Source: Planobispora longispora
GTDB lineage: Bacteria > Actinomycetota > Actinomycetes > Streptosporangiales > Streptosporangiaceae
Reading direction: 5' to 3'
DNA length: 63,091 bases
Assembly: GCF_016863135.1 (NCBI RefSeq)
Contig: NZ_BOOH01000020.1
Coordinates: forward strand, 1-63,091
Below the pieces are notes generated by a model. It was not told where the DNA came from, ran no database searches, and saw only the letters and a list, made by a program, of their open reading frames with translations. Shown here piece by piece: positions 1 to 63,091 of this stretch (position 1 is the stretch's first letter; every line of letters starts with the position of its first letter). The position numbers and the translations under genes were made by a program.

Positions 1-1310
1 AAGCCGTCGCCGATGGTGCACCGGCCGCCCTGGACGTTGCCGAAGGCGTACATGATGTGGGTCAGCTTGGCGGCCGATCCGCTGGTCACGATGTTCTTCA
101 CGTGGTAGTTGCGCCCGTAGACGCCCCAGTTGGTGAAGTAGCCGACGAGCTTGTTCCCGCCGGTGCCGCGCTCCCTGGTGGTGACCCTCAGCTCGTTGCT
201 CGCCCCGGACCGGTTCCCGGCGGCGTCACGGGCCTTGACCGTGTAGGTGTACTGGGTCGTGGGCGACAGGCCGGTGTCGGTGTGGCCGGTGCCGGTGACG
301 GTGGCGACGAGGGTGGCGCCGCGGTAGACCTCGTAACCCGTGACCTTGACGTTGTCGGTCGAGGCGTCCCAGCTCAGCTCGGCGCTGTCCGCGGTGACGG
401 TCCCGGCGCGCAGGTTGCCCGGGACGCTCGGCGCCTCGGTGTCGTCGCCGCCGCCGTCGTCCTCGGTGGTGACCTTCAGCTCGTTGCTCGGCCCGGAGCG
501 CTGGCCGGCGGTGTCGCGGGCGCGGACGGTGTAGGCGTACTCGGTGCCGGGGGTCAGCCCGGTGTCGGTGTGGCCGGTGCCGGTGACGGTGGCGACGAGG
601 GCGGCGCCGCGGTAGACCTCGTAGCCGGTGACGCCGACGTCGTCGGTGGAGGCGTTCCACTGCAGGGAGACACTGGTCGTGGTGGCCGCGGTGGACCGCA
701 GGTCGCCGGGGGCGGTCGGCGGGGTGTCCCCGCCGGTCTGGCCGGTGACCGAGATCGCCGAGACGGTCGCGTAGTTGGCCCCGCCGTTCATGTTGAACTG
801 CACGTTGAGGGCGCCGTCGGTGACCGTCACCGGGAAGGACTTGTCGCAGGCGGTCAGCCTGCCGCAGGCGGCGAAGACGTCGAAGGCGGTCAGAACGTTG
901 GCACCCTCGGCCCGGACGTCGAACTTGCGCTGCCCCGCGGCGTTGGCCCAGTCCTCGACCATCTTCAGCGTCACCTGGTAGGTGCCGTTGGGCAGGTCGA
1001 AGCGGTAACCGCTCCAGCCGTTGAAGGTGTTGTAACTCTGGTAGAGCGCGTCGTCGTCGGTGCCGGCGATCGGGCTGCCCGTCGTGTTCGTCCCGTAGCT
1101 GGTCTGGTAGCCCCAGTCACCGCTGGTGTAAGCCTTGTCGGCCGACCACTGGACGCCCGCGCCGTCGGTGACGGCCGCGCCGCCGGAGTTGACCCGGATC
1201 GGCACGGCGGCGGCGCCGTACGCTCCCGGCGCCGTGGCGACAGCGGCTCCCAGAGGGAGCAGGAGCGCTCCCGCCGCGCCTAAAAATTTCAGGACCAGTT
1301 TGTTTCGCAC
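1..1310 (-). CDS. Secreted GH18 chitinase, N-terminal part (cut by the left window edge)
   Basis: Read on the minus strand from a GTG at 1310, preceded by an AGGAGAGG Shine-Dalgarno 8 nt upstream, the frame stays open to the window edge (436 codons). It encodes a Sec signal peptide (MRNKLVLKF, hydrophobic core, Ala-rich cleavage region near residue 30), then a malectin-like carbohydrate-binding region (about 35-195), two fibronectin type III modules separated by an acidic/Gly linker (about 200-400, each with a repeated TGYEVYRGA motif), and the start of a GH18 catalytic domain (KLVGYFTNWGVYGRNY, then KLTHIMYAFGNV). The catalytic DxxDxDxE motif lies outside the window. GH18 enzymes cleave beta-1,4 bonds in chitin; FnIII and lectin-like modules are common accessories in actinomycete chitinases. 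The long plus-strand reading frame over the same bases is a shadow. Confidence 0.88.
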   Translation of the reverse strand, partial: MRNKLVLKFLGAAGALLLPLGAAVATAPGAYGAAAVPIRVNSGGAAVTDGAGVQWSADKAYTSGDWGYQTSYGTNTTGSPIAGTDDDALYQSYNTFNGWSGYRFDLPNGTYQVTLKMVEDWANAAGQRKFDVRAEGANVLTAFDVFAACGRLTACDKSFPVTVTDGALNVQFNMNGGANYATVSAISVTGQTGGDTPPTAPGDLRSTAATTTSVSLQWNASTDDVGVTGYEVYRGAALVATVTGTGHTDTGLTPGTEYAYTVRARDTAGQRSGPSNELKVTTEDDGGGDDTEAPSVPGNLRAGTVTADSAELSWDASTDNVKVTGYEVYRGATLVATVTGTGHTDTGLSPTTQYTYTVKARDAAGNRSGASNELRVTTRERGTGGNKLVGYFTNWGVYGRNYHVKNIVTSGSAAKLTHIMYAFGNVQGGRCTIGDG

Positions 1311-1345
1311 GAGGAATACCTCTCCTACCTGCGTGGGGGGTGATT

Positions 1346-1370
1346 ATTAATAGGAAGCTTTCCTATTAAT
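1346..1370. promoter_or_regulatory. Palindromic operator candidate upstream of the chitinase
   Basis: ATTAATAGGAA and TTCCTATTAAT are perfect 11-bp arms around a 3-nt spacer, starting 36 nt before the chitinase GTG. The block is strikingly AT-rich for this genome. Similar GGAA/TTCC palindromes precede some secreted glycoside hydrolase genes of actinomycetes, so a carbohydrate-responsive repressor site is a reasonable inference. It does not resemble the DasR consensus. Confidence 0.55.
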
Positions 1371-1587
1371 GAAGCGAAGGTATCCCCCTGACCACGCTGG
1401 GTCAAGAGACCGGATCTCCCGGGGAGAACGGCGCGGTCCTGCCCCGGTGGCCCCGTACCGGCGGCGCCTCCCCGTCCGCGCCCGCGGGATCCGGGCGTCG
1501 CGGAGGGGCGGTAAGGGTGTTGTGCCGGAACGGCGGATCGGGCCGGATGATTCGGGCCTGTAAATACGGTTGTTAAGTAATGTCCGT

Positions 1588-1629
1588 AAACAAAACAACG
1601 ACCGCCTGCCCTTGATGGACAGGCGGTCG
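1588..1629 (-). terminator. Rho-independent terminator of lexA
   Basis: On the minus strand CGACCGCCTG (1620-1629) pairs perfectly with CAGGCGGTCG (1599-1608) across an 11-nt loop, and is followed by a T-rich tail (1588-1598), a canonical form that is rare in high-GC genomes. It lies about 75 nt beyond the lexA stop. The rest of the 1371-1702 gap shows no gene. Confidence 0.75.
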
Positions 1630-1702
1630 CCGTTGAGACGCGGGGGAGGGGAGACTCGGGGGTCCGTCCCGGCTCGCCGTCGTGAACGGCGGGCCGCCGG
1701 GG

Positions 1703-2413
1703 TCAGAGCTTGCGCAGCACCGCCACGACCTTGCCGAGCACGGTGGCCTCGTCGCCCGGGATCGGGTCGTAGTTGGAGTTGTGCGGGACCAGCCAGACGT
1801 GGCCGTCCCGGCGCTTGAAGGTCTTGACCGTCGCCTCGCCGTCGATCATCGCCGCGACGATGTCGCCGTTGTCGGCCACCGGCTGCTGGCGCACGACCAC
1901 CCAGTCGCCGTCGGCGATGGCGGCCTCGATCATCGAGTCGCCGGTCACCTGGAGCAGGAAGAGCGTGCCCTCGCCGACGAGCTGCTTGGGCAGGGCGAAG
2001 ACGTCCTCGACGCTCTCCTCGGCGAGGATCGGGCCACCGGCGGCGATCCGGCCCACCAGCGGCACGTAGGCCGCGGTCGGGCGGCTGACCGGCGCCTCCT
2101 CGCTGTTCGCGTCGGGGTCGACCCACAGCACGGGCTCGCCGGGCAGGCGGACCTCCAGCGCCCGTGGGCGGTGCGGGTCACGCCGCAGGTAGCCCTTGCG
2201 CTGCAACGCCGTCAGCTGGTGCGACACGCTCGAGGTGCTGGTGAGCTGAACGGCCTCACCGATCTCACGCATCGACGGCGGATAGCCGCGCTGCTGCACC
2301 GAGTCGCGGATCACCTCAAGGATCTTGCGCTGCCTGGGGGTGAGGCCGAGGGAGTCACGCCTGCGCACCGCCAGATCGCTGACGGCCGAGCCGTTCTCTC
2401 TGTGCTCGCTCAT
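1703..2413 (-). CDS. lexA: LexA repressor of the SOS response
   Basis: LexA represses DNA-damage genes and self-cleaves when RecA filaments form. The 236-aa protein shows the N-terminal winged helix ([19 protein letters not shown], residues 21-39, with the recognition region [10 protein letters not shown] near 58-67), a linker, and an S24 domain with the Ala125-Gly126 cleavage site (GRIAAGG), catalytic Ser160 (VTGDSM) and Lys197 (EATVKTF). The length matches actinobacterial LexA. It starts at ATG 2413 and is divergent from a LysM protein; an SOS box in the shared intergenic region makes autorepression likely. All catalytic residues are intact. Confidence 0.97.
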
Positions 2414-2485
2414 GTGATCTTCTCGCCTCCCGGTCCGTATTCCATATGTCGCACACAGCGACCGTACTCCCGTCGAAGATCATCT

Positions 2486-2501
2486 TCAAACAATTGTTCG
2501 A
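2486..2501. promoter_or_regulatory. SOS box (LexA site), lexA side
   Basis: TCAAACAATTGTTCGA matches the actinobacterial/Bacillus-type SOS consensus TCGAAC-N4-GTTCGA with one mismatch, and lies 73 nt upstream of the lexA ATG. Confidence 0.8.
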
Positions 2502-2538
2502 GTTGTCCTCGAAATCAGCGACGGCGTGGTGTACAACA

Positions 2539-2554
2539 TCGTACGGGAGTTCGA
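2539..2554. promoter_or_regulatory. Second SOS box candidate, LysM-gene side
   Basis: TCGTACGGGAGTTCGA matches TCGAAC-N4-GTTCGA with one mismatch in the left arm. It lies about 70 nt before the preferred LysM start, which argues against the alternative GTG start at 2526 because that would put the operator inside the coding sequence. Confidence 0.6.
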
Positions 2555-2621
2555 TCGACATCGTGTTCGATTCGCCGATCTTTCTTCGTCCGTGTCCGGC
2601 CCGGGCGAGGGGATGGGGGCC

Positions 2622-3278
2622 ATGATGAAGGCGACCGCACAGACACGACGACCCCGGCCTCCGCGGGCGCGAGGGGCCCGGCACCTGCGGCTGGTGACCT
2701 CCCAGCCGGCGCCGGCGGAAGAGCCCCGGCGCCCGCGGGAGGCGGGACCGCGGCAGGCGCCGGCGGAGGGGTCCGGGCGTCCGCGACAGGCGGGGCCCCG
2801 GCGGGCGCGGGCGGAGGGGTCCGGGCGGGCGCGGGCGGAGGGGTCCGGGTGCGGGAGAGTGGAGGAGATCCGGCGCGCTGGGGCGGAAGGCTCCCCCGCG
2901 GCGCGGGCGGGGAGGTCCCGGCGGGTGCCCCCGGGACGGCCCGGCCCCGGGGGGAACATCCGATATCCTCGCAGGCCTGTCCGGCTCACCCGGAGAGGGA
3001 AGATCGTGATGGTGGCCCTGCTCGTCCTGGGCGCTCTGGGGATGCTCTGGCTCGGCACCCGCATCGCCCCGGCCTCGGCCGCCGACCGCGCCGGCCGTGC
3101 GGGCCTGCCCTGGGTCGAGGCGCGTCACGGCGACGCGCTCTGGGAGGTCGCCGAGGCGGTGACCCCGGAGGGCGATCCCGCCGGGACCGTCCGCCGGATC
3201 ACGGACCTCAACGGGTTGTCGGTCTCGATGATCCGGCCCGGAGGCCGGCTCTACCTGCCGGAGGGCCTGGCGGGCTGA
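2622..3278 (+). CDS. LysM-domain protein divergent from lexA (ChiZ/DivS-like)
   Basis: A basic protein of about 218 aa with a low-complexity Arg/Gly/Ala/Glu N-terminal half (repeated AEGSGRARAEGSG-type units), one transmembrane helix (IVMVALLVLGALGMLWLG, about residues 129-146) and a C-terminal LysM domain with VEARHGDALWEVAEAVT and a final GGRLYLPEG. LysM binds peptidoglycan. In Mycobacterium (Rv2719c/ChiZ) and Corynebacterium (DivS) the gene divergent from lexA is SOS-induced and halts division or acts on the cell wall; position and the SOS box suggest the same job here, by inference. ATG 2622 was chosen because GAGGGG lies 9 nt upstream; GTG 2526 and ATG 2613 are in frame. The repeated linker DNA is a candidate for length variation between strains. 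Confidence 0.75.
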   Translation: MMKATAQTRRPRPPRARGARHLRLVTSQPAPAEEPRRPREAGPRQAPAEGSGRPRQAGPRRARAEGSGRARAEGSGCGRVEEIRRAGAEGSPAARAGRSRRVPPGRPGPGGNIRYPRRPVRLTRRGKIVMVALLVLGALGMLWLGTRIAPASAADRAGRAGLPWVEARHGDALWEVAEAVTPEGDPAGTVRRITDLNGLSVSMIRPGGRLYLPEGLAG

Positions 3279-3489
3279 GGGGGCGGCCCGGCGGAGCCCG
3301 GGCGGTCCCGGGGTGATCCTCGTCCCGGGCGGAAGCGCTGGGCGGGGGCCGGGGGCGGCTCCGGGGGCCGGCGGGCACGTCGCGAGGCGCGACACGCCCG
3401 GCCGGAACGGGTTCGGAGCGCTGATCAGCGACTTCGTCCGGGGGGTCGTGTCTAACTTGCGTTCATGGTCGCGCACTTCTACGGTTGGA

Positions 3490-3505
3490 CCACAACATCT
3501 AGTGG
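3490..3505. promoter_or_regulatory. NrdR box 1
   Basis: CCACAACATCTAGTGG matches the NrdR consensus acaCwAtATaTwGtgt at nearly all conserved positions, including the invariant C4/A6 and T11/G13. Confidence 0.8.
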
Positions 3506-3520
3506 CTTTGCCGGTGCACT

Positions 3521-3536
3521 CCACCACAAGTTGTGT
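3521..3536. promoter_or_regulatory. NrdR box 2
   Basis: CCACCACAAGTTGTGT is a weaker second NrdR box. Its centre is 31 bp from box 1, the roughly three-turn spacing typical of paired NrdR boxes. Confidence 0.72.
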
Positions 3537-3646
3537 TTCGATCGTCGCACCTCGGGGTTTTGAGGGGCGTGCGCGGCCTTGACGCGCGGGCATCGCGGGA
3601 CACACGGGGCAGGCGGGCCGCTCGGCTGATCAGGGAGGCGACGCGC

Positions 3647-4108
3647 GTGCACTGTCCGTTCTGTCGCCACCCTGACACGCGGGTCATCGACAGCCGGTCC
3701 ACCGAGGACGGCGGGGCCATCCGCCGCAGGCGCACGTGCCCGCACTGCGGGCGCAGGTTCACCACGCAGGAGACCGTGCTGCTCATGGTGGGCAAGCGTA
3801 GCGGGGTGACCGAGCCGTTCTCCCGGGACAAGGTGATCGCCGGGGTGCGACGGGCCTGCCAGGGGCGGCCGGTCAGCGAGGACTCCCTGGCCCAGCTCGG
3901 CCAGCGGGTCGAGGAGAGCATCCGGGCGACCGGGGCGGCGGAGATCCCCGCCCACGAGGTGGGCCTGGCGATCCTCGGGCCCCTCCGTGAGCTGGACGAG
4001 GTGGCCTATCTCCGGTTCGCCTCGGTTTATCGGGGGTTCGAGACGCTGGCCGACTTCGAGGCCGAGATCGAGCAGTTGCGGGCGGATCGCTCCGCCAAGC
4101 AGGACTGA
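3647..4108 (+). CDS. nrdR: Transcriptional repressor NrdR
   Basis: NrdR is a zinc-finger/ATP-cone repressor of ribonucleotide reductase genes. The 153-aa protein begins [17 protein letters not shown], with zinc ligands CPFC and CPHC (residues about 3-6 and 31-34), followed by the ATP-cone ([21 protein letters not shown] onward). The GTG at 3647 has GGGAGG 8 nt upstream and gives the family length; an in-frame extension to 3533 would start inside NrdR box 2. It precedes nrdJ by 91 nt on the same strand, the usual actinomycete arrangement, and the two boxes upstream imply autoregulation of both genes. Confidence 0.96.
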
Positions 4109-4199
4109 AGAATTCCATCCCCGGGCGCCGGGGGACGAAAGCGGCGCGGTGTGTGGTCCGACTCGTGGGCTCGTTCGGAGCCCCGGAAGGGGAAAAGTC

Positions 4200-7055
4200 A
4201 TGACGGAGACGGTCGGCGGTGCGGCGGTACGCGGGGGCAAGCGACCGCGCAAGGGGCTGAAGATGAAGCGCGTCTTCACCACCCCCGGCGTCCACCCGTA
4301 CGACGAGATCCACTGGGAGCGCCGCGACGTCGTCATGACGAACTGGCGCGACGGCTCGGTCAACTTCGAGCAGCGGGGCGTGGAGTTCCCCGACAGCTGG
4401 TCGGTCAACGCCGCCAACATCGTCACCACCAAGTACTTCCGCGGCGCCGTCGGCACCCCGCAGCGTGAGTGGAGCCTCAAGCAGCTCATCGACCGCGTGG
4501 TGGGCGTCTACACCAGGACCGGTGTCGAGCACGGCTACTTCGCGACCGACGAGGACGCCGAGATCTTCGACCACGAGCTCAAGCACGCCCTGGTCAACCA
4601 GGTCTTCAGCTTCAACTCCCCGGTCTGGTTCAACGTCGGCACGGCCTCGCCGCAGCAGGTCTCGGCGTGCTTCATCCTCGCCGTGGACGACCAGATGGAG
4701 TCCATCCTCGACTGGTACAAGGAAGAGGGTGTGATCTTCAAGGGCGGCTCCGGCTCCGGGGTGAACCTCTCCCGGATCCGCTCCTCCAAGGAACTGCTCT
4801 CCAGCGGCGGCACCGCCAGCGGCCCGGTCTCCTTCATGCGCGGCGCGGACGCCTCCGCGGGCACCATCAAGTCCGGCGGCGCCACCCGCCGCGCCGCCAA
4901 GATGGTCGTCCTCGACGTGGACCACCCCGACATCGAGGAGTTCATCGAGACCAAGGCGCGCGAGGAGGACAAGATCCGCGCGCTGCGCGACGCCGGCTTC
5001 GACATGGACCTCGGCGGCAAGGACATCGTCTCCGTCCAGTACCAGAACGCCAACAACTCCGTGCGCGTCTCCGACGAGTTCATGCGCGCGGTGGAGAAGG
5101 GCGAGGAGTTCGGCCTGCGCGCCCGCCTGTCCGGCGAGGTCATCGAGAAGGTCGACGCCCGCGACCTGTTCCGCAAGATGGCCAAGGCCGCCTGGGAGTG
5201 CGCCGACCCCGGCGTCCAGTACGACGACACGATCAACGACTGGCACACCTGCCCGGAGACCGGCCGCATCACCGCCTCCAACCCCTGCTCGGAGTACGTC
5301 CACCTGGACAACTCCTCCTGCAACCTGGCGAGCATCAACCTGCTGAAGTTCCTCAAGGACGACGGCGCCTTCGACGTCCAGAACTTCGTGAAGATCACTG
5401 AGTTGATCATCACCGCGATGGACATCTCCATCACCTTCGCCGACTTCCCGACCGAGAAGATCGGCGAGACCACCCGGGCCTACCGCCAGCTCGGCATCGG
5501 CTACGCCAACCTCGGCGCGCTGCTCATGGCCACCGGCCACGCCTACGACTCCGACGGCGGCCGGGCCATCGCCGGGGCCATCACCTCGCTGATGACCGGC
5601 GTCTCCTACCGCCGCAGCGCCGAGCTGGCCGGGGTCGTGGGACCGTACGACGGCTACGCCCGCAACGCCGAGGCGCACAAGCGCGTCATGCGCAAGCACG
5701 CCGCCGCCAACGGCGAGCTGCGCACGCTCGACGCCATGGACCGCGACATCCACGCCGAGGCGAGCCGCGAGTGGACGGAGTGCCTCAAGCTCGGCGAGAA
5801 GAACGGCTACCGCAACGCCCAGGCGTCGCTGCTGGCCCCCACCGGCACCATCGGCCTGATGATGGACTGCGACACCACCGGCATCGAGCCCGACCTCGCG
5901 CTGGTCAAGTTCAAGAAGCTCGTCGGCGGCGGCTCCATGCAGATCGTCAACCAGACGATCCCGCGGGCGCTGGCGAAGCTCGGCTACCAGGACGAGCAGA
6001 TCGAGGCGATCGTCGAGTACATCGCCGAGCACGGCCACGTCGTCGACGCCCCCGGCCTGCGGCTCGAGCACTACGAGGTGTTCGACTGCGCGATGGGCGA
6101 GCGGGCCATCGCCCCGATGGGCCACGTCCGCATGATGGCCGCCACCCAGCCGTTCCTGTCGGGCGCGATCAGCAAGACCGTCAACCTGCCCGAGTCCGCG
6201 ACCGTCGAGGACATCGAGCAGGTCTACCTGGAGGGCTGGAAGCTCGGCCTGAAGGCGCTGGCGGTCTACCGCGACAACTGCAAGGTCGGCCAGCCGCTCT
6301 CGGCGGCCGGCAAGAAGGCCGAGGACAAGACCGAGGACAAGGCGGCGGCCGAGGCCGCGGAGCCGACGGTCCAGGTCGTGGAGATCAGCCGCCCGACCCG
6401 CCGCAGGCTGCCGAACCAGCGCCCCAGCACCACCACCCGCTTCACCGTGGGCGGCGCCAAGGGCTACATGACCGCCTCGTGCTACCCGGACGACGGCCTC
6501 GGCGAGGTCTTCCTGAAGATGTCCAAGCAGGGCTCGACCCTCGCGGGCGTCATGGACGCCTTCTCCGTGGCCATCTCCATCGGCCTGCAGTACGGCGTGC
6601 CGCTGGAGACCTACGTCGGCAAGTTCGTCAACATGCGCTTCGACCCGGCGGGCATGACCGACGACCCGGACGTCCGCATGGCCGCCTCGGTGATGGACTA
6701 CATCTTCCGCCGCCTGGCCCTGGACCACCTGCCCTACGACGACCGGGCCGCCCTCGGCATCTTCTCCGCCGACGAGCGGGCCGCCCAGCAGCGGGGCGAG
6801 GACCCGGCCGCGCTCCACGACGACACGGTCATCGCGGAGCTGGCCACCTCGGCCCCGATCGAGAGGCCCAAGCCCTCCGCCGAGGCCCGGTCCGAGGCCG
6901 AGCTCCTGCCCGAGCCGGTGCGCGGCGGCTCCCTGGAGTCCCACCAGGGCCGCACCGCCGACGCCCCGCTCTGCATGACCTGCGGCACCAAGATGCGCCC
7001 GGCGGGCAGCTGCTACGTCTGCGAGGGCTGCGGCTCCACCAGCGGCTGCAGCTGA
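4200..7055 (+). CDS. nrdJ: Vitamin B12-dependent (class II) ribonucleoside-diphosphate reductase
   Basis: NrdJ reduces ribonucleotides to deoxyribonucleotides using adenosylcobalamin to generate the thiyl radical. The 951-aa protein has an N-terminal Lys/Arg-rich stretch, the substrate-site cysteine region (QQVSACFILAVDD), the NPCSE motif with Cys363 as predicted thiyl radical, the PTGTIG loop, and a C-terminal redox tail with CMTCG, CYVCEGCG and final CS. The start is ATG 4200 behind GGAAGGGGAAAAG. It is presumably cotranscribed with nrdR. No cobalamin riboswitch was seen in the 91-nt gap. The length is as in Streptomyces NrdJ. Long minus-strand frames across this region are GC-rich shadows. 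Confidence 0.97.
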   Translation: MTETVGGAAVRGGKRPRKGLKMKRVFTTPGVHPYDEIHWERRDVVMTNWRDGSVNFEQRGVEFPDSWSVNAANIVTTKYFRGAVGTPQREWSLKQLIDRVVGVYTRTGVEHGYFATDEDAEIFDHELKHALVNQVFSFNSPVWFNVGTASPQQVSACFILAVDDQMESILDWYKEEGVIFKGGSGSGVNLSRIRSSKELLSSGGTASGPVSFMRGADASAGTIKSGGATRRAAKMVVLDVDHPDIEEFIETKAREEDKIRALRDAGFDMDLGGKDIVSVQYQNANNSVRVSDEFMRAVEKGEEFGLRARLSGEVIEKVDARDLFRKMAKAAWECADPGVQYDDTINDWHTCPETGRITASNPCSEYVHLDNSSCNLASINLLKFLKDDGAFDVQNFVKITELIITAMDISITFADFPTEKIGETTRAYRQLGIGYANLGALLMATGHAYDSDGGRAIAGAITSLMTGVSYRRSAELAGVVGPYDGYARNAEAHKRVMRKHAAANGELRTLDAMDRDIHAEASREWTECLKLGEKNGYRNAQASLLAPTGTIGLMMDCDTTGIEPDLALVKFKKLVGGGSMQIVNQTIPRALAKLGYQDEQIEAIVEYIAEHGHVVDAPGLRLEHYEVFDCAMGERAIAPMGHVRMMAATQPFLSGAISKTVNLPESATVEDIEQVYLEGWKLGLKALAVYRDNCKVGQPLSAAGKKAEDKTEDKAAAEAAEPTVQVVEISRPTRRRLPNQRPSTTTRFTVGGAKGYMTASCYPDDGLGEVFLKMSKQGSTLAGVMDAFSVAISIGLQYGVPLETYVGKFVNMRFDPAGMTDDPDVRMAASVMDYIFRRLALDHLPYDDRAALGIFSADERAAQQRGEDPAALHDDTVIAELATSAPIERPKPSAEARSEAELLPEPVRGGSLESHQGRTADAPLCMTCGTKMRPAGSCYVCEGCGSTSGCS

Positions 7056-7088
7056 GGGCGGGCGCCGTCCACGGCGTGAAGGCCCCGT

Positions 7089-7151
7089 GAGAGCGGGGAG
7101 CCCGGAAGAGTGAGGGCGGGGAGCCCGGCGGAAGGCCGGCTCCCCGCTCTC
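7089..7151 (+). terminator. Hairpin terminator after nrdJ
   Basis: GAGAGCGGGGAGCC (7089-7102) pairs perfectly with GGCTCCCCGCTCTC (7138-7151). The 35-nt loop contains a second copy of the left arm core (GCGGGGAGCC, 7116-7125) that can pair with the same right arm, so two hairpins compete. No T tract is present, as often in actinomycetes. Confidence 0.65.
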
Positions 7152-7243
7152 GTTCCGCCGATCGAGCGCGGCCGGAGCGCCGCCCGCCGGCCGCCGCCGG
7201 GCGCCCGCACCTCCTGCAGAATCTTGTTCTGTACGATCTCCGC

Positions 7244-7534
7244 ATGACCGTCTACGCAGTCGCCCAGATCTCGATTCACGACCGGCAGCGCTACGACAAG
7301 TACGTCGCGGGGTTCATGGACGTCCTCGTCAAGTACGGCGGGCGGTTGCTGGCCGCCCAGGAGAACCCCGAGGTGGTCGAGGGGGAGTGGCCGCACGAGA
7401 AGATCATCCTGCTGTCCTTCGAGGACCGCCGGGCCTTCGAGGTCTGGGCGGGCTCCCCCGAGTATCAGGAGATCTCCAAGGACCGCGTGGCCGCCACGGA
7501 CGGCGTCGTCCTCGCGGTGGACGGCATCGCCTGA
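7244..7534 (+). CDS. DUF1330 family protein
   Basis: A 96-aa single-domain protein beginning MTVYAVAQISIHDRQRYDKY, with the DUF1330 ferredoxin-like fold signature (YGGRLLAAQENPEVVEGEWPHEKIILLSFEDRRAFEVWAGSPEY, split across residues about 31-75). The biochemical role of this family is not established. A TACGAT hexamer (7232-7237) ends 6 nt before the ATG, with no Shine-Dalgarno, so the mRNA is probably leaderless. Monocistronic, between the nrdJ terminator and a convergent cupin gene. Confidence 0.85.
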   Translation: MTVYAVAQISIHDRQRYDKYVAGFMDVLVKYGGRLLAAQENPEVVEGEWPHEKIILLSFEDRRAFEVWAGSPEYQEISKDRVAATDGVVLAVDGIA

Positions 7535-7595
7535 ACCGCGTGCGCCTCCCGGATCCCCGGCCGCCGGAGGGCGGACTGAAGATCCAGGGATCGCG

Positions 7596-8084
7596 CTAGA
7601 GCCAGTAGTTGTCGTGGCGGAGGTAGAACTCCGCCAGTTCCTCCTCGCCGGGCCGGCCGGACACCGCGAACTCGGCGAGCCCCTCGAAGTAGCCCTCCCG
7701 GGGCGCCCCGGGGGAGAAGTGCAGGAGCATGGAGGCCGGCTCGCCCGACTCGTTGCGGAAGGCGTGGATCCCGCCCTCGGGGACGTGGATGAAGTCGCCC
7801 GGGGTGGCGTCGATCCAGCGGTCGCCGGTGAAGATCCGCACGGTTCCGGTGAGGATGAAGAACGACTCGGAGATCGACCGGTGGAAGTGGGGGCCGGGAC
7901 CGGAGGGCTCCGGTCCCATGTTCCACCGGTAGAGGCCGAACTTGCCGCCGGTGGAGGCGCCCGTTGCCAGGTAGTCCACCGTGTTGCCGCTCTGGTAGGT
8001 CAGTTCGGGCTCGTGGCCCGCGGGACGGAAGGTCGCACTGATCTCCCCTTTGTCCCCGAAATAGCTCGGTTCCGGATATGTCAT
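7596..8084 (-). CDS. Cupin domain protein
   Basis: A 162-aa single cupin. Motif 1 (GPGPHFHRSISESFFILTG, about residues 62-80) carries the metal-binding His pair and Glu; motif 2 (PGDFIHVPEGGIHAFRNES) supplies the third His. The substrate cannot be read from the sequence; small cytoplasmic cupins include dioxygenases, isomerases and sensors. TAGGGT (8092-8097 on the minus strand) ends 7 nt before the ATG at 8084, suggesting leaderless transcription. It runs convergent to the DUF1330 gene. Confidence 0.85.
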   Translation of the reverse strand: MTYPEPSYFGDKGEISATFRPAGHEPELTYQSGNTVDYLATGASTGGKFGLYRWNMGPEPSGPGPHFHRSISESFFILTGTVRIFTGDRWIDATPGDFIHVPEGGIHAFRNESGEPASMLLHFSPGAPREGYFEGLAEFAVSGRPGEEELAEFYLRHDNYWL

Positions 8085-8135
8085 GATCCATACCCTAGGC
8101 GGTCCGTCCCCGGCCGGAGAGGCGGGGCGGGCGTG

Positions 8136-8247
8136 TCACGGGACCGCTCCGGGGGCGTCGCGGCGAGCCGTCCCGGGGGCCACGGTGCGCGCCGTTCCCG
8201 GAGTTTCACGGTGCGAGTCGTCCGGGGGTCACGGCGCGAGCCGTCCC
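8136..8247. repeat. Imperfect tandem repeat spanning the decarboxylase stop codon
   Basis: Five units of 19-26 bp related to TCACGGYGCGAGYCGTCCCG. The TCA of one unit (8229-8231) is the TGA stop of the minus-strand decarboxylase; two of the other units keep a TCA at the same place. Same style as the arrays near 38.7, 39.3 and 44.8 kb. Confidence 0.6.
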
Positions 8248-9611
8248 AGGAGCCCGGCCACCCGTTCGACGTCGGCCTCGGTGGTGCGCCAGTTGCTGAA
8301 GGCGGCGCGGAGCGCGGGCACGCCGTCGTAGACCGTCGGGGTGAGGAACGCCTCCCCGGACTCGGTGATCGCGGTGACGAGCTCACCGACGCGCTCGGGG
8401 GCCTCGGCGAGGGTGAAGCAGACCACGTTGAGCCGGACCGGGGCCAGCAGCCGGTACCCGGGCAGCGCGGCGATGCGCTCGCCGAGCAGCTCGGCGAGGG
8501 CGATGTCCCGCCGGACGACCTCCGCGTGCCCCTCCCGCCCGTAGGCGGCGAGGGTGAACCACGCGGGGACGGCGTGCAGGCGCCGGGAGTTCTCGGGGGT
8601 CAGGTGCACGGGGTCGGGATCGTCGCCGACGGGGCCCAGGTAGGCGGCGGCCGAGTTGGCGAAGACCCGGGCCTGCAGGTCGCGGCGGCGGGTGAACTGG
8701 ATCGCGCTGCTGTAGGGGACGTTCAGCCACTTGTGCAGGTCCACGCAGACCGAGTCCGCCTCGCCGAGCCCGTCCACCAGATGGGCGTGTGCGGGGGAGA
8801 GGGCGGCGAAGGCCCCGAAGGCGGCGTCCACGTGCAGCCAGAAGGGGTGCCGCTCGCGCAGGGCGGCGATCGCGCGCAGGTCGTCGAAGTCGACGGTGTT
8901 CACCGTGCCCGCGTTGGCGACCACGATCGCGGGCCGTCCCCCGAGCTCCTCCAGGGCGTCGGCGAGCCGCGCCACGTCGACGGCCTCCCGGCCGGGCAGC
9001 GGGTCGACCCGCCGGATCGCCGAACGCCCCAGCCCGAGCAGGGACAGGGCCTTGCCGATGCTGGAGTGCGGAGTCCCGGAGAGCACGGTGACCGGGCCGA
9101 GCGCGGCGACCCCCCGCTCGGCCACCGGGACCCCGTACCGCTCGCCCAGCCACTCGCGGGCGACGGCCAGGCCGGCGACGTTGGACATGGTCGCGCCGCT
9201 GACGAACACGCCCTGGTGCTCCGGGGGCAGACCGAACAGCTCGCGCAACCAGGAGGCGGCCTCCCGCTCCAGGTCGGGGGCGGTGGAGTCGGCACGGGAG
9301 GTGGGGTTCTGGTCGAGGACGCCGGTCAGCCAGTCGCCCGCCAGCGCGGCGGGGGTGGCGCCGCCGGTGACGAAGCCCAGGTAGCGGGGCCCGGCGCTGG
9401 CGGCGAAGCCGGGCTCCCACCGCTCGGCGAAGGTCTCCGCCGCCCCCTTCAGGCCCGTGCCCTCCACGGGCAGCGGCACGGGCTCGCGCCGTACCGGCGC
9501 CTGCGCGGCGGGCCGGTCGTCCAGACCCGCCAGGAGCCGTACGGCGTAGGCCCGCGTCTCGTCGAGCAGTTCGGGCAGGCGTGCGAGGTCGTCACGGAGA
9601 AGTGGATGCAT
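8229..9611 (-). CDS. PLP-dependent group II amino acid decarboxylase family protein
   Basis: A 460-aa fold-type I PLP enzyme of the aromatic-amino-acid/glutamate decarboxylase family. It shows LGFVTGGATPAALAGDWL, the cofactor-contacting VSGATMSNVAGLAVA, HVDAAFGAFAALSP with the PLP-binding Asp (residue 262), and the Schiff-base lysine Lys294 in DLHKWLNVPYSS. The substrate (aromatic amino acid, glutamate, aspartate or a diamino acid) cannot be assigned. It starts at ATG 9611; TACGGT (9620-9625) lies 8 nt upstream, suggesting a leaderless message. A TetR gene lies upstream on the same strand. Confidence 0.9.
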   Translation of the reverse strand: MHPLLRDDLARLPELLDETRAYAVRLLAGLDDRPAAQAPVRREPVPLPVEGTGLKGAAETFAERWEPGFAASAGPRYLGFVTGGATPAALAGDWLTGVLDQNPTSRADSTAPDLEREAASWLRELFGLPPEHQGVFVSGATMSNVAGLAVAREWLGERYGVPVAERGVAALGPVTVLSGTPHSSIGKALSLLGLGRSAIRRVDPLPGREAVDVARLADALEELGGRPAIVVANAGTVNTVDFDDLRAIAALRERHPFWLHVDAAFGAFAALSPAHAHLVDGLGEADSVCVDLHKWLNVPYSSAIQFTRRRDLQARVFANSAAAYLGPVGDDPDPVHLTPENSRRLHAVPAWFTLAAYGREGHAEVVRRDIALAELLGERIAALPGYRLLAPVRLNVVCFTLAEAPERVGELVTAITESGEAFLTPTVYDGVPALRAAFSNWRTTEADVERVAGLLGRLAP

Positions 9612-9716
9612 GGGCCATCACCGTAGGAGAGCGGCGGCGTTCCGTCCCGGTCCAATATCGGATAATGGCCTTGATTCTCTCTCGTCCTCGGAACGGCTCC
9701 CGGGACGCCGGGCCCG

Positions 9717-10358
9717 TCAGGCGACGATCCAGCGGCGGCCGATCTCCTCCGCGGCGGGCGGCGGCCCGGGCAGCGGCTCGGCCGAGGTCAGACGGAGGCC
9801 GTCGAGGACCAGCGCCAGGTAGCGGTGCCGCATCTGCGCGGTGCGCTCCTCGTCGCCGAGGTGGATGGCGGCGATCTGCTCGAAGAGCATCGACAGGTCG
9901 GCGACGTCCAGGCCGGGGCGGAGGACGCCGGCGTCCCTGGCCCGCTCGAAGACCCGCGTGGCCAGCCCCTCGGCGTACGCCGACTCCCGGAAGAGATCCT
10001 CGTCCGGGGTGAAGGTCCCGGCCAGGCTGAGGGTGAGGGAGTGGGTGTCGGCGTCCACGATGCGGCGCATGAAGTCGGCGAAGACGGTCCAGGGATCGCG
10101 CTCGTCGGCCAGCGCCGCCTCGGCCTCGGCGATGTAGAGCTTCAGGCCGTCGGAGCAGAGCTTGCGCAGCAGGATCTCCTTGCTGGCGTAGCGGCGGTAG
10201 AGGGCGCTGATGCCCACTCCGGCGCGCTCGGCCACGGCCGAGATCGGCGCGCCGGGATCGGCGACGAAGACCGCCCGCGCCGCCTGGAGGATGGTGTGGT
10301 CGTTCCGGGCCGCCTGAGCCTTGCGTCCGCTCATCGGGGCCGAGGTCGTTGTCTCCAT
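9717..10358 (-). CDS. TetR/AcrR family transcriptional regulator
   Basis: A 213-aa TetR-type repressor. The N-terminal helix-turn-helix reads ILQAARAVFVADPG...ISAVAERAGVGISALYRRYASKEIL (about residues 24-62), and the ligand domain follows. ATG 10358 is preferred: TACAGT (10365-10370) ends 6 nt upstream as in a leaderless promoter, and a palindrome at 10375-10393 would be inside the gene if the upstream frame were used. It lies 105 nt upstream of the decarboxylase on the same strand and could regulate it, but each gene has its own promoter-like hexamer. The ligand is unknown. Confidence 0.88.
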   Translation of the reverse strand: METTTSAPMSGRKAQAARNDHTILQAARAVFVADPGAPISAVAERAGVGISALYRRYASKEILLRKLCSDGLKLYIAEAEAALADERDPWTVFADFMRRIVDADTHSLTLSLAGTFTPDEDLFRESAYAEGLATRVFERARDAGVLRPGLDVADLSMLFEQIAAIHLGDEERTAQMRHRYLALVLDGLRLTSAEPLPGPPPAAEEIGRRWIVA

Positions 10359-10374
10359 GCCATCACTGTAACCC

Positions 10375-10393
10375 ACGGAACATAACATTCCGT
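10375..10393. promoter_or_regulatory. TetR operator candidate
   Basis: ACGGAA-N7-TTCCGT inverted repeat in the -35/-10 spacer region of the TetR gene, overlapping the upstream edge of its TACAGT hexamer region. Typical position for an autorepressor site. Confidence 0.5.
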
Positions 10394-10476
10394 TCTAAGA
10401 TTCGACGAATCCTCTGAGCGTGGGCTTCCATGAGTGGGTCTGCGGGGACCGCCCGCGGCCGAGGCGCCGCGGGGCT

Positions 10477-10650
10477 TCACGCCGCCGGAGTGGGGCCGCT
10501 CGGGCGTGGGAAACGGATGATGTTGCGACCTGTGTAGGCGCGAAGGTCGATGACCTTGGCGTCGCCGGGAGCCCTGCGGCGTGTCGCGGAACGGATGTCC
10601 CTGATCTTGATCCGCGCGACATATGGTGGCACAGCCACAAGTCTCTTCAT
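10477..10650 (-). CDS. Small basic protein of 57 aa, unknown
   Basis: ATG 10650 opens a frame starting MKRLVAVPPYVARIKIRDIR and ending RFPRPSGPTPAA at TGA 10477-10479. It has 13 Arg/Lys and 3 Asp, no Cys, no signal peptide, and alternating basic/hydrophobic segments that could fold or coat nucleic acid or membrane. A GGGGGG stretch precedes the ATG, a weak Shine-Dalgarno. It sits 73 nt after a second tiny basic gene on the same strand and may be cotranscribed. I do not recognise a family; evidence is frame, composition and context only. Confidence 0.4.
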   Translation of the reverse strand: MKRLVAVPPYVARIKIRDIRSATRRRAPGDAKVIDLRAYTGRNIIRFPRPSGPTPAA

Positions 10651-10723
10651 TGAGCCCCCCGGCGTGATGATTCTGTTACACGCAATATGGACGCAACCGC
10701 ATAAAACGGCCGTAAAGATCTCG

Positions 10724-10822
10724 TCAGTAGGGCAGCCGACGGCCCGACGGGGACCGCAGATCCAGCTCGGGAACGCGGATGGGGCGGCGGGTCTGCGGCC
10801 GCTTGATTCTGATGCGTCTCAT
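10724..10822 (-). CDS. Arg/Pro-rich peptide of 32 aa (possible 62-aa precursor from 10912)
   Basis: ATG 10822 is preceded by a very strong GGAAGGAGG Shine-Dalgarno. The peptide begins MRRIRIKRPQTRRPIRVPEL and ends SGRRLPY, with 11 Arg/Lys in 32 residues and five Pro. The same frame extends to ATG 10912, which lies 7 nt after a TAGGTT hexamer and could be a leaderless start; in that 62-aa form the extra N-terminus ends in Glu-Glu-Gly-Gly just before the basic part, resembling a double-glycine leader. Composition recalls Pro/Arg-rich antimicrobial peptides, which is only a resemblance. No modification or export gene is adjacent. Confidence 0.4.
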   Translation of the reverse strand: MRRIRIKRPQTRRPIRVPELDLRSPSGRRLPY

Positions 10823-11259
10823 GGCCTTGCCTCCTTCCTCGCTGCCACTGTGGGTGGCGCCACTTGACGTCCGGTTGGCGACCGCTTGCGGGCTGCCTCC
10901 CCGGAGGTCCATGCGGGCAAACCTATCGGGGTGGCGTGTCCCGGTTCAATAGGTTTGGTAACTCAGAGAATCCGTATTTTTACGTGTAGTGATGCGATGT
11001 GCCGGGCACCGGCCCCGGCCTGGGGCGACGTCGGCCCCGGTCTCGGCTCCGGCGACGGCCTCCCGGTGGAGGGGCCGTGCTTCCCCTTATGTCTTCACCG
11101 TAGTTCGACCGACCGACATTCCTGGACTTATCCGACGCCAGATCATCCTTTCGGTCACCGGCGGTGGATCCATCGGCTAACCCGCTCCCCTTGGGGTCGC
11201 ACTCCCGGATCGGCATCGGGAGTGATCTATCGGGGCGGCGCCGTCCCTACGGTCGAACC
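10823..11259. other. Intergenic region with divergent promoters
   Basis: Holds a minus-strand promoter candidate TTGAAC (10944-10949), 18-nt spacer, TAGGTT (10920-10925) for the small-peptide genes, flanked by 8-bp inverted repeats AAACCTAT/ATAGGTTT (10919-10926 and 10949-10956). On the plus strand TACGGT (11248-11253) ends 6 nt before the DUF418 ATG. No other gene is seen; the short frames here have poor codon structure. Confidence 0.5.
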
Positions 11260-12432
11260 ATGAATCCGTTGAATTCCCCGAGTCCGCCTGGTCTCCCCGG
11301 AAGCGCCCCGATCCGGGCCTCCGTCCCCCGCATCGCCGCCCTCGACGTCCTGAGAGGGTTCGCGCTCGGCGGCATCCTGATGGTCAACATCGGCCCGATG
11401 GCCTACCTCCTCGGGTTCGGCGACGGCCCGGCGGAGGAACTGGTGAACGTGCTGTTCGCCGGCAAGTTCTACGTCCTGTTCTCCTTCCTGTTCGGTTACT
11501 CGTTCACGATGCAGCTCCGCTCGGCCGAGCGGGACGGGACCGGCGCCGCGGCCCGGACGGTGCGGCGCTGCCTGACGCTCATCACGCTGGGCGCGTTGCA
11601 CGCGGTGTTCCTGTGGCTCGGCGACATCCTGCTGCTGTACGGGGTCGCCGGCCTGCTCCTGCTGCTGACGCGCTCGATCCGGCCCCGGACCGCGCTCATC
11701 GTCGCCGGGGTCCTGCTGGTGGCCAGCACCCTGCTCTACCTGGCGATGAGCTTCGTGGAGGGCGACCCCACCGGCGGCCTGCTCGGCGACGCCAACCAGG
11801 CGAGGATGCTCGCGGAGTTCCGCTCCGGCTGGCTGGAGGCGGCCGGCGTGCGCTGGGATCTGTACGCCTCGATCGGCGTCTTCCTGCTGGTCTTCCAGCT
11901 CCCGAGCGTGTTCGCCATGTTCCTGGTCGGCCTGGCGGCGGGCAGGAGCCGGGTGCTGGAGGATCCCGCGCGCTATCTGCCGTTCCTGCCCCGGCTGCAG
12001 CTGGCCGGGTTCGGGATCGGCGGCACGGTGACCGCGCTGATCGCCGTCTCCCGCTGGGCGGGCTGGGGCGCGGCCCCCTACCTGGAGCCGCTGGCCGAGC
12101 TCGCCTCACCCCTGCTCGCGGCGGCCTACGCGGCGACGGTCCTGCGCCTGATGCACCGCTACCCGGCGGTCCCGGCGGCGCTGGCCCCGGCGGGGAAGAT
12201 CGCGGCGTCCAACTACATCGGCCAGTCGGTGGTCACCTCGATCCTGTTCACGGTCGTGGCGCTGGAGCTCTCCCCGTGGGCCGTGCTGGCGGTGGCGGTG
12301 GCGATCTACGCGCTCCAGCTCCCGCTGAGCGCCTGGTGGACCCGGCGGCACCGGTACGGCCCGGTCGAGTGGGTGTTGCGCACGGCGACCTACGGGCGGC
12401 GCCGGAAGCCCGGAGCGACCGCGGGAGCGTAG
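11260..12432 (+). CDS. DUF418 family multi-pass membrane protein
   Basis: A 390-aa integral membrane protein with about 9-10 hydrophobic helices. It shows the family start RIAALDVLRGFALGGILMVN (about residues 24-43), FYVLFSFLFGYSFTMQ, and a C-terminal DUF418 domain with GKIAASNYIGQSVVTSILF and a terminal RYGPVEWVLRTATYG. Members (YeiB-like) are thought to be transporters or acyltransferase-like proteins, but function is not settled. The start ATG 11260 follows TACGGT by 6 nt and has no Shine-Dalgarno, so leaderless translation is likely. Confidence 0.9.
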   Translation: MNPLNSPSPPGLPGSAPIRASVPRIAALDVLRGFALGGILMVNIGPMAYLLGFGDGPAEELVNVLFAGKFYVLFSFLFGYSFTMQLRSAERDGTGAAARTVRRCLTLITLGALHAVFLWLGDILLLYGVAGLLLLLTRSIRPRTALIVAGVLLVASTLLYLAMSFVEGDPTGGLLGDANQARMLAEFRSGWLEAAGVRWDLYASIGVFLLVFQLPSVFAMFLVGLAAGRSRVLEDPARYLPFLPRLQLAGFGIGGTVTALIAVSRWAGWGAAPYLEPLAELASPLLAAAYAATVLRLMHRYPAVPAALAPAGKIAASNYIGQSVVTSILFTVVALELSPWAVLAVAVAIYALQLPLSAWWTRRHRYGPVEWVLRTATYGRRRKPGATAGA

Positions 12433-12526
12433 GAATGGGAGGGCCGGAGCCGCTGTTTCCGGGGTCGAGGGTTCTCACACTCGGCTGAGAACGCGAGAGC
12501 GCGACGTTCACCCGGAGGAGTTCACC

Positions 12527-12913
12527 GTGGCGGTCGAACTGAACCACACCATCGTCATGGCCCGTGACAAGAAGGCGTCCGCCGACTTCACGGCCACCAT
12601 TCTGGGGATGGAGGTCGGCCCGCAGTACGGGCCGTTCCTGCCGGTCCAGACGGACAACGGCGTCACCCTCGACTTCATGGACGCCGGCGACGGCCCGATC
12701 ACCCCCCAGCACTACGCCTTCCTGGTGTCCGAGGAGGAGTTCGACGCGATCTTCGCCCGGATCCGGGAGGCCGGGATCACCTACTACGCCGATCCCGGCC
12801 ACCGGCAGGAAGGCCGGATCAACCGCAACGACGGCGGGCGCGGCCTGTACTTCGAGGATCCGGACCGGCACAACCTGGAGATCATCACTCGCCCGTACGG
12901 CAGCGGCGGCTGA
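12527..12913 (+). CDS. VOC (glyoxalase/bleomycin-resistance fold) family protein
   Basis: A 128-aa protein with two beta-alpha-beta-beta-beta repeats. Likely metal ligands are His7 (MAVELNHTIV), His54 near QHYAFLVSEEEF and the Glu of DRHNLEIITRPYG at the C terminus. Members act as glyoxalases, dioxygenases or drug-binding proteins; the substrate is unknown. The GTG at 12527 has an ideal GGAGGAG Shine-Dalgarno. Ends before a strong bidirectional hairpin. Confidence 0.88.
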   Translation: MAVELNHTIVMARDKKASADFTATILGMEVGPQYGPFLPVQTDNGVTLDFMDAGDGPITPQHYAFLVSEEEFDAIFARIREAGITYYADPGHRQEGRINRNDGGRGLYFEDPDRHNLEIITRPYGSGG

Positions 12914-12943
12914 ACCCCCCCGGGCGCACGGGCCGGCTCCCGT

Positions 12944-13002
12944 CCGGTGGATCTCCTCGCCCGCCGCGGCCGCCGGCCGTCACGCGGGTGGAGATCCACC
13001 GG
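12944..13002. terminator. Bidirectional terminator between VOC and ltrA-like genes
   Basis: CCGGTGGATCTCC (12944-12956) pairs perfectly with GGAGATCCACCGG (12990-13002), extended inward by CCCGC/GCGGG (12960-12964, 12984-12988) around a 19-nt loop. It sits between two convergent stop codons. Confidence 0.8.
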
Positions 13003-13008
13003 ATCGGC

Positions 13009-14181
13009 CTAGGCTGCGGAGCGGACCGGGGCGGCCCTGCGCTCGAGGACGACCACCCCGGCGACCAGGACCACCAGCGCGGCGATCTGGGCCAGGGCGG
13101 ACCAGACCCCGAATGCGACGGTCGCCGGCGCGGCCAGCGCCCCCACGGTCCGGAACCGGTTGCCCGCGATGCCGAGCACCCGGCGGAACCAGGCGTTGCC
13201 CGCCAGGAACAGGGCGACGCCCGCGGCGAGCGTCACGGCGGCGCTGAGCTTCAGCGGGTCCACCGGGTGCGCGATCGCCTTCTTGACCCCCGCGGCGACC
13301 GCGACGACGCCGAGCATCATCGGGATGTGGGCGTAGAAGTAGGCGCCGAGGACCAGCCGCGTGCGCCGTACCGGCTCACTGCTCTCCAGGGCGTGTTCGG
13401 CGTGCACCTCGTCGTCGCCGCCGAAGTAGATCCACCACAGGCCCGCGGCCAGGGCGAGTCCCAGCACCGCCGTCAGGCCCAGGGCGAAGCCGACCGGCAG
13501 GCCCTCGGCGCCGATGCCGATCGCCACGATCGACTCGCCGAGCACCACGATCACCAGCAGCCCGTGCCGTTCGACGATGTGCCCCGCCTTGAGCGCGAAG
13601 CCCTTCTGCCCGATGAAGTACGGGCTGCCCCAGAGCAGGAGCACCGCCGCGCCCCAGAGCAGGTAGTCGTAGGGCGCGTCGAACAGGCTCGCCACGCCGA
13701 TCAGCGCGGCTCCGCCGAGGTTGAACGGCAGCACGCGGGCGAAGGCGGCGGTCGCCTGCAGGTACAGCCCCGCGTGGACGAGGATCAGCACGAGGTAGCC
13801 GAGTGTGAAGGCGACGCCTCCGCCGTCGAAGGCCGAGGGGATCGCCAGTGCCACGATCAGGAAGCCGGCCATGCCCAGCAGGATCAGCACCCGCCGGGCG
13901 GGCCGCACCGGGGGGATGGCGTTGGTCAGCCAGGCGTAGCCCGCGTACATCCACCAGATGACCCCGAACACCAGCAGCGCCTGCAGGGCGCCCAGGACCG
14001 GGGAGCTCTGCCCGGTGTCGTCGGGGGTCATGCCGGTGACGAGCAGCAGGGTGAGCTGGGTGACGGTGAAGACGAAGACCAGGTCGAAGAAAAGTTCGAG
14101 TGTGGAGACGCTCAGTTCGGTCTCGGGGGGTGCGGGTTCGGCCCGCTCGGCGAACCAGCCAGGGAGGCGCATGCCGCTCAT
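13009..14181 (-). CDS. Low-temperature-requirement A (LtrA) family membrane protein
   Basis: A 390-aa protein with about 11-12 transmembrane helices. Hallmarks of LtrA are the N-terminal VSTLELFFDLVFVFTVTQLT (residues about 25-44) and the central HIVERHGLLVIVVLGESIVAIG. The family was named from a Listeria locus needed for growth at low temperature; molecular function is unknown. Starts at ATG 14181 (ATG 14172 also possible), with little Shine-Dalgarno. Convergent with the VOC gene across a shared terminator. Confidence 0.9.
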   Translation of the reverse strand: MSGMRLPGWFAERAEPAPPETELSVSTLELFFDLVFVFTVTQLTLLLVTGMTPDDTGQSSPVLGALQALLVFGVIWWMYAGYAWLTNAIPPVRPARRVLILLGMAGFLIVALAIPSAFDGGGVAFTLGYLVLILVHAGLYLQATAAFARVLPFNLGGAALIGVASLFDAPYDYLLWGAAVLLLWGSPYFIGQKGFALKAGHIVERHGLLVIVVLGESIVAIGIGAEGLPVGFALGLTAVLGLALAAGLWWIYFGGDDEVHAEHALESSEPVRRTRLVLGAYFYAHIPMMLGVVAVAAGVKKAIAHPVDPLKLSAAVTLAAGVALFLAGNAWFRRVLGIAGNRFRTVGALAAPATVAFGVWSALAQIAALVVLVAGVVVLERRAAPVRSAA

Positions 14182-14348
14182 TGTGTCCCGGATGCGGGGA
14201 ATCGTGCTTTGGCTTCGCTATGCGTGAACGATCATCGTGTGGCGCCCGGCGGCGGACGCCCGGGTGACCTGATCCCGCCCGGGGCCGTCCGGGACTGCCC
14301 GGGACCCCGGGACCGGCCGGCGGGGCCGTCGGCCCGGCCGGTGCCGGC

Positions 14349-15077
14349 TCAGTCGTCCGCCGGGGCGTCCTTGCCCCTGGCGACCAGGGTGTCGCCGCGC
14401 TTGGCGGGGGTGGCCTGCTCGGTGGGGCGGCGACGGGGCCGGGGGCGGGGGGAGGGGTATTCGGCGGTGTCGGTGTCGCGCTCCGGATCCTCGGCGCTCT
14501 CCGGGGCCGTGCTCCGGGAAGCCGTGCGCTTGGCGGCGGGCGCCGGCGCGCCCTCCGGTTCGGCGGCGGGAGGGATCGGTTCCCCGGGGGCGATCGCCTC
14601 CGGCTCGCGCAGCGAGGCGAGGACGTCGTCGGCCTCGGAGTCGGCGGCGAAGTCCTCGGCGGCCTCGGCCTCGCGACGTTTGATCACCACCATGTGGTCG
14701 ACCGAGAGCCGCCCGGCCCCGTTGACGGCCAGCATGATCGAGGCCGCGCCGAGCGCGACGATCAGACTGACCTCGCCGCCGGTCAGCGGCAGGCCGCGTT
14801 CACCGCTGGCGACGATGAACACCGCGAGGGCCTCGACGAACAGCAGCAGCCCGCAGGCGGGTACGGCGAGCCCGGCGATGAGCAGGGCGCCGCCGAGGAG
14901 TTCCATCAGCATTGTGACGGCGGACCAGAGCTCGGGCAGGGGCGCGCCCAGCGCGGCGAACTGGGTCTCGGTCGCGTCCAGGCCCGCCCTCAGCTTGGTC
15001 CAGCCGTTGGCGAAGAAGATCCCGCCGACTCCCAGCCTGGCGGCCAGCGCGGCGAGATCGCGGAGGGATTGTCGCAC
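14349..15077 (-). CDS. DoxX family membrane protein with disordered C-terminal tail
   Basis: A 242-aa protein. The first ~130 residues form a four-helix DoxX domain (LAARLGVGGIFFANGWTKLR, MLMELLGGALLIAGLAV, and two further helices). The remaining ~110 residues are acidic then Pro/Arg-rich and predicted disordered, longer than in typical DoxX proteins. DoxX proteins take part in membrane redox processes; the exact role here is unknown. GTG 15077 has GAGGAG upstream. It follows the MFS gene on the same strand with a 67-nt gap, so they may share a transcript. Confidence 0.85.
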   Translation of the reverse strand: MRQSLRDLAALAARLGVGGIFFANGWTKLRAGLDATETQFAALGAPLPELWSAVTMLMELLGGALLIAGLAVPACGLLLFVEALAVFIVASGERGLPLTGGEVSLIVALGAASIMLAVNGAGRLSVDHMVVIKRREAEAAEDFAADSEADDVLASLREPEAIAPGEPIPPAAEPEGAPAPAAKRTASRSTAPESAEDPERDTDTAEYPSPRPRPRRRPTEQATPAKRGDTLVARGKDAPADD

Positions 15078-15144
15078 GGCTCCTCATTCTGGCTGGATTC
15101 GCTGCCATTGCCCATAGAAAGCGGCGATGGACCAGCCAAATCTG

Positions 15145-16764
15145 TTATTCCGGATTGGTCTGAACCGCGGTGAGCGGGAGGTGGCGATCCCGGCCGTGCC
15201 GGGGCGGACCTGCGGGGACGGGCCCGGGCGACCGGCGCCCACGAGGAACCAGGAACGCCACGGCGGCGGCGGTGGCGCCCAGCAGCAGCACGCTCACCAC
15301 GATCGTGGAGTGCAGCCCGGCGACGAACGCGACCCTGGCCCGCGCCAGCAGCTCGGCTCCGGCGGCGCCGCCGATCTCCCCGGCCACGTGGGCGGCGGCG
15401 GCGAGCGACTCGCGGGCCTGGGCCATCGGCCCGGCCGCGACGCCCGCGACGGACGGCAGCGAGGGGGCGTACACGGCGGCGGTGATCGTGCCGAGCACCG
15501 CGACGCCCAGTCCGGCGCCCAGCTCGTAGGCCGTCTCCTCGATCGCGGCGGCCCCGCCCGCGCGGGACTCGGAGGTCGAGGACATGATCGTGTCGGAGGC
15601 GGCCAGGAGCGCGACCTGGATGCCGAAGCCGATGCCGACGAAGCAGAGCGCGAGCCCCACGGAGTGCCGCTCGGTGCCCCAGGAGAGCGTGGGCGCCAGG
15701 GACGACGCGGTCAGCGCCAGCCCGCCGCCCATCGTCGCGCGCAGCCCGAAGCGGCTCAGCAGGTGCGCGCCCGCCAGGCCGCCGGCGACCGAGGCCACCA
15801 TCAGCGGGAGCATGCGGACGGCGGCGCCGGGCGGGCTGTCGCCGAGCACGAGCTGCAGGTACTGGGCGAGCATCAGCTGGAGGCCGACCAGGGCGAAGAC
15901 CGTCAGCAGCACCGCGATCACCCCGACGGTGAACGCCCGCCGCCGGAACAGGTCCAGGTCCAGCAGGGGGTGGGCGAGCCGCCGCTGCCTGCGTATGAAC
16001 CAGGTCAGCAGCGCCAGGCCGGCCAGGAACACGACGCCCCCCGCCGGATGGCCCGTGCCCGCCTCCTTCAGCCCGAAGGCCAGGGCGAGGATGCCGAAGA
16101 TCGACAACAGCGCGCTGGGGACGTCCCAGGGCTGCCCGGGGCGCGGGCGCGACTCGGGCAGGAGCCGCGCCGCGGCGGGGAGCAGCGCCAGCAGGATCGG
16201 CACGTTGATCAGGAAGACGGCCCCCCAGTAGAAGCGCTCGACGAGCAGGCCGCCGATCAGCGGTCCGGTCGCGGCGCCGGCCGCCGCGACCGCGCTCCAC
16301 ACGCCCAGCGCGATCGCCCGCTCGCGCCGGTCGGTGAAGACCTGCCTGATGATGGAGAGGGTGGCGGGCATGATCATCGCGCCGCCGACTCCGAGGAGCG
16401 CCCGCGCGCCGATGAGGGCGTGGGGGGTCGGGGCGAACGCCGCCGCGGCCGAGGCGGCCCCGAACACCAGGTAGCCGATCAGCACCAGCCGCCTGCGCCC
16501 GAAGCGGTCGCCCAGCGTGCCGAAGGTCAGCAGCAGCGGGGCGACCACCAGGGAGTAGACGTCGATGATCCACAGCAGCTGCACCGAGCTCGGTTCGAGC
16601 GCGGAGGTCAGCGCCGGGACGGCGATGTGCAGGACGGTGGCGTCCACCGTGATCAGCAGGAGGCTGAGGCACAGCAGGACGAGGACCGACCAGCGGCCGG
16701 TCCTGGGTGAGTGCCGGCCGGTCTCCGCGCGCGCCGCGCGGACGTCGACCTCCACGGCGGTCAC
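15145..16764 (-). CDS. MFS drug transporter, DHA2 (14-TM) family
   Basis: A 539-aa multi-pass protein with 14 predicted helices. The first pair reads SVLVLLCLSLLLITVDATVLHIAVPAL, with the DHA2 motif D1 (LLITVDATVLHIA), motif A (GTLGDRFGRRRLVLIG, residues about 82-97) and motif C in helix 5 (GVWSAVAAAGAATGPLIGGLL). Such proteins export drugs and toxic compounds with protons. Starts at GTG 16764. No adjacent regulator is apparent; DoxX lies downstream. Confidence 0.92.
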   Translation of the reverse strand: MTAVEVDVRAARAETGRHSPRTGRWSVLVLLCLSLLLITVDATVLHIAVPALTSALEPSSVQLLWIIDVYSLVVAPLLLTFGTLGDRFGRRRLVLIGYLVFGAASAAAAFAPTPHALIGARALLGVGGAMIMPATLSIIRQVFTDRRERAIALGVWSAVAAAGAATGPLIGGLLVERFYWGAVFLINVPILLALLPAAARLLPESRPRPGQPWDVPSALLSIFGILALAFGLKEAGTGHPAGGVVFLAGLALLTWFIRRQRRLAHPLLDLDLFRRRAFTVGVIAVLLTVFALVGLQLMLAQYLQLVLGDSPPGAAVRMLPLMVASVAGGLAGAHLLSRFGLRATMGGGLALTASSLAPTLSWGTERHSVGLALCFVGIGFGIQVALLAASDTIMSSTSESRAGGAAAIEETAYELGAGLGVAVLGTITAAVYAPSLPSVAGVAAGPMAQARESLAAAAHVAGEIGGAAGAELLARARVAFVAGLHSTIVVSVLLLGATAAAVAFLVPRGRRSPGPVPAGPPRHGRDRHLPLTAVQTNPE

Positions 16765-16889
16765 GGGGCTAGGGGGTACCGGCCTGGGAGAACATGCGTG
16801 GCAGCTTAGGGCAACTTCCGTACCGGATGAGAGCGTATCGGCAGATCGATTCGGGGCGATATGCGACTCGGGGGGCCGGGAACCGCGAC

Positions 16890-16901
16890 CTCTCTAGAGA
16901 G
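16890..16901. promoter_or_regulatory. 12-bp perfect palindrome in a divergent intergenic region
   Basis: CTCTCTAGAGAG, between the leftward MFS gene and the rightward TPR gene, in an AT-richer stretch. Could be an operator; nothing else supports this. Confidence 0.25.
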
Positions 16902-17052
16902 ATAGAGCCCTGTATCGGGGATCTAGGCAAACGGCGGAGCCGCACGGACCATGGCGGTCGTGGGAGTCGGCGCGAGGGTGAGCCGTCGTGGTGAGGGTGA
17001 GCGAGGTTCGTGGGTTCCCGATGATGAACAGGCGCGAGGTTCGCGAGCCGCG

Positions 17053-19098
17053 ATGGTGAGCGATTCCGATGATTCCGTCGGATACGGAGGCTCCGGCGGA
17101 CCCCGAGACTCCGGAGGCTACGAGGACTCTGACGCCTATGAGGGCGCCCATGAGGACTCCGGCGGCGGCGATCCGGACGCGGTTCCGCGGGATCCGGGCG
17201 GTCCCCGGGAGTGGTGCGCCGTGGCGGCCGCCCGGCTCGGCCGCGGCCAGCCGGAGGCCGCGCTGGAGGCGGCCCGCCGGGCGGTGGACCTCGACCCCCG
17301 GGCCGAGGCCGGGGCCGACTGGGGATACCGCCTGGCCAGCCTGGCGTTCGAGCGGCTGGGCCGGGACGCGGAGGCCGTGGCCGCCGCGGAGGAGGCCGTA
17401 CGGCTGGCGCCGGGCTCCTGGACCGCGCGGCTGCGTCTGGGAACGGCCCTGCGCCGGATCCCGGGGCGGTGGACGGAGTCGCGGGCGCAGGCGGCCCGGG
17501 CGGCGCGCTACGCCCCCGAGGAACCCGATCCGCACGTGCTCGTGGGAGACCTGTCGCTTCTGCGCGGGGACTACGCCCAGGCCCGGACCGCCTACCGGCA
17601 CGCGCTGCGCCGCCGGGACGACCATCCCGGCGCGCGGATCAACCTCGGCCTGGCGCTGCTGCGCTGGGAGCGGTCCCGCGGGCACCACGACCCCGCCTGG
17701 CCGGTGGACCCCAGGGAGACCGGCCGGGCCCGCCGCGCCCTGGAGGTGTGGTCCCGCCAGGTCCGGCTCCTGCTCGCGGTGGCGCTGCTGGGGATCGCCG
17801 CGGCCGTCTTCGGCCCCGGCCTGGCCGCCGCGCTGGGCGAGGGGGGAGCGGCGGCCTTCGCGCCCGGCCTGCTGACCGAGGCCAGGGTCGGCGGGGGAGC
17901 GGCGCTCGCCGCCGTCCTGGTGATCACCCTCCGGCAGGCCCGCAGGGTCAGGCTCTGGCCGTACGTCCCCGGCATGCTCGTCCGCGACCCGTGGCTCTTC
18001 CTGAGCGTCGTGATCACTCTGCTGGCGGTCGCCGCCTACGGCGCGGCGCTGGCCACCCTGCCCCGCGCCGCGCGGCAGCTCGCGTCGGCGGTGACGGAGG
18101 CGGACCCGGCGGATCTGCCGGAGAACCTGCTGGGGAACGTGTGGGCGGTCCCCGTGCTCCTGGTGCTCCTCAACGGCGTCGCCCTCCCCGTCCTGCGCAC
18201 GCTGGCCGAGGCGTGGCGCGGGCGGCCGGTCAGGGCGCTGGCCCAGTTCACCGAGGCCGACGAGGACCGCACGGCCGGACGCGACATCGACGTGACGCTC
18301 TGGCTCGTGGCGGTCCGGGCCTGGTCGGCCCTGGCCGCGGTCGCGGCGGCGGCGTGGTTCCTGGAGGACGGGCGCTGGGCGTTCACGGCCCTGGCCGTCC
18401 CGGTCGTGCTGCGCTGGGCGTACGGCAGGGCCGGCCGGCCCTCCCGGCTGCGCGGGGTGCTCGCCGGCGACCGGTGGCTCGCCGGGGTGCTGACCCTGCT
18501 CGCCGCCGCGTCGCTCGTGCTCGCCGCGGCGGCGGCCGTACGGGCTCTCGGACTCCCCGGTCCTCTCGATCGCCGGGCGTGGCAGGTGGGGATCGGGGTT
18601 CTGGCGGCGGTGGTGGCCGCCTACGTCGCCAGGGCGGCCCGGGCGTGGTGGCAGGGCACGCCCGGGCCGGGGCGCGCCTCGCTGATCATGTGCGAGAGCT
18701 GCGGGCGGCGCCTGCCCGGCGACGCCCGCCCGCCGGTGGGGCTCAGCGGCGAGGTGCGCCGGGCCTTCGCCGACGGTCGCGGGGTGGTGCTCGCCTACGC
18801 CGACTCGACGGGGCCGAGAGCGCTGCCCGTCGGTTCGGTCGGCTCGGTCGGCCCCGGCGGCGAGCTCCGCCTGATCGCCGCCGACGACGCGTGGGAGGCG
18901 GCCGAGCGCGACCCGAGGGTGGCGGTGTTCGTCGCCGATCCGTTGGAACGCCGTTTCTGGGCCGAGGTGCGCGGCGTCGCGGTCGGGGACGCCGAGGCCG
19001 AGGTGCTCCGGGTCACCCCCAAACACGTCATGGTCGGCGACTATCCCGGACGCCACCAGGGACGGCTCCGCCCCCGGGACGGCAGTCCGGCGCGCTGA
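17053..19098 (+). CDS. TPR / multi-pass membrane / split-barrel fusion protein
   Basis: A 681-aa protein of unusual architecture. Residues 1-50 are acidic and disordered. About 55-210 form tetratricopeptide-like repeats (AARLGRGQPEAALEAARRAV, LASLAFERLGRDAEAVAAAE, LSLLRGDYAQARTAYRHAL). About 235-535 hold 8-9 hydrophobic helices. A CESCGRRLPGD zinc-knuckle-like stretch follows near 548, and the C-terminal ~115 residues resemble a pyridoxamine-5'-phosphate oxidase-type split barrel (VRRAFADGRGVVLAYADS onward). ATG 17053 gives the best match of coding character. No function can be assigned; the TPRs suggest a membrane scaffold. It precedes a membrane AAA+ ATPase by 162 nt on the same strand. Confidence 0.7.
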   Translation: MVSDSDDSVGYGGSGGPRDSGGYEDSDAYEGAHEDSGGGDPDAVPRDPGGPREWCAVAAARLGRGQPEAALEAARRAVDLDPRAEAGADWGYRLASLAFERLGRDAEAVAAAEEAVRLAPGSWTARLRLGTALRRIPGRWTESRAQAARAARYAPEEPDPHVLVGDLSLLRGDYAQARTAYRHALRRRDDHPGARINLGLALLRWERSRGHHDPAWPVDPRETGRARRALEVWSRQVRLLLAVALLGIAAAVFGPGLAAALGEGGAAAFAPGLLTEARVGGGAALAAVLVITLRQARRVRLWPYVPGMLVRDPWLFLSVVITLLAVAAYGAALATLPRAARQLASAVTEADPADLPENLLGNVWAVPVLLVLLNGVALPVLRTLAEAWRGRPVRALAQFTEADEDRTAGRDIDVTLWLVAVRAWSALAAVAAAAWFLEDGRWAFTALAVPVVLRWAYGRAGRPSRLRGVLAGDRWLAGVLTLLAAASLVLAAAAAVRALGLPGPLDRRAWQVGIGVLAAVVAAYVARAARAWWQGTPGPGRASLIMCESCGRRLPGDARPPVGLSGEVRRAFADGRGVVLAYADSTGPRALPVGSVGSVGPGGELRLIAADDAWEAAERDPRVAVFVADPLERRFWAEVRGVAVGDAEAEVLRVTPKHVMVGDYPGRHQGRLRPRDGSPAR

Positions 19099-19260
19099 CG
19101 CCCGCTGCGTACTTGCCTGGGGGTGACAGTTCCTCATCGTGTGAATCGTCCGCACTCGTCCGTTTGCTGGATTGTGTCGGCGCGACGGCGTGGCGTAGTG
19201 CCGGGGCGCCCCCAAATCTCCGTCCGGTGCGGTATAACCGGGGGCGACCGGGGAGGCGTG

Positions 19261-21600
19261 ATGCGGGACTCCGACAGGGCCAGGCCGGCCGGGCGGGCGG
19301 CGGCACGGGATCTGTTCGAACAGGTGCGGGTGCGCTACTTCCACCTTTCCCCAGCCCTGCGGAGGCTGCTCCACGTCGCCGCCTTCCTGACCGCGATGAC
19401 GCTGGCCGCGGTGCTGGGCTGGCCCCTGTTCACCACCGCCCTCGTCGCGATCGCGCTGCTCGGCTTCGTGGCGCTGACCCTGCGCTTCCCCCGCGCCGCC
19501 GCCACCGTGCTGGTCCTGGCCGGATGGACGCTCGTCCTCGGCTTCTTCATGGGCCTGTACGGCCCGCAGTCGCCCGCCCCCCCGCTCCTGCTGGTCCTGG
19601 GCGTGGCCGTGGCCGGGGTCGCCCACCTCATCCGCTGGGTCCCGCCGTGGCTGACCACGCTGATGGCGCTGGTCCCCGCCGCCGTGGCGGCCTTCGCGCT
19701 GTTCTTCCTCGCGCCCGCCGCCGGCCCGTGGGCCGCGTACGGCGTGGCCGCCGCGGTGCTGGTCCACCGCTTCCTCGCCGCCCGCCGGGTCAGGGGGATG
19801 CTCTCCGACCACGAGCAGCAGGTCAGGGTCCGCGTCCAGGAGGGCGGGCCCCAGGTCCACGGGCACGGCGGCAGGTCCGCGCCGCCGCCGATCTCGGTGG
19901 AGGAGGCGCTCGGCGAGCTCGACGCCATGATCGGCCTGGATCCGGTGAAGGAGCAGGTGCGCTCGATCGCGGCCTCGATCGAGGCGTCCCGCCTGCGCAG
20001 GGAGGCGGGGTACGCCACCGAGCCGCCGATGCGCCACTTCGTGTTCGTCGGCCCGCCCGGCACCGGCAAGACCAGCGTGGCCCGCACCGTCGCGAAGATC
20101 TTCTACGCCTTCGGCCTGCTGGAGACGCCCTACGTGGTGGAGGCCCAGCGCGCCGACCTCGTCGGGGAGTTCCTCGGGGCCACCGCGATCAAGACGAACG
20201 AGCTGATCGACCGGGCGCTGGGCGGGGTGCTGTTCATCGACGAGGCCTACAGCCTGATCAACTCCGGTGACGGGCAGCCCGACCGGTTCGGGGCGGAGGC
20301 CGTGCAGACCCTGCTCAAGCGGGCCGAGGACGACCGCGACCGGCTGATCGTCATCCTGGCCGGCTACGAGAAGGAGACGACCTCCTTCCTGACCTCCAAC
20401 CCCGGCCTGTCCAGCAGGTTCGCCACCCGCGTCCGCTTCCCCGGCTACGCGCCCGAGGAACTGGTCCAGATCACCGACCTGCTGCAGCGGCGCCGGGGCG
20501 ACCGGCTGGCCGAGGACGCCAGGCCCGCCCTCCTGGCCCGCTTCGCCGACGTGCACCGCCGCGGCCTCGTCGACGAGCTGGGCAACGCCCGGTTCGTCCG
20601 CAGCCTGGTGGAGGCCGCCGCGCAGGCCCGCGACGTGCGGGTGGTCGGCGCGGGCGGCTCGCCCACCACCGAGGACCTGGTGACCACCACCGGGCCGGAC
20701 GTCGCCAAGGCGTTCGAGGAGCTCACCGCCCGCTACCGCGGCTACCAGGCCACGCCGACGCTGGAGGAGGCCCTGGCCGACCTGGACCGGATGGCCGGTC
20801 TGGAGCCGGTCAAGCGGCAGGTCCACGCGATCGCCGCCCAGCTGCGGGTGGCCAGGATGCGACAGGAGCGCGGGCTGCCCACCCCGCCGCAGATGCGGCA
20901 CTTCGTCTTCACCGGTCCGCCCGGCACGGGCAAGACCACCGTGGCGCGCATCCTCGGCCGCATCTTCGCCGCCCTGGGCCTGCTCGCCCGGCCCGACGTG
21001 GTGGAGGCCCAGCGCGCCGACCTGGTCGGCCAGCACCTGGGCGCCACCGCGATCAAGACGAACGAGCTGGTCGACCGGGCGCTGGGCGGGGTGCTGTTCA
21101 TCGACGAGGCCTACAGCCTGGTCAACAGCGGTTACGCCGGGGGTGACGCCTTCGGCGCCGAGGCCGTGCAGACGCTGCTCAAGCGGGCCGAGGACGACCG
21201 CGACCGGCTGGTGATCGTCCTGGCGGGATACGAGCGCGAGATGAACGCCTTCCTGGCCACCAATCCGGGCCTGGCCAGCCGGTTCAACCAGCGCGTGCAG
21301 TTCCCCTCCTACGCCCCGGACGAGCTGGCCGAGATCGCCGGGCTGCTCGCCGACGGGGCGGGCGACCGGTTCGACGACGAGGCCAGGCAGAACCTGGCCG
21401 AGGTCTTCACCTGGGTCTGCGAGGACGGCCTGATCGACGGCCTGGGCAACGGCCGTTTCGCCCGCTCGTTGTTCGAACGCGCCGCGATGCGCCGCGACGT
21501 GCGCCTGGCGGACCTGGGCGGCCCCGCCAGCGCGGCCGAGCTGACCACGATCACCGGCGCGGACGTGCGCACGGCCGTGGACGAGATCTCCGGCCGCTGA
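19261..21600 (+). CDS. Membrane-anchored tandem AAA+ ATPase (CbxX/EccA-like)
   Basis: A 779-aa protein. The N-terminal ~190 residues carry about five transmembrane helices; two consecutive CbxX/CfqX-type AAA+ modules follow. Module 1 has GPPGTGKTSVAR and GVLFIDEAYSL; module 2 has GPPGTGKTTVAR and the same Walker B, plus conserved ATAIKTNELVDRALGG between them. The two modules are highly similar, so they probably arose by duplication. Relatives include EccA (type VII secretion), SpoVK and the Rubisco activase CbbX, but those lack this membrane anchor and no secretion genes are near. ATG 19261 follows GGGAGGCG. Probable substrate remodeller at the membrane, perhaps with the TPR protein upstream. 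Confidence 0.85.
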   Translation: MRDSDRARPAGRAAARDLFEQVRVRYFHLSPALRRLLHVAAFLTAMTLAAVLGWPLFTTALVAIALLGFVALTLRFPRAAATVLVLAGWTLVLGFFMGLYGPQSPAPPLLLVLGVAVAGVAHLIRWVPPWLTTLMALVPAAVAAFALFFLAPAAGPWAAYGVAAAVLVHRFLAARRVRGMLSDHEQQVRVRVQEGGPQVHGHGGRSAPPPISVEEALGELDAMIGLDPVKEQVRSIAASIEASRLRREAGYATEPPMRHFVFVGPPGTGKTSVARTVAKIFYAFGLLETPYVVEAQRADLVGEFLGATAIKTNELIDRALGGVLFIDEAYSLINSGDGQPDRFGAEAVQTLLKRAEDDRDRLIVILAGYEKETTSFLTSNPGLSSRFATRVRFPGYAPEELVQITDLLQRRRGDRLAEDARPALLARFADVHRRGLVDELGNARFVRSLVEAAAQARDVRVVGAGGSPTTEDLVTTTGPDVAKAFEELTARYRGYQATPTLEEALADLDRMAGLEPVKRQVHAIAAQLRVARMRQERGLPTPPQMRHFVFTGPPGTGKTTVARILGRIFAALGLLARPDVVEAQRADLVGQHLGATAIKTNELVDRALGGVLFIDEAYSLVNSGYAGGDAFGAEAVQTLLKRAEDDRDRLVIVLAGYEREMNAFLATNPGLASRFNQRVQFPSYAPDELAEIAGLLADGAGDRFDDEARQNLAEVFTWVCEDGLIDGLGNGRFARSLFERAAMRRDVRLADLGGPASAAELTTITGADVRTAVDEISGR

Positions 21601-21667
21601 CCGGGCCTTCCGGCCTCCGCCGCCCGAGGGCCCCGTAGCCCCCTGCGGGCGCCGCTCCGCCGGCCGC

Positions 21668-21828
21668 GGACCGTACACCGCGGCGGGGAAGGACCCGCGG
21701 GGGCGCCTCCGCTGGAACGCGAACCTCGGCCGCATCGGCTCCCGGGAGATCGACGCCGCGCTGGACCGGGCCGCCGCCGAGCCGGACCCGGTCCGGGTCC
21801 GCCCCTCCGCGCCCGTCCCGGGCCGGGG
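21668..21828 (+). pseudogene. Possible coding remnant between AAA+ and AlkZ-like genes
   Basis: About 53 codons with almost exclusively G/C third positions and a protein-like stretch (AGKDPRGRLRWNANLGRIGS, then an acidic/Ala helix) but no start codon or recognised domain. It may be the decayed end of a lost gene or chance in GC-rich DNA. Confidence 0.2.
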
Positions 21829-21858
21829 AATGTCGGCCGCCGGGTGTAGGAAGGGGGC

Positions 21859-22965
21859 ATGGCGATCTCGGTGACCTGGCCCCAGGTGCTCGCGTGGCGG
21901 TTGAAGCGGCAGTTCGTCGATCCGGCGGCCGGGGAGGACGCGGTCTCGGTCATCCGGAGGCTGACCGGGGTCCAGGCCCAGGTGGCCTCCTCGGCCGAGC
22001 TGGCGGTCGCCGTACGGCGGGCGGAGCCCCGGCGCGGCGAGATCGACCGGGCCCTGTGGCAGGAGCGCACGCTGGTCAAGACCTGGACGGCGCGCGGCAC
22101 GCTCCACCTCGTCCCGTCCGACGAGCTGTCCTGCTACGCCGCGGTCCTGGGCTCGTTCCGCCACTGGGAGAAGGGGTCCTGGCAGCGCGGCCACGGGGTG
22201 ACCGCCGCCGAGGTCGCGGCCATCCTCGACGCCGTCCCCCGGGCGCTCGCCGGGCGCACCCTCACCCGGGAGGAGCTGGTCGAGGCCGTCATCGAGGCGG
22301 CCGGCGACGAGCACCTGAGAGAGGCGCTCACCTCCGGCTGGGGAGCGCTGCTCAAGCCGCTCAGCTTCCTGGGCGAGCTCTGCTACGGCCGGCCGCGTGA
22401 GGGGCGGGTCACCTTCGCCGCCCCGCGCGACCAGGTGCCGGGCTGGCCGGCCGCGCCGCCCACGGCCGAGGAGGGCGGCCTGGTCCTGGTCCGCTCCTTC
22501 CTCGGCGCCCACGGCCCGGGGGCCCCCGAGACCTTCGACGCCTGGCTCTACCGGGGCGCCGCCCGCAAGGCGACCCTGCGCGGCTGGTTCCGCGATCTCG
22601 CCCCCGAGCTGGCCGAGGTCGAGGTCGAGGGCCGTCCCATGGTCCTGCTCGCCGAGCACCTCGACGACCTGGTCGCGACGGAGCCCGCCGCCGGCGTGCA
22701 CCTGCTGCCCGGCTTCGACCAGTACATCCTGGGCGCGCCCCGCGACCTCGAACCCCTCCTGCCCAAGGAGGCCAGGGCGAAGGTCAGCCGCGCCGCCGGA
22801 TGGATCTCCCCGGTCGTGATCCACGGGGGCCGGGTCGCCGGAGTCTGGGAGGCCAAGAACGGCGAGATCACCCTCGACCTGTTCGAGGACGTGCCGGCCG
22901 CGCCGCTCAAGGCCGAGACCGAGCGCGTCGCGGCGCTGCTGGGGTCTCGCGAGGTTTCCGGATAG
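21859..22965 (+). CDS. AlkZ-like winged-helix DNA glycosylase family protein (HTH_42)
   Basis: A 368-aa member of the HTH_42 family (COG3214). It contains the catalytic-type Gln-x-Gln motif (GVQAQVASS, about residues 39-47), TLVKTWTARGTLHLVPSDEL, and PGFDQYILG near residue 288. Family members AlkZ and YcaQ/AlkX excise DNA interstrand crosslinks and bulky adducts; QxQ is the AlkZ version and QxD the YcaQ version. This gives a likely DNA-repair role, though many members act in unknown pathways. Starts at ATG 21859 behind GGAAGGGGG. Converges with pxpC 23 nt away. Confidence 0.82.
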   Translation: MAISVTWPQVLAWRLKRQFVDPAAGEDAVSVIRRLTGVQAQVASSAELAVAVRRAEPRRGEIDRALWQERTLVKTWTARGTLHLVPSDELSCYAAVLGSFRHWEKGSWQRGHGVTAAEVAAILDAVPRALAGRTLTREELVEAVIEAAGDEHLREALTSGWGALLKPLSFLGELCYGRPREGRVTFAAPRDQVPGWPAAPPTAEEGGLVLVRSFLGAHGPGAPETFDAWLYRGAARKATLRGWFRDLAPELAEVEVEGRPMVLLAEHLDDLVATEPAAGVHLLPGFDQYILGAPRDLEPLLPKEARAKVSRAAGWISPVVIHGGRVAGVWEAKNGEITLDLFEDVPAAPLKAETERVAALLGSREVSG

Positions 22966-22988
22966 CGGAGACGGATCTCCCCGGGCGG

Positions 22989-23858
22989 TCACAGGCGGAA
23001 GCGGACCGCGTCCCCCGGGCGGAGCTGCGCGGCGCGGGCCAGATCGGCCGGGGACAGGACCGCGATGACGGGATAGCCGCCGGTCGGCGGGTGGTCGGCG
23101 AGGAAGACGATCGGCTGCCCGTCCGGCGGCACCTGCAGGGCCCCGGCGACCATGCCCTCACTCGGCAGCTCCCCGTCCCGGACCCGCTCCAGCGCCGCCC
23201 CGCGCAGCCGTACGCCGACCCGGTTGCTGTCCTGGCTCACCTCGTACGGCCCCGCGCACAGCGCGGCCGGCGCCCCCGGTGCGAACCAGTCGTCCCGGGG
23301 GCCGGGGATCAGGCGCAGGGGCCGCGACTCGGCGGGGCCGGGCGGGGCGGCGTCCACCGTGATCGGCGGCAGGCCGCGGACCGGGCCCACGGGCAGGACC
23401 AGACCGGGGGCGAGCGGGGCGGGGCCCAGGCCCGACAGCGAGTCCGTCGAGCGGCTGCCCAGGACCGGCGGCACGTCCACCCCGCCCCGGACCGCGAGAT
23501 AGGTCCGCAGCCCGATCGCGGGCGTGCCCACGCCCATCTCCCCGCCCTCGGGGACCCAGAACGGCGCGCGCATGCCCGCCCTCGCGTCCCGGCGGCCGCC
23601 CTCCCCGGGGAGGAGCAGTTCGACGGGGCAGGGGGCTCCGGCGAGCGCGACCCACGCACCGGCGGAGAAGCGCAGCCGGCACCCGCCGAAGGTCAGCTCG
23701 ATCCCGGCGGCGGCCTCGGGGTTGCCGACCAGGCGGTTGGCCAGCCGCAGGCTCGGCGCGTCGGCGGCGCCGGAGCTGGGCACCCCGAGGTGACCGTATC
23801 CGGGGCGGCCGAGATCCTGCACCGTGGCGTACGGCCCGGGCGCGATCACCTCGATCAT
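22989..23858 (-). CDS. pxpC: 5-oxoprolinase subunit C
   Basis: PxpC (KipA/biotin-dependent carboxyltransferase-like family), 289 aa, beginning MIEVIAPGPYATVQDLGRPG and containing VPSSGAADAPSLRLANRLVGN and a C-terminal VFLADHPPTGGYPVIAVLSP. With PxpA and PxpB it forms the ATP-dependent enzyme that opens 5-oxoproline to glutamate. It is the last gene of the leftward operon, separated from pxpB by 187 nt that contain a 39-bp tandem repeat. Confidence 0.92.
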   Translation of the reverse strand: MIEVIAPGPYATVQDLGRPGYGHLGVPSSGAADAPSLRLANRLVGNPEAAAGIELTFGGCRLRFSAGAWVALAGAPCPVELLLPGEGGRRDARAGMRAPFWVPEGGEMGVGTPAIGLRTYLAVRGGVDVPPVLGSRSTDSLSGLGPAPLAPGLVLPVGPVRGLPPITVDAAPPGPAESRPLRLIPGPRDDWFAPGAPAALCAGPYEVSQDSNRVGVRLRGAALERVRDGELPSEGMVAGALQVPPDGQPIVFLADHPPTGGYPVIAVLSPADLARAAQLRPGDAVRFRL

Positions 23859-23929
23859 GCGGCCGCCGGACGTGCCGGAACGCGGCCCGGCCCGCGGTGA
23901 GGCACGGAGCGTGCGCGCAGGAGCCGGGT

Positions 23930-24007
23930 GGCCGTCCGGGAGACGGGATGCGTCGGGGCAGACCGGGCGGCCGTCCGGGAGGCGTGGCGCGTCGGGGCAG
24001 ACCGGGT
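23930..24007. repeat. Tandem repeat, 2 x 39 bp, between pxpB and pxpC
   Basis: Two copies (23930-23968 and 23969-24007) of a unit starting GGCCGTCCGGGAG and ending CGGGGCAGACCGGG, with 33-34 of 39 positions shared, plus a partial third. It lies just 3' of the pxpB stop and separates genes that are normally adjacent. Confidence 0.6.
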
Positions 24008-24045
24008 GGTCCTGCGGATGGAGGGCGCCGGAGCGGGCCGGGCGA

Positions 24046-24666
24046 TCATTCCGGGACCGCCCGGAAGCGTACGCGCGTGCCGGGGGTCAGCAGGGCGGGC
24101 GGGTCGGCGGTCACGTCCCACACCGGAAGCGGCGAGCGGCCCAGCAGCCGCCAGCCGCCCGGCGAGGCCGAGGGGTAGACCGCGGAGTACGGGCCGGCGA
24201 TCGCCACCGCCCCGGCGGGCACCGAGGTCCGGGGCGTGGCCAGCCGCGGCACGTGGAGAACCGGGTCCAGGCCGGTGAGGTAGGCGAAGCCCGGGGCGAA
24301 CCCCAGCCAGCCCGCCACCAGCTCCCGGCGCGTGTGCCGGTCGATCACCTCCGCCGGTGTCAGCCCGGTCAGCTCGGCCACCTCGGACAGGTCGGCGCCG
24401 TCGTAGACCACGGGGACCGTCACGGTCCGTTCCCGGGCGGCGGCCCGCGCGCCGGGGGCGCGCGCCGTACGGGCCAGGAGGGAAAGCGACGAGCGGAGCC
24501 CGGCCGGATCCGCGCCCGGCGCGACGACCAGCACGGTGGCGGGACCGGGGACGATCTCGGTCACCCCGGCCGGGCGGTCGGCCCGCAGCAGGGCGTCCAG
24601 CCGGTGCGAGACCTCCAGCGTCCCCGTCTCCACCAGCAGCCCGTGCTCTCCCGCCTGTCTGATCAC
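24046..24666 (-). CDS. pxpB: 5-oxoprolinase subunit B
   Basis: A 206-aa PxpB/KipI-type protein, with ERTVTVPVVYDGADLSEVAE, VAGWLGFAPGFAYLTGLDP and ASPGGWRLLGRSPLPVWD (cyclophilin-like fold signature). Part of the 5-oxoprolinase complex; B. subtilis KipI also inhibits the kinase KinA. It starts at GTG 24666, 16 nt after the pxpA stop. Confidence 0.93.
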   Translation of the reverse strand: MIRQAGEHGLLVETGTLEVSHRLDALLRADRPAGVTEIVPGPATVLVVAPGADPAGLRSSLSLLARTARAPGARAAARERTVTVPVVYDGADLSEVAELTGLTPAEVIDRHTRRELVAGWLGFAPGFAYLTGLDPVLHVPRLATPRTSVPAGAVAIAGPYSAVYPSASPGGWRLLGRSPLPVWDVTADPPALLTPGTRVRFRAVPE

Positions 24667-24682
24667 AACCGCCGCCCCGGCC

Positions 24683-25447
24683 TCACGTGAACGCCTTGAG
24701 GGCCACCCCGGCCTCGGCCAGGCTCTCGCGGACGGCCCGCGCCAGCCGTACGGAACCGGGAGTGTCGCCGTGCACGCAGATCGAGCGGGCCTGCACCGGG
24801 ACCTGGGAGCCGTCCACGGCGGTCACCACGTGGCCGGTCGCCATGCGCACGGCCCGTGCCGCCACCGTGCCGGGGTCGTGGAGCACCGCGCCCGGGGAGC
24901 GGCGGGGGACCAGCGCGCCGGCGGGAGTGTAGGCGCGGTCGGCGAACGCCTCGGTGACGGTGGCGATCCCCTCGCGGGCGGCGACCTCGTGGACGGCCGA
25001 GTCCGGCAGGGTGAGCACCGGCAGGCTCCGGTCGTAGTCGAGGACGGCCGACACGACCGCCTCCGCCTGCCCCGGGTCGCGGCAGATCCGGTTGTAGAGC
25101 GCGCCGTGCGGCTTGACGTAGGAGACCCGGCCGCCCATCGCCCTGGCGATGCCGTCCACCGCCGCCAGCTGGTAGAGGACCTCGGCGCACAGGTCCTCCG
25201 GATCCACCTCCATCTCGCGGCGGCCGAAGCCGGCCAGGTCCCGGTAGGAGACCTGGGCGCCGATGGCCACCCCCCGGTCGACCGCGGCCGCGCAGGTGCG
25301 GCGGATCGTGGCGGGGTCGCCCGCGTGGAACCCGCAGGCGACGTTGGCGCTGGTCACCACGTCGAGGAGCGCCTCGTCGTCGCCCAGCCGCCAGATGCCG
25401 AAGCCCTCGCCGAGGTCGGCGTTGAGGTCGATCTCCACATTGATCAC
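24683..25447 (-). CDS. pxpA: 5-oxoprolinase subunit A
   Basis: A 254-aa LamB/YcsF family protein starting with the hallmark DLNADLGEGFGIW, followed by NVACGFHAGDP, YVKPHGALYN and ICVHGDTPGS. PxpA hydrolyses the phosphorylated oxoproline intermediate. GTG 25447 lies 10 nt after the stop of the upstream 524-aa gene, so translation is probably coupled or at least cotranscribed. Confidence 0.94.
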   Translation of the reverse strand: MINVEIDLNADLGEGFGIWRLGDDEALLDVVTSANVACGFHAGDPATIRRTCAAAVDRGVAIGAQVSYRDLAGFGRREMEVDPEDLCAEVLYQLAAVDGIARAMGGRVSYVKPHGALYNRICRDPGQAEAVVSAVLDYDRSLPVLTLPDSAVHEVAAREGIATVTEAFADRAYTPAGALVPRRSPGAVLHDPGTVAARAVRMATGHVVTAVDGSQVPVQARSICVHGDTPGSVRLARAVRESLAEAGVALKAFT

Positions 25448-25457
25448 CGTGCCTCGC

Positions 25458-27032
25458 CTATACCGGAGGTCCGTCGGGGATGTCGGCGATGTCGTCGAGG
25501 GCGATGGCGAGCTCCTCCGGGTCGTCGCCGATCCGCTCGGCGATCTCGATCAGCACGTGGAGCACCTCGTGCCGGTCGTGCCCGAGGTCCAGCAGCCGCT
25601 GGGCGGCCTCCCACAGCTGCGGCGGGTCGCCCTCCCACAGCCGCGCGGCGATCTCCTCGTGCCAGGCCAGGTGCTCGTCGTAGTCGAACCGGTCGCGGTC
25701 GTCCGCGTGGTCGATCTCCAGCAGGACCCTGCGGTCGGTCTCGTCGGAGGGGTTGAGCAGGTCCAGCTTGATCTCTCCGTGCATGCCCTGCAGGAAAGGG
25801 AAGGCGAAGACCCTCCGGGCCAGCGCCGACAGGTCGCCGTCCGGCAGCAGCCGCTCCACCAGGCGGCGGTCGAGGCCGAAGGTCGTCGGGTCGCGGTAGG
25901 TCTCGGCGAACTTCCCCGTCGCCTCCCAGACCCCGTCCAGGGTGGCGCGCAGCCCTTCCTCCGCCAGGCCGGTACGGCGCGCGGCGAAACGCGCCCAGGC
26001 GCCCAGGACGTGCGGCATCGCCTCCTGCTCGGCCGGGCTCAGCATCACCTTGCGCGGCAGCCAGTCGAGCAGGAACGTCTCGCACTTGGTCGGGCTGACC
26101 CGCAGCGGGCGGCCGAAGTCCTGCTCGCAGCCGTAGTCGATGATGTGGTCGGCGCAGCGGGAGGCGGCCGACGGGTCCGACAGGTGCTCGGCGGCGTCCG
26201 AGGAGAGGAACTCGGCGGCCAGCATCGCCCGGCGGTCGCGGCTGTAGGGGGCCTCGCTGTGCAGCGGGGCCGGACGCTTGCGGCCGGGCGGCAGCGCCTT
26301 GATCCGGGAGCGGGCGAAGGCGTGGTAGGCGCTGTAGCTGTCGCTGACCGGGGCGGTCGTCTTGCGGTCGCCGTACTCGGCCGTGGCCTTCATGGCCGAC
26401 TCCAGCAGGGCCCTGGCCTGCTGCGGCTCGATCTCCTCGAAGCGGAGCAGCGGGTTGGCCTCGGCCTCCGCGCGCGCCTGGTCCAGCAACTTGTCCACCT
26501 GCGAGGAGACCCACGCGTCACGGGCGATGCCCCGCATGTTGTAGTCGACGACCACGACCAGCGCGTGCCGGTCCTCGCTGCTGTCGGAGCCCCGGTAGCC
26601 GAAGGTGCACACCACGGTGTCCTGGTCGCCGTAGGCGTCGCGGGAGACGTAGCAGCCGGTCGGCTTGACCACGCCCAGTCGGTCGGCCCAGCGGGGCCGG
26701 GCCACGCCGCGCTCCATGAGCGCCAGCGCCGCGCCCTCGGCCTTGGCGGCCTGACGCGCGGTGCCCAGGTAGGCCAGCGCGATCAGCAGGGTCAGCGCGG
26801 CCGGGGAGCCGGCCTTGGCGGCGTAGTCGACCAGTCCCTCGCCGAGGACCTGCTCGGCGTCCCCGCGCCGCAGCCGCCGCCCCCACCACGCCCCGACCAT
26901 GTCGGAGACCATCAGCTCGGCGTCCAGCGGGCTGCGTACGGCCAGCAGTTCGCGGGCGGCCAGCAGCATCTCGGAGAAGACCTCGTCCGGCGCCTGGGTC
27001 TCCCGGGGGTCCCTGCGATGTCGGCGGCTCAA
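25458..27032 (-). CDS. Conserved actinobacterial protein of unknown function, 524 aa
   Basis: No confident family. The protein is soluble and Arg/Asp/Glu-rich. Its N-terminal third (MVGAWWGRRLRRGDAEQVLG, ALTLLIALAYLGTARQAAKA) looks helical; the centre has GYRGSDSSEDRHALVVVVDY. The final ~60 residues (HLAWHEEIAARLWEGDPPQL... HDRHEVLHVLIEIAERIGDD) resemble DUF1841-like ends of SEC-C/plasmid ORF3-type proteins; that link is tentative. Cysteines are few. It starts at TTG 27032, whose TTGA overlaps the stop of a 24-codon upstream frame, and it ends 10 nt before pxpA, making it the first full gene of the pxp operon. Confidence 0.75.
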   Translation of the reverse strand: MSRRHRRDPRETQAPDEVFSEMLLAARELLAVRSPLDAELMVSDMVGAWWGRRLRRGDAEQVLGEGLVDYAAKAGSPAALTLLIALAYLGTARQAAKAEGAALALMERGVARPRWADRLGVVKPTGCYVSRDAYGDQDTVVCTFGYRGSDSSEDRHALVVVVDYNMRGIARDAWVSSQVDKLLDQARAEAEANPLLRFEEIEPQQARALLESAMKATAEYGDRKTTAPVSDSYSAYHAFARSRIKALPPGRKRPAPLHSEAPYSRDRRAMLAAEFLSSDAAEHLSDPSAASRCADHIIDYGCEQDFGRPLRVSPTKCETFLLDWLPRKVMLSPAEQEAMPHVLGAWARFAARRTGLAEEGLRATLDGVWEATGKFAETYRDPTTFGLDRRLVERLLPDGDLSALARRVFAFPFLQGMHGEIKLDLLNPSDETDRRVLLEIDHADDRDRFDYDEHLAWHEEIAARLWEGDPPQLWEAAQRLLDLGHDRHEVLHVLIEIAERIGDDPEELAIALDDIADIPDGPPV

Positions 27033-27103
27033 GCGGCTTCCTCCACCGGCCCTGCGAGCCCGGGTCTGTGAGGGGCGTCGTGCCCTGGGGCTCGCTCGCT
27101 CAT
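27029..27103 (-). CDS. 24-aa leader ORF translationally coupled to the 524-aa gene
   Basis: ATG 27103 follows an excellent GAGAGGGAGGAG Shine-Dalgarno, and the 24-codon frame (starts MSERAPGHDAPHRPG) ends at a TGA that overlaps the TTG start of the next gene. The downstream TTG has only an ordinary Shine-Dalgarno-like GGAGG inside this leader. This looks like a leader peptide setting expression by coupling, or a frameshifted true N-terminus. Confidence 0.4.
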   Translation of the reverse strand: MSERAPGHDAPHRPGLAGPVEEAA

Positions 27104-27716
27104 TTCGACTCCTCCCTCTCGTGAACCGAAAGGGATTCCTGGCTCACGCCGCTCGATCGACCGGCGGACGATCAAGTCTTACGCGATCAGCACCAGCCGG
27201 GACGAGACCCGCCCGGACCAACATCATATGCGGGGAGCGCCCGTCCCTCGGGGGTACGGCTCCGCCGGTGGTGACATCACCCCTCCTCGAAGGGAGCAGC
27301 TTCTCACTCCCGGGGGAGGGAGACGACGGCCAAGCCTTGACCATCCAAGCACCAGAACCATAACAGGGAAGCGGTTCCCACGCCGGATAAAACCGGCCGC
27401 CCCGCCGGACGAACCTGGAGCTCCGCACGCCGGGCCCCTCGCCGGGAGCGCGCGACGGGCCTCCCTGGGGGCGGGCCGCGGAACCTCCCGGGGAACAGGC
27501 CGTGCGGCCTCTCGGGGAGCGGACCGCGCAGCCTCCCGGCGAGTCAGGGCGGAGCCTCTCGGGGAGCGGGCCGCGCAGCCTCCGGCCGGGGACGGGCCGA
27601 AGGCCGGTCCCGCGGGCGGCGACGGCCGGTTCGCGGTCCCGTCGCAGGTGGGACCGGTCACCGGCCGCCGGGGCGGGACCGGCCTTCGATCACGGCGCCG
27701 GCCGGTCGATCGTCTC
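27104..27716. other. Gene-free region
   Basis: 613 nt between the 524-aa gene operon and an 80-aa gene. The left part (27110-27420) probably holds the promoter of the pxp operon; the right part holds the 24-bp repeat array. Frames here have no coding character. Confidence 0.4.
27459..27577. repeat. Tandem repeat, about 5 x 24 bp
   Basis: Five units of 23-24 bp related to GCCTCTCGGGGAGCGG then CCGCGCA, plus a partial sixth. It lies 140 nt 3' of the 80-aa gene, which is read on the minus strand. Confidence 0.7.
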
Positions 27717-27959
27717 CTACCGGAAGCCGCGCGGCGGCGGCGCGGAATTGACGATGGCCAGGAGATGTTCGCGGGCGACGCGCTCGACCACCTCGGGCGT
27801 GGCGTCGACGCCGAGATGCTCGGTGCAGGCGCGGACATCGGCCACACACCTGTCCACGGTGTCAAGAGGGACGGTGAGGAACTCGGCGGCCAGACGGGTG
27901 CTCACGGGCTCCTGCGTCGCCGTGGTGGCGCCGGTGAAGTGGATGGCGAGAGCGGGCAT
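27717..27959 (-). CDS. Small three-helix-type protein, 80 aa
   Basis: ATG 27959, with a GGGAGG about 12 nt upstream, opens an 80-aa frame. The core TRLAAEFLTVPLDTVDRCVA followed by DVRACTEHLGVD and VERVAREHLLAI predicts three helices, resembling short actinomycete proteins with a three-helix dimerisation domain. Function is unknown. The frame continues upstream to 28034 but without a ribosome site. Confidence 0.55.
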   Translation of the reverse strand: MPALAIHFTGATTATQEPVSTRLAAEFLTVPLDTVDRCVADVRACTEHLGVDATPEVVERVAREHLLAIVNSAPPPRGFR

Positions 27960-28544
27960 GGAGGTCACATTCCTCCCGGTTACCAGGGACATCGCCCCGG
28001 GTGGGCGGCGGGGACGTGCGCTTTCATTCCACAACGTATCGCGGTGGTGTCAAGACTCCGATGGGCGAGAGGGAAAGTTGACCCATATCTTGACTCAAGG
28101 CGGTATAGGGAAGGTAAATGGGTGTTCCGGAAGGGGCAGCCAAATCGGGCCCGAATCAGTAGCCTGATCTTGTCAGGGACGTCGGCGGAGGCGAGGTGGG
28201 CGATTGTCGGGACGGTCAGGCTCGATCCTGCTAGTGTCCTGGCCGCGAGCGCTCGAAGACGCCGAAGGTGAGCGCGCCGGTGGGGTGGGGGCGGTGAGTC
28301 AGATGGTTCTGGAACCCCCGTGGGGCGTCAGGCCCCGGTGCTGGGATCCCAGCGCGTTACCGTGGGCATCCCGGTCCCTGGGCTGGGCAGTTTCATCGCA
28401 CTTTGGGCGGGACTTCCGCCCGTAGGTGCCCATCGCCGATGATGTAGGGCGGGGTCCGGTTCTCCGGAGCTCTGCTACGCCGAATTTCGCAAGTTTGGAG
28501 ATGTGCCTCGTGGGAGACCCTGGCACGCGACGGAGGTGCCGACC
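27960..28544. other. Gene-free region upstream of the SpoIIE-type gene
   Basis: 585 nt with locally lower GC near 28030-28160 (TTGACC at 28078-28083, TATAGG about 20 nt on), which may be a promoter. Short frames have no supported coding potential. I see no RNA gene. Confidence 0.35.
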
Positions 28545-30638
28545 ATGAGCGCCGAAACCTCCGTGCCCCGTCCCCGGGAGTCGGGTGTGGACATCTCGGA
28601 CTCCGGCCTGTTGCAGGGCCTGTTGTCGCAGTCGCCGTTCGCCTTCGCGTTCTTCGACCCCGCCGGTCGCTTCCAGCGGGTGAACGAGGTCTTCGCCGGG
28701 CTGGTGGGCCTGGCCGCCGAGCGGCTGGCCGGCCGTGATCCGGGCGAGATGCTCTCCGCCGACCTCACCGCCCTGATCACGGGCTCCGTCCGGTCCGTCG
28801 TGGAGGGCGCGCCGATCGAGGGGGACCAGCGGATCCGGGTGCGCACGGCGGGCGGTGACACCCGTCACTGGTCCCTGACCTTCTCGCCGGTCCACGACGA
28901 CAAGGGCGCGCTGCGCGCGGTCTGCCTGGTCGGCGCGGACGTCACCGAGAGCAAGCAGGTCGAGGAGGACCTGCGGCGCAGCGAGGAGCGCTACCGCTCG
29001 CTCGTCGAGGCCCAGTCGCAGCTGGTGTGGATCACCGCGCCCAACGGCGGGATCCTGGAGGACGCGCCGCAGTGGCGGGCCATCACCGGCCAGGGGCTGG
29101 AGGACTACCTCGCCTACGGCTGGCTGGAGGCCGTCCACCCCGACGACCGTCCGCACACCGAGGACGCGTGGCGCGAGGCGCTGCGCGGGCGGACGATGTT
29201 CGAGTGGAGCTACCGCGTCCGGACCCGCGCCAGCGGCTACCGCCACTTCGAGGTCCGGGCCGTGCCGATCATCCGGCACGGCAAGGTGGTCGAGTGGGTC
29301 GGCGCGAACACCGACGTCACCCCGCAGCGTGAGGCCGAGGAGATGCGCGGCCGCCTGACCGACCAGCTCGGCGCCGCGGCCCTGCGCACGGCGCGGCTGC
29401 AGGGGGCCACGGCGATCCTCGCCGAGGCGCTCACGGTCGAGCAGGTCGTCCAGGTCATCATCGACGTGGGCCGTACGGCGCTGGCCGCCGACCGCTCGGC
29501 GGTGGCGCTGCTCGACGCCGACCGGGCCGTGCTGAAGCTGGTCAACGGCGGCGGCATCCCGGACGTCCCCGGCGCGCCCGGCGACGAGATCCCGCTCTCG
29601 CACTCCAGTGTGATGACCATGGCGGTCAACAGCCGCCGCCCGGTCTTCGCCGAGTCGCCCGAGAGCCTGCTGTCCCAGCTCGTGGACGCCGGCGGGGACG
29701 AGGAGGCCATCAGCGGGTTCATCGGCCACAGCGACGAGCGGGCGTGGGTGGGCCTTCCCCTGCTGGCCGCGGGACGGGCCCTGGGCGCGCTCCGGTTCTC
29801 CTTCACCCGCCCCCAGAAGATCTCCCAGGAGGACGGCGTCTTCCTGGAGGCCCTCGCCGGGCAGTGCGCCCTCGCTGTCGAGCGGGCCACCCTTTTCGAA
29901 CGGGAGCACCGCACCGCCGAGACGCTCCAGCGCAGCCTGCTGCCCGATCGCCTGCCGGTGGTCCGGGGGCTGACGCTCGCCCAGCGCTTCCGCTCCGGCA
30001 GCCGTCACGTGCAGGTCGGCGGTGACTGGTACGACGCGTTCGTCCTGCAGGACGGCCGGGTCGCGGCGGTGGTGGGCGACGTCATGGGCAAGGGCGTCAA
30101 GGCGGCGGCCGGAATGGGCCGCATCCGCAACGCGATGCGCGCCCTGGCCCTGACCAACCCGCCGCCCGCGGCGGTCCTCACCGGCCTGGACCGGGTCTTC
30201 GAGGCCACCGAGGAGGAAGAGCAGGTCACCACCCTCGCCTACATGGTGGTCGAGCCGGGAACGGGGTAGGGCACGCTGGCGCTGGCCGGTCACCCGCCGC
30301 CCCTGCTGGTCTCACCCCAGGGCGTGCCGCTGCTGTGCGAGGGGGAGCCGGGCACCCCGCTCGGCTGGCCGGCGAGCCGCCGCCAGTTCCGGTTCTGCGT
30401 CCCGCCCGGCCACACCGCGGTCCTGTACTCGGACGGTCTGGTGGAGAACCGGAAGCGAGGGCTGGATGCCGGACTCGCCGAACTTTGCTCTGTTGTGACC
30501 GAAGCGCCTCCCGAAGTGGTGGGAAGTCCGCATATGCTGTTGGATTTCCTGGTAGATCGCATGCTGGCGGGGTATGAGCAGGATGATGACGTCACGGTGC
30601 TGGCAATTCATGTCCCTCCGACGACGAAGAGTGACTGA
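28545..30638 (+). pseudogene. PAS-PAS-GAF-SpoIIE (PP2C) phosphatase interrupted by an in-frame TAG
   Basis: From ATG 28545 (GGAGG upstream) the frame encodes two PAS domains (SPFAFAFFDPAGRFQRVNEV; then RSEERYRSLVEAQSQLVWIT), a GAF domain (about residues 285-445) and the start of a SpoIIE/PP2C phosphatase ([40 protein letters not shown]). A TAG at 30267-30269 follows EPGTG. The same frame then continues without another stop through GTLALAGHPPPLLVSP, AVLYSDGLVEN and DDDVTVLAIHVPP to TGA 30638. The metal-binding Asp residues of the YSDG and DDDVT motifs lie after the TAG, so the truncated 574-aa product should be inactive. Such proteins usually antagonise anti-sigma factors. One C-to-T change (CAG to TAG) would explain it; sequencing error or readthrough are alternatives. 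Confidence 0.85.
30267..30269 (+). other. In-frame amber codon within the SpoIIE domain
   Basis: GGG TAG GGC in the phase of the flanking phosphatase sequence; coding character and domain homology continue on both sides without frameshift. Confidence 0.9.
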
Positions 30639-30880
30639 ATGAAACAGTCATAAGGGTTGCTTTCGGGTATCGGTGCGCTCCTTCCGTACGCACTACTGTC
30701 TTCGTCGGCCTAGGGTGGAGAGCAACCGCCAGGAGGCGGCCGTATGGATCACGGTGTCATGCCAGAATGCTGGGCAGGTGCGTCGCGGTTCGCACGGCCT
30801 CGCTGACCACAACCTAGAGGCATCCGCCCCTAGCGGGCATCTGAGTCCATTCTCGTCTCGCTTTCCTTCGAGAGGTGTTC

Positions 30881-32524
<1,644 letters not shown>

Positions 32525-32590
32525 GAACGGCCCCGCGCCCGTGCCGGTGATCCCGCCGGCGCGGAGGGCGGGACCCACGAGCAGCGCCGC

Positions 32591-32624
32591 CGAGCGGCCC
32601 GCGCCGTCCGGCGCGGGCCGCTCG
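32591..32624 (+). terminator. Terminator of hrdB
   Basis: Perfect 15-bp stem CGAGCGGCCCGCGCC / GGCGCGGGCCGCTCG with a GTCC tetraloop, 67 nt after the hrdB stop and followed by CGGTTT. Confidence 0.85.
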
Positions 32625-32669
32625 CGGTTTCACGCGGTTCTCTCCGGTCGCGAGGGTTCTCGCGGAGCC

Positions 32670-32777
32670 GCGCTCTTCGGGGCACGTTCTGCGGGGGCGT
32701 GCTCTTTGAGGCACGCTCTGTGGGCTCGCGCCCTTCGAAGGCGTGCTCTTCGGGCGCGCGTTCTGCGGGGGCGCGCC
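32670..32777. repeat. Short imperfect tandem repeat 3' of yaaA
   Basis: About seven units of 14-16 bp related to GCRYGYTCTKYGGGG between the hrdB terminator and the yaaA stop codon (minus strand). Confidence 0.55.
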
Positions 32778-32809
32778 CCACGCCCGCCGAGCGGGCGTGG
32801 CCGCGCTCG

Positions 32810-33544
32810 TCAGGCCGGCACGTCGAGGACCCACGGGCGCCTGCCGGACGGGGCGGGGCCGAGGCTGACCGTGTGGCCGAGGTCGTCGAGAACCTTGGCC
32901 AGCTCGTCCGGGGTCTGCGGGTCGGCGTCGCACTCCAGCAGGCGGCGGGCGACCGCGCCCCGGGTCGCCTTGGCCATGTGGCTGACGACCTTGCCGTCCT
33001 TGAGCACCCGCACCGCCACCGCCCGGCCGCCCGGCTGCCAGGCGGCGGCGTAGGTGCTGGAGCGCAGGTCGACCACCAGGCCGGGACGCGCGTCCAGGAG
33101 CGGGGTGATCGAGCGGCGCCAGAAGGCGCCCAGCCCGCCGAGCGGCGGCAGCTTCACGCCCATGGAGAGGCGGTACGGCGGGATCCGGTCGGTGATCCTG
33201 AGCAGCCCCCAGAGTCCGGAGAAGACGAGCAGGCTCTCCTCGGCCCGGGCGGCGGCGTGCGGGGACAGGGACGCCAGGCCGAGATTGTCGTAGAGCACCC
33301 CGGTGTAGAGCTCGCCGGCCGGCAGGGTGGCCGCCGTCCGCAGCCGCCGGTTCTTGGCGATCTCGTCGGCCTGGCCGTCCGAGAGACCGAGGACGGCCTG
33401 CGCCCGCGGGGTCTCGCACAGCGCGACCAGCGCGTCCAGGACGGTCTGGCGGGGCAGGGACGGGAAGCTCAAGGCGGACAGGTCGAGGGCGGGACCGTCG
33501 CCCGCCCCGGCCTTGCCCTCCGACGGAGGCAGCAGGATAAGCAC
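32810..33544 (-). CDS. yaaA: YaaA family peroxide-stress protein
   Basis: A 244-aa YaaA (DUF328/UPF0246) protein starting VLILLPPSEGKAGAGDGPAL from GTG 33544, with ELYTGVLYDNLGLASL, LLVFSGLWGLLRITDRIPPY and KLPPLGGLGAFWR. E. coli YaaA limits intracellular free iron and oxidative DNA damage; the fold has a helix-hairpin-helix DNA-binding element. The frame extends upstream to 33967 but without family similarity or a ribosome site. Confidence 0.88.
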   Translation of the reverse strand: MLILLPPSEGKAGAGDGPALDLSALSFPSLPRQTVLDALVALCETPRAQAVLGLSDGQADEIAKNRRLRTAATLPAGELYTGVLYDNLGLASLSPHAAARAEESLLVFSGLWGLLRITDRIPPYRLSMGVKLPPLGGLGAFWRRSITPLLDARPGLVVDLRSSTYAAAWQPGGRAVAVRVLKDGKVVSHMAKATRGAVARRLLECDADPQTPDELAKVLDDLGHTVSLGPAPSGRRPWVLDVPA

Positions 33545-33684
33545 GGTCTCCGAGCATAGGCGGTGCGCGAGAGCCCCCCGGTCCGCTCCGGCGCGGCCGC
33601 TTCCGCCGTACCGCGGGACAGGCTCGGCCCGGGCGGCCGTGGCGGGCGAGAAGGCCCGTGAGGCACGCTCTAGGATCTGCTGGT

Positions 33685-34428
33685 GTGATCGATGGGACGT
33701 TCGACCGGCTGGTCGACCGGGCATGGCCGGCGTTCGAGCGGGTGGAACGGGACGGCTGGACGCTGCGGACCGCGGACGGGGTGACCAAGCGGGCCAACTC
33801 CGTGCTTCCGCTCGGGGCGCCGGCCGACCCGGAGGCGGCGGTGGGCCGGGCGGAGGAGTTCTACGCCTCGCGGGGGCAGCCGTGCGTGTTCTCCATCGGC
33901 CGGGGCGCCACCGCGGGGCTGGACGCCCTGCTTGATGCGCGCGGCTACCGGCTGGTCGACCCCACACTGGTGATGACCGCGCCGCTGGCGGGAGCCGTGG
34001 CGGACCGCTCCGAGGGCGGCGCGGACGGCGAGAGCCCCGGGACGGAGGTCCGGTTCGCGACGGCGCCCGGGCGGGAGTGGATGGACGTCTGGTGGAGTGT
34101 GGACGGCAGGTACGGCCCGGGCCGGGACACGGTCATGCGGATCCTCACCGGTGTGCCCGCCGTCTACGCCTCCCTGGACGGCGAGGCCGTGGGCCGGGGA
34201 GTCTCGCAGGGGGAGTGGTTCGGGGTCTACTGCATGGCCACGCTGCCGCACGCGCGGCGCCGCGGTCACGCGGGGCGACTGCTGGACGCCCTGCTCTCAC
34301 ACGGGCGAGAACAGGGCGCGGAGCAGGCATATTTGGTCGTGGTGGAGGCGAACACCGCCGCCCGGTCGCTCTACGAGCGGCTGGGCTTCACGGTGGCGGG
34401 CCGATATCACTATCGGATCCGCGGCTGA
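33685..34428 (+). CDS. GNAT family N-acetyltransferase
   Basis: A 247-aa protein with a C-terminal GNAT domain: YCMATLPHARRRGHAGRLLD (acetyl-CoA loop, about residues 186-205) and VVVEANTAARSLYERLGFTV near the end. The N-terminal ~110 residues (DRAWPAFERVERDGWTLRTA) are a second, degenerate half. The substrate is unknown. TAGGAT (33671-33676) ends 8 nt before GTG 33685 and no Shine-Dalgarno is present, so the mRNA is probably leaderless. Divergent from yaaA. Confidence 0.85.
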   Translation: MIDGTFDRLVDRAWPAFERVERDGWTLRTADGVTKRANSVLPLGAPADPEAAVGRAEEFYASRGQPCVFSIGRGATAGLDALLDARGYRLVDPTLVMTAPLAGAVADRSEGGADGESPGTEVRFATAPGREWMDVWWSVDGRYGPGRDTVMRILTGVPAVYASLDGEAVGRGVSQGEWFGVYCMATLPHARRRGHAGRLLDALLSHGREQGAEQAYLVVVEANTAARSLYERLGFTVAGRYHYRIRG

Positions 34429-34442
34429 CCTCTACCGTTCGG

Positions 34443-34673
34443 TCATCTCTCGTCGCTTGGCGCGACCGCGGGAGTGGCGCTGAGGCGCGCCGACTCGTCC
34501 TGGATGTCGGCGCCCTTGTCACGCAGCACGGCCACGTGCTGACGCCCGTGGTGAGCGCAGAACAGCAGCTCCCCACCGACGGGAAGGGTCGCGCGGATGT
34601 AGGCCTGGGCGCCACACCGGTCACAACGGTCCGTGGCCTTCAGGGGCTTGGCGGGGGCGAGGGCTCCAGTCAC
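34443..34673 (-). CDS. DUF7455 small zinc-ribbon protein
   Basis: A 76-aa protein with CDRCGAQAYIRATLPVGGEL then LLFCAHHGRQ, giving a probable zinc site (CxxC ... CxxH), and a C-terminal IQDESARLSATP tail. This family regularly neighbours hrdB in actinomycetes; function is unknown. GTG 34673 with AAAGG upstream. It converges on the GNAT gene (14 nt apart). Confidence 0.88.
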   Translation of the reverse strand: MTGALAPAKPLKATDRCDRCGAQAYIRATLPVGGELLFCAHHGRQHVAVLRDKGADIQDESARLSATPAVAPSDER

Positions 34674-34911
34674 GTATCGCCTTTCGGGTCATCCCCGGGG
34701 TAGGGGATCTGGCGTCAGTCACTTGAGACAACATCTAACCGGATACGGGCGTTCCCAACCGACCCATGAGTACGCCGAGAGCGGAATGTATCTCTTGGTG
34801 ATGGGAATCGCGCCCGATGTAACGCTGACAGGGCCCTGATGGCAAGCTATGACGCGCCACATCGGGAAGAACGGTAGGCTGCGCACAAGTGTTCGAGCAG
34901 AGGGAGTGGGT

Positions 34912-36984
<2,073 letters not shown>

Positions 36985-37080
36985 AGCGCACCTTACGGAT
37001 CTCCGCGCCGGCGGTGATCCGCATGGTGCGGCCACAGGACGCGCCCCGGATCCCGGCTGTCGTACGGCAGGCGGAAGACC

Positions 37081-37212
37081 CGGGAGACGCGCTCCAGGCG
37101 GACGTCGTTCTCGGAGAAGACGCGCTCCAGGCGGACGTCGCCCCCGAGAGAGGCGTGCTTCAGACGGACGTCGCCCCTGGGAGAGGCGCACTCCGGGCGA
37201 ATGTCGCTTCCA
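37081..37212. repeat. Tandem repeat, 4 x 33 bp
   Basis: Four consecutive 33-bp units (37081, 37114, 37147, 37180) sharing GAGRCGCGCTCCAGGCGGA then CGTCG, in the gap between the convergent parE and YegP-like genes. The 33-bp period keeps frame, so an antisense frame reads as 11-residue repeats, but no start or ribosome site supports a gene. Confidence 0.8.
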
Positions 37213-37338
37213 GGGCGGGCGCACCGGTTCAGAGCAGGGGCGCCGATCTCCATGGCTGCGCCTGCCGCCGGGGCGCCAGTGGCTCTTGCCCCGGTGCCCC
37301 GGCGGTGGACGGCTCACGGGCCGCCGGCCCCGGCGGCG

Positions 37339-37518
37339 TCAGTTGCCGGTCTGGTCGTCGACGGGGGCGTTGGCATTGGCCTTGACGGCCTCGATGCCCT
37401 TCAACGCGCCGGCCTTCGTCGTGTACGACTCGCTGGTGGCGATGATCTCACCGTTGCCGGCCACCAGGTTGAAACGGAATCCCGCAGAGGTCTTCTTCAC
37501 CACGTACCGCGCTGCCAC
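37339..37518 (-). CDS. YegP/DUF1508 family protein, 59 aa
   Basis: GTG 37518 is preceded by AAGGAG. The protein starts MAARYVVKKTSAGFRFNLVA and continues GNGEIIATSESYTTKAGALK then GIEAVKANA, the YegP (UPF0339/DUF1508) motif with its repeated beta-beta-alpha unit; this is a single-unit form. Function is unknown. It is convergent with parE, separated by the 33-bp repeats. Confidence 0.88.
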   Translation of the reverse strand: MAARYVVKKTSAGFRFNLVAGNGEIIATSESYTTKAGALKGIEAVKANANAPVDDQTGN

Positions 37519-37746
37519 GAGACAACTCCTTGCCGAGAATTGACCGGATGATTGCGTCTGCCCGTTCCCGGCACGGGCGCCGGTATTCCTCTGGCTTGCC
37601 AGACCCTGTCCCCGGAGGGGTGCGCCCGGCGGATCGCGTGGCCGCGGCGGGGGTGCGATCCGCCGGGTCCACGCGATCCCCCAGGCGCGTGGCCGCGGTG
37701 GGGACGGCGCGGCGGCCGTCCGGCGGTCACCGTACGGCCGGAGCCG

Positions 37747-38241
37747 TCACAGCTCGACGGGGAGGATTTTCCCGGTGCGCACGTCGTAGATGGCCCCGCC
37801 CACGGGCATGTCCTGCGGGAGGAACGGGCTGGTCCTGATCCGGACCAGGTCGTGCCGGAGGGCGGCGTCCTGGTCGGGGACGGTGTGGAACTCCAGGCTG
37901 CGGGTGTCCACCCCCCGTTCGGCGGCGAGGCGGTGCACGTCGTCGTCGGTGACCTTCGCCATCCCGCAGTCGGTGTGCGGCATGACCAGCACCCGGCTCA
38001 CGTTCAACAGAGTGACCGCCAGGACGAGGGTGCGCAGGACGTCGTCGGTGACCCGGGCCCCCGCGTTGCGCAGGATCTTGGCGTCGCCCGGCTTCAGGCC
38101 GAACACCCCCAGCGGGTCGATGCGGGAGTCCATGCACGTGACGATGGCCAGCCCCTGGGCCGCTCTCCCGGTCAGCTCCGCGTCGGTGAACGTGGCGGAG
38201 AACTCCTCGTTGGCGGCCAGCAGGTCGTCGAAGGCGGTCAC
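37747..38241 (-). CDS. Beta-carbonic anhydrase
   Basis: A 164-aa beta-class carbonic anhydrase. Zinc ligands are in VTCMDSRIDPLGVFGL (Cys and the Asp/Arg dyad) and MPHTDCGMAKV (His, Cys). It interconverts CO2 and bicarbonate in the cytoplasm. GTG 38241 is preferred since GAGAGG lies 8 nt upstream; GTG 38248-38250 sits on top of it. Short relative to plant-type enzymes but normal for the actinobacterial small form. Confidence 0.9.
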   Translation of the reverse strand: MTAFDDLLAANEEFSATFTDAELTGRAAQGLAIVTCMDSRIDPLGVFGLKPGDAKILRNAGARVTDDVLRTLVLAVTLLNVSRVLVMPHTDCGMAKVTDDDVHRLAAERGVDTRSLEFHTVPDQDAALRHDLVRIRTSPFLPQDMPVGGAIYDVRTGKILPVEL

Positions 38242-38406
38242 CTGATACACCTCTCGGTCAGCGGAATCATCGGGTTAATGATCCCTCATGCCCGTTTCGT
38301 AGATATTTCCGGGGGGCCACCGGCGGCCAAGTTACAGAAGATCGCGCGATCATCGCTCGCTATAGGTAATGATGCCGTGACGCAAAGCAATCACATGGAG
38401 AGAGTC

Positions 38407-38724
38407 ATGAGCAGGAGCGAATCCCTGGCCGGCTATCTGCGCGAACAGGCCAGAAGGAAGCTGGACCGGGTGGAGGTCCGCGACAGGGGGCGCAACGCGC
38501 GTTCGGCGCTCGCGCTGCTCGACGCGACCGCCTATGTCGAGACGCTGGCCGACGACGACCCGTTCCTGGAGGCGCTGGCGGCGGCGGGACGCTTCGGCCC
38601 GCATGGTTTCGGCGATTTCCAGCCCGGTGATGAGATCGCCAAACTGGTGCGCTTCTGGGAGACCGGAGAGCCCAGGCAGTTGCTCACCGAGATCACCTCC
38701 CTTCTTCAGGGTTCGCCGGTCTGA
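38407..38724 (+). CDS. Hypothetical protein, 105 aa
   Basis: ATG 38407 with GGAGAG upstream. Begins MSRSESLAGYLREQARRKLD; helical, with ALALLDATAYVETLADDDPF and KLVRFWETGEPRQLLTEITS. Acidic, soluble, no Cys. No family recognised. Divergent from the carbonic anhydrase; the intergenic TATAGGTAATGAT near 38360 may be its -10. The stop codon lies inside the first unit of a 19-bp tandem repeat. Confidence 0.65.
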   Translation: MSRSESLAGYLREQARRKLDRVEVRDRGRNARSALALLDATAYVETLADDDPFLEALAAAGRFGPHGFGDFQPGDEIAKLVRFWETGEPRQLLTEITSLLQGSPV

Positions 38725-38794
38725 ACGGCCGCCTTCGGTCTGAACGGCCGCCTCCGGTTTGAACGGCCGCCTCCGGTTTGAACGGCCGCCCGGG
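38719..38794. repeat. Tandem repeat, 4 x 19 bp, beginning at a stop codon
   Basis: Four units of GTYTGAACGGCCGCCTYCG starting at 38719, 38738, 38757 and 38776. The TGA in the first unit is the stop codon of the 105-aa gene, and every unit keeps the TGA. Confidence 0.85.
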
Positions 38795-38919
38795 GCGTCG
38801 GACGCCGCCTCGGCGGTCGCGATCCTGACGCATGTCCGCGCGGGGTCGGGGCAGTTTCCTGGCGAATCGATCGGAACACCGTCATCATCTGTTTGATGGT
38901 GTCTCGCGTGGGAGGAATC

Positions 38920-39282
38920 ATGGGAATCGCCCGGATGCGATCCGTCGTCATCGACTGCCCCGACCCGAAGCGCCTGGCCGACTTCTACAGCGCCCTCGTC
39001 GGCTGGGAGATCACCAGCGTCGAGGACGACTGGGTGGTGGTCACCGACGGGACGGGGCGCCTCTGCTTCCAGCTGGCGGCCGACCACCAGCGGCCCGACT
39101 GGCCCAACCCGGACCGGCCGCAGCAGTTCCACCTCGATGTGACCGTGGACGACCTGGACAGGGCCGAGGCCGAGGTGCTGGCCATCGGCGCGGTCAAGCA
39201 CGAGCACCAGCCCAGCGAGGACGGCGAATTCCGGGTCTACCTCGACCCCGCCGGTCACCCCTTCTGCCTCTGTCTGCCCTGA
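38920..39282 (+). CDS. VOC family protein
   Basis: A 120-aa glyoxalase-fold protein: MRSVVIDCPDPKRLADFYSA at residues 6-25, FHLDVTVDDLDRAEAEVLAI and YLDPAGHPFCLCLP at the C terminus, the usual arrangement of actinomycete small VOC proteins of unknown substrate. ATG 38920 behind GGAGGAATC. Its stop lies within the first unit of a 21-bp repeat. Confidence 0.9.
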   Translation: MGIARMRSVVIDCPDPKRLADFYSALVGWEITSVEDDWVVVTDGTGRLCFQLAADHQRPDWPNPDRPQQFHLDVTVDDLDRAEAEVLAIGAVKHEHQPSEDGEFRVYLDPAGHPFCLCLP

Positions 39283-39361
39283 GGTCACCCCGGAACGTCC
39301 TGAGGTCACCCCGGAACGTCCTGAGGTCACCCCAGGACGCCCTGAGACCGCCCCGGAACGC
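39278..39361. repeat. Tandem repeat, 4 x 21 bp, beginning at a stop codon
   Basis: Units CCTGAGGTCACCCCGGAACGT at 39278, 39299, 39320 and 39341; the first two are identical and the TGA of unit 1 is the VOC stop codon. Degenerate copies continue to about 39410. Confidence 0.85.
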
Positions 39362-39609
39362 CTTGAGCCGCATCCCGAGGGGCTGAGTCGTGCCCTGAGG
39401 GGCTGAGGTGCATCCGAGGGGTATTTGGTCCTCCCGGGCCGGAACCGCACTCAGGGGGCGCGTGGCCGCTTCCTGGGCCGGGTTGCGGCTTGGAGCCCAC
39501 GTCGCCTCGCGGGGCCCGCTTCGCACGTCTTCTCGCCTGCCGCGGCCGCCCGATCGGCGGTCACGGCGAAGATCTGTGAGGCGGCCCCGGCGGAGGGCGT
39601 CGTCCCCCG

Positions 39610-42117
39610 CTATTCCTCGCTCTCCCCGGCGGACCTGGGCTCGCCGGCGGGCACGTGGACGGTCGTTCCCAGGGCGCCGCCCACCGCGGCCACGGTGTGG
39701 GTGAGGCGGAGGCCGGAGCCGTCGCGGCGGCCGAGCTCATCCGGGAGCGGGACCGGCTTGCCGGTGGCCGAGACGGCGCGGGCCGGGCCGGGGCCGGCCC
39801 AGGCGAGCAGCAGCACGTCTTCGCCCTTGAGGAACCGCTGGGCGCGCACGCCGCCGGTGGCACGGCCCTTGGGCGGGTATTCGGCGTAGTCGGAGATCTT
39901 CGCCCCGCCGATCTGAGTGCCGGGCAGGGCGGTGGAGGATCCGGCGATCGTCACGACCCGGGACTCCAGGGCCGGGTCCACGGCGCCGAACCAGATGACC
40001 CGGGCCGAGTCGTCCAGCCGGACTCCGGCCATGCCGCCCGCCGGGCGGCCCTGCGGCCGGACGACGGAGGCGGAATACCGCAGGAGCTGCGCGTCGGAGG
40101 TGATGAAGACCAGGTCGTGGTCTTCGGAGGTCAGCTCCACCGCGCCGACCACGGTGTCGCCGTCCTTGAGCCCGATGACCTCGAACTCGTCGCGGTTGGG
40201 CGGGTAGTCGGGCACGACCCGCTTGACCACGCCCTGCGCGGTGCCCAGCGCCAGGCCGGGCCCGTCGGGATCGAGGGACCCGATGCCCACGACCGTCTCG
40301 CCGGGGTTCAGCGTGACGTACTCGGAGATCGGGTGGCCGCCGGACAGCGACGGCAGGCCGGTCGCCGGCGGCAGCGTCGGCAGGTCGACCACCTGGACGC
40401 GGATCATCCGGCCCTCGCTGGTGACCGCGCCGATCTCGCCCCGCACGGTGCTCCGCACCACCGAGACCAGCACGTCGTGGGTCGTGCGCCTGCCCTCGCC
40501 CGGGAGCGGGGTGGCGTCGGCCGTGCGGGCCAGCAGGCCGGTGGAGGAGAACAGCACCAGGCACGGGTCGTCGGCCACCTCCAGCTCCAGCGGGGCCGCC
40601 GTCTTCTTCGTGACCCCCGAGGCCTCCACCAGGACCGTGCGGCGGGGGGTGCCGTAGGTCTTGGAGACCTGCGCGAGCTCGCTGGAGACGACCTTGCGCA
40701 GCTGGTTCTCGGAGGACAGGATCTCGGTCAGCTCGGCGATCTCGTCGAGCAGGGTCTGCTTCTCCCGGTCGAGCTCCAGCTTGTCGTAGCGGGTCAGGCG
40801 GCGCAGCGGGGTGTCGAGGATGTAGTTGGCCTGGATCTCCGAGAGCTCGAAGGTCTCCATCAGGCCCTGGCGGGCCTGGGCCGAGTCGTCGGAGGCGCGG
40901 ATGAGCCGGATGACCTCGTCGATGCTGAGCAGGGCGATGATGAGGCCCTCGACGAGGTGGAGCCGGTCCTCCCGCTTGCGGCGGCGGTGCGCCGAGCGGC
41001 GGCGGACCACGTCGAGGCGGTGGTCCACGTAGACCTGGAGCAGCTCGCGCAGGCCCAGCGTGCGCGGCTCGCCGTCGACCAGGGCCACGTTGTTGATGCC
41101 GAAGCTCTCCTCCATCGGCGTCAGCCGGTAGAGCTCCTCCAGCACGGCCTCGGGGATGAAGCCGTTCTTGATCTCGATGACCAGGCGCAGGCCCCGGTGC
41201 CGGTCGCTGAGGTCCTTCAGGTCGGAGATGCCCTGGAGTTTCTTGGCGGTGACCAGCTCGCGGATCTTGGTGACCACCCGCTCGGGGCCGACGTTGAACG
41301 GCAGCTCGGTGACGATGATGCCCTTGCGGCGGGGGCTGACCTGCTCGATCGAGCACGTGGCGCGCATCCGGAAGGTGCCCCGGCCGCGCGCGTAGGCGTC
41401 GCGGACGCCGTCCAGCCCCATGATCATGCCGCCGGTGGGCAGGTCGGGGCCGGGGACGAACTGCATCAGCTCGTCGAGCGTGGCGTCCGGCTTCTTGATC
41501 AGGTGGCGGGCGGCGGCGACCACCTCGGCGAGGTTGTGCGGCGCCATGTTCGTGGCCATGCCGACCGCGATGCCGGTGGCCCCGTTGACCAGCAGGTTCG
41601 GGAACGCCGACGGCATGACCGTGGGCTCGGTCTCCTGGCCGTCGTAGTTGGGCTTGAAGTCGACGGTGTCCTCGTCGATCGACTCCACCATGGCCATGGC
41701 CGAGGCGGCCAGGCGGGCCTCGGTGTAGCGCATCGCGGCGGGAAGGTCGTCGGGGGAGCCGAAGTTGCCGTGCCCGTCGACCACCGGCAACCGCATCGAG
41801 AACGGCTGCGCCATGCGGACCAGCGCGTCGTAGATGGCGGTGTCGCCGTGCGGGTGGAGCTTGCCCATGACGTCGCCGACGACCCGCGACGACTTGACGT
41901 GTCCCCGGTCGGGCCGCAGGCCCATCTCGCTCATCGAGTAGAGGATGCGGCGCTGCACCGGCTTGAGACCGTCGCGGGCGTCGGGCAGCGCGCGCTGGTA
42001 GATCACCGAGTATGCGTATTCCAGGAAGCTGGTGCGCATCTCCGCGGACACGTCGATATCGACGATCCGCTCCTCGAAGTCCTCGTCAGGCGGGGGTGTG
42101 GTCGTCCGTCGGGCCAT
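39610..42117 (-). CDS. parC: DNA topoisomerase IV subunit A (ParC/GyrA family)
   Basis: An 835-aa DNA cleavage subunit. It shows [56 protein letters not shown], the catalytic Tyr121 in [10 protein letters not shown], and a C-terminal beta-pinwheel with several GyrA-like strands but no clear GyrA box (QRRGGKG), which favours ParC over GyrA. ATG 42117 begins MARRTTTPP. It is 2.6 kb from parE with small genes between, as in Streptomyces where parE and parC are near but not adjacent. Confidence 0.9.
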
Positions 42118-42318
42118 GTCGAACATTCTGCCGAAGTCTGGGGGGTGCCCGCGACTTCACCGTGGTGACGGACCGTTATGTGGGGATATGGGGTGGCGGT
42201 TGACCGGCGGATACGGCGATTCGCGACCGGAGGCGGATGATCTCCGCGGTGGGCGCGGGCCCCCGGTCGTCATGCGGACGGTCCCCGCGGCGGGCGTGGC
42301 TCCCCGGCCGCCGTGTCG

Positions 42319-42897
42319 TCATGAGCCGGCGCGCGGGCCGGCGCCGGGCCAGGGGCCGGGGGTGACGCCCTCGTCCTCGTCGCCGGGCACGTTGAGCCTG
42401 CTGTCGTAGATCCGGAACCCGCGTGCCTGGTAGGCCGGGAGCGCCGCCGGGCCGTCGAGGGAACAGGTGTGCAGCCAGACCCGGCGGGTCGGCTCGCGGT
42501 CGGGGCGGCGTTCGGCCAGATCCCAGGCGCGGGCCGCGCAGAACTCCAGCAGGCGCCCGCCCGCGCCCTTGCCGATCGCCCAGTGCATGAGGCCGAACGA
42601 GGCCACCTCGACCGCCGCGCCGTCCTGCGGGACCAGCTCGGCGTATCCGGCGGGCGTGCCGCGGTGGTAGGCCACCCAGGTCTCCACGCCGCGGCCGAGC
42701 CACTCGCTCCACTCCCGCCAGGTCCACGGCAGCCGCTCCGTCCACTGCCAGTCGCCGCCGACGGCGGTGTAGAGGAAGCGGTTGAGCTCGGGGGAGGGGA
42801 TCTCGGCGCGGACGATGTCCAGCTCGATCGCCGAAGGCTTGGCGGGGATCAGATCGGCGGGGGAGGTCTGCTCGAGATACCAGGTGGTGACGTCCAT
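42319..42897 (-). CDS. GNAT family N-acetyltransferase
   Basis: A 192-aa protein starting MDVTTWYLEQTSPADLIPAK, with GYAELVPQDGAAVEVASFGL, the acetyl-CoA-binding loop GKGAGGRLLEFCAARAWDL and VWLHTCSLDGPAALPAYQAR followed by GFRIY. The substrate is unknown. ATG 42897 has GAGGG upstream; ATG 42909 has none. Divergent from the lipoprotein gene. Confidence 0.88.
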   Translation of the reverse strand: MDVTTWYLEQTSPADLIPAKPSAIELDIVRAEIPSPELNRFLYTAVGGDWQWTERLPWTWREWSEWLGRGVETWVAYHRGTPAGYAELVPQDGAAVEVASFGLMHWAIGKGAGGRLLEFCAARAWDLAERRPDREPTRRVWLHTCSLDGPAALPAYQARGFRIYDSRLNVPGDEDEGVTPGPWPGAGPRAGS

Positions 42898-42972
42898 AGT
42901 GGCCCTCATGAAACCACGGCCCGAAGGTCTCACCGGGCGGAGGGGTGGGTGGTTTATCACTAATATCCCGCC

Positions 42973-43785
42973 ATGCTGAGACGAGCGATGATGACGATCA
43001 CGGCGGCCCTCCTTGCGGGGACGCTGGCGGGCTGCGGAATCGCCGGAGGCGTCCTGGCGGAGATGGCCGACCCGGCGGTGATCACCGCCGATGCGCCGTT
43101 CAGGGGGTCGCCCGCGGAGAAGTTCGCCGACGGCGCCGCGGGGATCGCGGTTCCCGAGGCCGAGGCCGTGGGGAGCTTCTCCGCCGAGGACGTCCGTTCG
43201 GCCCTGGAGACCAGCAGCCGCCTGCTGCAGGCCGCCTACCTCGACCGGCAGACGCTGCTCGGCGGGAAGCCGGACGCCTACGCCGCGCTGCTCGATCCGG
43301 AGCAGCGCAAGGGTTTCCTGAAGGACCTCGATCACAAGGACCCGGAGAAGGACACCCGGGGGTGGGTCAACAGCTTCGCGCCGGGGACGACGGAGCTGGT
43401 CGGCGACGTGATCAAGGTTCAGGGGAGGCTGACCCCCGTGGCCGCCAAGGACGCGGACGGCGAACCGGAGCTGAGGGTGGACTACGAGGCCCGTTTCGTC
43501 TACGCCGTACGGCCCGCCGGCAAGCAGGAGCCGATCGTCAGGGTGATGACCTACGTCAAGGCGCATCACCTGTTCTGGCGGGACAGGCCCGGGGGCAAGC
43601 TCCGGAACTGGGATGGCGAGACGGCGAACGCGTGGAGCGCCGGGATCCGGTGCGACTCCACCGGCGCCTTCCTGCAGCCCGACTTCACCTTGCAGGAGGG
43701 AGGGGACGGTCCGGTGACGGACGCCTACGACGGTGAGTCGGCCCCGATGAAGGAAGGGGAGTGCGGGTCGGTCGAGGAGATCTGA
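42973..43785 (+). CDS. Predicted lipoprotein, 270 aa
   Basis: An N-terminal lipoprotein signal peptide (MLRRAMMTITAALLAGTLAG followed by Cys22; lipobox LAGC) should anchor it to the outer face of the membrane. The mature part has no recognised domain. GWVNSFAPGTTELVGDVIKV and a beta-rich region (ELRVDYEARFVYAVRP, VRVMTYVKAHHLFW) suggest a compact ligand- or partner-binding domain; two further Cys (CDSTGAF; ECGS) may form a disulfide. Function unknown. Confidence 0.78.
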   Translation: MLRRAMMTITAALLAGTLAGCGIAGGVLAEMADPAVITADAPFRGSPAEKFADGAAGIAVPEAEAVGSFSAEDVRSALETSSRLLQAAYLDRQTLLGGKPDAYAALLDPEQRKGFLKDLDHKDPEKDTRGWVNSFAPGTTELVGDVIKVQGRLTPVAAKDADGEPELRVDYEARFVYAVRPAGKQEPIVRVMTYVKAHHLFWRDRPGGKLRNWDGETANAWSAGIRCDSTGAFLQPDFTLQEGGDGPVTDAYDGESAPMKEGECGSVEEI

Positions 43786-43899
43786 TGGCCCCCGCTCGGG
43801 CTCGTCCCTCTGACCTCCTTCCGGCGACACGCCGCGTCCGGCTCCACGGGGCGGTACGGCGACGGCACGGCGGTGCGGTCTCCGCCGGTCTATTGCCGC

Positions 43900-43920
43900 T
43901 CATGTCGTGACACGGCATGA
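43900..43920. promoter_or_regulatory. 21-bp palindrome upstream of a methyltransferase gene
   Basis: TCATGTCGTG-A-CACGGCATGA, ten-bp arms with one mismatch, 44 nt before the preferred GTG. Operator candidate. Confidence 0.4.
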
Positions 43921-43964
43921 TCAACACCGGATCTTTCCGTACCTTCCCCCCTGACGGAGCAGCC

Positions 43965-44756
43965 GTGTCCGACGACAGTCAGCATTCCGCGCCCGACCTG
44001 GGAATGGGCCGCCCGCACCCCGCCCGGATCTACGACTACCTGCTCGGCGGCAAGGACAACTTCCCGCCGGACCGCGCCGCCGCGGAGCAGGGGCTGGCCG
44101 CCGCCCCGGACGTCAGGGACATCGCGCTGGCCAACCGGCGCTTCCTGGTGCGCGTGGTGCGCCACCTGGCGGGGCTGGGGGTGCGCCAGTTCCTCGACGT
44201 CGGGACCGGGTTCCCGACCAGTCCCAACGTGCACGAGATCGCGGGGGAGGACTCCCGGGTCGTCTACGTGGACATCGATCCGGTGGTCGTCAATCACGGC
44301 AGGGCGCTGCTGGCCAAGCGCGCGGGCGTGCGCATGCTCGAGGGGGATCTGCGTGAGCCCGAGGCGGTCCTCGCCGAGGCGGGGGAACTGCTCGATCTGG
44401 GCGAGCCGGTGGCCCTGCTGGTCGTCTCGGTGACGCACAACGTCACCGACGCGGAGGATCCGGCGGGGATCCTCGCCCGTTACATGAAGGCGCTGGCCCC
44501 CGGCAGCTACCTGGCCGTCTCGCAGATGGCCTCCGACGTCAGCCCCGAGCGTTCGGCGGCGCTCGCCGACGTCGCCGCCCGGCAGAGGACGACGCTGCTG
44601 CCGCGCACCCACGCGGAGGTGCTGAGCCAGTTCGGCGGCCTGGAGCTGCTGGAGCCGGGACTGGTCCAGGTGCCGCTCTGGCACCCGGACGAGCAGGAGA
44701 AGGGCGTGGACCTGTCGCGCGTGTGGACCTACGGCGGTGTGGCGCTGAAGGCGTGA
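43965..44756 (+). CDS. SAM-dependent methyltransferase (PF04672/DUF574 family)
   Basis: A 263-aa protein with PHPARIYDYLLGGKDNFPPD, VRQFLDVGTGFPTSPNVHEI (SAM-binding motif I), VVYVDIDPVVVNHGRALLA (motif II) and the C-terminal RVWTYGGVALKA. The family is expanded in actinomycetes; substrates are largely unknown. GTG 43965 has GGAG upstream and gives the usual family start; ATG 43917 lies within a palindrome. Confidence 0.9.
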   Translation: MSDDSQHSAPDLGMGRPHPARIYDYLLGGKDNFPPDRAAAEQGLAAAPDVRDIALANRRFLVRVVRHLAGLGVRQFLDVGTGFPTSPNVHEIAGEDSRVVYVDIDPVVVNHGRALLAKRAGVRMLEGDLREPEAVLAEAGELLDLGEPVALLVVSVTHNVTDAEDPAGILARYMKALAPGSYLAVSQMASDVSPERSAALADVAARQRTTLLPRTHAEVLSQFGGLELLEPGLVQVPLWHPDEQEKGVDLSRVWTYGGVALKA

Positions 44757-44787
44757 CCGCCCGCCGGCTCCCGGCGGGCCGCCGGGT

Positions 44788-44880
44788 TCTGACGATCTGC
44801 CGGGCTCCGGCGCTCCGCAGGATCTGACGGTCCGCCGAGCTCTGACACTCCGCCAGGCCCGGCGCTCCACCGGGCCCCGG
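44788..44880. repeat. Imperfect tandem repeat 3' of the methyltransferase gene
   Basis: About five units of 17-19 bp related to TCTGACGRTCYGCCGGGC between the methyltransferase stop and its terminator; a TGA recurs in three units. Confidence 0.55.
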
Positions 44881-44886
44881 CAGTCC

Positions 44887-44922
44887 GCAAGCCCCGGCGC
44901 CCCGTCGGGCGCCGGGGCTTGC
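44887..44922 (+). terminator. Strong hairpin terminator
   Basis: Perfect 16-bp stem GCAAGCCCCGGCGCCC / GGGCGCCGGGGCTTGC with a CGTC tetraloop, 130 nt after the methyltransferase stop. Confidence 0.85.
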
Positions 44923-45015
44923 GCATGCGGGGAGCCCCCGGCCCACGCGGAGATTCTCTCCTGCGAGTGACCCACGTCACTCTCTTCCGGGACGCGGTTC
45001 GGGCATATGCTTGAC

Positions 45016-45029
45016 CAAGCGGTTGCTTG
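45016..45029. promoter_or_regulatory. TetR-type operator candidate upstream of the TauD-family gene
   Basis: CAAGC-GGTT-GCTTG within TTGACCAAGCGGTTGCTTGA, the shape of many TetR/AcrR sites in actinomycetes. It overlaps a TTGACC that may be a -35. Confidence 0.5.
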
Positions 45030-45125
45030 ATTGGCGCGGTCGGGCTCCGCTTGGGACAACGGGTCACGCGCGGCCTGGCCGCCTCCGTGACCGGCATGCG
45101 GCCACCGATGGAGGAGCGTCCGGAC

Positions 45126-45962
45126 ATGATCGAGTTCAAGCAGGTGACCAAGCACATCGGCGCCGAGGTGAGTGGCGTCGACCTGCGCAAACCGCTGTCG
45201 CAGGGCGAGGTCGACGAGATCCGCCAGGGCTGGCTGAAGCACAAGGTCCTGTTCTTCAGGGACCAGCAGATCACCGACGAGGAGCACATCCGCTTCGCCG
45301 AGAACTTCGGCACGATCAACCACCCGGCCTTCAAGAAGGACAGCGGCTCCGCCATCCACGTCCTCGACCAGATCGACCCCAAGGGCGAGGGCGGCGACGA
45401 GTGGCACAGCGACAACACCTTCGAGCCGATCCCGCCGATGGGATCGCTGCTGCGCTGCGTCCAGCTGCCCAGCGTCGGCGGCGACACCCTCTGGGCCAAC
45501 GCCTGCATGGCCTACGAGGCGCTCTCCCCGTCCATCCAGCGGCTCTGCGACGAGCTCACCGCCATCCACGACATCACCGCCTCGATGAAGAAGGCCATCT
45601 CCAAGGGGCACGACTTCGACCTGGCCGAGATCCAGGCCAAGTGGCCGCCGATCGAGCGGCCCGTCGTGCGCGTGCACGCCGAGACCGGGCTCAAGGCGCT
45701 GTTCGTCAACCGCGCCTCCACCACCAGGCTCGTCCAGCTCAACGACCGGGAGAACGAGGCGCTGCTGCCGTACCTGATCGACCACATCCGCTCCCCCGAG
45801 TTCCAGGTCCGGCTCAACTGGCGTCCGGGCACCCTGGCCTTCTGGGACAACCGGGGCACCCAGCACTACGCGGTGGCCGACTACACCGAACGGCGCCGCA
45901 TGCACCGCGTCACCATCAACGCCTTCCCCGAGCACCTGGACCCCGAGTACCGGACCAGCTGA
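45126..45962 (+). CDS. TauD/TfdA family Fe(II)/2-oxoglutarate dioxygenase
   Basis: A 278-aa protein: FKQVTKHIGAEVSGVDLRKP, HKVLFFRDQQITDEEHIRFA, the iron motif HSDNTF (HxD) and a C-terminal second His in NRGTQHYAVADYTERRRMHR with the 2-oxoglutarate Arg. The substrate (taurine, other sulfonate, or a carboxylate) is not certain; no sulfonate transporter is near. ATG 45126 follows GGAGGAGCG. The palindrome upstream suggests TetR-type control by a regulator not in this window. Confidence 0.88.
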   Translation: MIEFKQVTKHIGAEVSGVDLRKPLSQGEVDEIRQGWLKHKVLFFRDQQITDEEHIRFAENFGTINHPAFKKDSGSAIHVLDQIDPKGEGGDEWHSDNTFEPIPPMGSLLRCVQLPSVGGDTLWANACMAYEALSPSIQRLCDELTAIHDITASMKKAISKGHDFDLAEIQAKWPPIERPVVRVHAETGLKALFVNRASTTRLVQLNDRENEALLPYLIDHIRSPEFQVRLNWRPGTLAFWDNRGTQHYAVADYTERRRMHRVTINAFPEHLDPEYRTS

Positions 45963-46010
45963 AATCCGGCGGCGGGGCGAAACGTCACCGGGACCTGATA
46001 ACAAGGACCG

Positions 46011-48095
46011 GTGAGCGAAGAGCTGATGCTGCGGGAAGAGGCCGAGGAGCGGCTGCGCGCGCTCGCCGGAGAGCACGCCAGGCTGCGCGAGGACCAGTGG
46101 TCTGCCATCAAGGCGCTGGTCATGGACCGGCGCAGGGTGCTGGTGGTGCAGCGCACGGGCTGGGGCAAGTCGGCGGTCTACTTCGTGGCCACCGCGCTCC
46201 TGCGCGAGCTGGGCGAGGGGCCGACGGTCATCGTCTCGCCCCTGCTGGCGCTGATGCGCAACCAGATCGCCGCCGCCGAGCGCGCCGGGATCCACGCGGT
46301 CACCGTCAACTCGGCCAACCCCGAGGAGTGGGAGGAGATCTACGGGCAGGTCGCCGACGGCCTGGTCGACGTGCTGCTGGTCAGCCCCGAGCGGCTCAAC
46401 AACCCCGACTTCCGTGACCAGGTCCTGCCCGCGCTCGCCGAGAGCGCGGGCCTGGTCGTGGTGGACGAGGCGCACTGCATCTCCGACTGGGGCCACGACT
46501 TCCGCCCCGACTACCGGCGGCTGCGCACGCTCTTCGAGAACCTCCCCGAGGGCGTGCCGATCCTGGCGACCACCGCGACCGCCAACGCCCGCGTCACCCA
46601 CGACGTCGCCGAACAGCTCGGCGAGGAGACGCTCGTCCTGCGCGGGCCGCTGGAGCGCGAGAGCCTCCACCTGAGCGTCGTACGGCTGCGCGGCGCCGAG
46701 CAGCGTCTGGCCTGGCTCGCCCGCACCCTGCACGAGCTGCCCGGCTCCGGGATCGTCTACACCCTCACCGTGGCCGCCGCCCAGGAGATCGCCGCCTACC
46801 TGCGGGAGCAGGGGCACGAGGTGGCCGCCTACTCCGGCCAGACCGAGCAGGCCGAGCGGCTCGCCGCCGAGCAGGCCCTGCTGGACAACAAGATCAAGGC
46901 TCTCGTCGCCACCTCCGCGCTGGGCATGGGCTTCGACAAGCCCGACCTCGGGTTCGTGGTCCACGTCGGCGCCCCGCAGTCCCCGGTCGCCTACTACCAG
47001 CAGGTCGGCCGGGCCGGGCGCGGGGTCGAGCGGGCCGAGGTGATCCTGCTGCCCGGCGCCGAAGACCGCGAGATCTGGGCCTACTTCGCCTCACTGGCCT
47101 TCCCGCCGGAGCCGGTCGTGCGGAGCGTGCTGGACGCGCTGGCCGAGGGCGGGGTGATGTCCACCGCCGCCCTGGAGAGCCGGGTCGACCTCAGCCGCAC
47201 CCGCCTGGAGAGCATGCTCAAAGTCCTCGACGTGGACGGCGCGGTCCGCCGGGTCCGGGGCGGCTGGGAGGCCACCGGCGAGGAGTGGGTCTACGACGCC
47301 GACCGCTACGCCAGGGTCGCGGCCGAGCGCGAGGCCGAGCAGAAGGCCATGCTCGACTACCTCGGCACCACCGGCTGCCGCGAGGAGTTCCTCCGCCGCC
47401 TGCTGGACGACGAGTCGGCCGCGCCCTGCGGACGCTGCGACAACTGCACCGGCGTGCACCGCTCGCCCGAGGTCGAGGCGGACGCGGTCGAGCGCGCGTC
47501 CCAGAGCCTGCACCGGCCCGGCGTGGAGATCGAGACCCGCAAGCAGTGGCCCATCGGGCTGAGCGACCTCAAGGGACGGATCAAGCCGGAGCTGGGCGCC
47601 GAGCCCGGCCGGGCGCTGGGCCGCCTCACCGACATCGGGTGGGGCAACCGCCTGCGCGGCCTGCTCGCCGACGGCGCCCCCGACGGCCCGGTCCCCGACG
47701 ACGTGTTCGCCGCCGTGGTCACGGTGCTGTCGTCCTGGGAGTGGGAGCAGCGCCCGGTCGCCGTGGTCGGGGTGCCCTCGGCCGCCCGCCCCCAGCTGGT
47801 CCGCAGCCTGGCCGAGCGGCTGTCCCAGGTGGGCCGCCTGTCCTACCTGGGCGACCTGGGCTACCGGTCGGGGCCGCCCGCCCGGCGCTTCAACAGCGCC
47901 CAGCGGGTCCAGGCCGTCCGGGGCACCCTCGCCATGCCCGCCGCCCTGGGCCCGGCGGTCGCCGCGGCCGGCGGCCCGGTCCTGCTGGTGGACGACCGCG
48001 TCGACACGGGCTGGACGATGACCCTCGGAGCCGCCCTGCTCCGCCACGCCGGCGCCCCCGCCGTGCTGCCGCTGGCCCTGGCGGTGACGAGCTGA
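46011..48095 (+). CDS. RecQ-type DNA helicase with C-terminal phosphoribosyltransferase-like domain
   Basis: A 694-aa protein. The helicase core has VVQRTGWGKSAVYFVATALL (motif I), VVVDEAHCISDWGHDFRPDY (motif II, RecQ loop), ATTATAN, and SALGMGFDKPDLGFVVHVGA; a RecQ zinc domain (CREEFLRRLLDDE... CGRCDNC) follows near residue 455-480. The last ~130 residues contain PVLLVDDRVDTGWTMTLGAA, the PRPP-binding loop of type I phosphoribosyltransferases, an uncommon fusion. RecQ helicases unwind replication and repair intermediates; the PRTase part may bind a nucleotide rather than catalyse. The start is GTG 46011, 48 nt after the dioxygenase stop. Similar fused helicases lie near hrdB in actinomycetes. 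Confidence 0.9.
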   Translation: MSEELMLREEAEERLRALAGEHARLREDQWSAIKALVMDRRRVLVVQRTGWGKSAVYFVATALLRELGEGPTVIVSPLLALMRNQIAAAERAGIHAVTVNSANPEEWEEIYGQVADGLVDVLLVSPERLNNPDFRDQVLPALAESAGLVVVDEAHCISDWGHDFRPDYRRLRTLFENLPEGVPILATTATANARVTHDVAEQLGEETLVLRGPLERESLHLSVVRLRGAEQRLAWLARTLHELPGSGIVYTLTVAAAQEIAAYLREQGHEVAAYSGQTEQAERLAAEQALLDNKIKALVATSALGMGFDKPDLGFVVHVGAPQSPVAYYQQVGRAGRGVERAEVILLPGAEDREIWAYFASLAFPPEPVVRSVLDALAEGGVMSTAALESRVDLSRTRLESMLKVLDVDGAVRRVRGGWEATGEEWVYDADRYARVAAEREAEQKAMLDYLGTTGCREEFLRRLLDDESAAPCGRCDNCTGVHRSPEVEADAVERASQSLHRPGVEIETRKQWPIGLSDLKGRIKPELGAEPGRALGRLTDIGWGNRLRGLLADGAPDGPVPDDVFAAVVTVLSSWEWEQRPVAVVGVPSAARPQLVRSLAERLSQVGRLSYLGDLGYRSGPPARRFNSAQRVQAVRGTLAMPAALGPAVAAAGGPVLLVDDRVDTGWTMTLGAALLRHAGAPAVLPLALAVTS

Positions 48096-48223
48096 CCGCC
48101 GAGCCGCCGGGCCCGCCCGACACTTCGGCCGCCGCCGTCGCCGTGCGTGCATCGTTGACGGCGGTCCCGTCACGCGGGCCGTACGCCCCGGTAGAAGCAG
48201 GGCCGCCGGGGTAGGTGAGCGCC

Positions 48224-48484
48224 ATGAGCGACACCGAACGTGACGACAGCTGGGCCTCCGACCCCGGCACGCCCGCCGACCAGCGGATGGAGGACACCGT
48301 CGGCAGCGCCGGCTCGCCGCTGGAGACGTCCTATCCGGACGCGGAGACGAATCCGGCCGACCGGGCGCACGGCACCGGCTCCGCCATGCCGCCGGGCGCG
48401 GCCGGCCTGGGCGAGACGACCGGTGAGGGCGCCGATGTGAAGGCGGACGGAGCGGACGGGGGCTCGGCGCGCCAGGGGGAGTGA
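48224..48484 (+). CDS. Small acidic disordered protein, 86 aa
   Basis: ATG 48224 opens MSDTERDDSWASDPGTPADQ; the protein is rich in Gly, Ala, Asp and Glu, has no Cys and looks intrinsically disordered. GTG 48215 is an alternative start. No family recognised; coding support is moderate (GC3 pattern and position after recQ). Confidence 0.5.
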   Translation: MSDTERDDSWASDPGTPADQRMEDTVGSAGSPLETSYPDAETNPADRAHGTGSAMPPGAAGLGETTGEGADVKADGADGGSARQGE

Positions 48485-48503
48485 TCTCACCGGGGCGGCG
48501 GGG

Positions 48504-48911
48504 TCAGTGGACGCCGGAGCCGGGGTTCTCGGCGTCCCAGCGCCGGCGGGATTCGGCGATGCTCTCGCGGTGCGCGGCCGACCAGTCGGCGAGGGCCTTG
48601 AGCAGGTGGGTGAGGCTGTGGCCGGTGGCCGTGAGCTCGTATTCCACCTGCGGCGGGACTGTCGGGTAGACGGTGCGGCTGACCAGCCCGTCACGTTCCA
48701 GGCGGCGGACGGTCAGAGTGAGCATGCGCTGTGAGATGCCGTCGACGGCGCGCAGGAGTTCACGGAAGCGGCGTTTGCCGTGGGCCAGTTCCACGACCAC
48801 GAGCACGGACCACTTGTCGCCGATGCGGTCGAGCACGTCGCGGATGCCGCAGTCCTCGGCGCAGGAGACGGCCGGTGCGGGGGTGGTTACCGCGGTGTGC
48901 GTGGCTGACAT
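48504..48911 (-). CDS. HxlR family transcriptional regulator
   Basis: A 135-aa winged-helix regulator with a [20 protein letters not shown] start (residues 17-36), [20 protein letters not shown] and [20 protein letters not shown]. The N-terminal Cys pair fits redox-sensing HxlR proteins such as QorR of Corynebacterium, which controls a quinone oxidoreductase. It is divergent from exactly such a gene, and a 27-bp palindrome sits between them. Confidence 0.93.
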
Positions 48912-48948
48912 GAATGTGCCTCCTTACGCGGGCGCGGCTGGGAGCGCC

Positions 48949-48975
48949 AGGGTGGTTCTCCAGGAGAACCACCCT
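48949..48975. promoter_or_regulatory. HxlR operator candidate in the divergent promoter region
   Basis: AGGGTGGTTCTC-CAG-GAGAACCACCCT, perfect 12-bp arms around 3 nt, centred in the 71-nt gap between the hxlR-like and qorB-like genes. Its right arm ends 7 nt before the qorB-like ATG. Confidence 0.75.
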
Positions 48976-48982
48976 AAGGGGG

Positions 48983-49783
48983 ATGAAAATGCTTCTGGTG
49001 ACGGGCGTCTCGGGTGAGCTGGGCACATTGATCGCGGCGGGGCTGGCCGGGCGTGCGGATGTGGTGCTCGCCAGCAGGAATCCGGAGTACGGCCGGCGCC
49101 GGGTCGACTTCGACGACCCGGCGAGCCTGGACTTCGCCGGCGTGACCACGCTGCTGCTGATCTCGGCCGGGTACGGCGAGGACGACGTGGTGATCGCCCG
49201 GCACGGGGCGGTGATCGACGCCGCGGAGCGTGACGGGGTGGGGCACATCGTCTACACCAGCCTGGCCTCCGCCGGAGACCACCTGCCGTACGCGCTGCCC
49301 CACCGCTGGACCGAGCGGCGCCTGCGGTCCGGCACGGCGGCATGGACCATCCTGCGCAACGGTCTGTACGCCGAGCTGCTCGCGTGGCTGGCGGCTCCGG
49401 ACGCCGAGGGACGGATCACCGCGCCGCTGGGCGGGGGGAAGCTGGCGGCGGTCGCCCGCCGGGATCTGGCCGACGCGGCGTGCCGTGTCGCCCTGGATCC
49501 GGCCCCGCACGCGGGCGAGGTGTACGACCTGGTCGGGGAGGAGGCCGTCGGCGGCGCTGAAGTGGCCGAGGCGCTGGGCGGGGTCTACCGGCCGGGCACG
49601 ATGGCGCAGGCACGCGCGCGCATCGCGGCCTCCGGCGCCGCGCCGTTCCAGACGCCGATGCTGGTGGGAACGTATTCGGCGATCGCCCACGGATTCCTGG
49701 ACGGTACGGGGGGCGAACTGCGCGCGGTGCTCGGCACGGCGCCCAGGAAGGCGCTGGACGTGATCGCGGGGAAGGCCGGCTGA
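48983..49783 (+). CDS. NAD(P)H quinone oxidoreductase / NmrA-like (QorB-like)
   Basis: A 266-aa atypical SDR: MKMLLVTGVSGELGTLIAAG (Rossmann GxxGxxG), VVLASRNPEYGRRRVDFDDP, VTTLLLISAGYGEDDVVIAR and AWTILRNGLYAELLAWL. QorB-type enzymes reduce quinones with NAD(P)H. ATG 48983 with AAGGGGG upstream. Its divergence from an HxlR regulator with N-terminal cysteines suggests induction by quinone or thiol stress, by analogy with QorR-qor2. Confidence 0.87.
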   Translation: MKMLLVTGVSGELGTLIAAGLAGRADVVLASRNPEYGRRRVDFDDPASLDFAGVTTLLLISAGYGEDDVVIARHGAVIDAAERDGVGHIVYTSLASAGDHLPYALPHRWTERRLRSGTAAWTILRNGLYAELLAWLAAPDAEGRITAPLGGGKLAAVARRDLADAACRVALDPAPHAGEVYDLVGEEAVGGAEVAEALGGVYRPGTMAQARARIAASGAAPFQTPMLVGTYSAIAHGFLDGTGGELRAVLGTAPRKALDVIAGKAG

Positions 49784-49859
49784 CGGTTCGGGAGCCGGGG
49801 ATGAGGACGGACCGGGCGCCGGAGCGGGCCCGGCCGGGGCCGGAGACGGAAGGAGGGAA

Positions 49860-49882
49860 CCGGGCCCCGGAGCGGGGCCCGG
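49860..49882. terminator. Hairpin between convergent QorB-like and PfkB genes
   Basis: CCGGGCCCC / GGGGCCCGG stem (9 bp) with a 5-nt loop, 10 nt beyond the PfkB stop and 77 nt beyond the QorB-like stop. Flanking sequence repeats the GCCGGAGCGGGCCCGGCC motif. Confidence 0.5.
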
Positions 49883-49891
49883 CCGGGAGCG

Positions 49892-50788
49892 TCAGAGACG
49901 CGGGCGGGCGCCCAGGTGGGCGAGGGCCTTGACGGCCAGGCCGTTGCCCGCGGCGAGGGAGTCGGCCGGGGGCTTGCCCTCCAGCCAGGCCGGGAGGAAG
50001 CCCGCGACGAAGGCGTCGCCCGCACCGGTGCCGTCGACCACGCGCTCGATCGACTCGGCGGGGGCGCGGACCGGCTCGCCGCGGTTGCTGGCGCTGTACC
50101 ACAGCGCGCCCTCGGCGCCGAGCTTGATCACGACCTGGGGGAACCAGGCGGTGAGCACCTTGGCGGCGGCCTCGGGCTCGTCGCGGCCGGTCAGGACCTT
50201 GGCCTGGTCGGCGTTGGCGAACAGCAGCTTGGCGCTCTGGGTCCACTCCAGGAACGGCTCGGCCCCGGTGCGCTCCAGCGGGGCCGAGGAGGAGCAGTCG
50301 ACCGAGATGGACATCCCGGCCCGGTGGGCCATCTCCAGGGCCGCGAGACCCGCCTCGCGGGACCCCTCGTTGATCAGGGTGTAGCCCGAGACGTGCAGGT
50401 GACCGCCCTGCGAGAACAGGTCGCGGGGGAGGTCCTCGGGGGACAGGGCCGCGTTGGCTCCGGGATCGGAGAGCATGGTGCGCTCGCCCTTGTGCGTGAC
50501 GAGCACGACGCAGGTGCCGGTCGGCCGCTCGGGGTCCATGACGAGGCGGGCGTCGACGCCGTACCCCATCAGCTCCATGTCACGGTTGCGGCCGGTGATG
50601 TCGGCGCCCCGGCGGCCGATGAAGGCCACCTCCGCGCCCTCCACCGCGAGCCAGGAGGCGATGTTGGCCCCGGAGCCGCCGCCGTGCATGGTGACGATGG
50701 CCGGTGTGTCACTGGCTCTTGCCAGTGGGTAGCGGGCCCGCGCGACCGCGTCGGTCATGAGATCGCCCACCACGACCACCCGCGTCAT
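49892..50788 (-). CDS. PfkB family carbohydrate/nucleoside kinase
   Basis: A 298-aa ribokinase-fold kinase with motif 1 (TMHGGGSGANIASWLAVEGA, residues 33-52) and the ATP/anion-hole motif VDGTGAGDAFVAGFL with catalytic Asp near residue 258. The substrate (sugar or nucleoside) is not identifiable. ATG 50788; divergent from a GNAT/acyl-CoA synthetase gene. Confidence 0.9.
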   Translation of the reverse strand: MTRVVVVGDLMTDAVARARYPLARASDTPAIVTMHGGGSGANIASWLAVEGAEVAFIGRRGADITGRNRDMELMGYGVDARLVMDPERPTGTCVVLVTHKGERTMLSDPGANAALSPEDLPRDLFSQGGHLHVSGYTLINEGSREAGLAALEMAHRAGMSISVDCSSSAPLERTGAEPFLEWTQSAKLLFANADQAKVLTGRDEPEAAAKVLTAWFPQVVIKLGAEGALWYSASNRGEPVRAPAESIERVVDGTGAGDAFVAGFLPAWLEGKPPADSLAAGNGLAVKALAHLGARPRL

Positions 50789-50965
50789 GATGTCACCACC
50801 TTGTTGCCTTCGATGCCGACGTGCTTATGGAGCCGTCAAAAACCTAACAGCTTCCGGCCAGGTAATGGGGCTCGGATCGAAGACCGGGTCGTAGTCGATG
50901 CACAAGCGTTGCGTGAATCCGCCCGGCTGATCCCACATGTGAGATTCGCGTCTACTCTCGGGACT

Positions 50966-53623
50966 GTGGATGCTCAGTATCCCGCCCACTGGGAGGCGGA
51001 CGTCGTCTTGTCCGACGGGGGCACGGCGCACGTGCGCCCGATCAAGCCCGCCGACGCGGATCGGCTGCGGGCCTTCTACTCCCGGCTCTCCGAGGAGTCG
51101 ATCTACTTCCGCTTCTTCGGGCCCCGGCCCCGGCTGTCGGACCGCGAGGTGACCTGGTTCACCACCGTCGACTACGTGGACCGGGTCGCGCTGATCGCCA
51201 CGATCGGCACGGAGATGGTGGCGGTGATCCGCTACGACCGGATCGAGCCGGGCGAGGCGGAGGTGGCCTTCCTGGTCGAGGACGCCCACCAGGGCCGCGG
51301 CGTCGCCTCGGTGCTGCTGGAGCACCTGGCCGAGACCGCCAGGGAGAACGGCATCGCCAAGTTCGTCGCCGACGTGCTGCCCGCCAACCAGAAGATGATG
51401 GCGGTGCTCAAGCAGGCCGGCTACACCGCGCAGAGCCGCTTCGCCGACGGCGTCGTACGGATGACGCTCGACCTCACCCCGACCGAGACCTCGCAGGCGG
51501 TGACCGCCTCCCGCGAGCACCGGGCCGAGGCCCGCTCCATCGAGCGGCTGCTCACCCCGGGCTCGGTGGCGGTCGTCGGCGCGGGCCGCGAGCCGGGCGG
51601 CGTCGGCCAGACGGTGCTGCGCAACCTGCTCGGCGCGGACTTCACCGGCCCGGTCTACCCGGTCCACCGCGAGGCGCGGGCGGTGGCCGGGGTGCGGGCC
51701 TACCCGAACGTGACGGCCATCGACGGCGAGGTGGACCTCGCCGTGCTCGCCGTACCGGCCGACGCGGTGATCGACGTCGTGAAGGAGTGCGCGGAGAAGG
51801 GCGTGCGCGGGCTGATCGTGGTCTCCTCCGGGTTCGGCGAGACCGGGTCCGAGGGACGGGCCCGCCAGGACGAGCTGGTCCGCATCGCCCGCGCGTACGG
51901 CCTGCGCGTCGTCGGCCCCAACTGCCTCGGCATCGCCAACACCGACCCCGCGGTCCGGCTGAACGCCACCCTCGCCGCGACCATCCCCGGCCGGGGCCGG
52001 GTCGGCTTCTTCAGCCAGTCGGGCGCCCTGGGCACGGCGCTGCTGCAGCGGGTCGCCCAGCGGGGCATGGGCATCTCCTCGTTCGTCTCGGCGGGCAACC
52101 GCGCCGACGTCTCGGGCAACGACCTGCTCCAGTACTGGGAGGAGGACCCGGCCACCGACGTGATCCTGCTCTACCTGGAGTCGCTGGGAAACCCGCGCAA
52201 GTTCGCCCGCCTGGCCCGCCGGATCTCCCGGCGCAAGCCGATCGTGGTGGTCAAGAGCGGCGGCACCACCCAGGGCGTGCCCACCGGTCACGCCGCCCCC
52301 GTGCTCGGCCTGCCCGACACCGCGCTCAGCGCGCTGTTCGAGCAGGCCGGGGTGATCCGGGTGGACGACCTGATCCAGCAGTTCGACGTGGCGCAGCTGC
52401 TGGCCTGCCAGCCGCTGCCTGCGGGGCCCCGGGTCGGCCTGGTGAGCAACTCCGACGCGCTGGCCCTGCTCGCCGTCGACGCCTGCGCGCGGGCCGGCCT
52501 CGAACCGCGCCCGCCGGTCAACCTCGGCGCGCGGGCCGGCGCCGCCGAGTACGGCACGGCCCTGGCCTCCCTGCTGCCCGAGGTGGACGCCGTCGTCGCG
52601 ATCTACATGCCGCCGATCCCGGGCCGGGCCGCCGAGGTCGCCGCCGAGCTGCTGCGCGTCTCCCGGGAGGGCGGCAAGCCGGTCCTGACCACCTTCGAGG
52701 GCAAGCTCGGCATGCCGCCCGAGCTGCGCACCGGCCCCGCCCCCGAGCAGGGGTCGATCCCGTCCTACGCGGCCCCGGAGGAGGCTGTCCGCGCCCTGGC
52801 CCACGTCGTGCGGTACGCGCGCTGGCGCGAGCAGCCCGCGGGGACGCCGGTGGAGATCGGCGACGTGGACGCCGCCGCCGCGCGGGAGCTCGTGGAGCGG
52901 ATGATCGAGAATCCGCCGCACACCGGCCCGCTGCGGGAGATCCCCGGCGAGCACGTCCGGACCGAGGTCGAGGCGTCGGAGCTGCTGGCCCGCTACGGGC
53001 TGACGATCTGGCCCGCCGAGGTGGTCTCCTCGCCGGAGGAGGCCGTGGCCGCGGCCGAGCGGCTGGGCTGGCCGGTGGTGCTGAAGGCCGCCGACCCGGA
53101 GGCGGCCAAGCGGGCCGGGACGGTGCGGCTGGGCCTGGCCGGGCCCGACGGGGTGCGGGACGCCTTCGCGGACCTGACGCGCCAGCTCGGCCCGGACGCC
53201 GTGCTGGCGGTGCAGCGCATGGTGCCCCAGCCCGCGGTGCCGACCGTGGTGAACGTCGTGGACGATCCCGCGTTCGGCGCGGTCGTCTCCTTCGGGCTCG
53301 GCGAGGTGACCGCCCGCCTGCTCCGCGACGAGGTGTACCGGCTCGCCCCCCTGACGCCCGAGGACGCGGCGGCGCTGGTGCGGGCGCCCCGCGCGGCCCC
53401 GCTGCTGTTCGGCGAGTACGGCTACCCGCCGGTCGCGGTCGAGGCGCTGGAGGACCTGCTGGTCCGGGTCGGGAAGCTGGCCGACGATCTGCCCGAGGTG
53501 GCGCGGCTCGACCTCGACCCGGTGCTGGTGGGGGAGTCCGGGGTGATCGTGCTGGGCGCGCGCGCCGTCCTGCGCAGCCCCGAGGGGCCCCGGCCCGACG
53601 ACGGCCCGCGCCGTCTCAGCTGA
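50966..53623 (+). CDS. GNAT / NDP-forming acyl-CoA synthetase fusion (Pat-like protein acyltransferase)
   Basis: An 885-aa protein. The N-terminal GNAT domain (DVVLSDGGTAHVRPIKPADA, VAFLVEDAHQGRGVASVLLE, residues about 10-165) is followed by a CoA-binding Rossmann domain (SVAVVGAGREPGGVGQTVLR), succinyl-CoA-ligase-like domain (GRVGFFSQSGALGTALLQRV) and an ATP-grasp domain (WPVVLKAADPEAAKRAGTVR). E. coli PatZ and Salmonella Pat have these parts with GNAT last; the GNAT-first order occurs in actinomycete PatA-type proteins, which acetylate acetyl-CoA synthetase. The synthetase part is usually inactive; the phosphohistidine region is present near GHAAPVLG. TACTCT (50953-50958) lies 7 nt before GTG 50966, with no Shine-Dalgarno, so it is probably leaderless. 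Confidence 0.88.
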   Translation: MDAQYPAHWEADVVLSDGGTAHVRPIKPADADRLRAFYSRLSEESIYFRFFGPRPRLSDREVTWFTTVDYVDRVALIATIGTEMVAVIRYDRIEPGEAEVAFLVEDAHQGRGVASVLLEHLAETARENGIAKFVADVLPANQKMMAVLKQAGYTAQSRFADGVVRMTLDLTPTETSQAVTASREHRAEARSIERLLTPGSVAVVGAGREPGGVGQTVLRNLLGADFTGPVYPVHREARAVAGVRAYPNVTAIDGEVDLAVLAVPADAVIDVVKECAEKGVRGLIVVSSGFGETGSEGRARQDELVRIARAYGLRVVGPNCLGIANTDPAVRLNATLAATIPGRGRVGFFSQSGALGTALLQRVAQRGMGISSFVSAGNRADVSGNDLLQYWEEDPATDVILLYLESLGNPRKFARLARRISRRKPIVVVKSGGTTQGVPTGHAAPVLGLPDTALSALFEQAGVIRVDDLIQQFDVAQLLACQPLPAGPRVGLVSNSDALALLAVDACARAGLEPRPPVNLGARAGAAEYGTALASLLPEVDAVVAIYMPPIPGRAAEVAAELLRVSREGGKPVLTTFEGKLGMPPELRTGPAPEQGSIPSYAAPEEAVRALAHVVRYARWREQPAGTPVEIGDVDAAAARELVERMIENPPHTGPLREIPGEHVRTEVEASELLARYGLTIWPAEVVSSPEEAVAAAERLGWPVVLKAADPEAAKRAGTVRLGLAGPDGVRDAFADLTRQLGPDAVLAVQRMVPQPAVPTVVNVVDDPAFGAVVSFGLGEVTARLLRDEVYRLAPLTPEDAAALVRAPRAAPLLFGEYGYPPVAVEALEDLLVRVGKLADDLPEVARLDLDPVLVGESGVIVLGARAVLRSPEGPRPDDGPRRLS

Positions 53624-53803
53624 GGGGCTCTTGACCGGCCGGTCGTGTCTGACGGCTTCCACCTGGCGGCCGGCCCGGATGGTCCGGATGGTCCGGGCGT
53701 TCGGGCGGTTCGGGTGGTCCGGGACCGGGTTCGGGCCCGGCGGAGGCCGTACCGAGAGACGCTCGGGATGAAACCGCCACCCCGGACAGGGCAGGATGGA
53801 CCC

Positions 53804-54394
53804 ATGAGGGAAACCCGACTCCCGTCCGCCGGCCTGCGCGACGCGATCGACCGCAGTGGCTACTACCCCGACCTGGTCGCCGACGCGGTCGAATCCGCCC
53901 TGGGCAAGGAGCAGGTGAACGCCTACGTGGTGCACCACGAGGCCACGTTCGACCCGGCCATGGAGGTGCGCAGGCACGTCACCGTGCTGGTGCTCTCGCC
54001 CACCCGGCTGCTCGTCTGCCATACCGACGAGCACCCCGCGGTGGAGGGGGTCTCGGCCGCGCACGCCTCCACGACCACCGAGGCCGTGCGCCTGAGCCGG
54101 ATCCAGTCCGTCGCCGTGACCCGGGTCGTCCCCGACCCCGCCTCCTACGTGCCGGGCGTGCCGCCCACCGAGGTCACGCTCACCATCGGCTGGGGCGCGA
54201 TCTCCCACGTCGACCTGGAGCCGGCCACCTGCGGCGACGAGAACTGCGAGGCCGACCACGGCTACACCGGCGCCATCACGGCAGACGACCTCTCCCTGCG
54301 GGTGAGCGAGGCGGCCGACGGGCCCGAGGCGGTCTCCCACGTGCTGGCCTTCGCCAAGGCGCTGTCCGAGGCGACCGCCCGCGCCGCCTCGTGA
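53804..54394 (+). CDS. DUF5998 family protein
   Basis: A 196-aa protein starting MRETRLPSAGLRDAIDRSGY, with AYVVHHEATFDPAMEVRRHV and a distinctive ATCGDENCEADHGYTGAITA segment. DUF5998 is an actinobacterial family of unknown function that precedes the phosphodiesterase gene found here too. Its TGA overlaps the GTG of the next gene (GTGA), so they are translationally coupled. Confidence 0.88.
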   Translation: MRETRLPSAGLRDAIDRSGYYPDLVADAVESALGKEQVNAYVVHHEATFDPAMEVRRHVTVLVLSPTRLLVCHTDEHPAVEGVSAAHASTTTEAVRLSRIQSVAVTRVVPDPASYVPGVPPTEVTLTIGWGAISHVDLEPATCGDENCEADHGYTGAITADDLSLRVSEAADGPEAVSHVLAFAKALSEATARAAS

Positions 54395-55506
54395 GCCCCC
54401 TCGTCCCGGCGTACGGCGAGGCCTCGCTCGCCGACCTGTCCGCCTCGCTGCTGGCCGTCCTGGGGATGGACTCCGCCAACCCGCTCGGGCTCGCCCCCGC
54501 GGAGCGGATCCTGCTCTTCCTGGTCGACGGCCTGGGCGCGGAGCTGCTGCGCGCCCACCCGGAGACGGCCCCGTTCCTGTCCTCCCGGCTGGACCGGACG
54601 CTCACCGCGGGGTTCCCCGCCACGACCGCGACCAGCCTCGGCACGCTCGGCACCGGCCTGCCCCCGGGCGAGCACGGCATGCTGGGCTACCAGGTCGCCG
54701 TGCCCGGCGCGGGCCACCTGTTCAACTGCCTGCGCTGGACCACTCCCGGCGAGCCGATCGAGCCCGAGGACTGGCAGCCCACCCCGACCGTCTTCGAGCG
54801 GGCGGCGGCGGCCGGGATCTCCGCCAGTTACGTCGGCCCCGCCTACTTCGAGGGCACCGGGTTCAACCGGGCCGTCTACCGGGGCGTGCGCTTCATCGGC
54901 GCCGACGAGGTCGACGACCGGATCGAGGGAGTCCGCCGAGCCCTGGCCGAACCGCGCGCCCACGTGACGGTCTACTACGGCGACCTCGACTCCTTCGGCC
55001 ACCTGTGCGGCTGGGGCAGCCCCGAGTGGCTCGACCAGCTCGCCCTGGTGGACCGGATGGCCGAGCGCCTGGCCGGGACGCTCCCGCCCGGCTCGGCGAT
55101 GTATGTCACCGCCGACCACGGCATGGTCAACGCCGCCGAGCGCGTCGACGTCGACGCGGTCCCCGAGCTGCGCCGGGGCGTCGCCCTGCTCGGCGGGGAA
55201 CCCAGGGCCCGGCACGTCTACGCCGCGCCCGGAGCCGCGGGGGCCGTGCTGGAGACCTGGCGCGGCCTGCTGGCGGGCAGGGCGTGGGTGGCCTCCCGGG
55301 AGGAGGCCGTGGCCTCCGGCTGGTTCGGGCCGCGCGTGCGCGACGAGTGGCTGCCGAGGATCGGCGACGTGGTCGCCGTGCCCAGCGACGACGCCGTCAT
55401 CGTCGCCTCGGAGGCCGAGCCGCTGGAGTCGTCGTTCACCGGATACCACGGTTCGCTGACCCCCGCGGAGCAGTACGTCCCGATGCTGGAGGTGAGCACC
55501 CGATGA
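54391..55506 (+). CDS. Type I phosphodiesterase/nucleotide pyrophosphatase family protein
   Basis: A 371-aa alkaline-phosphatase-superfamily protein: FLVDGLGAELLRAHPETAPF (metal Asp), TAGFPATTATSLGTLGTGLP with the nucleophile Thr, YYGDLDSFGHLCGWGS and YVTADHGMVNAAE (metal Asp/His). No signal peptide, so cytoplasmic. Likely hydrolyses a nucleotide or phosphodiester; substrate unknown. GTG 54391 overlaps the upstream stop by 4 nt and its own TGA overlaps the next ATG. Confidence 0.88.
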   Translation: MSPLVPAYGEASLADLSASLLAVLGMDSANPLGLAPAERILLFLVDGLGAELLRAHPETAPFLSSRLDRTLTAGFPATTATSLGTLGTGLPPGEHGMLGYQVAVPGAGHLFNCLRWTTPGEPIEPEDWQPTPTVFERAAAAGISASYVGPAYFEGTGFNRAVYRGVRFIGADEVDDRIEGVRRALAEPRAHVTVYYGDLDSFGHLCGWGSPEWLDQLALVDRMAERLAGTLPPGSAMYVTADHGMVNAAERVDVDAVPELRRGVALLGGEPRARHVYAAPGAAGAVLETWRGLLAGRAWVASREEAVASGWFGPRVRDEWLPRIGDVVAVPSDDAVIVASEAEPLESSFTGYHGSLTPAEQYVPMLEVSTR

Positions 55507-56315
55507 ACCCGCTGATCACACCCGCGGACCTGGCCGCGCTGGACGGGGCCGTCATCCTCGACGTGCGCTGGAAGCTCGGCGGGCCGCCCGGGCGCGACTC
55601 CTACCGCGAGGGGCACGTCCCCGGCGCGGTCTTCTGCGACATGAACGCCGACCTCGCCGCCCCGGCCGGGCCCGGGGGCCGTCACCCGCTCCCGGAGACC
55701 GGCCGCTTCCAGGAGGCGATGCGCCGCCTGGGCGTCTCCGGCTCCCGGCCCGTGATCGTCTACGACGAGGCCGACGCGATGGCCGCCGCCCGTGCCTGGT
55801 GGACGCTGCGCTACTTCGGCCACTCCGACGTCCGGGTCCTCGACGGGGGCCTGCGGGCCTGGAGAGCCGAGGGCCGCCCCCTCTCCGCGGACGTGCCGGA
55901 GCCCGCGCCCGGCGACTTCACCGCGCGCCCGGGCGGCATGCCCATGCTCGACGCCGACACGGCCGCGAAGCTGGCCTACGACGGCCTGCTCCTGGACGCC
56001 CGCGCCGCCGAGCGATACCGGGGCGAGGTCGAGCCGATCGACCCCGTCGCCGGGCACATCCCCGGCGCGGCCAGCGCGCCCACCACGGAGAACGTCGACC
56101 CCGCCGGCCGCTTCCACCTGCCGGAGTTCCTCCGCGAGCGGTTCAACACGCTCGGCGCGGTCCCCGGCGTCGACGTGGGGGTCTACTGCGGCTCCGGCGT
56201 GACGGCCGCCCACCAGGTGCTGGCCCTGGAGGTGGCGGGCATCCCCGCGGCCCTCTACGTGGGGTCCTGGTCCAACTGGGTGGCCGACCCCTCCCGGCCG
56301 GTCGCCACCGGCTGA
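55503..56315 (+). CDS. Sulfurtransferase (two-domain rhodanese)
   Basis: A 270-aa thiosulfate/3-mercaptopyruvate sulfurtransferase. An inactive N-terminal rhodanese domain (ILDVRWKLGGPPGRDSYREG, GHVPGAVFCDMNADLAAP) and a catalytic one with LLDARAAERYRGEVEPIDPV, GHIPGAASAP and active-site Cys in VYCGSGVTAAH. ATGA overlap with the upstream gene. The final 61 nt overlap, antisense, the 3' end of the convergent CHAT gene. Confidence 0.93.
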   Translation: MNPLITPADLAALDGAVILDVRWKLGGPPGRDSYREGHVPGAVFCDMNADLAAPAGPGGRHPLPETGRFQEAMRRLGVSGSRPVIVYDEADAMAAARAWWTLRYFGHSDVRVLDGGLRAWRAEGRPLSADVPEPAPGDFTARPGGMPMLDADTAAKLAYDGLLLDARAAERYRGEVEPIDPVAGHIPGAASAPTTENVDPAGRFHLPEFLRERFNTLGAVPGVDVGVYCGSGVTAAHQVLALEVAGIPAALYVGSWSNWVADPSRPVATG

Positions 56316-58936
56316 TCGCCGTACCCGAAGCAGACGAACCCGGCGACCCCGCCCAGCCCGGTCCTCCCGCCCGCCAGGGCCAGCGCCCGGGCGGGCGGGT
56401 GACCGGCGGCCAGCAGGCCGTGGAAGGCCGTCATCAGCGTCAGGGTCTCCTCGTCGCGCACCGGCACCAGGCCCGCCACCACGCACCGCGCCCCCCGGTC
56501 CAGGAACGTCCCGGCCAGCCCCAGCGGCGCCCCGTCGGCCGGTGCGCGCGCCATGCCCGTATCGCACGCCGACAGCACCACCAGGCCCGGTGACAGGCGG
56601 AGCCGGAGCAGGTCGTAGGCCATGAGCCGGCCGTCGTCGAGGTCGATGCCGGACAGCAGCGGGCTGTGCGCGCAGAACGTGCCGTGGGCGGCCAGATGCG
56701 CCACCGCCGCCCGCTCCAGCGCCGCCGTGACCGCCCGCCGCGTCGCCGCGACCCGCTCGGTCCCGGGGCGGTGCGCGGCGACCATGCCCGCCTCGGCCTC
56801 CGCGCACCGCACTCCCGGGCCGGCCACCACGACGGTCCCGGCGCCGTTCCCACCCCCGCCGGGTAGGGCGTGCGCGCGGCGCGCGGCCAGCCAGGCGGCG
56901 GCGCTCGCCGCGACGGTCACCGGCCGGTCCGCGTTCGCCGGGAGCGCCGGCCAGGGCAGGGTGTGCAGGGCGCCGGTGGGCACGACCACCAGCGGGCGAT
57001 CGCCCAGCAGGCGCAGGAACGGGCCGAGGACCAGCCGTTCCACCGCGGCGGCCTCCCCCGCCGTGCCGGACGCGGGGCCGTCCCGCAGGTGCGCCCGGCG
57101 CAGGCCGTACCGGAGCCTGACGGTCGCCTCGGCGACGGCGGCGCGGGAACCCAGCCGGCGCAGGGTGATCCGGCCGGGGGTGACGGCCACGGCGACCAGG
57201 TCGTCACCGTGCCGGACGAACTCCACCAGCGCGCTCTCGCCCAGAGCGGCCCGCAACTCCCCGGGATCGGGTGCGGAGGGCCGCCCCGCGCCGCGGACGA
57301 CGGCCCGCCACCGTTCCGCCCAGGCCAGCACTCTCTCGCCCCGGTTCGTCTCCAGCGCGAGGGACAGGCCGAGCCCGGCCAGCGGCTCACCGGCCCGTAC
57401 GGCGTGCGCACGCACCGCGGGATCACTCAGCCGCGCCGCGTCCGCGCCCACCCCGGCCAGCCCCGTGCGGATCGCCGCGAACGCCCCGCGCCGGTCTCCC
57501 GCCGCCGCCCGCCGCAGGGCGGTCGCCTGCCGCGCCACCACCCCCCGCCCGGCCGAGGCGAGCCGGTCGAGCTGCGCGTGCGCGGTGCGGCCGTCACCCA
57601 GGTGGAGCGCGAGCTCCGCGGCGGTGAGCCGGAGGGACTCCGACGGATGACCCGCCGCCTCGAGGTCGCCCGCGCACGACACCATCTCGGCGAGCAGGCC
57701 CGTGCCCCCCGGAGCGTCGCCGGCCGGTCCGGCCGCGGGACGCGTCCGGTGAGGGGAGGGCTCGCCGGGCGGGTCCAGCCGGAGCCGGGCGCGCAGGACG
57801 ATCTCGGTGGCGAGCGGGACCTCGGCCGTCCGCCCCTGGTCGGTCAGCTCCGTCCGGGCCAGCTCCGCGCTGTCGAGGGCGTGACGGAGGTCGCCGGAGC
57901 GCAGCTGAGCCCGGGCGAGCATCAGCCGGGCCTCCGTCAGCGCGGTCTCCGCGCCCGCCGCCGTCAGCTCCGGCACCGCGAGGTCGAGCAGCACCCGCGC
58001 CTCGCCGGGGAGGTGGGCGTCGATCAACGCGCCGGCCAGGTCGCAGCGGACCGTGGCCAGCCGTTCCGGGCAGCCGAACAGGCTCCGCTCCGCGCGCAGG
58101 TAGGCGGCGAACGCCGCGGGCAGGTCGCCTCGCCGCGCGGCCAGGAACGGCAGATTGCCCTCGGCCAGCGCGAGCACGTGCTCCAGTCCCGCCGCCCGCG
58201 CCAGCTCCGCGCTCCGCGCGAGGTCGGTCTCGGCCGCGGCGAACCTGCCGAGGTAGACGCAGGCCAGTCCCCGGTTCAGCATCGCCCCGGAGAGGAAGAC
58301 GGGATCGTCGCCGAGGAGGCTCTCTGCGCGGTCGCAGTGGCGGATCGCCTCCTCGTGGCGGCCCAGCCGGATCAGGGCCGCCGCCCGGTTCACGCCGAGC
58401 CTGGCCGTCTCGGCCGGGGTGAGGTACGGCTCGGCCTCCAAGCCGACGGCCAGGGCCTGGCGGGGACGGCCCAGCTCGGCCTGGACGGCGACGAGCGAGA
58501 GCCGGGCCTGGGCCGCCCGGTGCGGCATCCCGGCCGTGAGCGCGATGTCCACGGCCCGGTCCAGGTGCTCCTCGGCCAGGGGCAGGTCGCCCAGCTCGCG
58601 CGCGGCCAGGGCCAGTGCCCGGTAGGCGATCGACGCCGCCTCAGCCCCGGACCCGGCCGACGCCGCTTCGATTCCCAGGGCGTCCAGCACGGAGCGCGCC
58701 AGGTCTCCGGCGGCGGCGGGGTCGTCCGCGGCCATGCGGACCGCGCGTTCGGCGGCCCGGACGGGACCTGCGTCGGCGCGGCCGGAGAGATCGTCGGTGT
58801 GGATGGAAGGGGCACCGGTGCGGCCGGAGAGATCGTCGGCCTGGCCGGGAAGACCGCCGGCGTGATCGGGGAGGGCGGTGGTGTGACCGGGGAGGGCGGT
58901 GGTGTGACCGGGGAGGCCGGCGGGGACGGCGGTCAA
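56255..58936 (-). CDS. TPR-CHAT protease (caspase-like, HetF associated with TPRs)
   Basis: A cytoplasmic protein of about 893 aa. After a 7-residue repeat leader (units like LPGHTTA, LSGRTGA) come about nine TPR-like helical hairpins (residues roughly 75-480, e.g. AVQAELGRPRQALAVGLEAE, LIRLGRHEEAIRHCDRAE), then a CHAT peptidase domain with catalytic His751 (HLAAHGTF) and Cys791 (VVLSACDTG) and the terminal FVCFGYGDQP. CHAT proteases cleave partner proteins after TPR-mediated activation. TTG 58936 overlaps the stop of the 151-aa gene (TTGA); GTG 59005 and ATG 58735 are alternatives. It is the last gene of the subtilase-sigma-partner-CHAT operon. Confidence 0.88.
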   Translation of the reverse strand: MTAVPAGLPGHTTALPGHTTALPDHAGGLPGQADDLSGRTGAPSIHTDDLSGRADAGPVRAAERAVRMAADDPAAAGDLARSVLDALGIEAASAGSGAEAASIAYRALALAARELGDLPLAEEHLDRAVDIALTAGMPHRAAQARLSLVAVQAELGRPRQALAVGLEAEPYLTPAETARLGVNRAAALIRLGRHEEAIRHCDRAESLLGDDPVFLSGAMLNRGLACVYLGRFAAAETDLARSAELARAAGLEHVLALAEGNLPFLAARRGDLPAAFAAYLRAERSLFGCPERLATVRCDLAGALIDAHLPGEARVLLDLAVPELTAAGAETALTEARLMLARAQLRSGDLRHALDSAELARTELTDQGRTAEVPLATEIVLRARLRLDPPGEPSPHRTRPAAGPAGDAPGGTGLLAEMVSCAGDLEAAGHPSESLRLTAAELALHLGDGRTAHAQLDRLASAGRGVVARQATALRRAAAGDRRGAFAAIRTGLAGVGADAARLSDPAVRAHAVRAGEPLAGLGLSLALETNRGERVLAWAERWRAVVRGAGRPSAPDPGELRAALGESALVEFVRHGDDLVAVAVTPGRITLRRLGSRAAVAEATVRLRYGLRRAHLRDGPASGTAGEAAAVERLVLGPFLRLLGDRPLVVVPTGALHTLPWPALPANADRPVTVAASAAAWLAARRAHALPGGGGNGAGTVVVAGPGVRCAEAEAGMVAAHRPGTERVAATRRAVTAALERAAVAHLAAHGTFCAHSPLLSGIDLDDGRLMAYDLLRLRLSPGLVVLSACDTGMARAPADGAPLGLAGTFLDRGARCVVAGLVPVRDEETLTLMTAFHGLLAAGHPPARALALAGGRTGLGGVAGFVCFGYGDQPVATGREGSATQLDQDPT
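58790..58932. repeat. 21-bp tandem repeats at the 5' end of the CHAT gene
   Basis: About seven 21-bp units, the leftmost-transcribed ones nearly identical (TGGTGTGACCGGGGAGGGCGG on the plus strand, two exact copies). They begin directly after the stop codon of the 151-aa gene and are translated in the CHAT frame as 7-residue repeats. Confidence 0.75.
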
Positions 58937-59388
58937 GGCCCGATCCGGGTCCAGACCGTCGCGACGGGGGGACCGTCCGGGCGGTGGCAGACCACGCTGA
59001 ACCACCCGGGGGGCAGGCCGGTCACGGCGAACCGGCCGGCCGGAGAGAGGTCGCGCGACTCGGTCAGGCGGGGGGTGCGGACCTCGACCAGGGCTCCCGC
59101 CCCGGGATGGGGGGTGATCTGCCCGGCCAGATCGACCAGCCCGGCCGAGGGCTCGATCTCCAGGTCGAGGACGAGTCCGTCCGCGCCGAACCGGAGCAGG
59201 CGGTCCCGCCCGGCGGAGCGCACGCCGGACGGGGCGGGCACGGCGACCGGCCGGGCCACGGCGGCGCCCGGCAGCCGGAGGGCGAAGGCGGCCCGGGCGG
59301 CGGCTGAGACGCGCTCGGGCACGGGGTCGAGCCCCGAGGCCAGGCGGAGCGCGGCGATCAGGGCCTCGTCGTCGGGAGGGTGCGGCAT
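58933..59388 (-). CDS. 151-aa ECF-sigma partner protein (putative anti-sigma/adaptor)
   Basis: Starts MPHPPDDEALIAALRLASGL at ATG 59388, overlapping the sigma stop by one base (TGATG), and ends at the TTGA overlap with the CHAT gene. The N-terminal ~45 residues form an amphipathic helix pair (VPERVSAAARAAFALRL) like those of small sigma-associated proteins; the rest is beta-rich (LVLDLEIEPSAGLVDLAGQI, FAVTGLPPGWFSVVCHRPDG), recalling a carboxypeptidase-regulatory-like fold. No zinc motif typical of ZAS anti-sigma factors. Its place between sigma and protease makes it a candidate substrate or sigma binder; this is inference. Confidence 0.72.
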   Translation of the reverse strand: MPHPPDDEALIAALRLASGLDPVPERVSAAARAAFALRLPGAAVARPVAVPAPSGVRSAGRDRLLRFGADGLVLDLEIEPSAGLVDLAGQITPHPGAGALVEVRTPRLTESRDLSPAGRFAVTGLPPGWFSVVCHRPDGPPVATVWTRIGP

Positions 59389-59957
59389 CACGGCGCGGCC
59401 TCCGGTGCGAGCATGGCGCGGAGCCGGTCGAGGCAGCGGCCCCGGGTGGGACCGTAGCTGCCGGCGGGCATGCCCAGGCGGCCGGCCAGCTGGCGCACGC
59501 CCGCGTCGGGGGCCTGCGCCATCAGGCGCAGCAGCGACCGGCAGGGCTCGTTCATGCTCTCGACGGTCAGCCAGAGGCGGCGTCCCTCGTCGGCGGTCAG
59601 CACGGCCAGCGCCGGGTCGGCGTGGGCCTGCTCGGGACCGGGCGGCCCGTCCGGCTCGACCGGATCGGGGACCAGCCGTTCGTCCCGGTTGCGCCTGCAC
59701 AGCAGCGACGCCTCCCGCCTGGCGGTGGTGAACAGCCAGGAGCCGATCCGCTCGGGGTCGCGGATGCCGGGCAGGTGCTCGACCAGCCGCAGCCAGGCGC
59801 CCTGCGCCGCGTCGGCCGCGTCCGCCGGGCTCAGGCCGTAGGAGCGGACCGCGGACCAGACGAGAGGGCTCAGCCGTTTGACCATCGCGTCCCAGGCCGC
59901 CTGGTCGCCGTCCAGGACGGCGTCGATCGTGTGCCGGTCGATCACCCGGTCCTCCAT
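59388..59957 (-). CDS. ECF-type RNA polymerase sigma factor
   Basis: A 189-aa sigma-70 family protein: region 2 (MVKRLSPLVWSAVRSYGLSP, DAAQGAWLRLVEHLPGIRDP, RIGSWLFTTARREASLLCRR) and region 4 (RLWLTVESMNEPCRSLLRLM, VRQLAGRLGMPAGSYGPTRG). It should direct RNA polymerase to a private promoter set. ATG 59957 lies 49 nt after the subtilase stop; the stop overlaps the partner gene. Confidence 0.92.
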   Translation of the reverse strand: MEDRVIDRHTIDAVLDGDQAAWDAMVKRLSPLVWSAVRSYGLSPADAADAAQGAWLRLVEHLPGIRDPERIGSWLFTTARREASLLCRRNRDERLVPDPVEPDGPPGPEQAHADPALAVLTADEGRRLWLTVESMNEPCRSLLRLMAQAPDAGVRQLAGRLGMPAGSYGPTRGRCLDRLRAMLAPEAAP

Positions 59958-60006
59958 GATCGCGTCAGGTGCGCAAAGTGTTCATGGGATTACCCGGAGT
60001 GAGACT

Positions 60007-61065
60007 TTACCGGGAGATCGGCACCACGGTTCCCAGCCCGGGGATCCGCCGGGCGCGCTCCGGGTCCAGCACGCGGTCCACCGCCTCCGCCGGCGGCATC
60101 GTGGCGGCGGCTGCCGCGATCACGCCGCTGACCGCGGCGGCGGCGAAGGAGGTCCCGCTCCATCGCGCGTAGCCCCGGAAGGCCCCGTGCTCCAGGAAGG
60201 CGCTGGACAGCCACTCTCCCCGCGCGCAGGCGTCCACCCACGGGCCGTGGGCCGAGAACGGCGCCCGGGTCTCCTCGGCGGCGTCCAGGGCGCCGACGGC
60301 GGTCACCCCGGGGAGCGCGGCCGGCCAGAAGGGGCGCTCCGAGGCGGTGTTGCCCGCGCAGGCGACCACCGCCGTGCCGGTCAGCTCCTCCAGGGCCGCC
60401 TGGACCAGAGGGGAGGGGCGGTCGTCGAAGGTGTGCCCGCCGAAGGAGAGGTTGACCACCTGGGGAGGGGCGTCCCGAAGGCGGGCCAGGGCCCGCAGCA
60501 GTCCGGCCTCGTCCCCGACGCCGTGGCCGTCCAGCACCCGGACCGGGCGCAGTCGCGCGCCCGGGGCCGAACGCAGGACCAGTCCGGCAATGAACGTGCC
60601 GTGCCCCGCCTGGGCGTCCAGTTCGCCGTCGCCGTCGCCGTCGGAGTCCGGCGGCTCAGGCCCGTCGTGGCGCCCTTCCCGGAACCAGGGGCTCTCCCGC
60701 CACCACGGGTGCGCGGCCACGCCGGTGTCGAGCACCGCCACGGTCACGGGGCTCTCGCCGGGAGGAGGCGCGGGGACCGGGTCGGCGGGAAAGGGCCGGG
60801 AGGCCGGACCTCCGAAGAAGAGAGGCTGGCCCCGCAGGACGTGGTTGGCGGAGGCTCGGTGACCCCGGTCCCTGAGCGTGGTCGCCAGATCGCAGACATC
60901 CACGCCGGGCGAGAGGCGGAGCCGGAAGAGGCCCTCGGCCTCGGTCACCGCGGCGGTCCAGCGCGCCGCGGCCTCCGCTCCGGGGGCGTCGGTCAGTATC
61001 TGGCCCGGTCTGATCAGAGCGGGTGAGCCCGGGACGGGTTCGACCCGTTCGATGTCGGCGTCCAT
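60007..61065 (-). CDS. Cytoplasmic S8 (subtilisin-family) serine protease
   Basis: A 352-aa protease with an intact triad: Asp113 (VAVLDTGVA), His155 (AGHGTFIAG) and Ser306 (SGTSFAAA), plus oxyanion Asn239 (ACAGNT). There is no signal peptide; the first ~100 residues (DADIERVEPVPGSPALIRPG) could be an inhibitory or sensing prodomain, and an Asp/Gly-rich loop (SDGDGDGELD, 141-150) may bind calcium. ATG 61065 with GGAGG upstream. It is the first gene of the operon ahead of the ECF sigma gene, so it may process a regulator within the cell. Confidence 0.9.
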   Translation of the reverse strand: MDADIERVEPVPGSPALIRPGQILTDAPGAEAAARWTAAVTEAEGLFRLRLSPGVDVCDLATTLRDRGHRASANHVLRGQPLFFGGPASRPFPADPVPAPPPGESPVTVAVLDTGVAAHPWWRESPWFREGRHDGPEPPDSDGDGDGELDAQAGHGTFIAGLVLRSAPGARLRPVRVLDGHGVGDEAGLLRALARLRDAPPQVVNLSFGGHTFDDRPSPLVQAALEELTGTAVVACAGNTASERPFWPAALPGVTAVGALDAAEETRAPFSAHGPWVDACARGEWLSSAFLEHGAFRGYARWSGTSFAAAAVSGVIAAAAATMPPAEAVDRVLDPERARRIPGLGTVVPISR

Positions 61066-61205
61066 ATGTCCTCCGGTCCGGTGTCCGTCGAGATCTGCTT
61101 CCCGAACGATGCCGCATGCCCACGGCGCGGAGCGGTGAACTCCCGGGTTTCCGCCGTGTCCGCCGGGGCGTCGCGATCCCGGCGGTGTCCGGGACGATTC
61201 AGAGT

Positions 61206-61245
61206 TTTACCTTTTGTTCGAGAACAAGATCGAACAAAAGGTAAA
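61206..61245. promoter_or_regulatory. 40-bp AT-rich palindrome with perfect 16-bp arms
   Basis: TTTACCTTTTGTTCGA (61206-61221) and TCGAACAAAAGGTAAA (61230-61245) flank an 8-nt spacer GAACAAGA. It lies 140 nt before the subtilase-sigma-CHAT operon and 195 nt before the divergent DUF3145 gene. Its AT content is exceptional here. Not the order of a LexA site (GTTCGA precedes TCGAAC). Likely operator or structured leader. Confidence 0.7.
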
Positions 61246-61335
61246 GTCGCACTCCGCGACCGCGGTGGGATGGTGAAATCCGTACCTGCTCGTACGGCGC
61301 CCGCGCGGAACGCGCCATCTTGGTATGACCGCCCT

Positions 61336-61365
61336 CTGGTGCGATGTCGCAACCGACGGTAGTCT
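61336..61365 (+). promoter_or_regulatory. Promoter candidate for the DUF3145 gene
   Basis: CTGGTG (61336-61341), 18-nt spacer, TAGTCT (61360-61365), about 75 nt before the GTG start. Confidence 0.4.
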
Positions 61366-61440
61366 CTCCTTCAGTCACTTGTGATCATCCGCGGACGAGG
61401 CCGTTGGGGAAGGCGCACCTCGTACGAAACGGGAGGTCCG

Positions 61441-61935
61441 GTGTCTGCTCGTGGCGTGCTTTACGTCCACTCGGCTCAGCCCGCGCTGTGCCCTCATATC
61501 GAATGGGCGGTCGCGGGCGTCCTTGGCGTGCCTGTAGACCTGACGTGGACGCCCCAGCCCGCCGCGCCCGGTCATGTGCGCGCACAGGCCGAATGGCAGG
61601 GTCGCCCGGGAACCGCGGCGGCCATCACCTCGTCGTTGATGGGTTGGCAACGCATCCGCTTCGAGGTGACCGAGGACGCCTCCCCGGAGGCCGACGGCTC
61701 CCGTCACGCCTACACCCCGGCCCTGGGCGCCTTCACGGCGGTGATCGGGGCCAGCGGCGACATCATGATCCCTGAGGACCGGTTGCGTTCGGCCATGTTG
61801 CTGGCCCGCCAGGGCAGAGTGGTGCTGGAGGAGGAGCTGGACCGCATGCTGGGCCGGCAGTGGGACGAGGAGCTTGAGTCGTTCCGTTACGCGGGCGAGG
61901 GAGCGCCGGTCCGCTGGCTGCACGCCGCCGTCTGA
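61441..61935 (+). CDS. DUF3145 family protein
   Basis: A 164-aa protein of the actinobacterial DUF3145 family: MSARGVLYVHSAQPALCPHI, SLMGWQRIRFEVTEDASPEA, GASGDIMIPEDRLRSAMLLA and a C-terminal WDEELESFRYAGEGAPVRWL. Full length for the family; function unknown. GTG 61441 with GGGAGG 7 nt upstream. Confidence 0.93.
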   Translation: MSARGVLYVHSAQPALCPHIEWAVAGVLGVPVDLTWTPQPAAPGHVRAQAEWQGRPGTAAAITSSLMGWQRIRFEVTEDASPEADGSRHAYTPALGAFTAVIGASGDIMIPEDRLRSAMLLARQGRVVLEEELDRMLGRQWDEELESFRYAGEGAPVRWLHAAV

Positions 61936-62049
61936 GTCTCACCCGCCCCCTCCCGGTACGGGTCCCGCCTTCCCGAAGCCTTCCCGGTACGGCAGCGCCT
62001 CCTAAGCCTTCCCGGTGCTGCCGTACGACGGGGCCCGCAGGAGACGCGC

Positions 62050-62337
62050 TCAGGCGAGCAGGAATTTCAGGCGGTCGTCGGCCAGCTGCGGCGCGATCTC
62101 CACGATCTCCGCGCTGACGACGCCCTCGGCGACGAACGGGTCGGCCGCCACGCGGCTCTCCAACTCCTCCCGCGACGTGCCGTGTGCCACGATCGCGCCG
62201 CCCAGCCCCGGCTGGATGCCGCCGACCAGCAGGAACACGCCGTCGTCGACGCCGCGCTCGATCCATTCCCGGTGGCCGGGCATGTGCTGACCGGCGGCGC
62301 CCTTGTTTGCGGAGAACCGCAGCAACACCACGAACAT
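62050..62337 (-). CDS. YciI-like (YCII domain) protein
   Basis: A 95-aa protein, MFVVLLRFSANKGAAGQHMP, with the YCII Asp-His region HREWIERGVDDGVFLLVGGI and VAADPFVAEGVVSAEIVEIA. The fold resembles dimeric ferredoxin-like enzymes; substrates are unknown. ATG 62337 has GAGAGG upstream. Follows the TetR gene by 34 nt, so in one operon and probably under its control. Confidence 0.85.
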   Translation of the reverse strand: MFVVLLRFSANKGAAGQHMPGHREWIERGVDDGVFLLVGGIQPGLGGAIVAHGTSREELESRVAADPFVAEGVVSAEIVEIAPQLADDRLKFLLA

Positions 62338-62371
62338 GTAAGACCTCTCGGAATCGTTGAACTCGGGTGTG

Positions 62372-62983
62372 TCAGGCATCGGCCTGAGCGCCGTCCCCGG
62401 GGGCGGCGCTCAGGGCGCCGGCGGAGTACGCGCTCAGCCATTCATGCATCCGCTGGACTTCGCGGTGGATGAAGTCCTCGTCCCGGAAGGCGTGCGCCAG
62501 CGTGGCGACGCCCTGGCTGAAGGCCAGCACGTGCATCGCCAGCGCGTCGGCCTGCGCCGGGTGCCCCAGCTGCGTGAACTGCTCGCGCAACCACGCGCGG
62601 AAGAGCGTGAACAGGCCGCCGGCGTCGTCCAGTGCGGGATGGCCGAGCTTGGCCAGCTCCGTGGTCAGGGTGCCCACCGGGCAGCCGTACCTCTGGATGT
62701 CGGCGCGGTTGGTCACCACGATCTCGACGAACCTGCGGATCCGGTCTGCGGGGTCGGTCTCCTCGGCCTCCCACCGCTCCAGCATCCGCCGACGGCTCTC
62801 CAGTCGCGCGGCGATCACCGCGCTCAGGATGTCGTCCTTGGATTTGAAGTGGTAGTAGAAGTTCCCCCGCGAGATGTGAACAGCCTCGGCGATCGCCGCG
62901 AAGGATGTGTGCTCATAACCCTGCCGATAGAACAGCCGGTCGGCCGCCTCGACGATATGAGCCCGGGTCGTCGCCGCGCCCAC
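62372..62983 (-). CDS. TetR/AcrR family transcriptional regulator
   Basis: A 203-aa regulator. The helix-turn-helix reads HIVEAADRLFYRQGYEHTSF, AAIAEAVHISRGNFYYHFKS (residues about 9-48), followed by a ligand domain with a single Cys in IQRYGCPVGTLTTELAKLG, as in the YcdC/AcuR-like TetR_C group. GTG 62983 (GGGAGG upstream) is chosen because the upstream frame would run through two operator palindromes. Autorepressor with the YciI-like gene as target is likely. Confidence 0.9.
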   Translation of the reverse strand: MGAATTRAHIVEAADRLFYRQGYEHTSFAAIAEAVHISRGNFYYHFKSKDDILSAVIAARLESRRRMLERWEAEETDPADRIRRFVEIVVTNRADIQRYGCPVGTLTTELAKLGHPALDDAGGLFTLFRAWLREQFTQLGHPAQADALAMHVLAFSQGVATLAHAFRDEDFIHREVQRMHEWLSAYSAGALSAAPGDGAQADA

Positions 62984-63025
62984 TGCCCCACCTCCCGCAC
63001 TGCCCGGCCGCCTGACGGAACTCTT

Positions 63026-63041
63026 TAGGACACCTGTCCTA
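63026..63041. promoter_or_regulatory. TetR operator, proximal copy
   Basis: TAGGACA-CC-TGTCCTA, perfect 7-bp arms, 43 nt before the TetR start. Confidence 0.75.
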
Positions 63042-63051
63042 GAGGGCATAT

Positions 63052-63067
63052 TAGGACAGGCGTCCTA
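63052..63067. promoter_or_regulatory. TetR operator, distal copy
   Basis: TAGGACAGGCGTCCTA (six-bp arms plus a near match), centred 26 bp from the proximal copy; the pair suggests cooperative dimer binding. Confidence 0.72.
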
Positions 63068-63091
63068 AACGATGTCAACCGGCCCCGGCCG

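Follow-up and report, generated by a model that had tools for sequence, protein, structure and literature searches.

The ECF54 group comprises actinobacterial ECF sigma factors with no recognised anti-sigma factor, and section 3.3 of the 2022 review PMC8999054 describes its genes as conserved together with genes for a 'carboxypeptidase', a subtilase and a CHAT protein. The review also notes a proposal that proteolysis, with no anti-sigma factor involved, controls these sigma factors; it cites Casas-Pastor 2021 and Huang 2015 for the group, and its table names SFT86700.1 from Geodermatophilus amargosae. A second point of comparison is type III-E CRISPR, for which the portion of PMC10028731 that treats the system describes Csx30 as an ECF sigma factor inhibitor that Csx29 cleaves. 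How does a four-gene locus of Planobispora longispora compare with these systems? Throughout, the window is the whole stretch of 63,091 nt that was analysed, in which the following features were located.

Positions 60007 to 61065, minus strand: S8 subtilase of 352 aa (Pfam Peptidase_S8, 6.1e-28) with the triad Asp113/His155/Ser306.
Positions 59388 to 59957, minus strand: ECF sigma factor of 189 aa (Pfam Sigma70_r2, 3.8e-12; TIGR02937, 48.5 bits at a cut-off of 42.9).
Positions 58933 to 59388, minus strand: 151-aa partner protein, the proposed sigma regulator by structure model and alignment, encoded directly 3' of the sigma gene in 136 of 140 loci.
Positions 56255 to 58936, minus strand: TPR-CHAT protease of 893 aa with a TTG start (Pfam CHAT, 1.5e-32, and TPRs), with His751/Cys791.
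Positions 61206 to 61245, no strand assigned: perfect palindrome (arms of 16 bp, spacer of 8 nt) lying 141-180 nt before the S8 start, a candidate operator or hairpin.
Positions 61381 to 61935, plus strand: DUF3145 gene (Pfam, 8.5e-70), the divergent flank and not part of the switch.
Positions 55503 to 56315, plus strand: rhodanese gene (Pfam, 7.7e-26), the convergent flank and likewise outside the switch.

Read leftward, the operon runs from the S8 subtilase through the ECF sigma factor and the 151-aa protein to the TPR-CHAT protease. A gap of 49 nt separates the S8 and sigma genes, the sigma and 151-aa genes overlap by 1 nt (TGATG; 4 nt if a GTG start is used), and the 151-aa and CHAT genes overlap in TTGA, while an alternative GTG start at 59005 would extend the CHAT protein to 916 aa. 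Open reading frames, Pfam and alignments agree with the four-gene order, gaps, overlaps and residue numbers given in an earlier note on this DNA. The S8 triad is unchanged in 29/29 aligned S8 sequences, and of 112 aligned CHAT sequences 111 retain His751 and Cys791 and one has a gap there (114 sequences were collected and 2 left out as too short). With the sigma family profile, alignments to solved, full-length ECF sigma factors were obtained. No operon protein has a stretch hydrophobic enough for a typical signal peptide or membrane helix (the Kyte-Doolittle mean over 19 residues reaches 1.6 at most); none looks secreted or membrane-bound, and both proteases are predicted to be cytoplasmic. 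No Inhibitor_I9 propeptide was matched by Pfam at the S8 N-terminus in 29 members. At the other end of the operon, the 3' ends of the CHAT gene and of the rhodanese gene that converges on it overlap by 61 nt (56255-56315).

Set beside the ECF54 description, the locus has an ECF sigma factor of the expected architecture (189 aa, TIGR02937 above cut-off), no recognised anti-sigma domain, and a context of CHAT, subtilase and 'carboxypeptidase' genes, the last appearing only as CarboxypepD_reg and below threshold in the window protein. The likeness drawn here is one of architecture and gene context. The gene set is thus already in print as the ECF54 context, and the literature searched held no other description of it. 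For this reason the idea in the earlier note is less new than it had been taken to be. The 'carboxypeptidase' of the ECF54 context presumably corresponds to the 151-aa family.

Conservation of the gene set was assessed in three overlapping sets of loci (L031 and L071, for example, are probably one record), in which the small gene follows the sigma gene directly on the same strand in 136 of 140 cases (40/40, 80/80 and 16/20). The set of 40 was taken from 64 small-protein places listed in relatives and holds mostly the top-scoring ones. The set of 80 represents the best 80 of 419 relatives found when named genomes were scanned with an alignment of sigma sequences; since that alignment was itself built from sigma genes next to small proteins, the scan partly depends on them. 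The set of 20 distant loci was partly picked because no sigma gene had been noticed nearby. Among the 136 pairs, a CHAT gene lies near 128 (same strand downstream in 111, opposite strand in 11, same strand upstream in 6, absent in 8) and a subtilase gene near 114 (same strand upstream in 103, elsewhere in 11, absent in 22). The set of 80, the best of the 419 relatives, draws on Planobispora, Planomonospora, Streptosporangium, Nonomuraea, Microbispora and their kin, all of Streptosporangiales, and includes 3 MAGs. In this set the small gene is directly downstream of the sigma gene in 80/80 loci, its start codon overlapping the sigma stop in 67/80, with CHAT in 77/80 and the subtilase in 71/80. 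The three loci that lack CHAT (L086, L131 and L142) are on stretches that stop 0.3-1.1 kb past the sigma gene or shortly after the small gene. Chance neighbourhood was considered as an explanation and rejected, the gene set being conserved across loci: the window genome (8.84 Mb) has 3 CHAT places and 19 S8 places, and a CHAT gene would be expected within 9 kb of a given gene in about 0.6% of cases, as against 77/80 for the sigma-query loci.

The subtilase is absent from 8 of 79 assessable loci, L141 being left out because its stretch breaks off too early to judge. Seven of the eight have no more than about 620 nt between the sigma gene and DUF3145, so the subtilase gene is simply missing; in the eighth (L143) the gap between the sigma gene and DUF3145 is about 1.7 kb. 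These loci belong to Acrocarpospora (4), Herbidospora (1), Sphaerisporangium (1), Nonomuraea (1) and a MAG (1), and since the subtilase is missing in several genera it is probably accessory. A dispensable subtilase gives no support to the part of switch protease for which the earlier note had considered it.

Co-occurrence was examined in 60 related genomes, where the small protein is matched in 45 by the single sequence and in 46 by the profile; phylum-wide it is present in at least 47 of 396 sampled genomes, with nine candidates scored per genome. Both the small protein and any CHAT domain are found in 45 of the 60 relatives, the small protein alone in 1, where a contig boundary truncates its gene, CHAT alone in 4 and neither in 10 (Fisher p 1.4e-7, uncorrected for shared ancestry). 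Of the 65 small-protein places, 53 have a CHAT place within 10 kb, and of the 143 CHAT places, 53 have a small-protein place within that distance; the other 12 small-protein places include some on short contigs. Most genomes carry one small-protein gene, as the window genome does, and two genomes of the same genus carry three (G001) and four (G003). The module is real, conserved and kept together in many actinobacteria, just as the earlier note's four-gene order and co-occurrence would have it. Because the sigma/small pair is constant while CHAT and S8 genes move or drop out, the pair looks like a fixed core, with CHAT as a near-constant companion and the subtilase as an accessory.

What kind of protein is the constant partner of the sigma factor? 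Its sole Pfam match is CarboxypepD_reg, sub-threshold at E 0.051, a model also matched at E <= 0.1 by 15/33 and 53/74 members of the small-protein family. No anti-sigma family was matched by the small protein in Pfam, NCBIfam or PADLOC, or by its relatives in Pfam, so that its earlier description as a protein without a known anti-sigma motif stands. The predicted structure consists of a well-ordered Ig-like beta-sandwich and low-confidence N-terminal helices (7-17 and 29-35), which look as a partner-dependent segment could. Judged by this model, the protein is probably a non-catalytic sandwich and not a carboxypeptidase. The rationale for treating it as a candidate for the missing sigma regulator is the combination of the modelled beta-sandwich, the flexible helical N-terminus and the usual translational coupling to the sigma gene. 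Against solved structures, the family profile finds no match better than E 0.79, and a fold search with the small protein returns generic sandwiches only and no specific structural relative; a Csx30-like fold is not among the fold matches listed, an absence that excludes nothing. Two family members are longer than the usual length of about 150 aa (392 aa in L045 and 194 aa in L049) owing to long low-complexity insertions in the sandwich region, perhaps at an exposed loop.

From the observed conservation of the genes, their coupling and the catalytic residues, together with the predicted fold of the small protein, we infer binding, cleavage, a signal, a regulon and a part for each protease in an ECF54-type sigma switch gated by proteolysis, where the small protein would act as the regulator and CHAT as the protease that cuts it. 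The sigma factor and the 151-aa protein, made together from overlapping genes, would form the core pair, in which the small protein holds the sigma factor, probably via its N-terminal helices. The TPR part would sense a signal and switch on the CHAT protease, which would then cleave the small protein and free the sigma factor to transcribe its own operon and perhaps others. The subtilase, in an accessory role, would sharpen the response or bring it to a close. This switch is supported by the sigma/small pair, fixed in 136/140 loci while other genes move, by the start/stop overlap in 67/80 loci, by the co-occurrence of small protein and CHAT in 45 of 60 relatives, and by the weak Csx29-like sequence of the CHAT protein, given that Csx29 cleaves the sigma inhibitor Csx30 in the account of PMC10028731. 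The sole match at E <= 0.01 of the CHAT protein to solved structures is Csx29 (7y9x, E 0.0055), and the Csx29 model finds one place in the whole genome, this CHAT gene, at 24.5 bits under a curated cut-off of 300 (22.1 bits in the NCBIfam scan); the likeness is limited to the CHAT domain and does not amount to Csx29 membership. Cleavage of a sigma inhibitor by CHAT in the manner of Csx29 and Csx30 would fit the anatomy. The earlier note's reading of CHAT and the sigma factor as a switch has accordingly gained from gene linkage, intact catalytic residues, the Csx29 match and the sigma/small coupling (67/80).

Several observations weaken the switch, namely the existence of small genes without a sigma gene of their own (L181-L184, L186 and L187), the 12 of 65 small-protein places without CHAT within 10 kb, the generic nature of the sandwich, and a covariation control that behaves like the pair of interest. 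With all of this weighed, we regard the switch model as evenly poised between right and wrong. As to covariation, 3 column pairs among 139 sigma/small protein pairs exceed the best of 20 re-pairings within broad clusters, 1 column pair is left with finer clusters, and the sigma/S8 control gives 4 column pairs above its re-pairings. Covariation did not discriminate for a sigma/small partnership, because the sigma/S8 control behaves alike. No fusion of any two of the four proteins, which would have spoken for a partnership, occurs in open frames at 180 loci, and the sigma and small genes share one frame in 0/80 loci.

A different hypothesis is the published view of ECF54, according to which the proteases degrade the sigma factor itself and keep it low, no anti-sigma factor takes part, and a response follows when degradation stops. 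Section 3.3 of PMC8999054 puts this forward as a proposal, and it is consistent with two proteases that are intact and cytoplasmic by prediction and with the lack of a match to any known anti-sigma domain. However, degradation of the sigma factor gives the small protein no role, yet this protein is the most constant neighbour of the sigma gene (136/140) and coupled to it (67/80), and the 'carboxypeptidase' is predicted as a non-catalytic sandwich, which together make the published view an unlikely account of the locus.

The control regions bear on another hypothesis, in which the small protein chiefly serves the CHAT/subtilase pair as substrate, adaptor or effector, and the sigma factor, unbound by it, controls expression only. 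A pattern resembling AGAGCC-N13/14-TGATACAG lies between divergent S8 and CHAT genes in L060, L061, L069, L189, L199 and L231-L234, and in L187 it precedes a lone small gene; it is a candidate shared regulatory element with no clear genome-wide excess. The form GAGCC-N12-16-TGATAC was found 6 times among the loci fetched, always upstream of a gene belonging to the module, and 6 genomes of a single family have it, variants included, in the region separating divergently oriented S8 and CHAT genes. Counted over 14 whole genomes it barely outnumbers its own reverse (31 versus 25), and it is absent from L236, a tested genome that belongs to another family, and from the window operon. A candidate element shared by divergent protease genes in some lineages would agree with the substrate or effector hypothesis, as would S8/small/CHAT sets without a sigma gene of their own (L181 and L182) and small genes without a paired sigma gene (L183, L184, L186 and L187, one of them on a 6.8-kb contig). 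The sigma-less loci are few (4/140), however, and come from the 20 distant loci that were partly picked as exceptions. We find this hypothesis improbable. In L181 and L182, extra S8, small and CHAT genes (2 or 3 small genes, 2 CHAT and 2 S8) accompany a single sigma gene, as though the module had undergone duplication with its sigma factor kept single. The palindrome upstream of the S8 gene recurs in diverged forms in L072, L073, L074 and L076, that is, with the window, in 5 of 71 upstream regions, and its 81-nt stretch gives an RNA fold z of -4.2; no RNA family reached gathering score in window positions 53000-63091. A two-box enumeration over 96 upstream regions found no module-wide promoter motif that stood out from the shuffled control (best log10 p -5.6, control -5.0).

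In the nearest relatives the module occupies a fixed site beside DUF3145. Because DUF3145 (78/80 and 26/40 loci) and the rhodanese gene (71/80 and 21/40 loci) recur beside it, the chromosomal site appears to have been passed on vertically. A mobile island was considered and is unlikely, given these fixed flanks.

CHAT and subtilase domains occur in defence systems, and PADLOC returns generic matches to subtilase (3.4e-11) for the S8 protein and to BovA (7.1e-6) for CHAT. One could therefore suppose an antiphage or self-killing module, in which a sensed invader activates the proteases and the sigma factor drives a defence regulon, and a parallel to Craspase as presented in the available portion of PMC10028731 points the same way. 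The evidence from the genomes is against it: the module has a fixed position between housekeeping-like genes (DUF3145 in 78/80, rhodanese in 71/80) and mostly one copy per genome, and no CRISPR-like repeats were found in window positions 40000-63091, where the only direct repeats are two 2-copy families of 21-24 nt. We consider a defence module very improbable, and the phage cue that the earlier note had allowed for the switch loses ground, its PADLOC matches being generic and the fixed chromosomal position speaking against a mobile defence island.

How, then, does the proposed sigma switch stand among described systems? Like ECF54, it involves an actinobacterial ECF sigma factor with no recognised anti-sigma factor in a context of CHAT, subtilase and 'carboxypeptidase' genes. 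Relative to that section of PMC8999054, the third gene is read here as encoding a translationally coupled, probably non-catalytic sigma partner and not a peptidase, and two points are added: the subtilase is lost more readily than CHAT, and the module keeps to one chromosomal site. No characterisation of the small-protein family as sigma regulators was found in the literature searched. If correct, the switch would explain how ECF54 sigma factors, described as having no anti-sigma factor, are controlled, and bacterial caspase-like proteases would control transcription outside CRISPR via a soluble family of sigma regulators, in a module whose parts occur in culturable soil actinomycetes. With Craspase (Csx29/Csx30/CASP-sigma), in the portion of PMC10028731 that covers it, the locus has in common that a TPR-CHAT protease, an ECF sigma factor and one more protein are encoded together. 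It differs in that its CHAT protein fails the Csx29-type cut-off, a subtilase is added, the small protein has no sequence relative among solved structures, and no CRISPR array lies beside the module (only the two 2-copy repeat families in window positions 40000-63091). The families matched by the seven flanking proteins scanned are others than Cas7-11. The caspase/EACC2/ECF sigma conflict systems, in the part of PMC8195603 that describes them, likewise couple a caspase-like protease to an ECF sigma factor; their EACC2, TRADD-N-linked proteins and DUF1822 TPR protein are not among the Pfam matches here. Proteolysis of an inhibitor as the switch would, if the model is right, be shared with RseA/RpoE and RsiW/SigW as they figure in PMC10028731, whereas the parts here look soluble and cytoplasmic and the operon includes no membrane anti-sigma factor. 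A broader hypothesis, which we judge rather doubtful, is that ECF54 modules are the counterpart, on the chromosome and independent of RNA, of the Csx29-Csx30-CASP-sigma switch and possibly gave rise to it. In them the caspase-like CHAT protease would cleave a new soluble anti-sigma family, with the subtilase as the other protease, in a cytoplasmic stress pathway widespread among actinobacteria.
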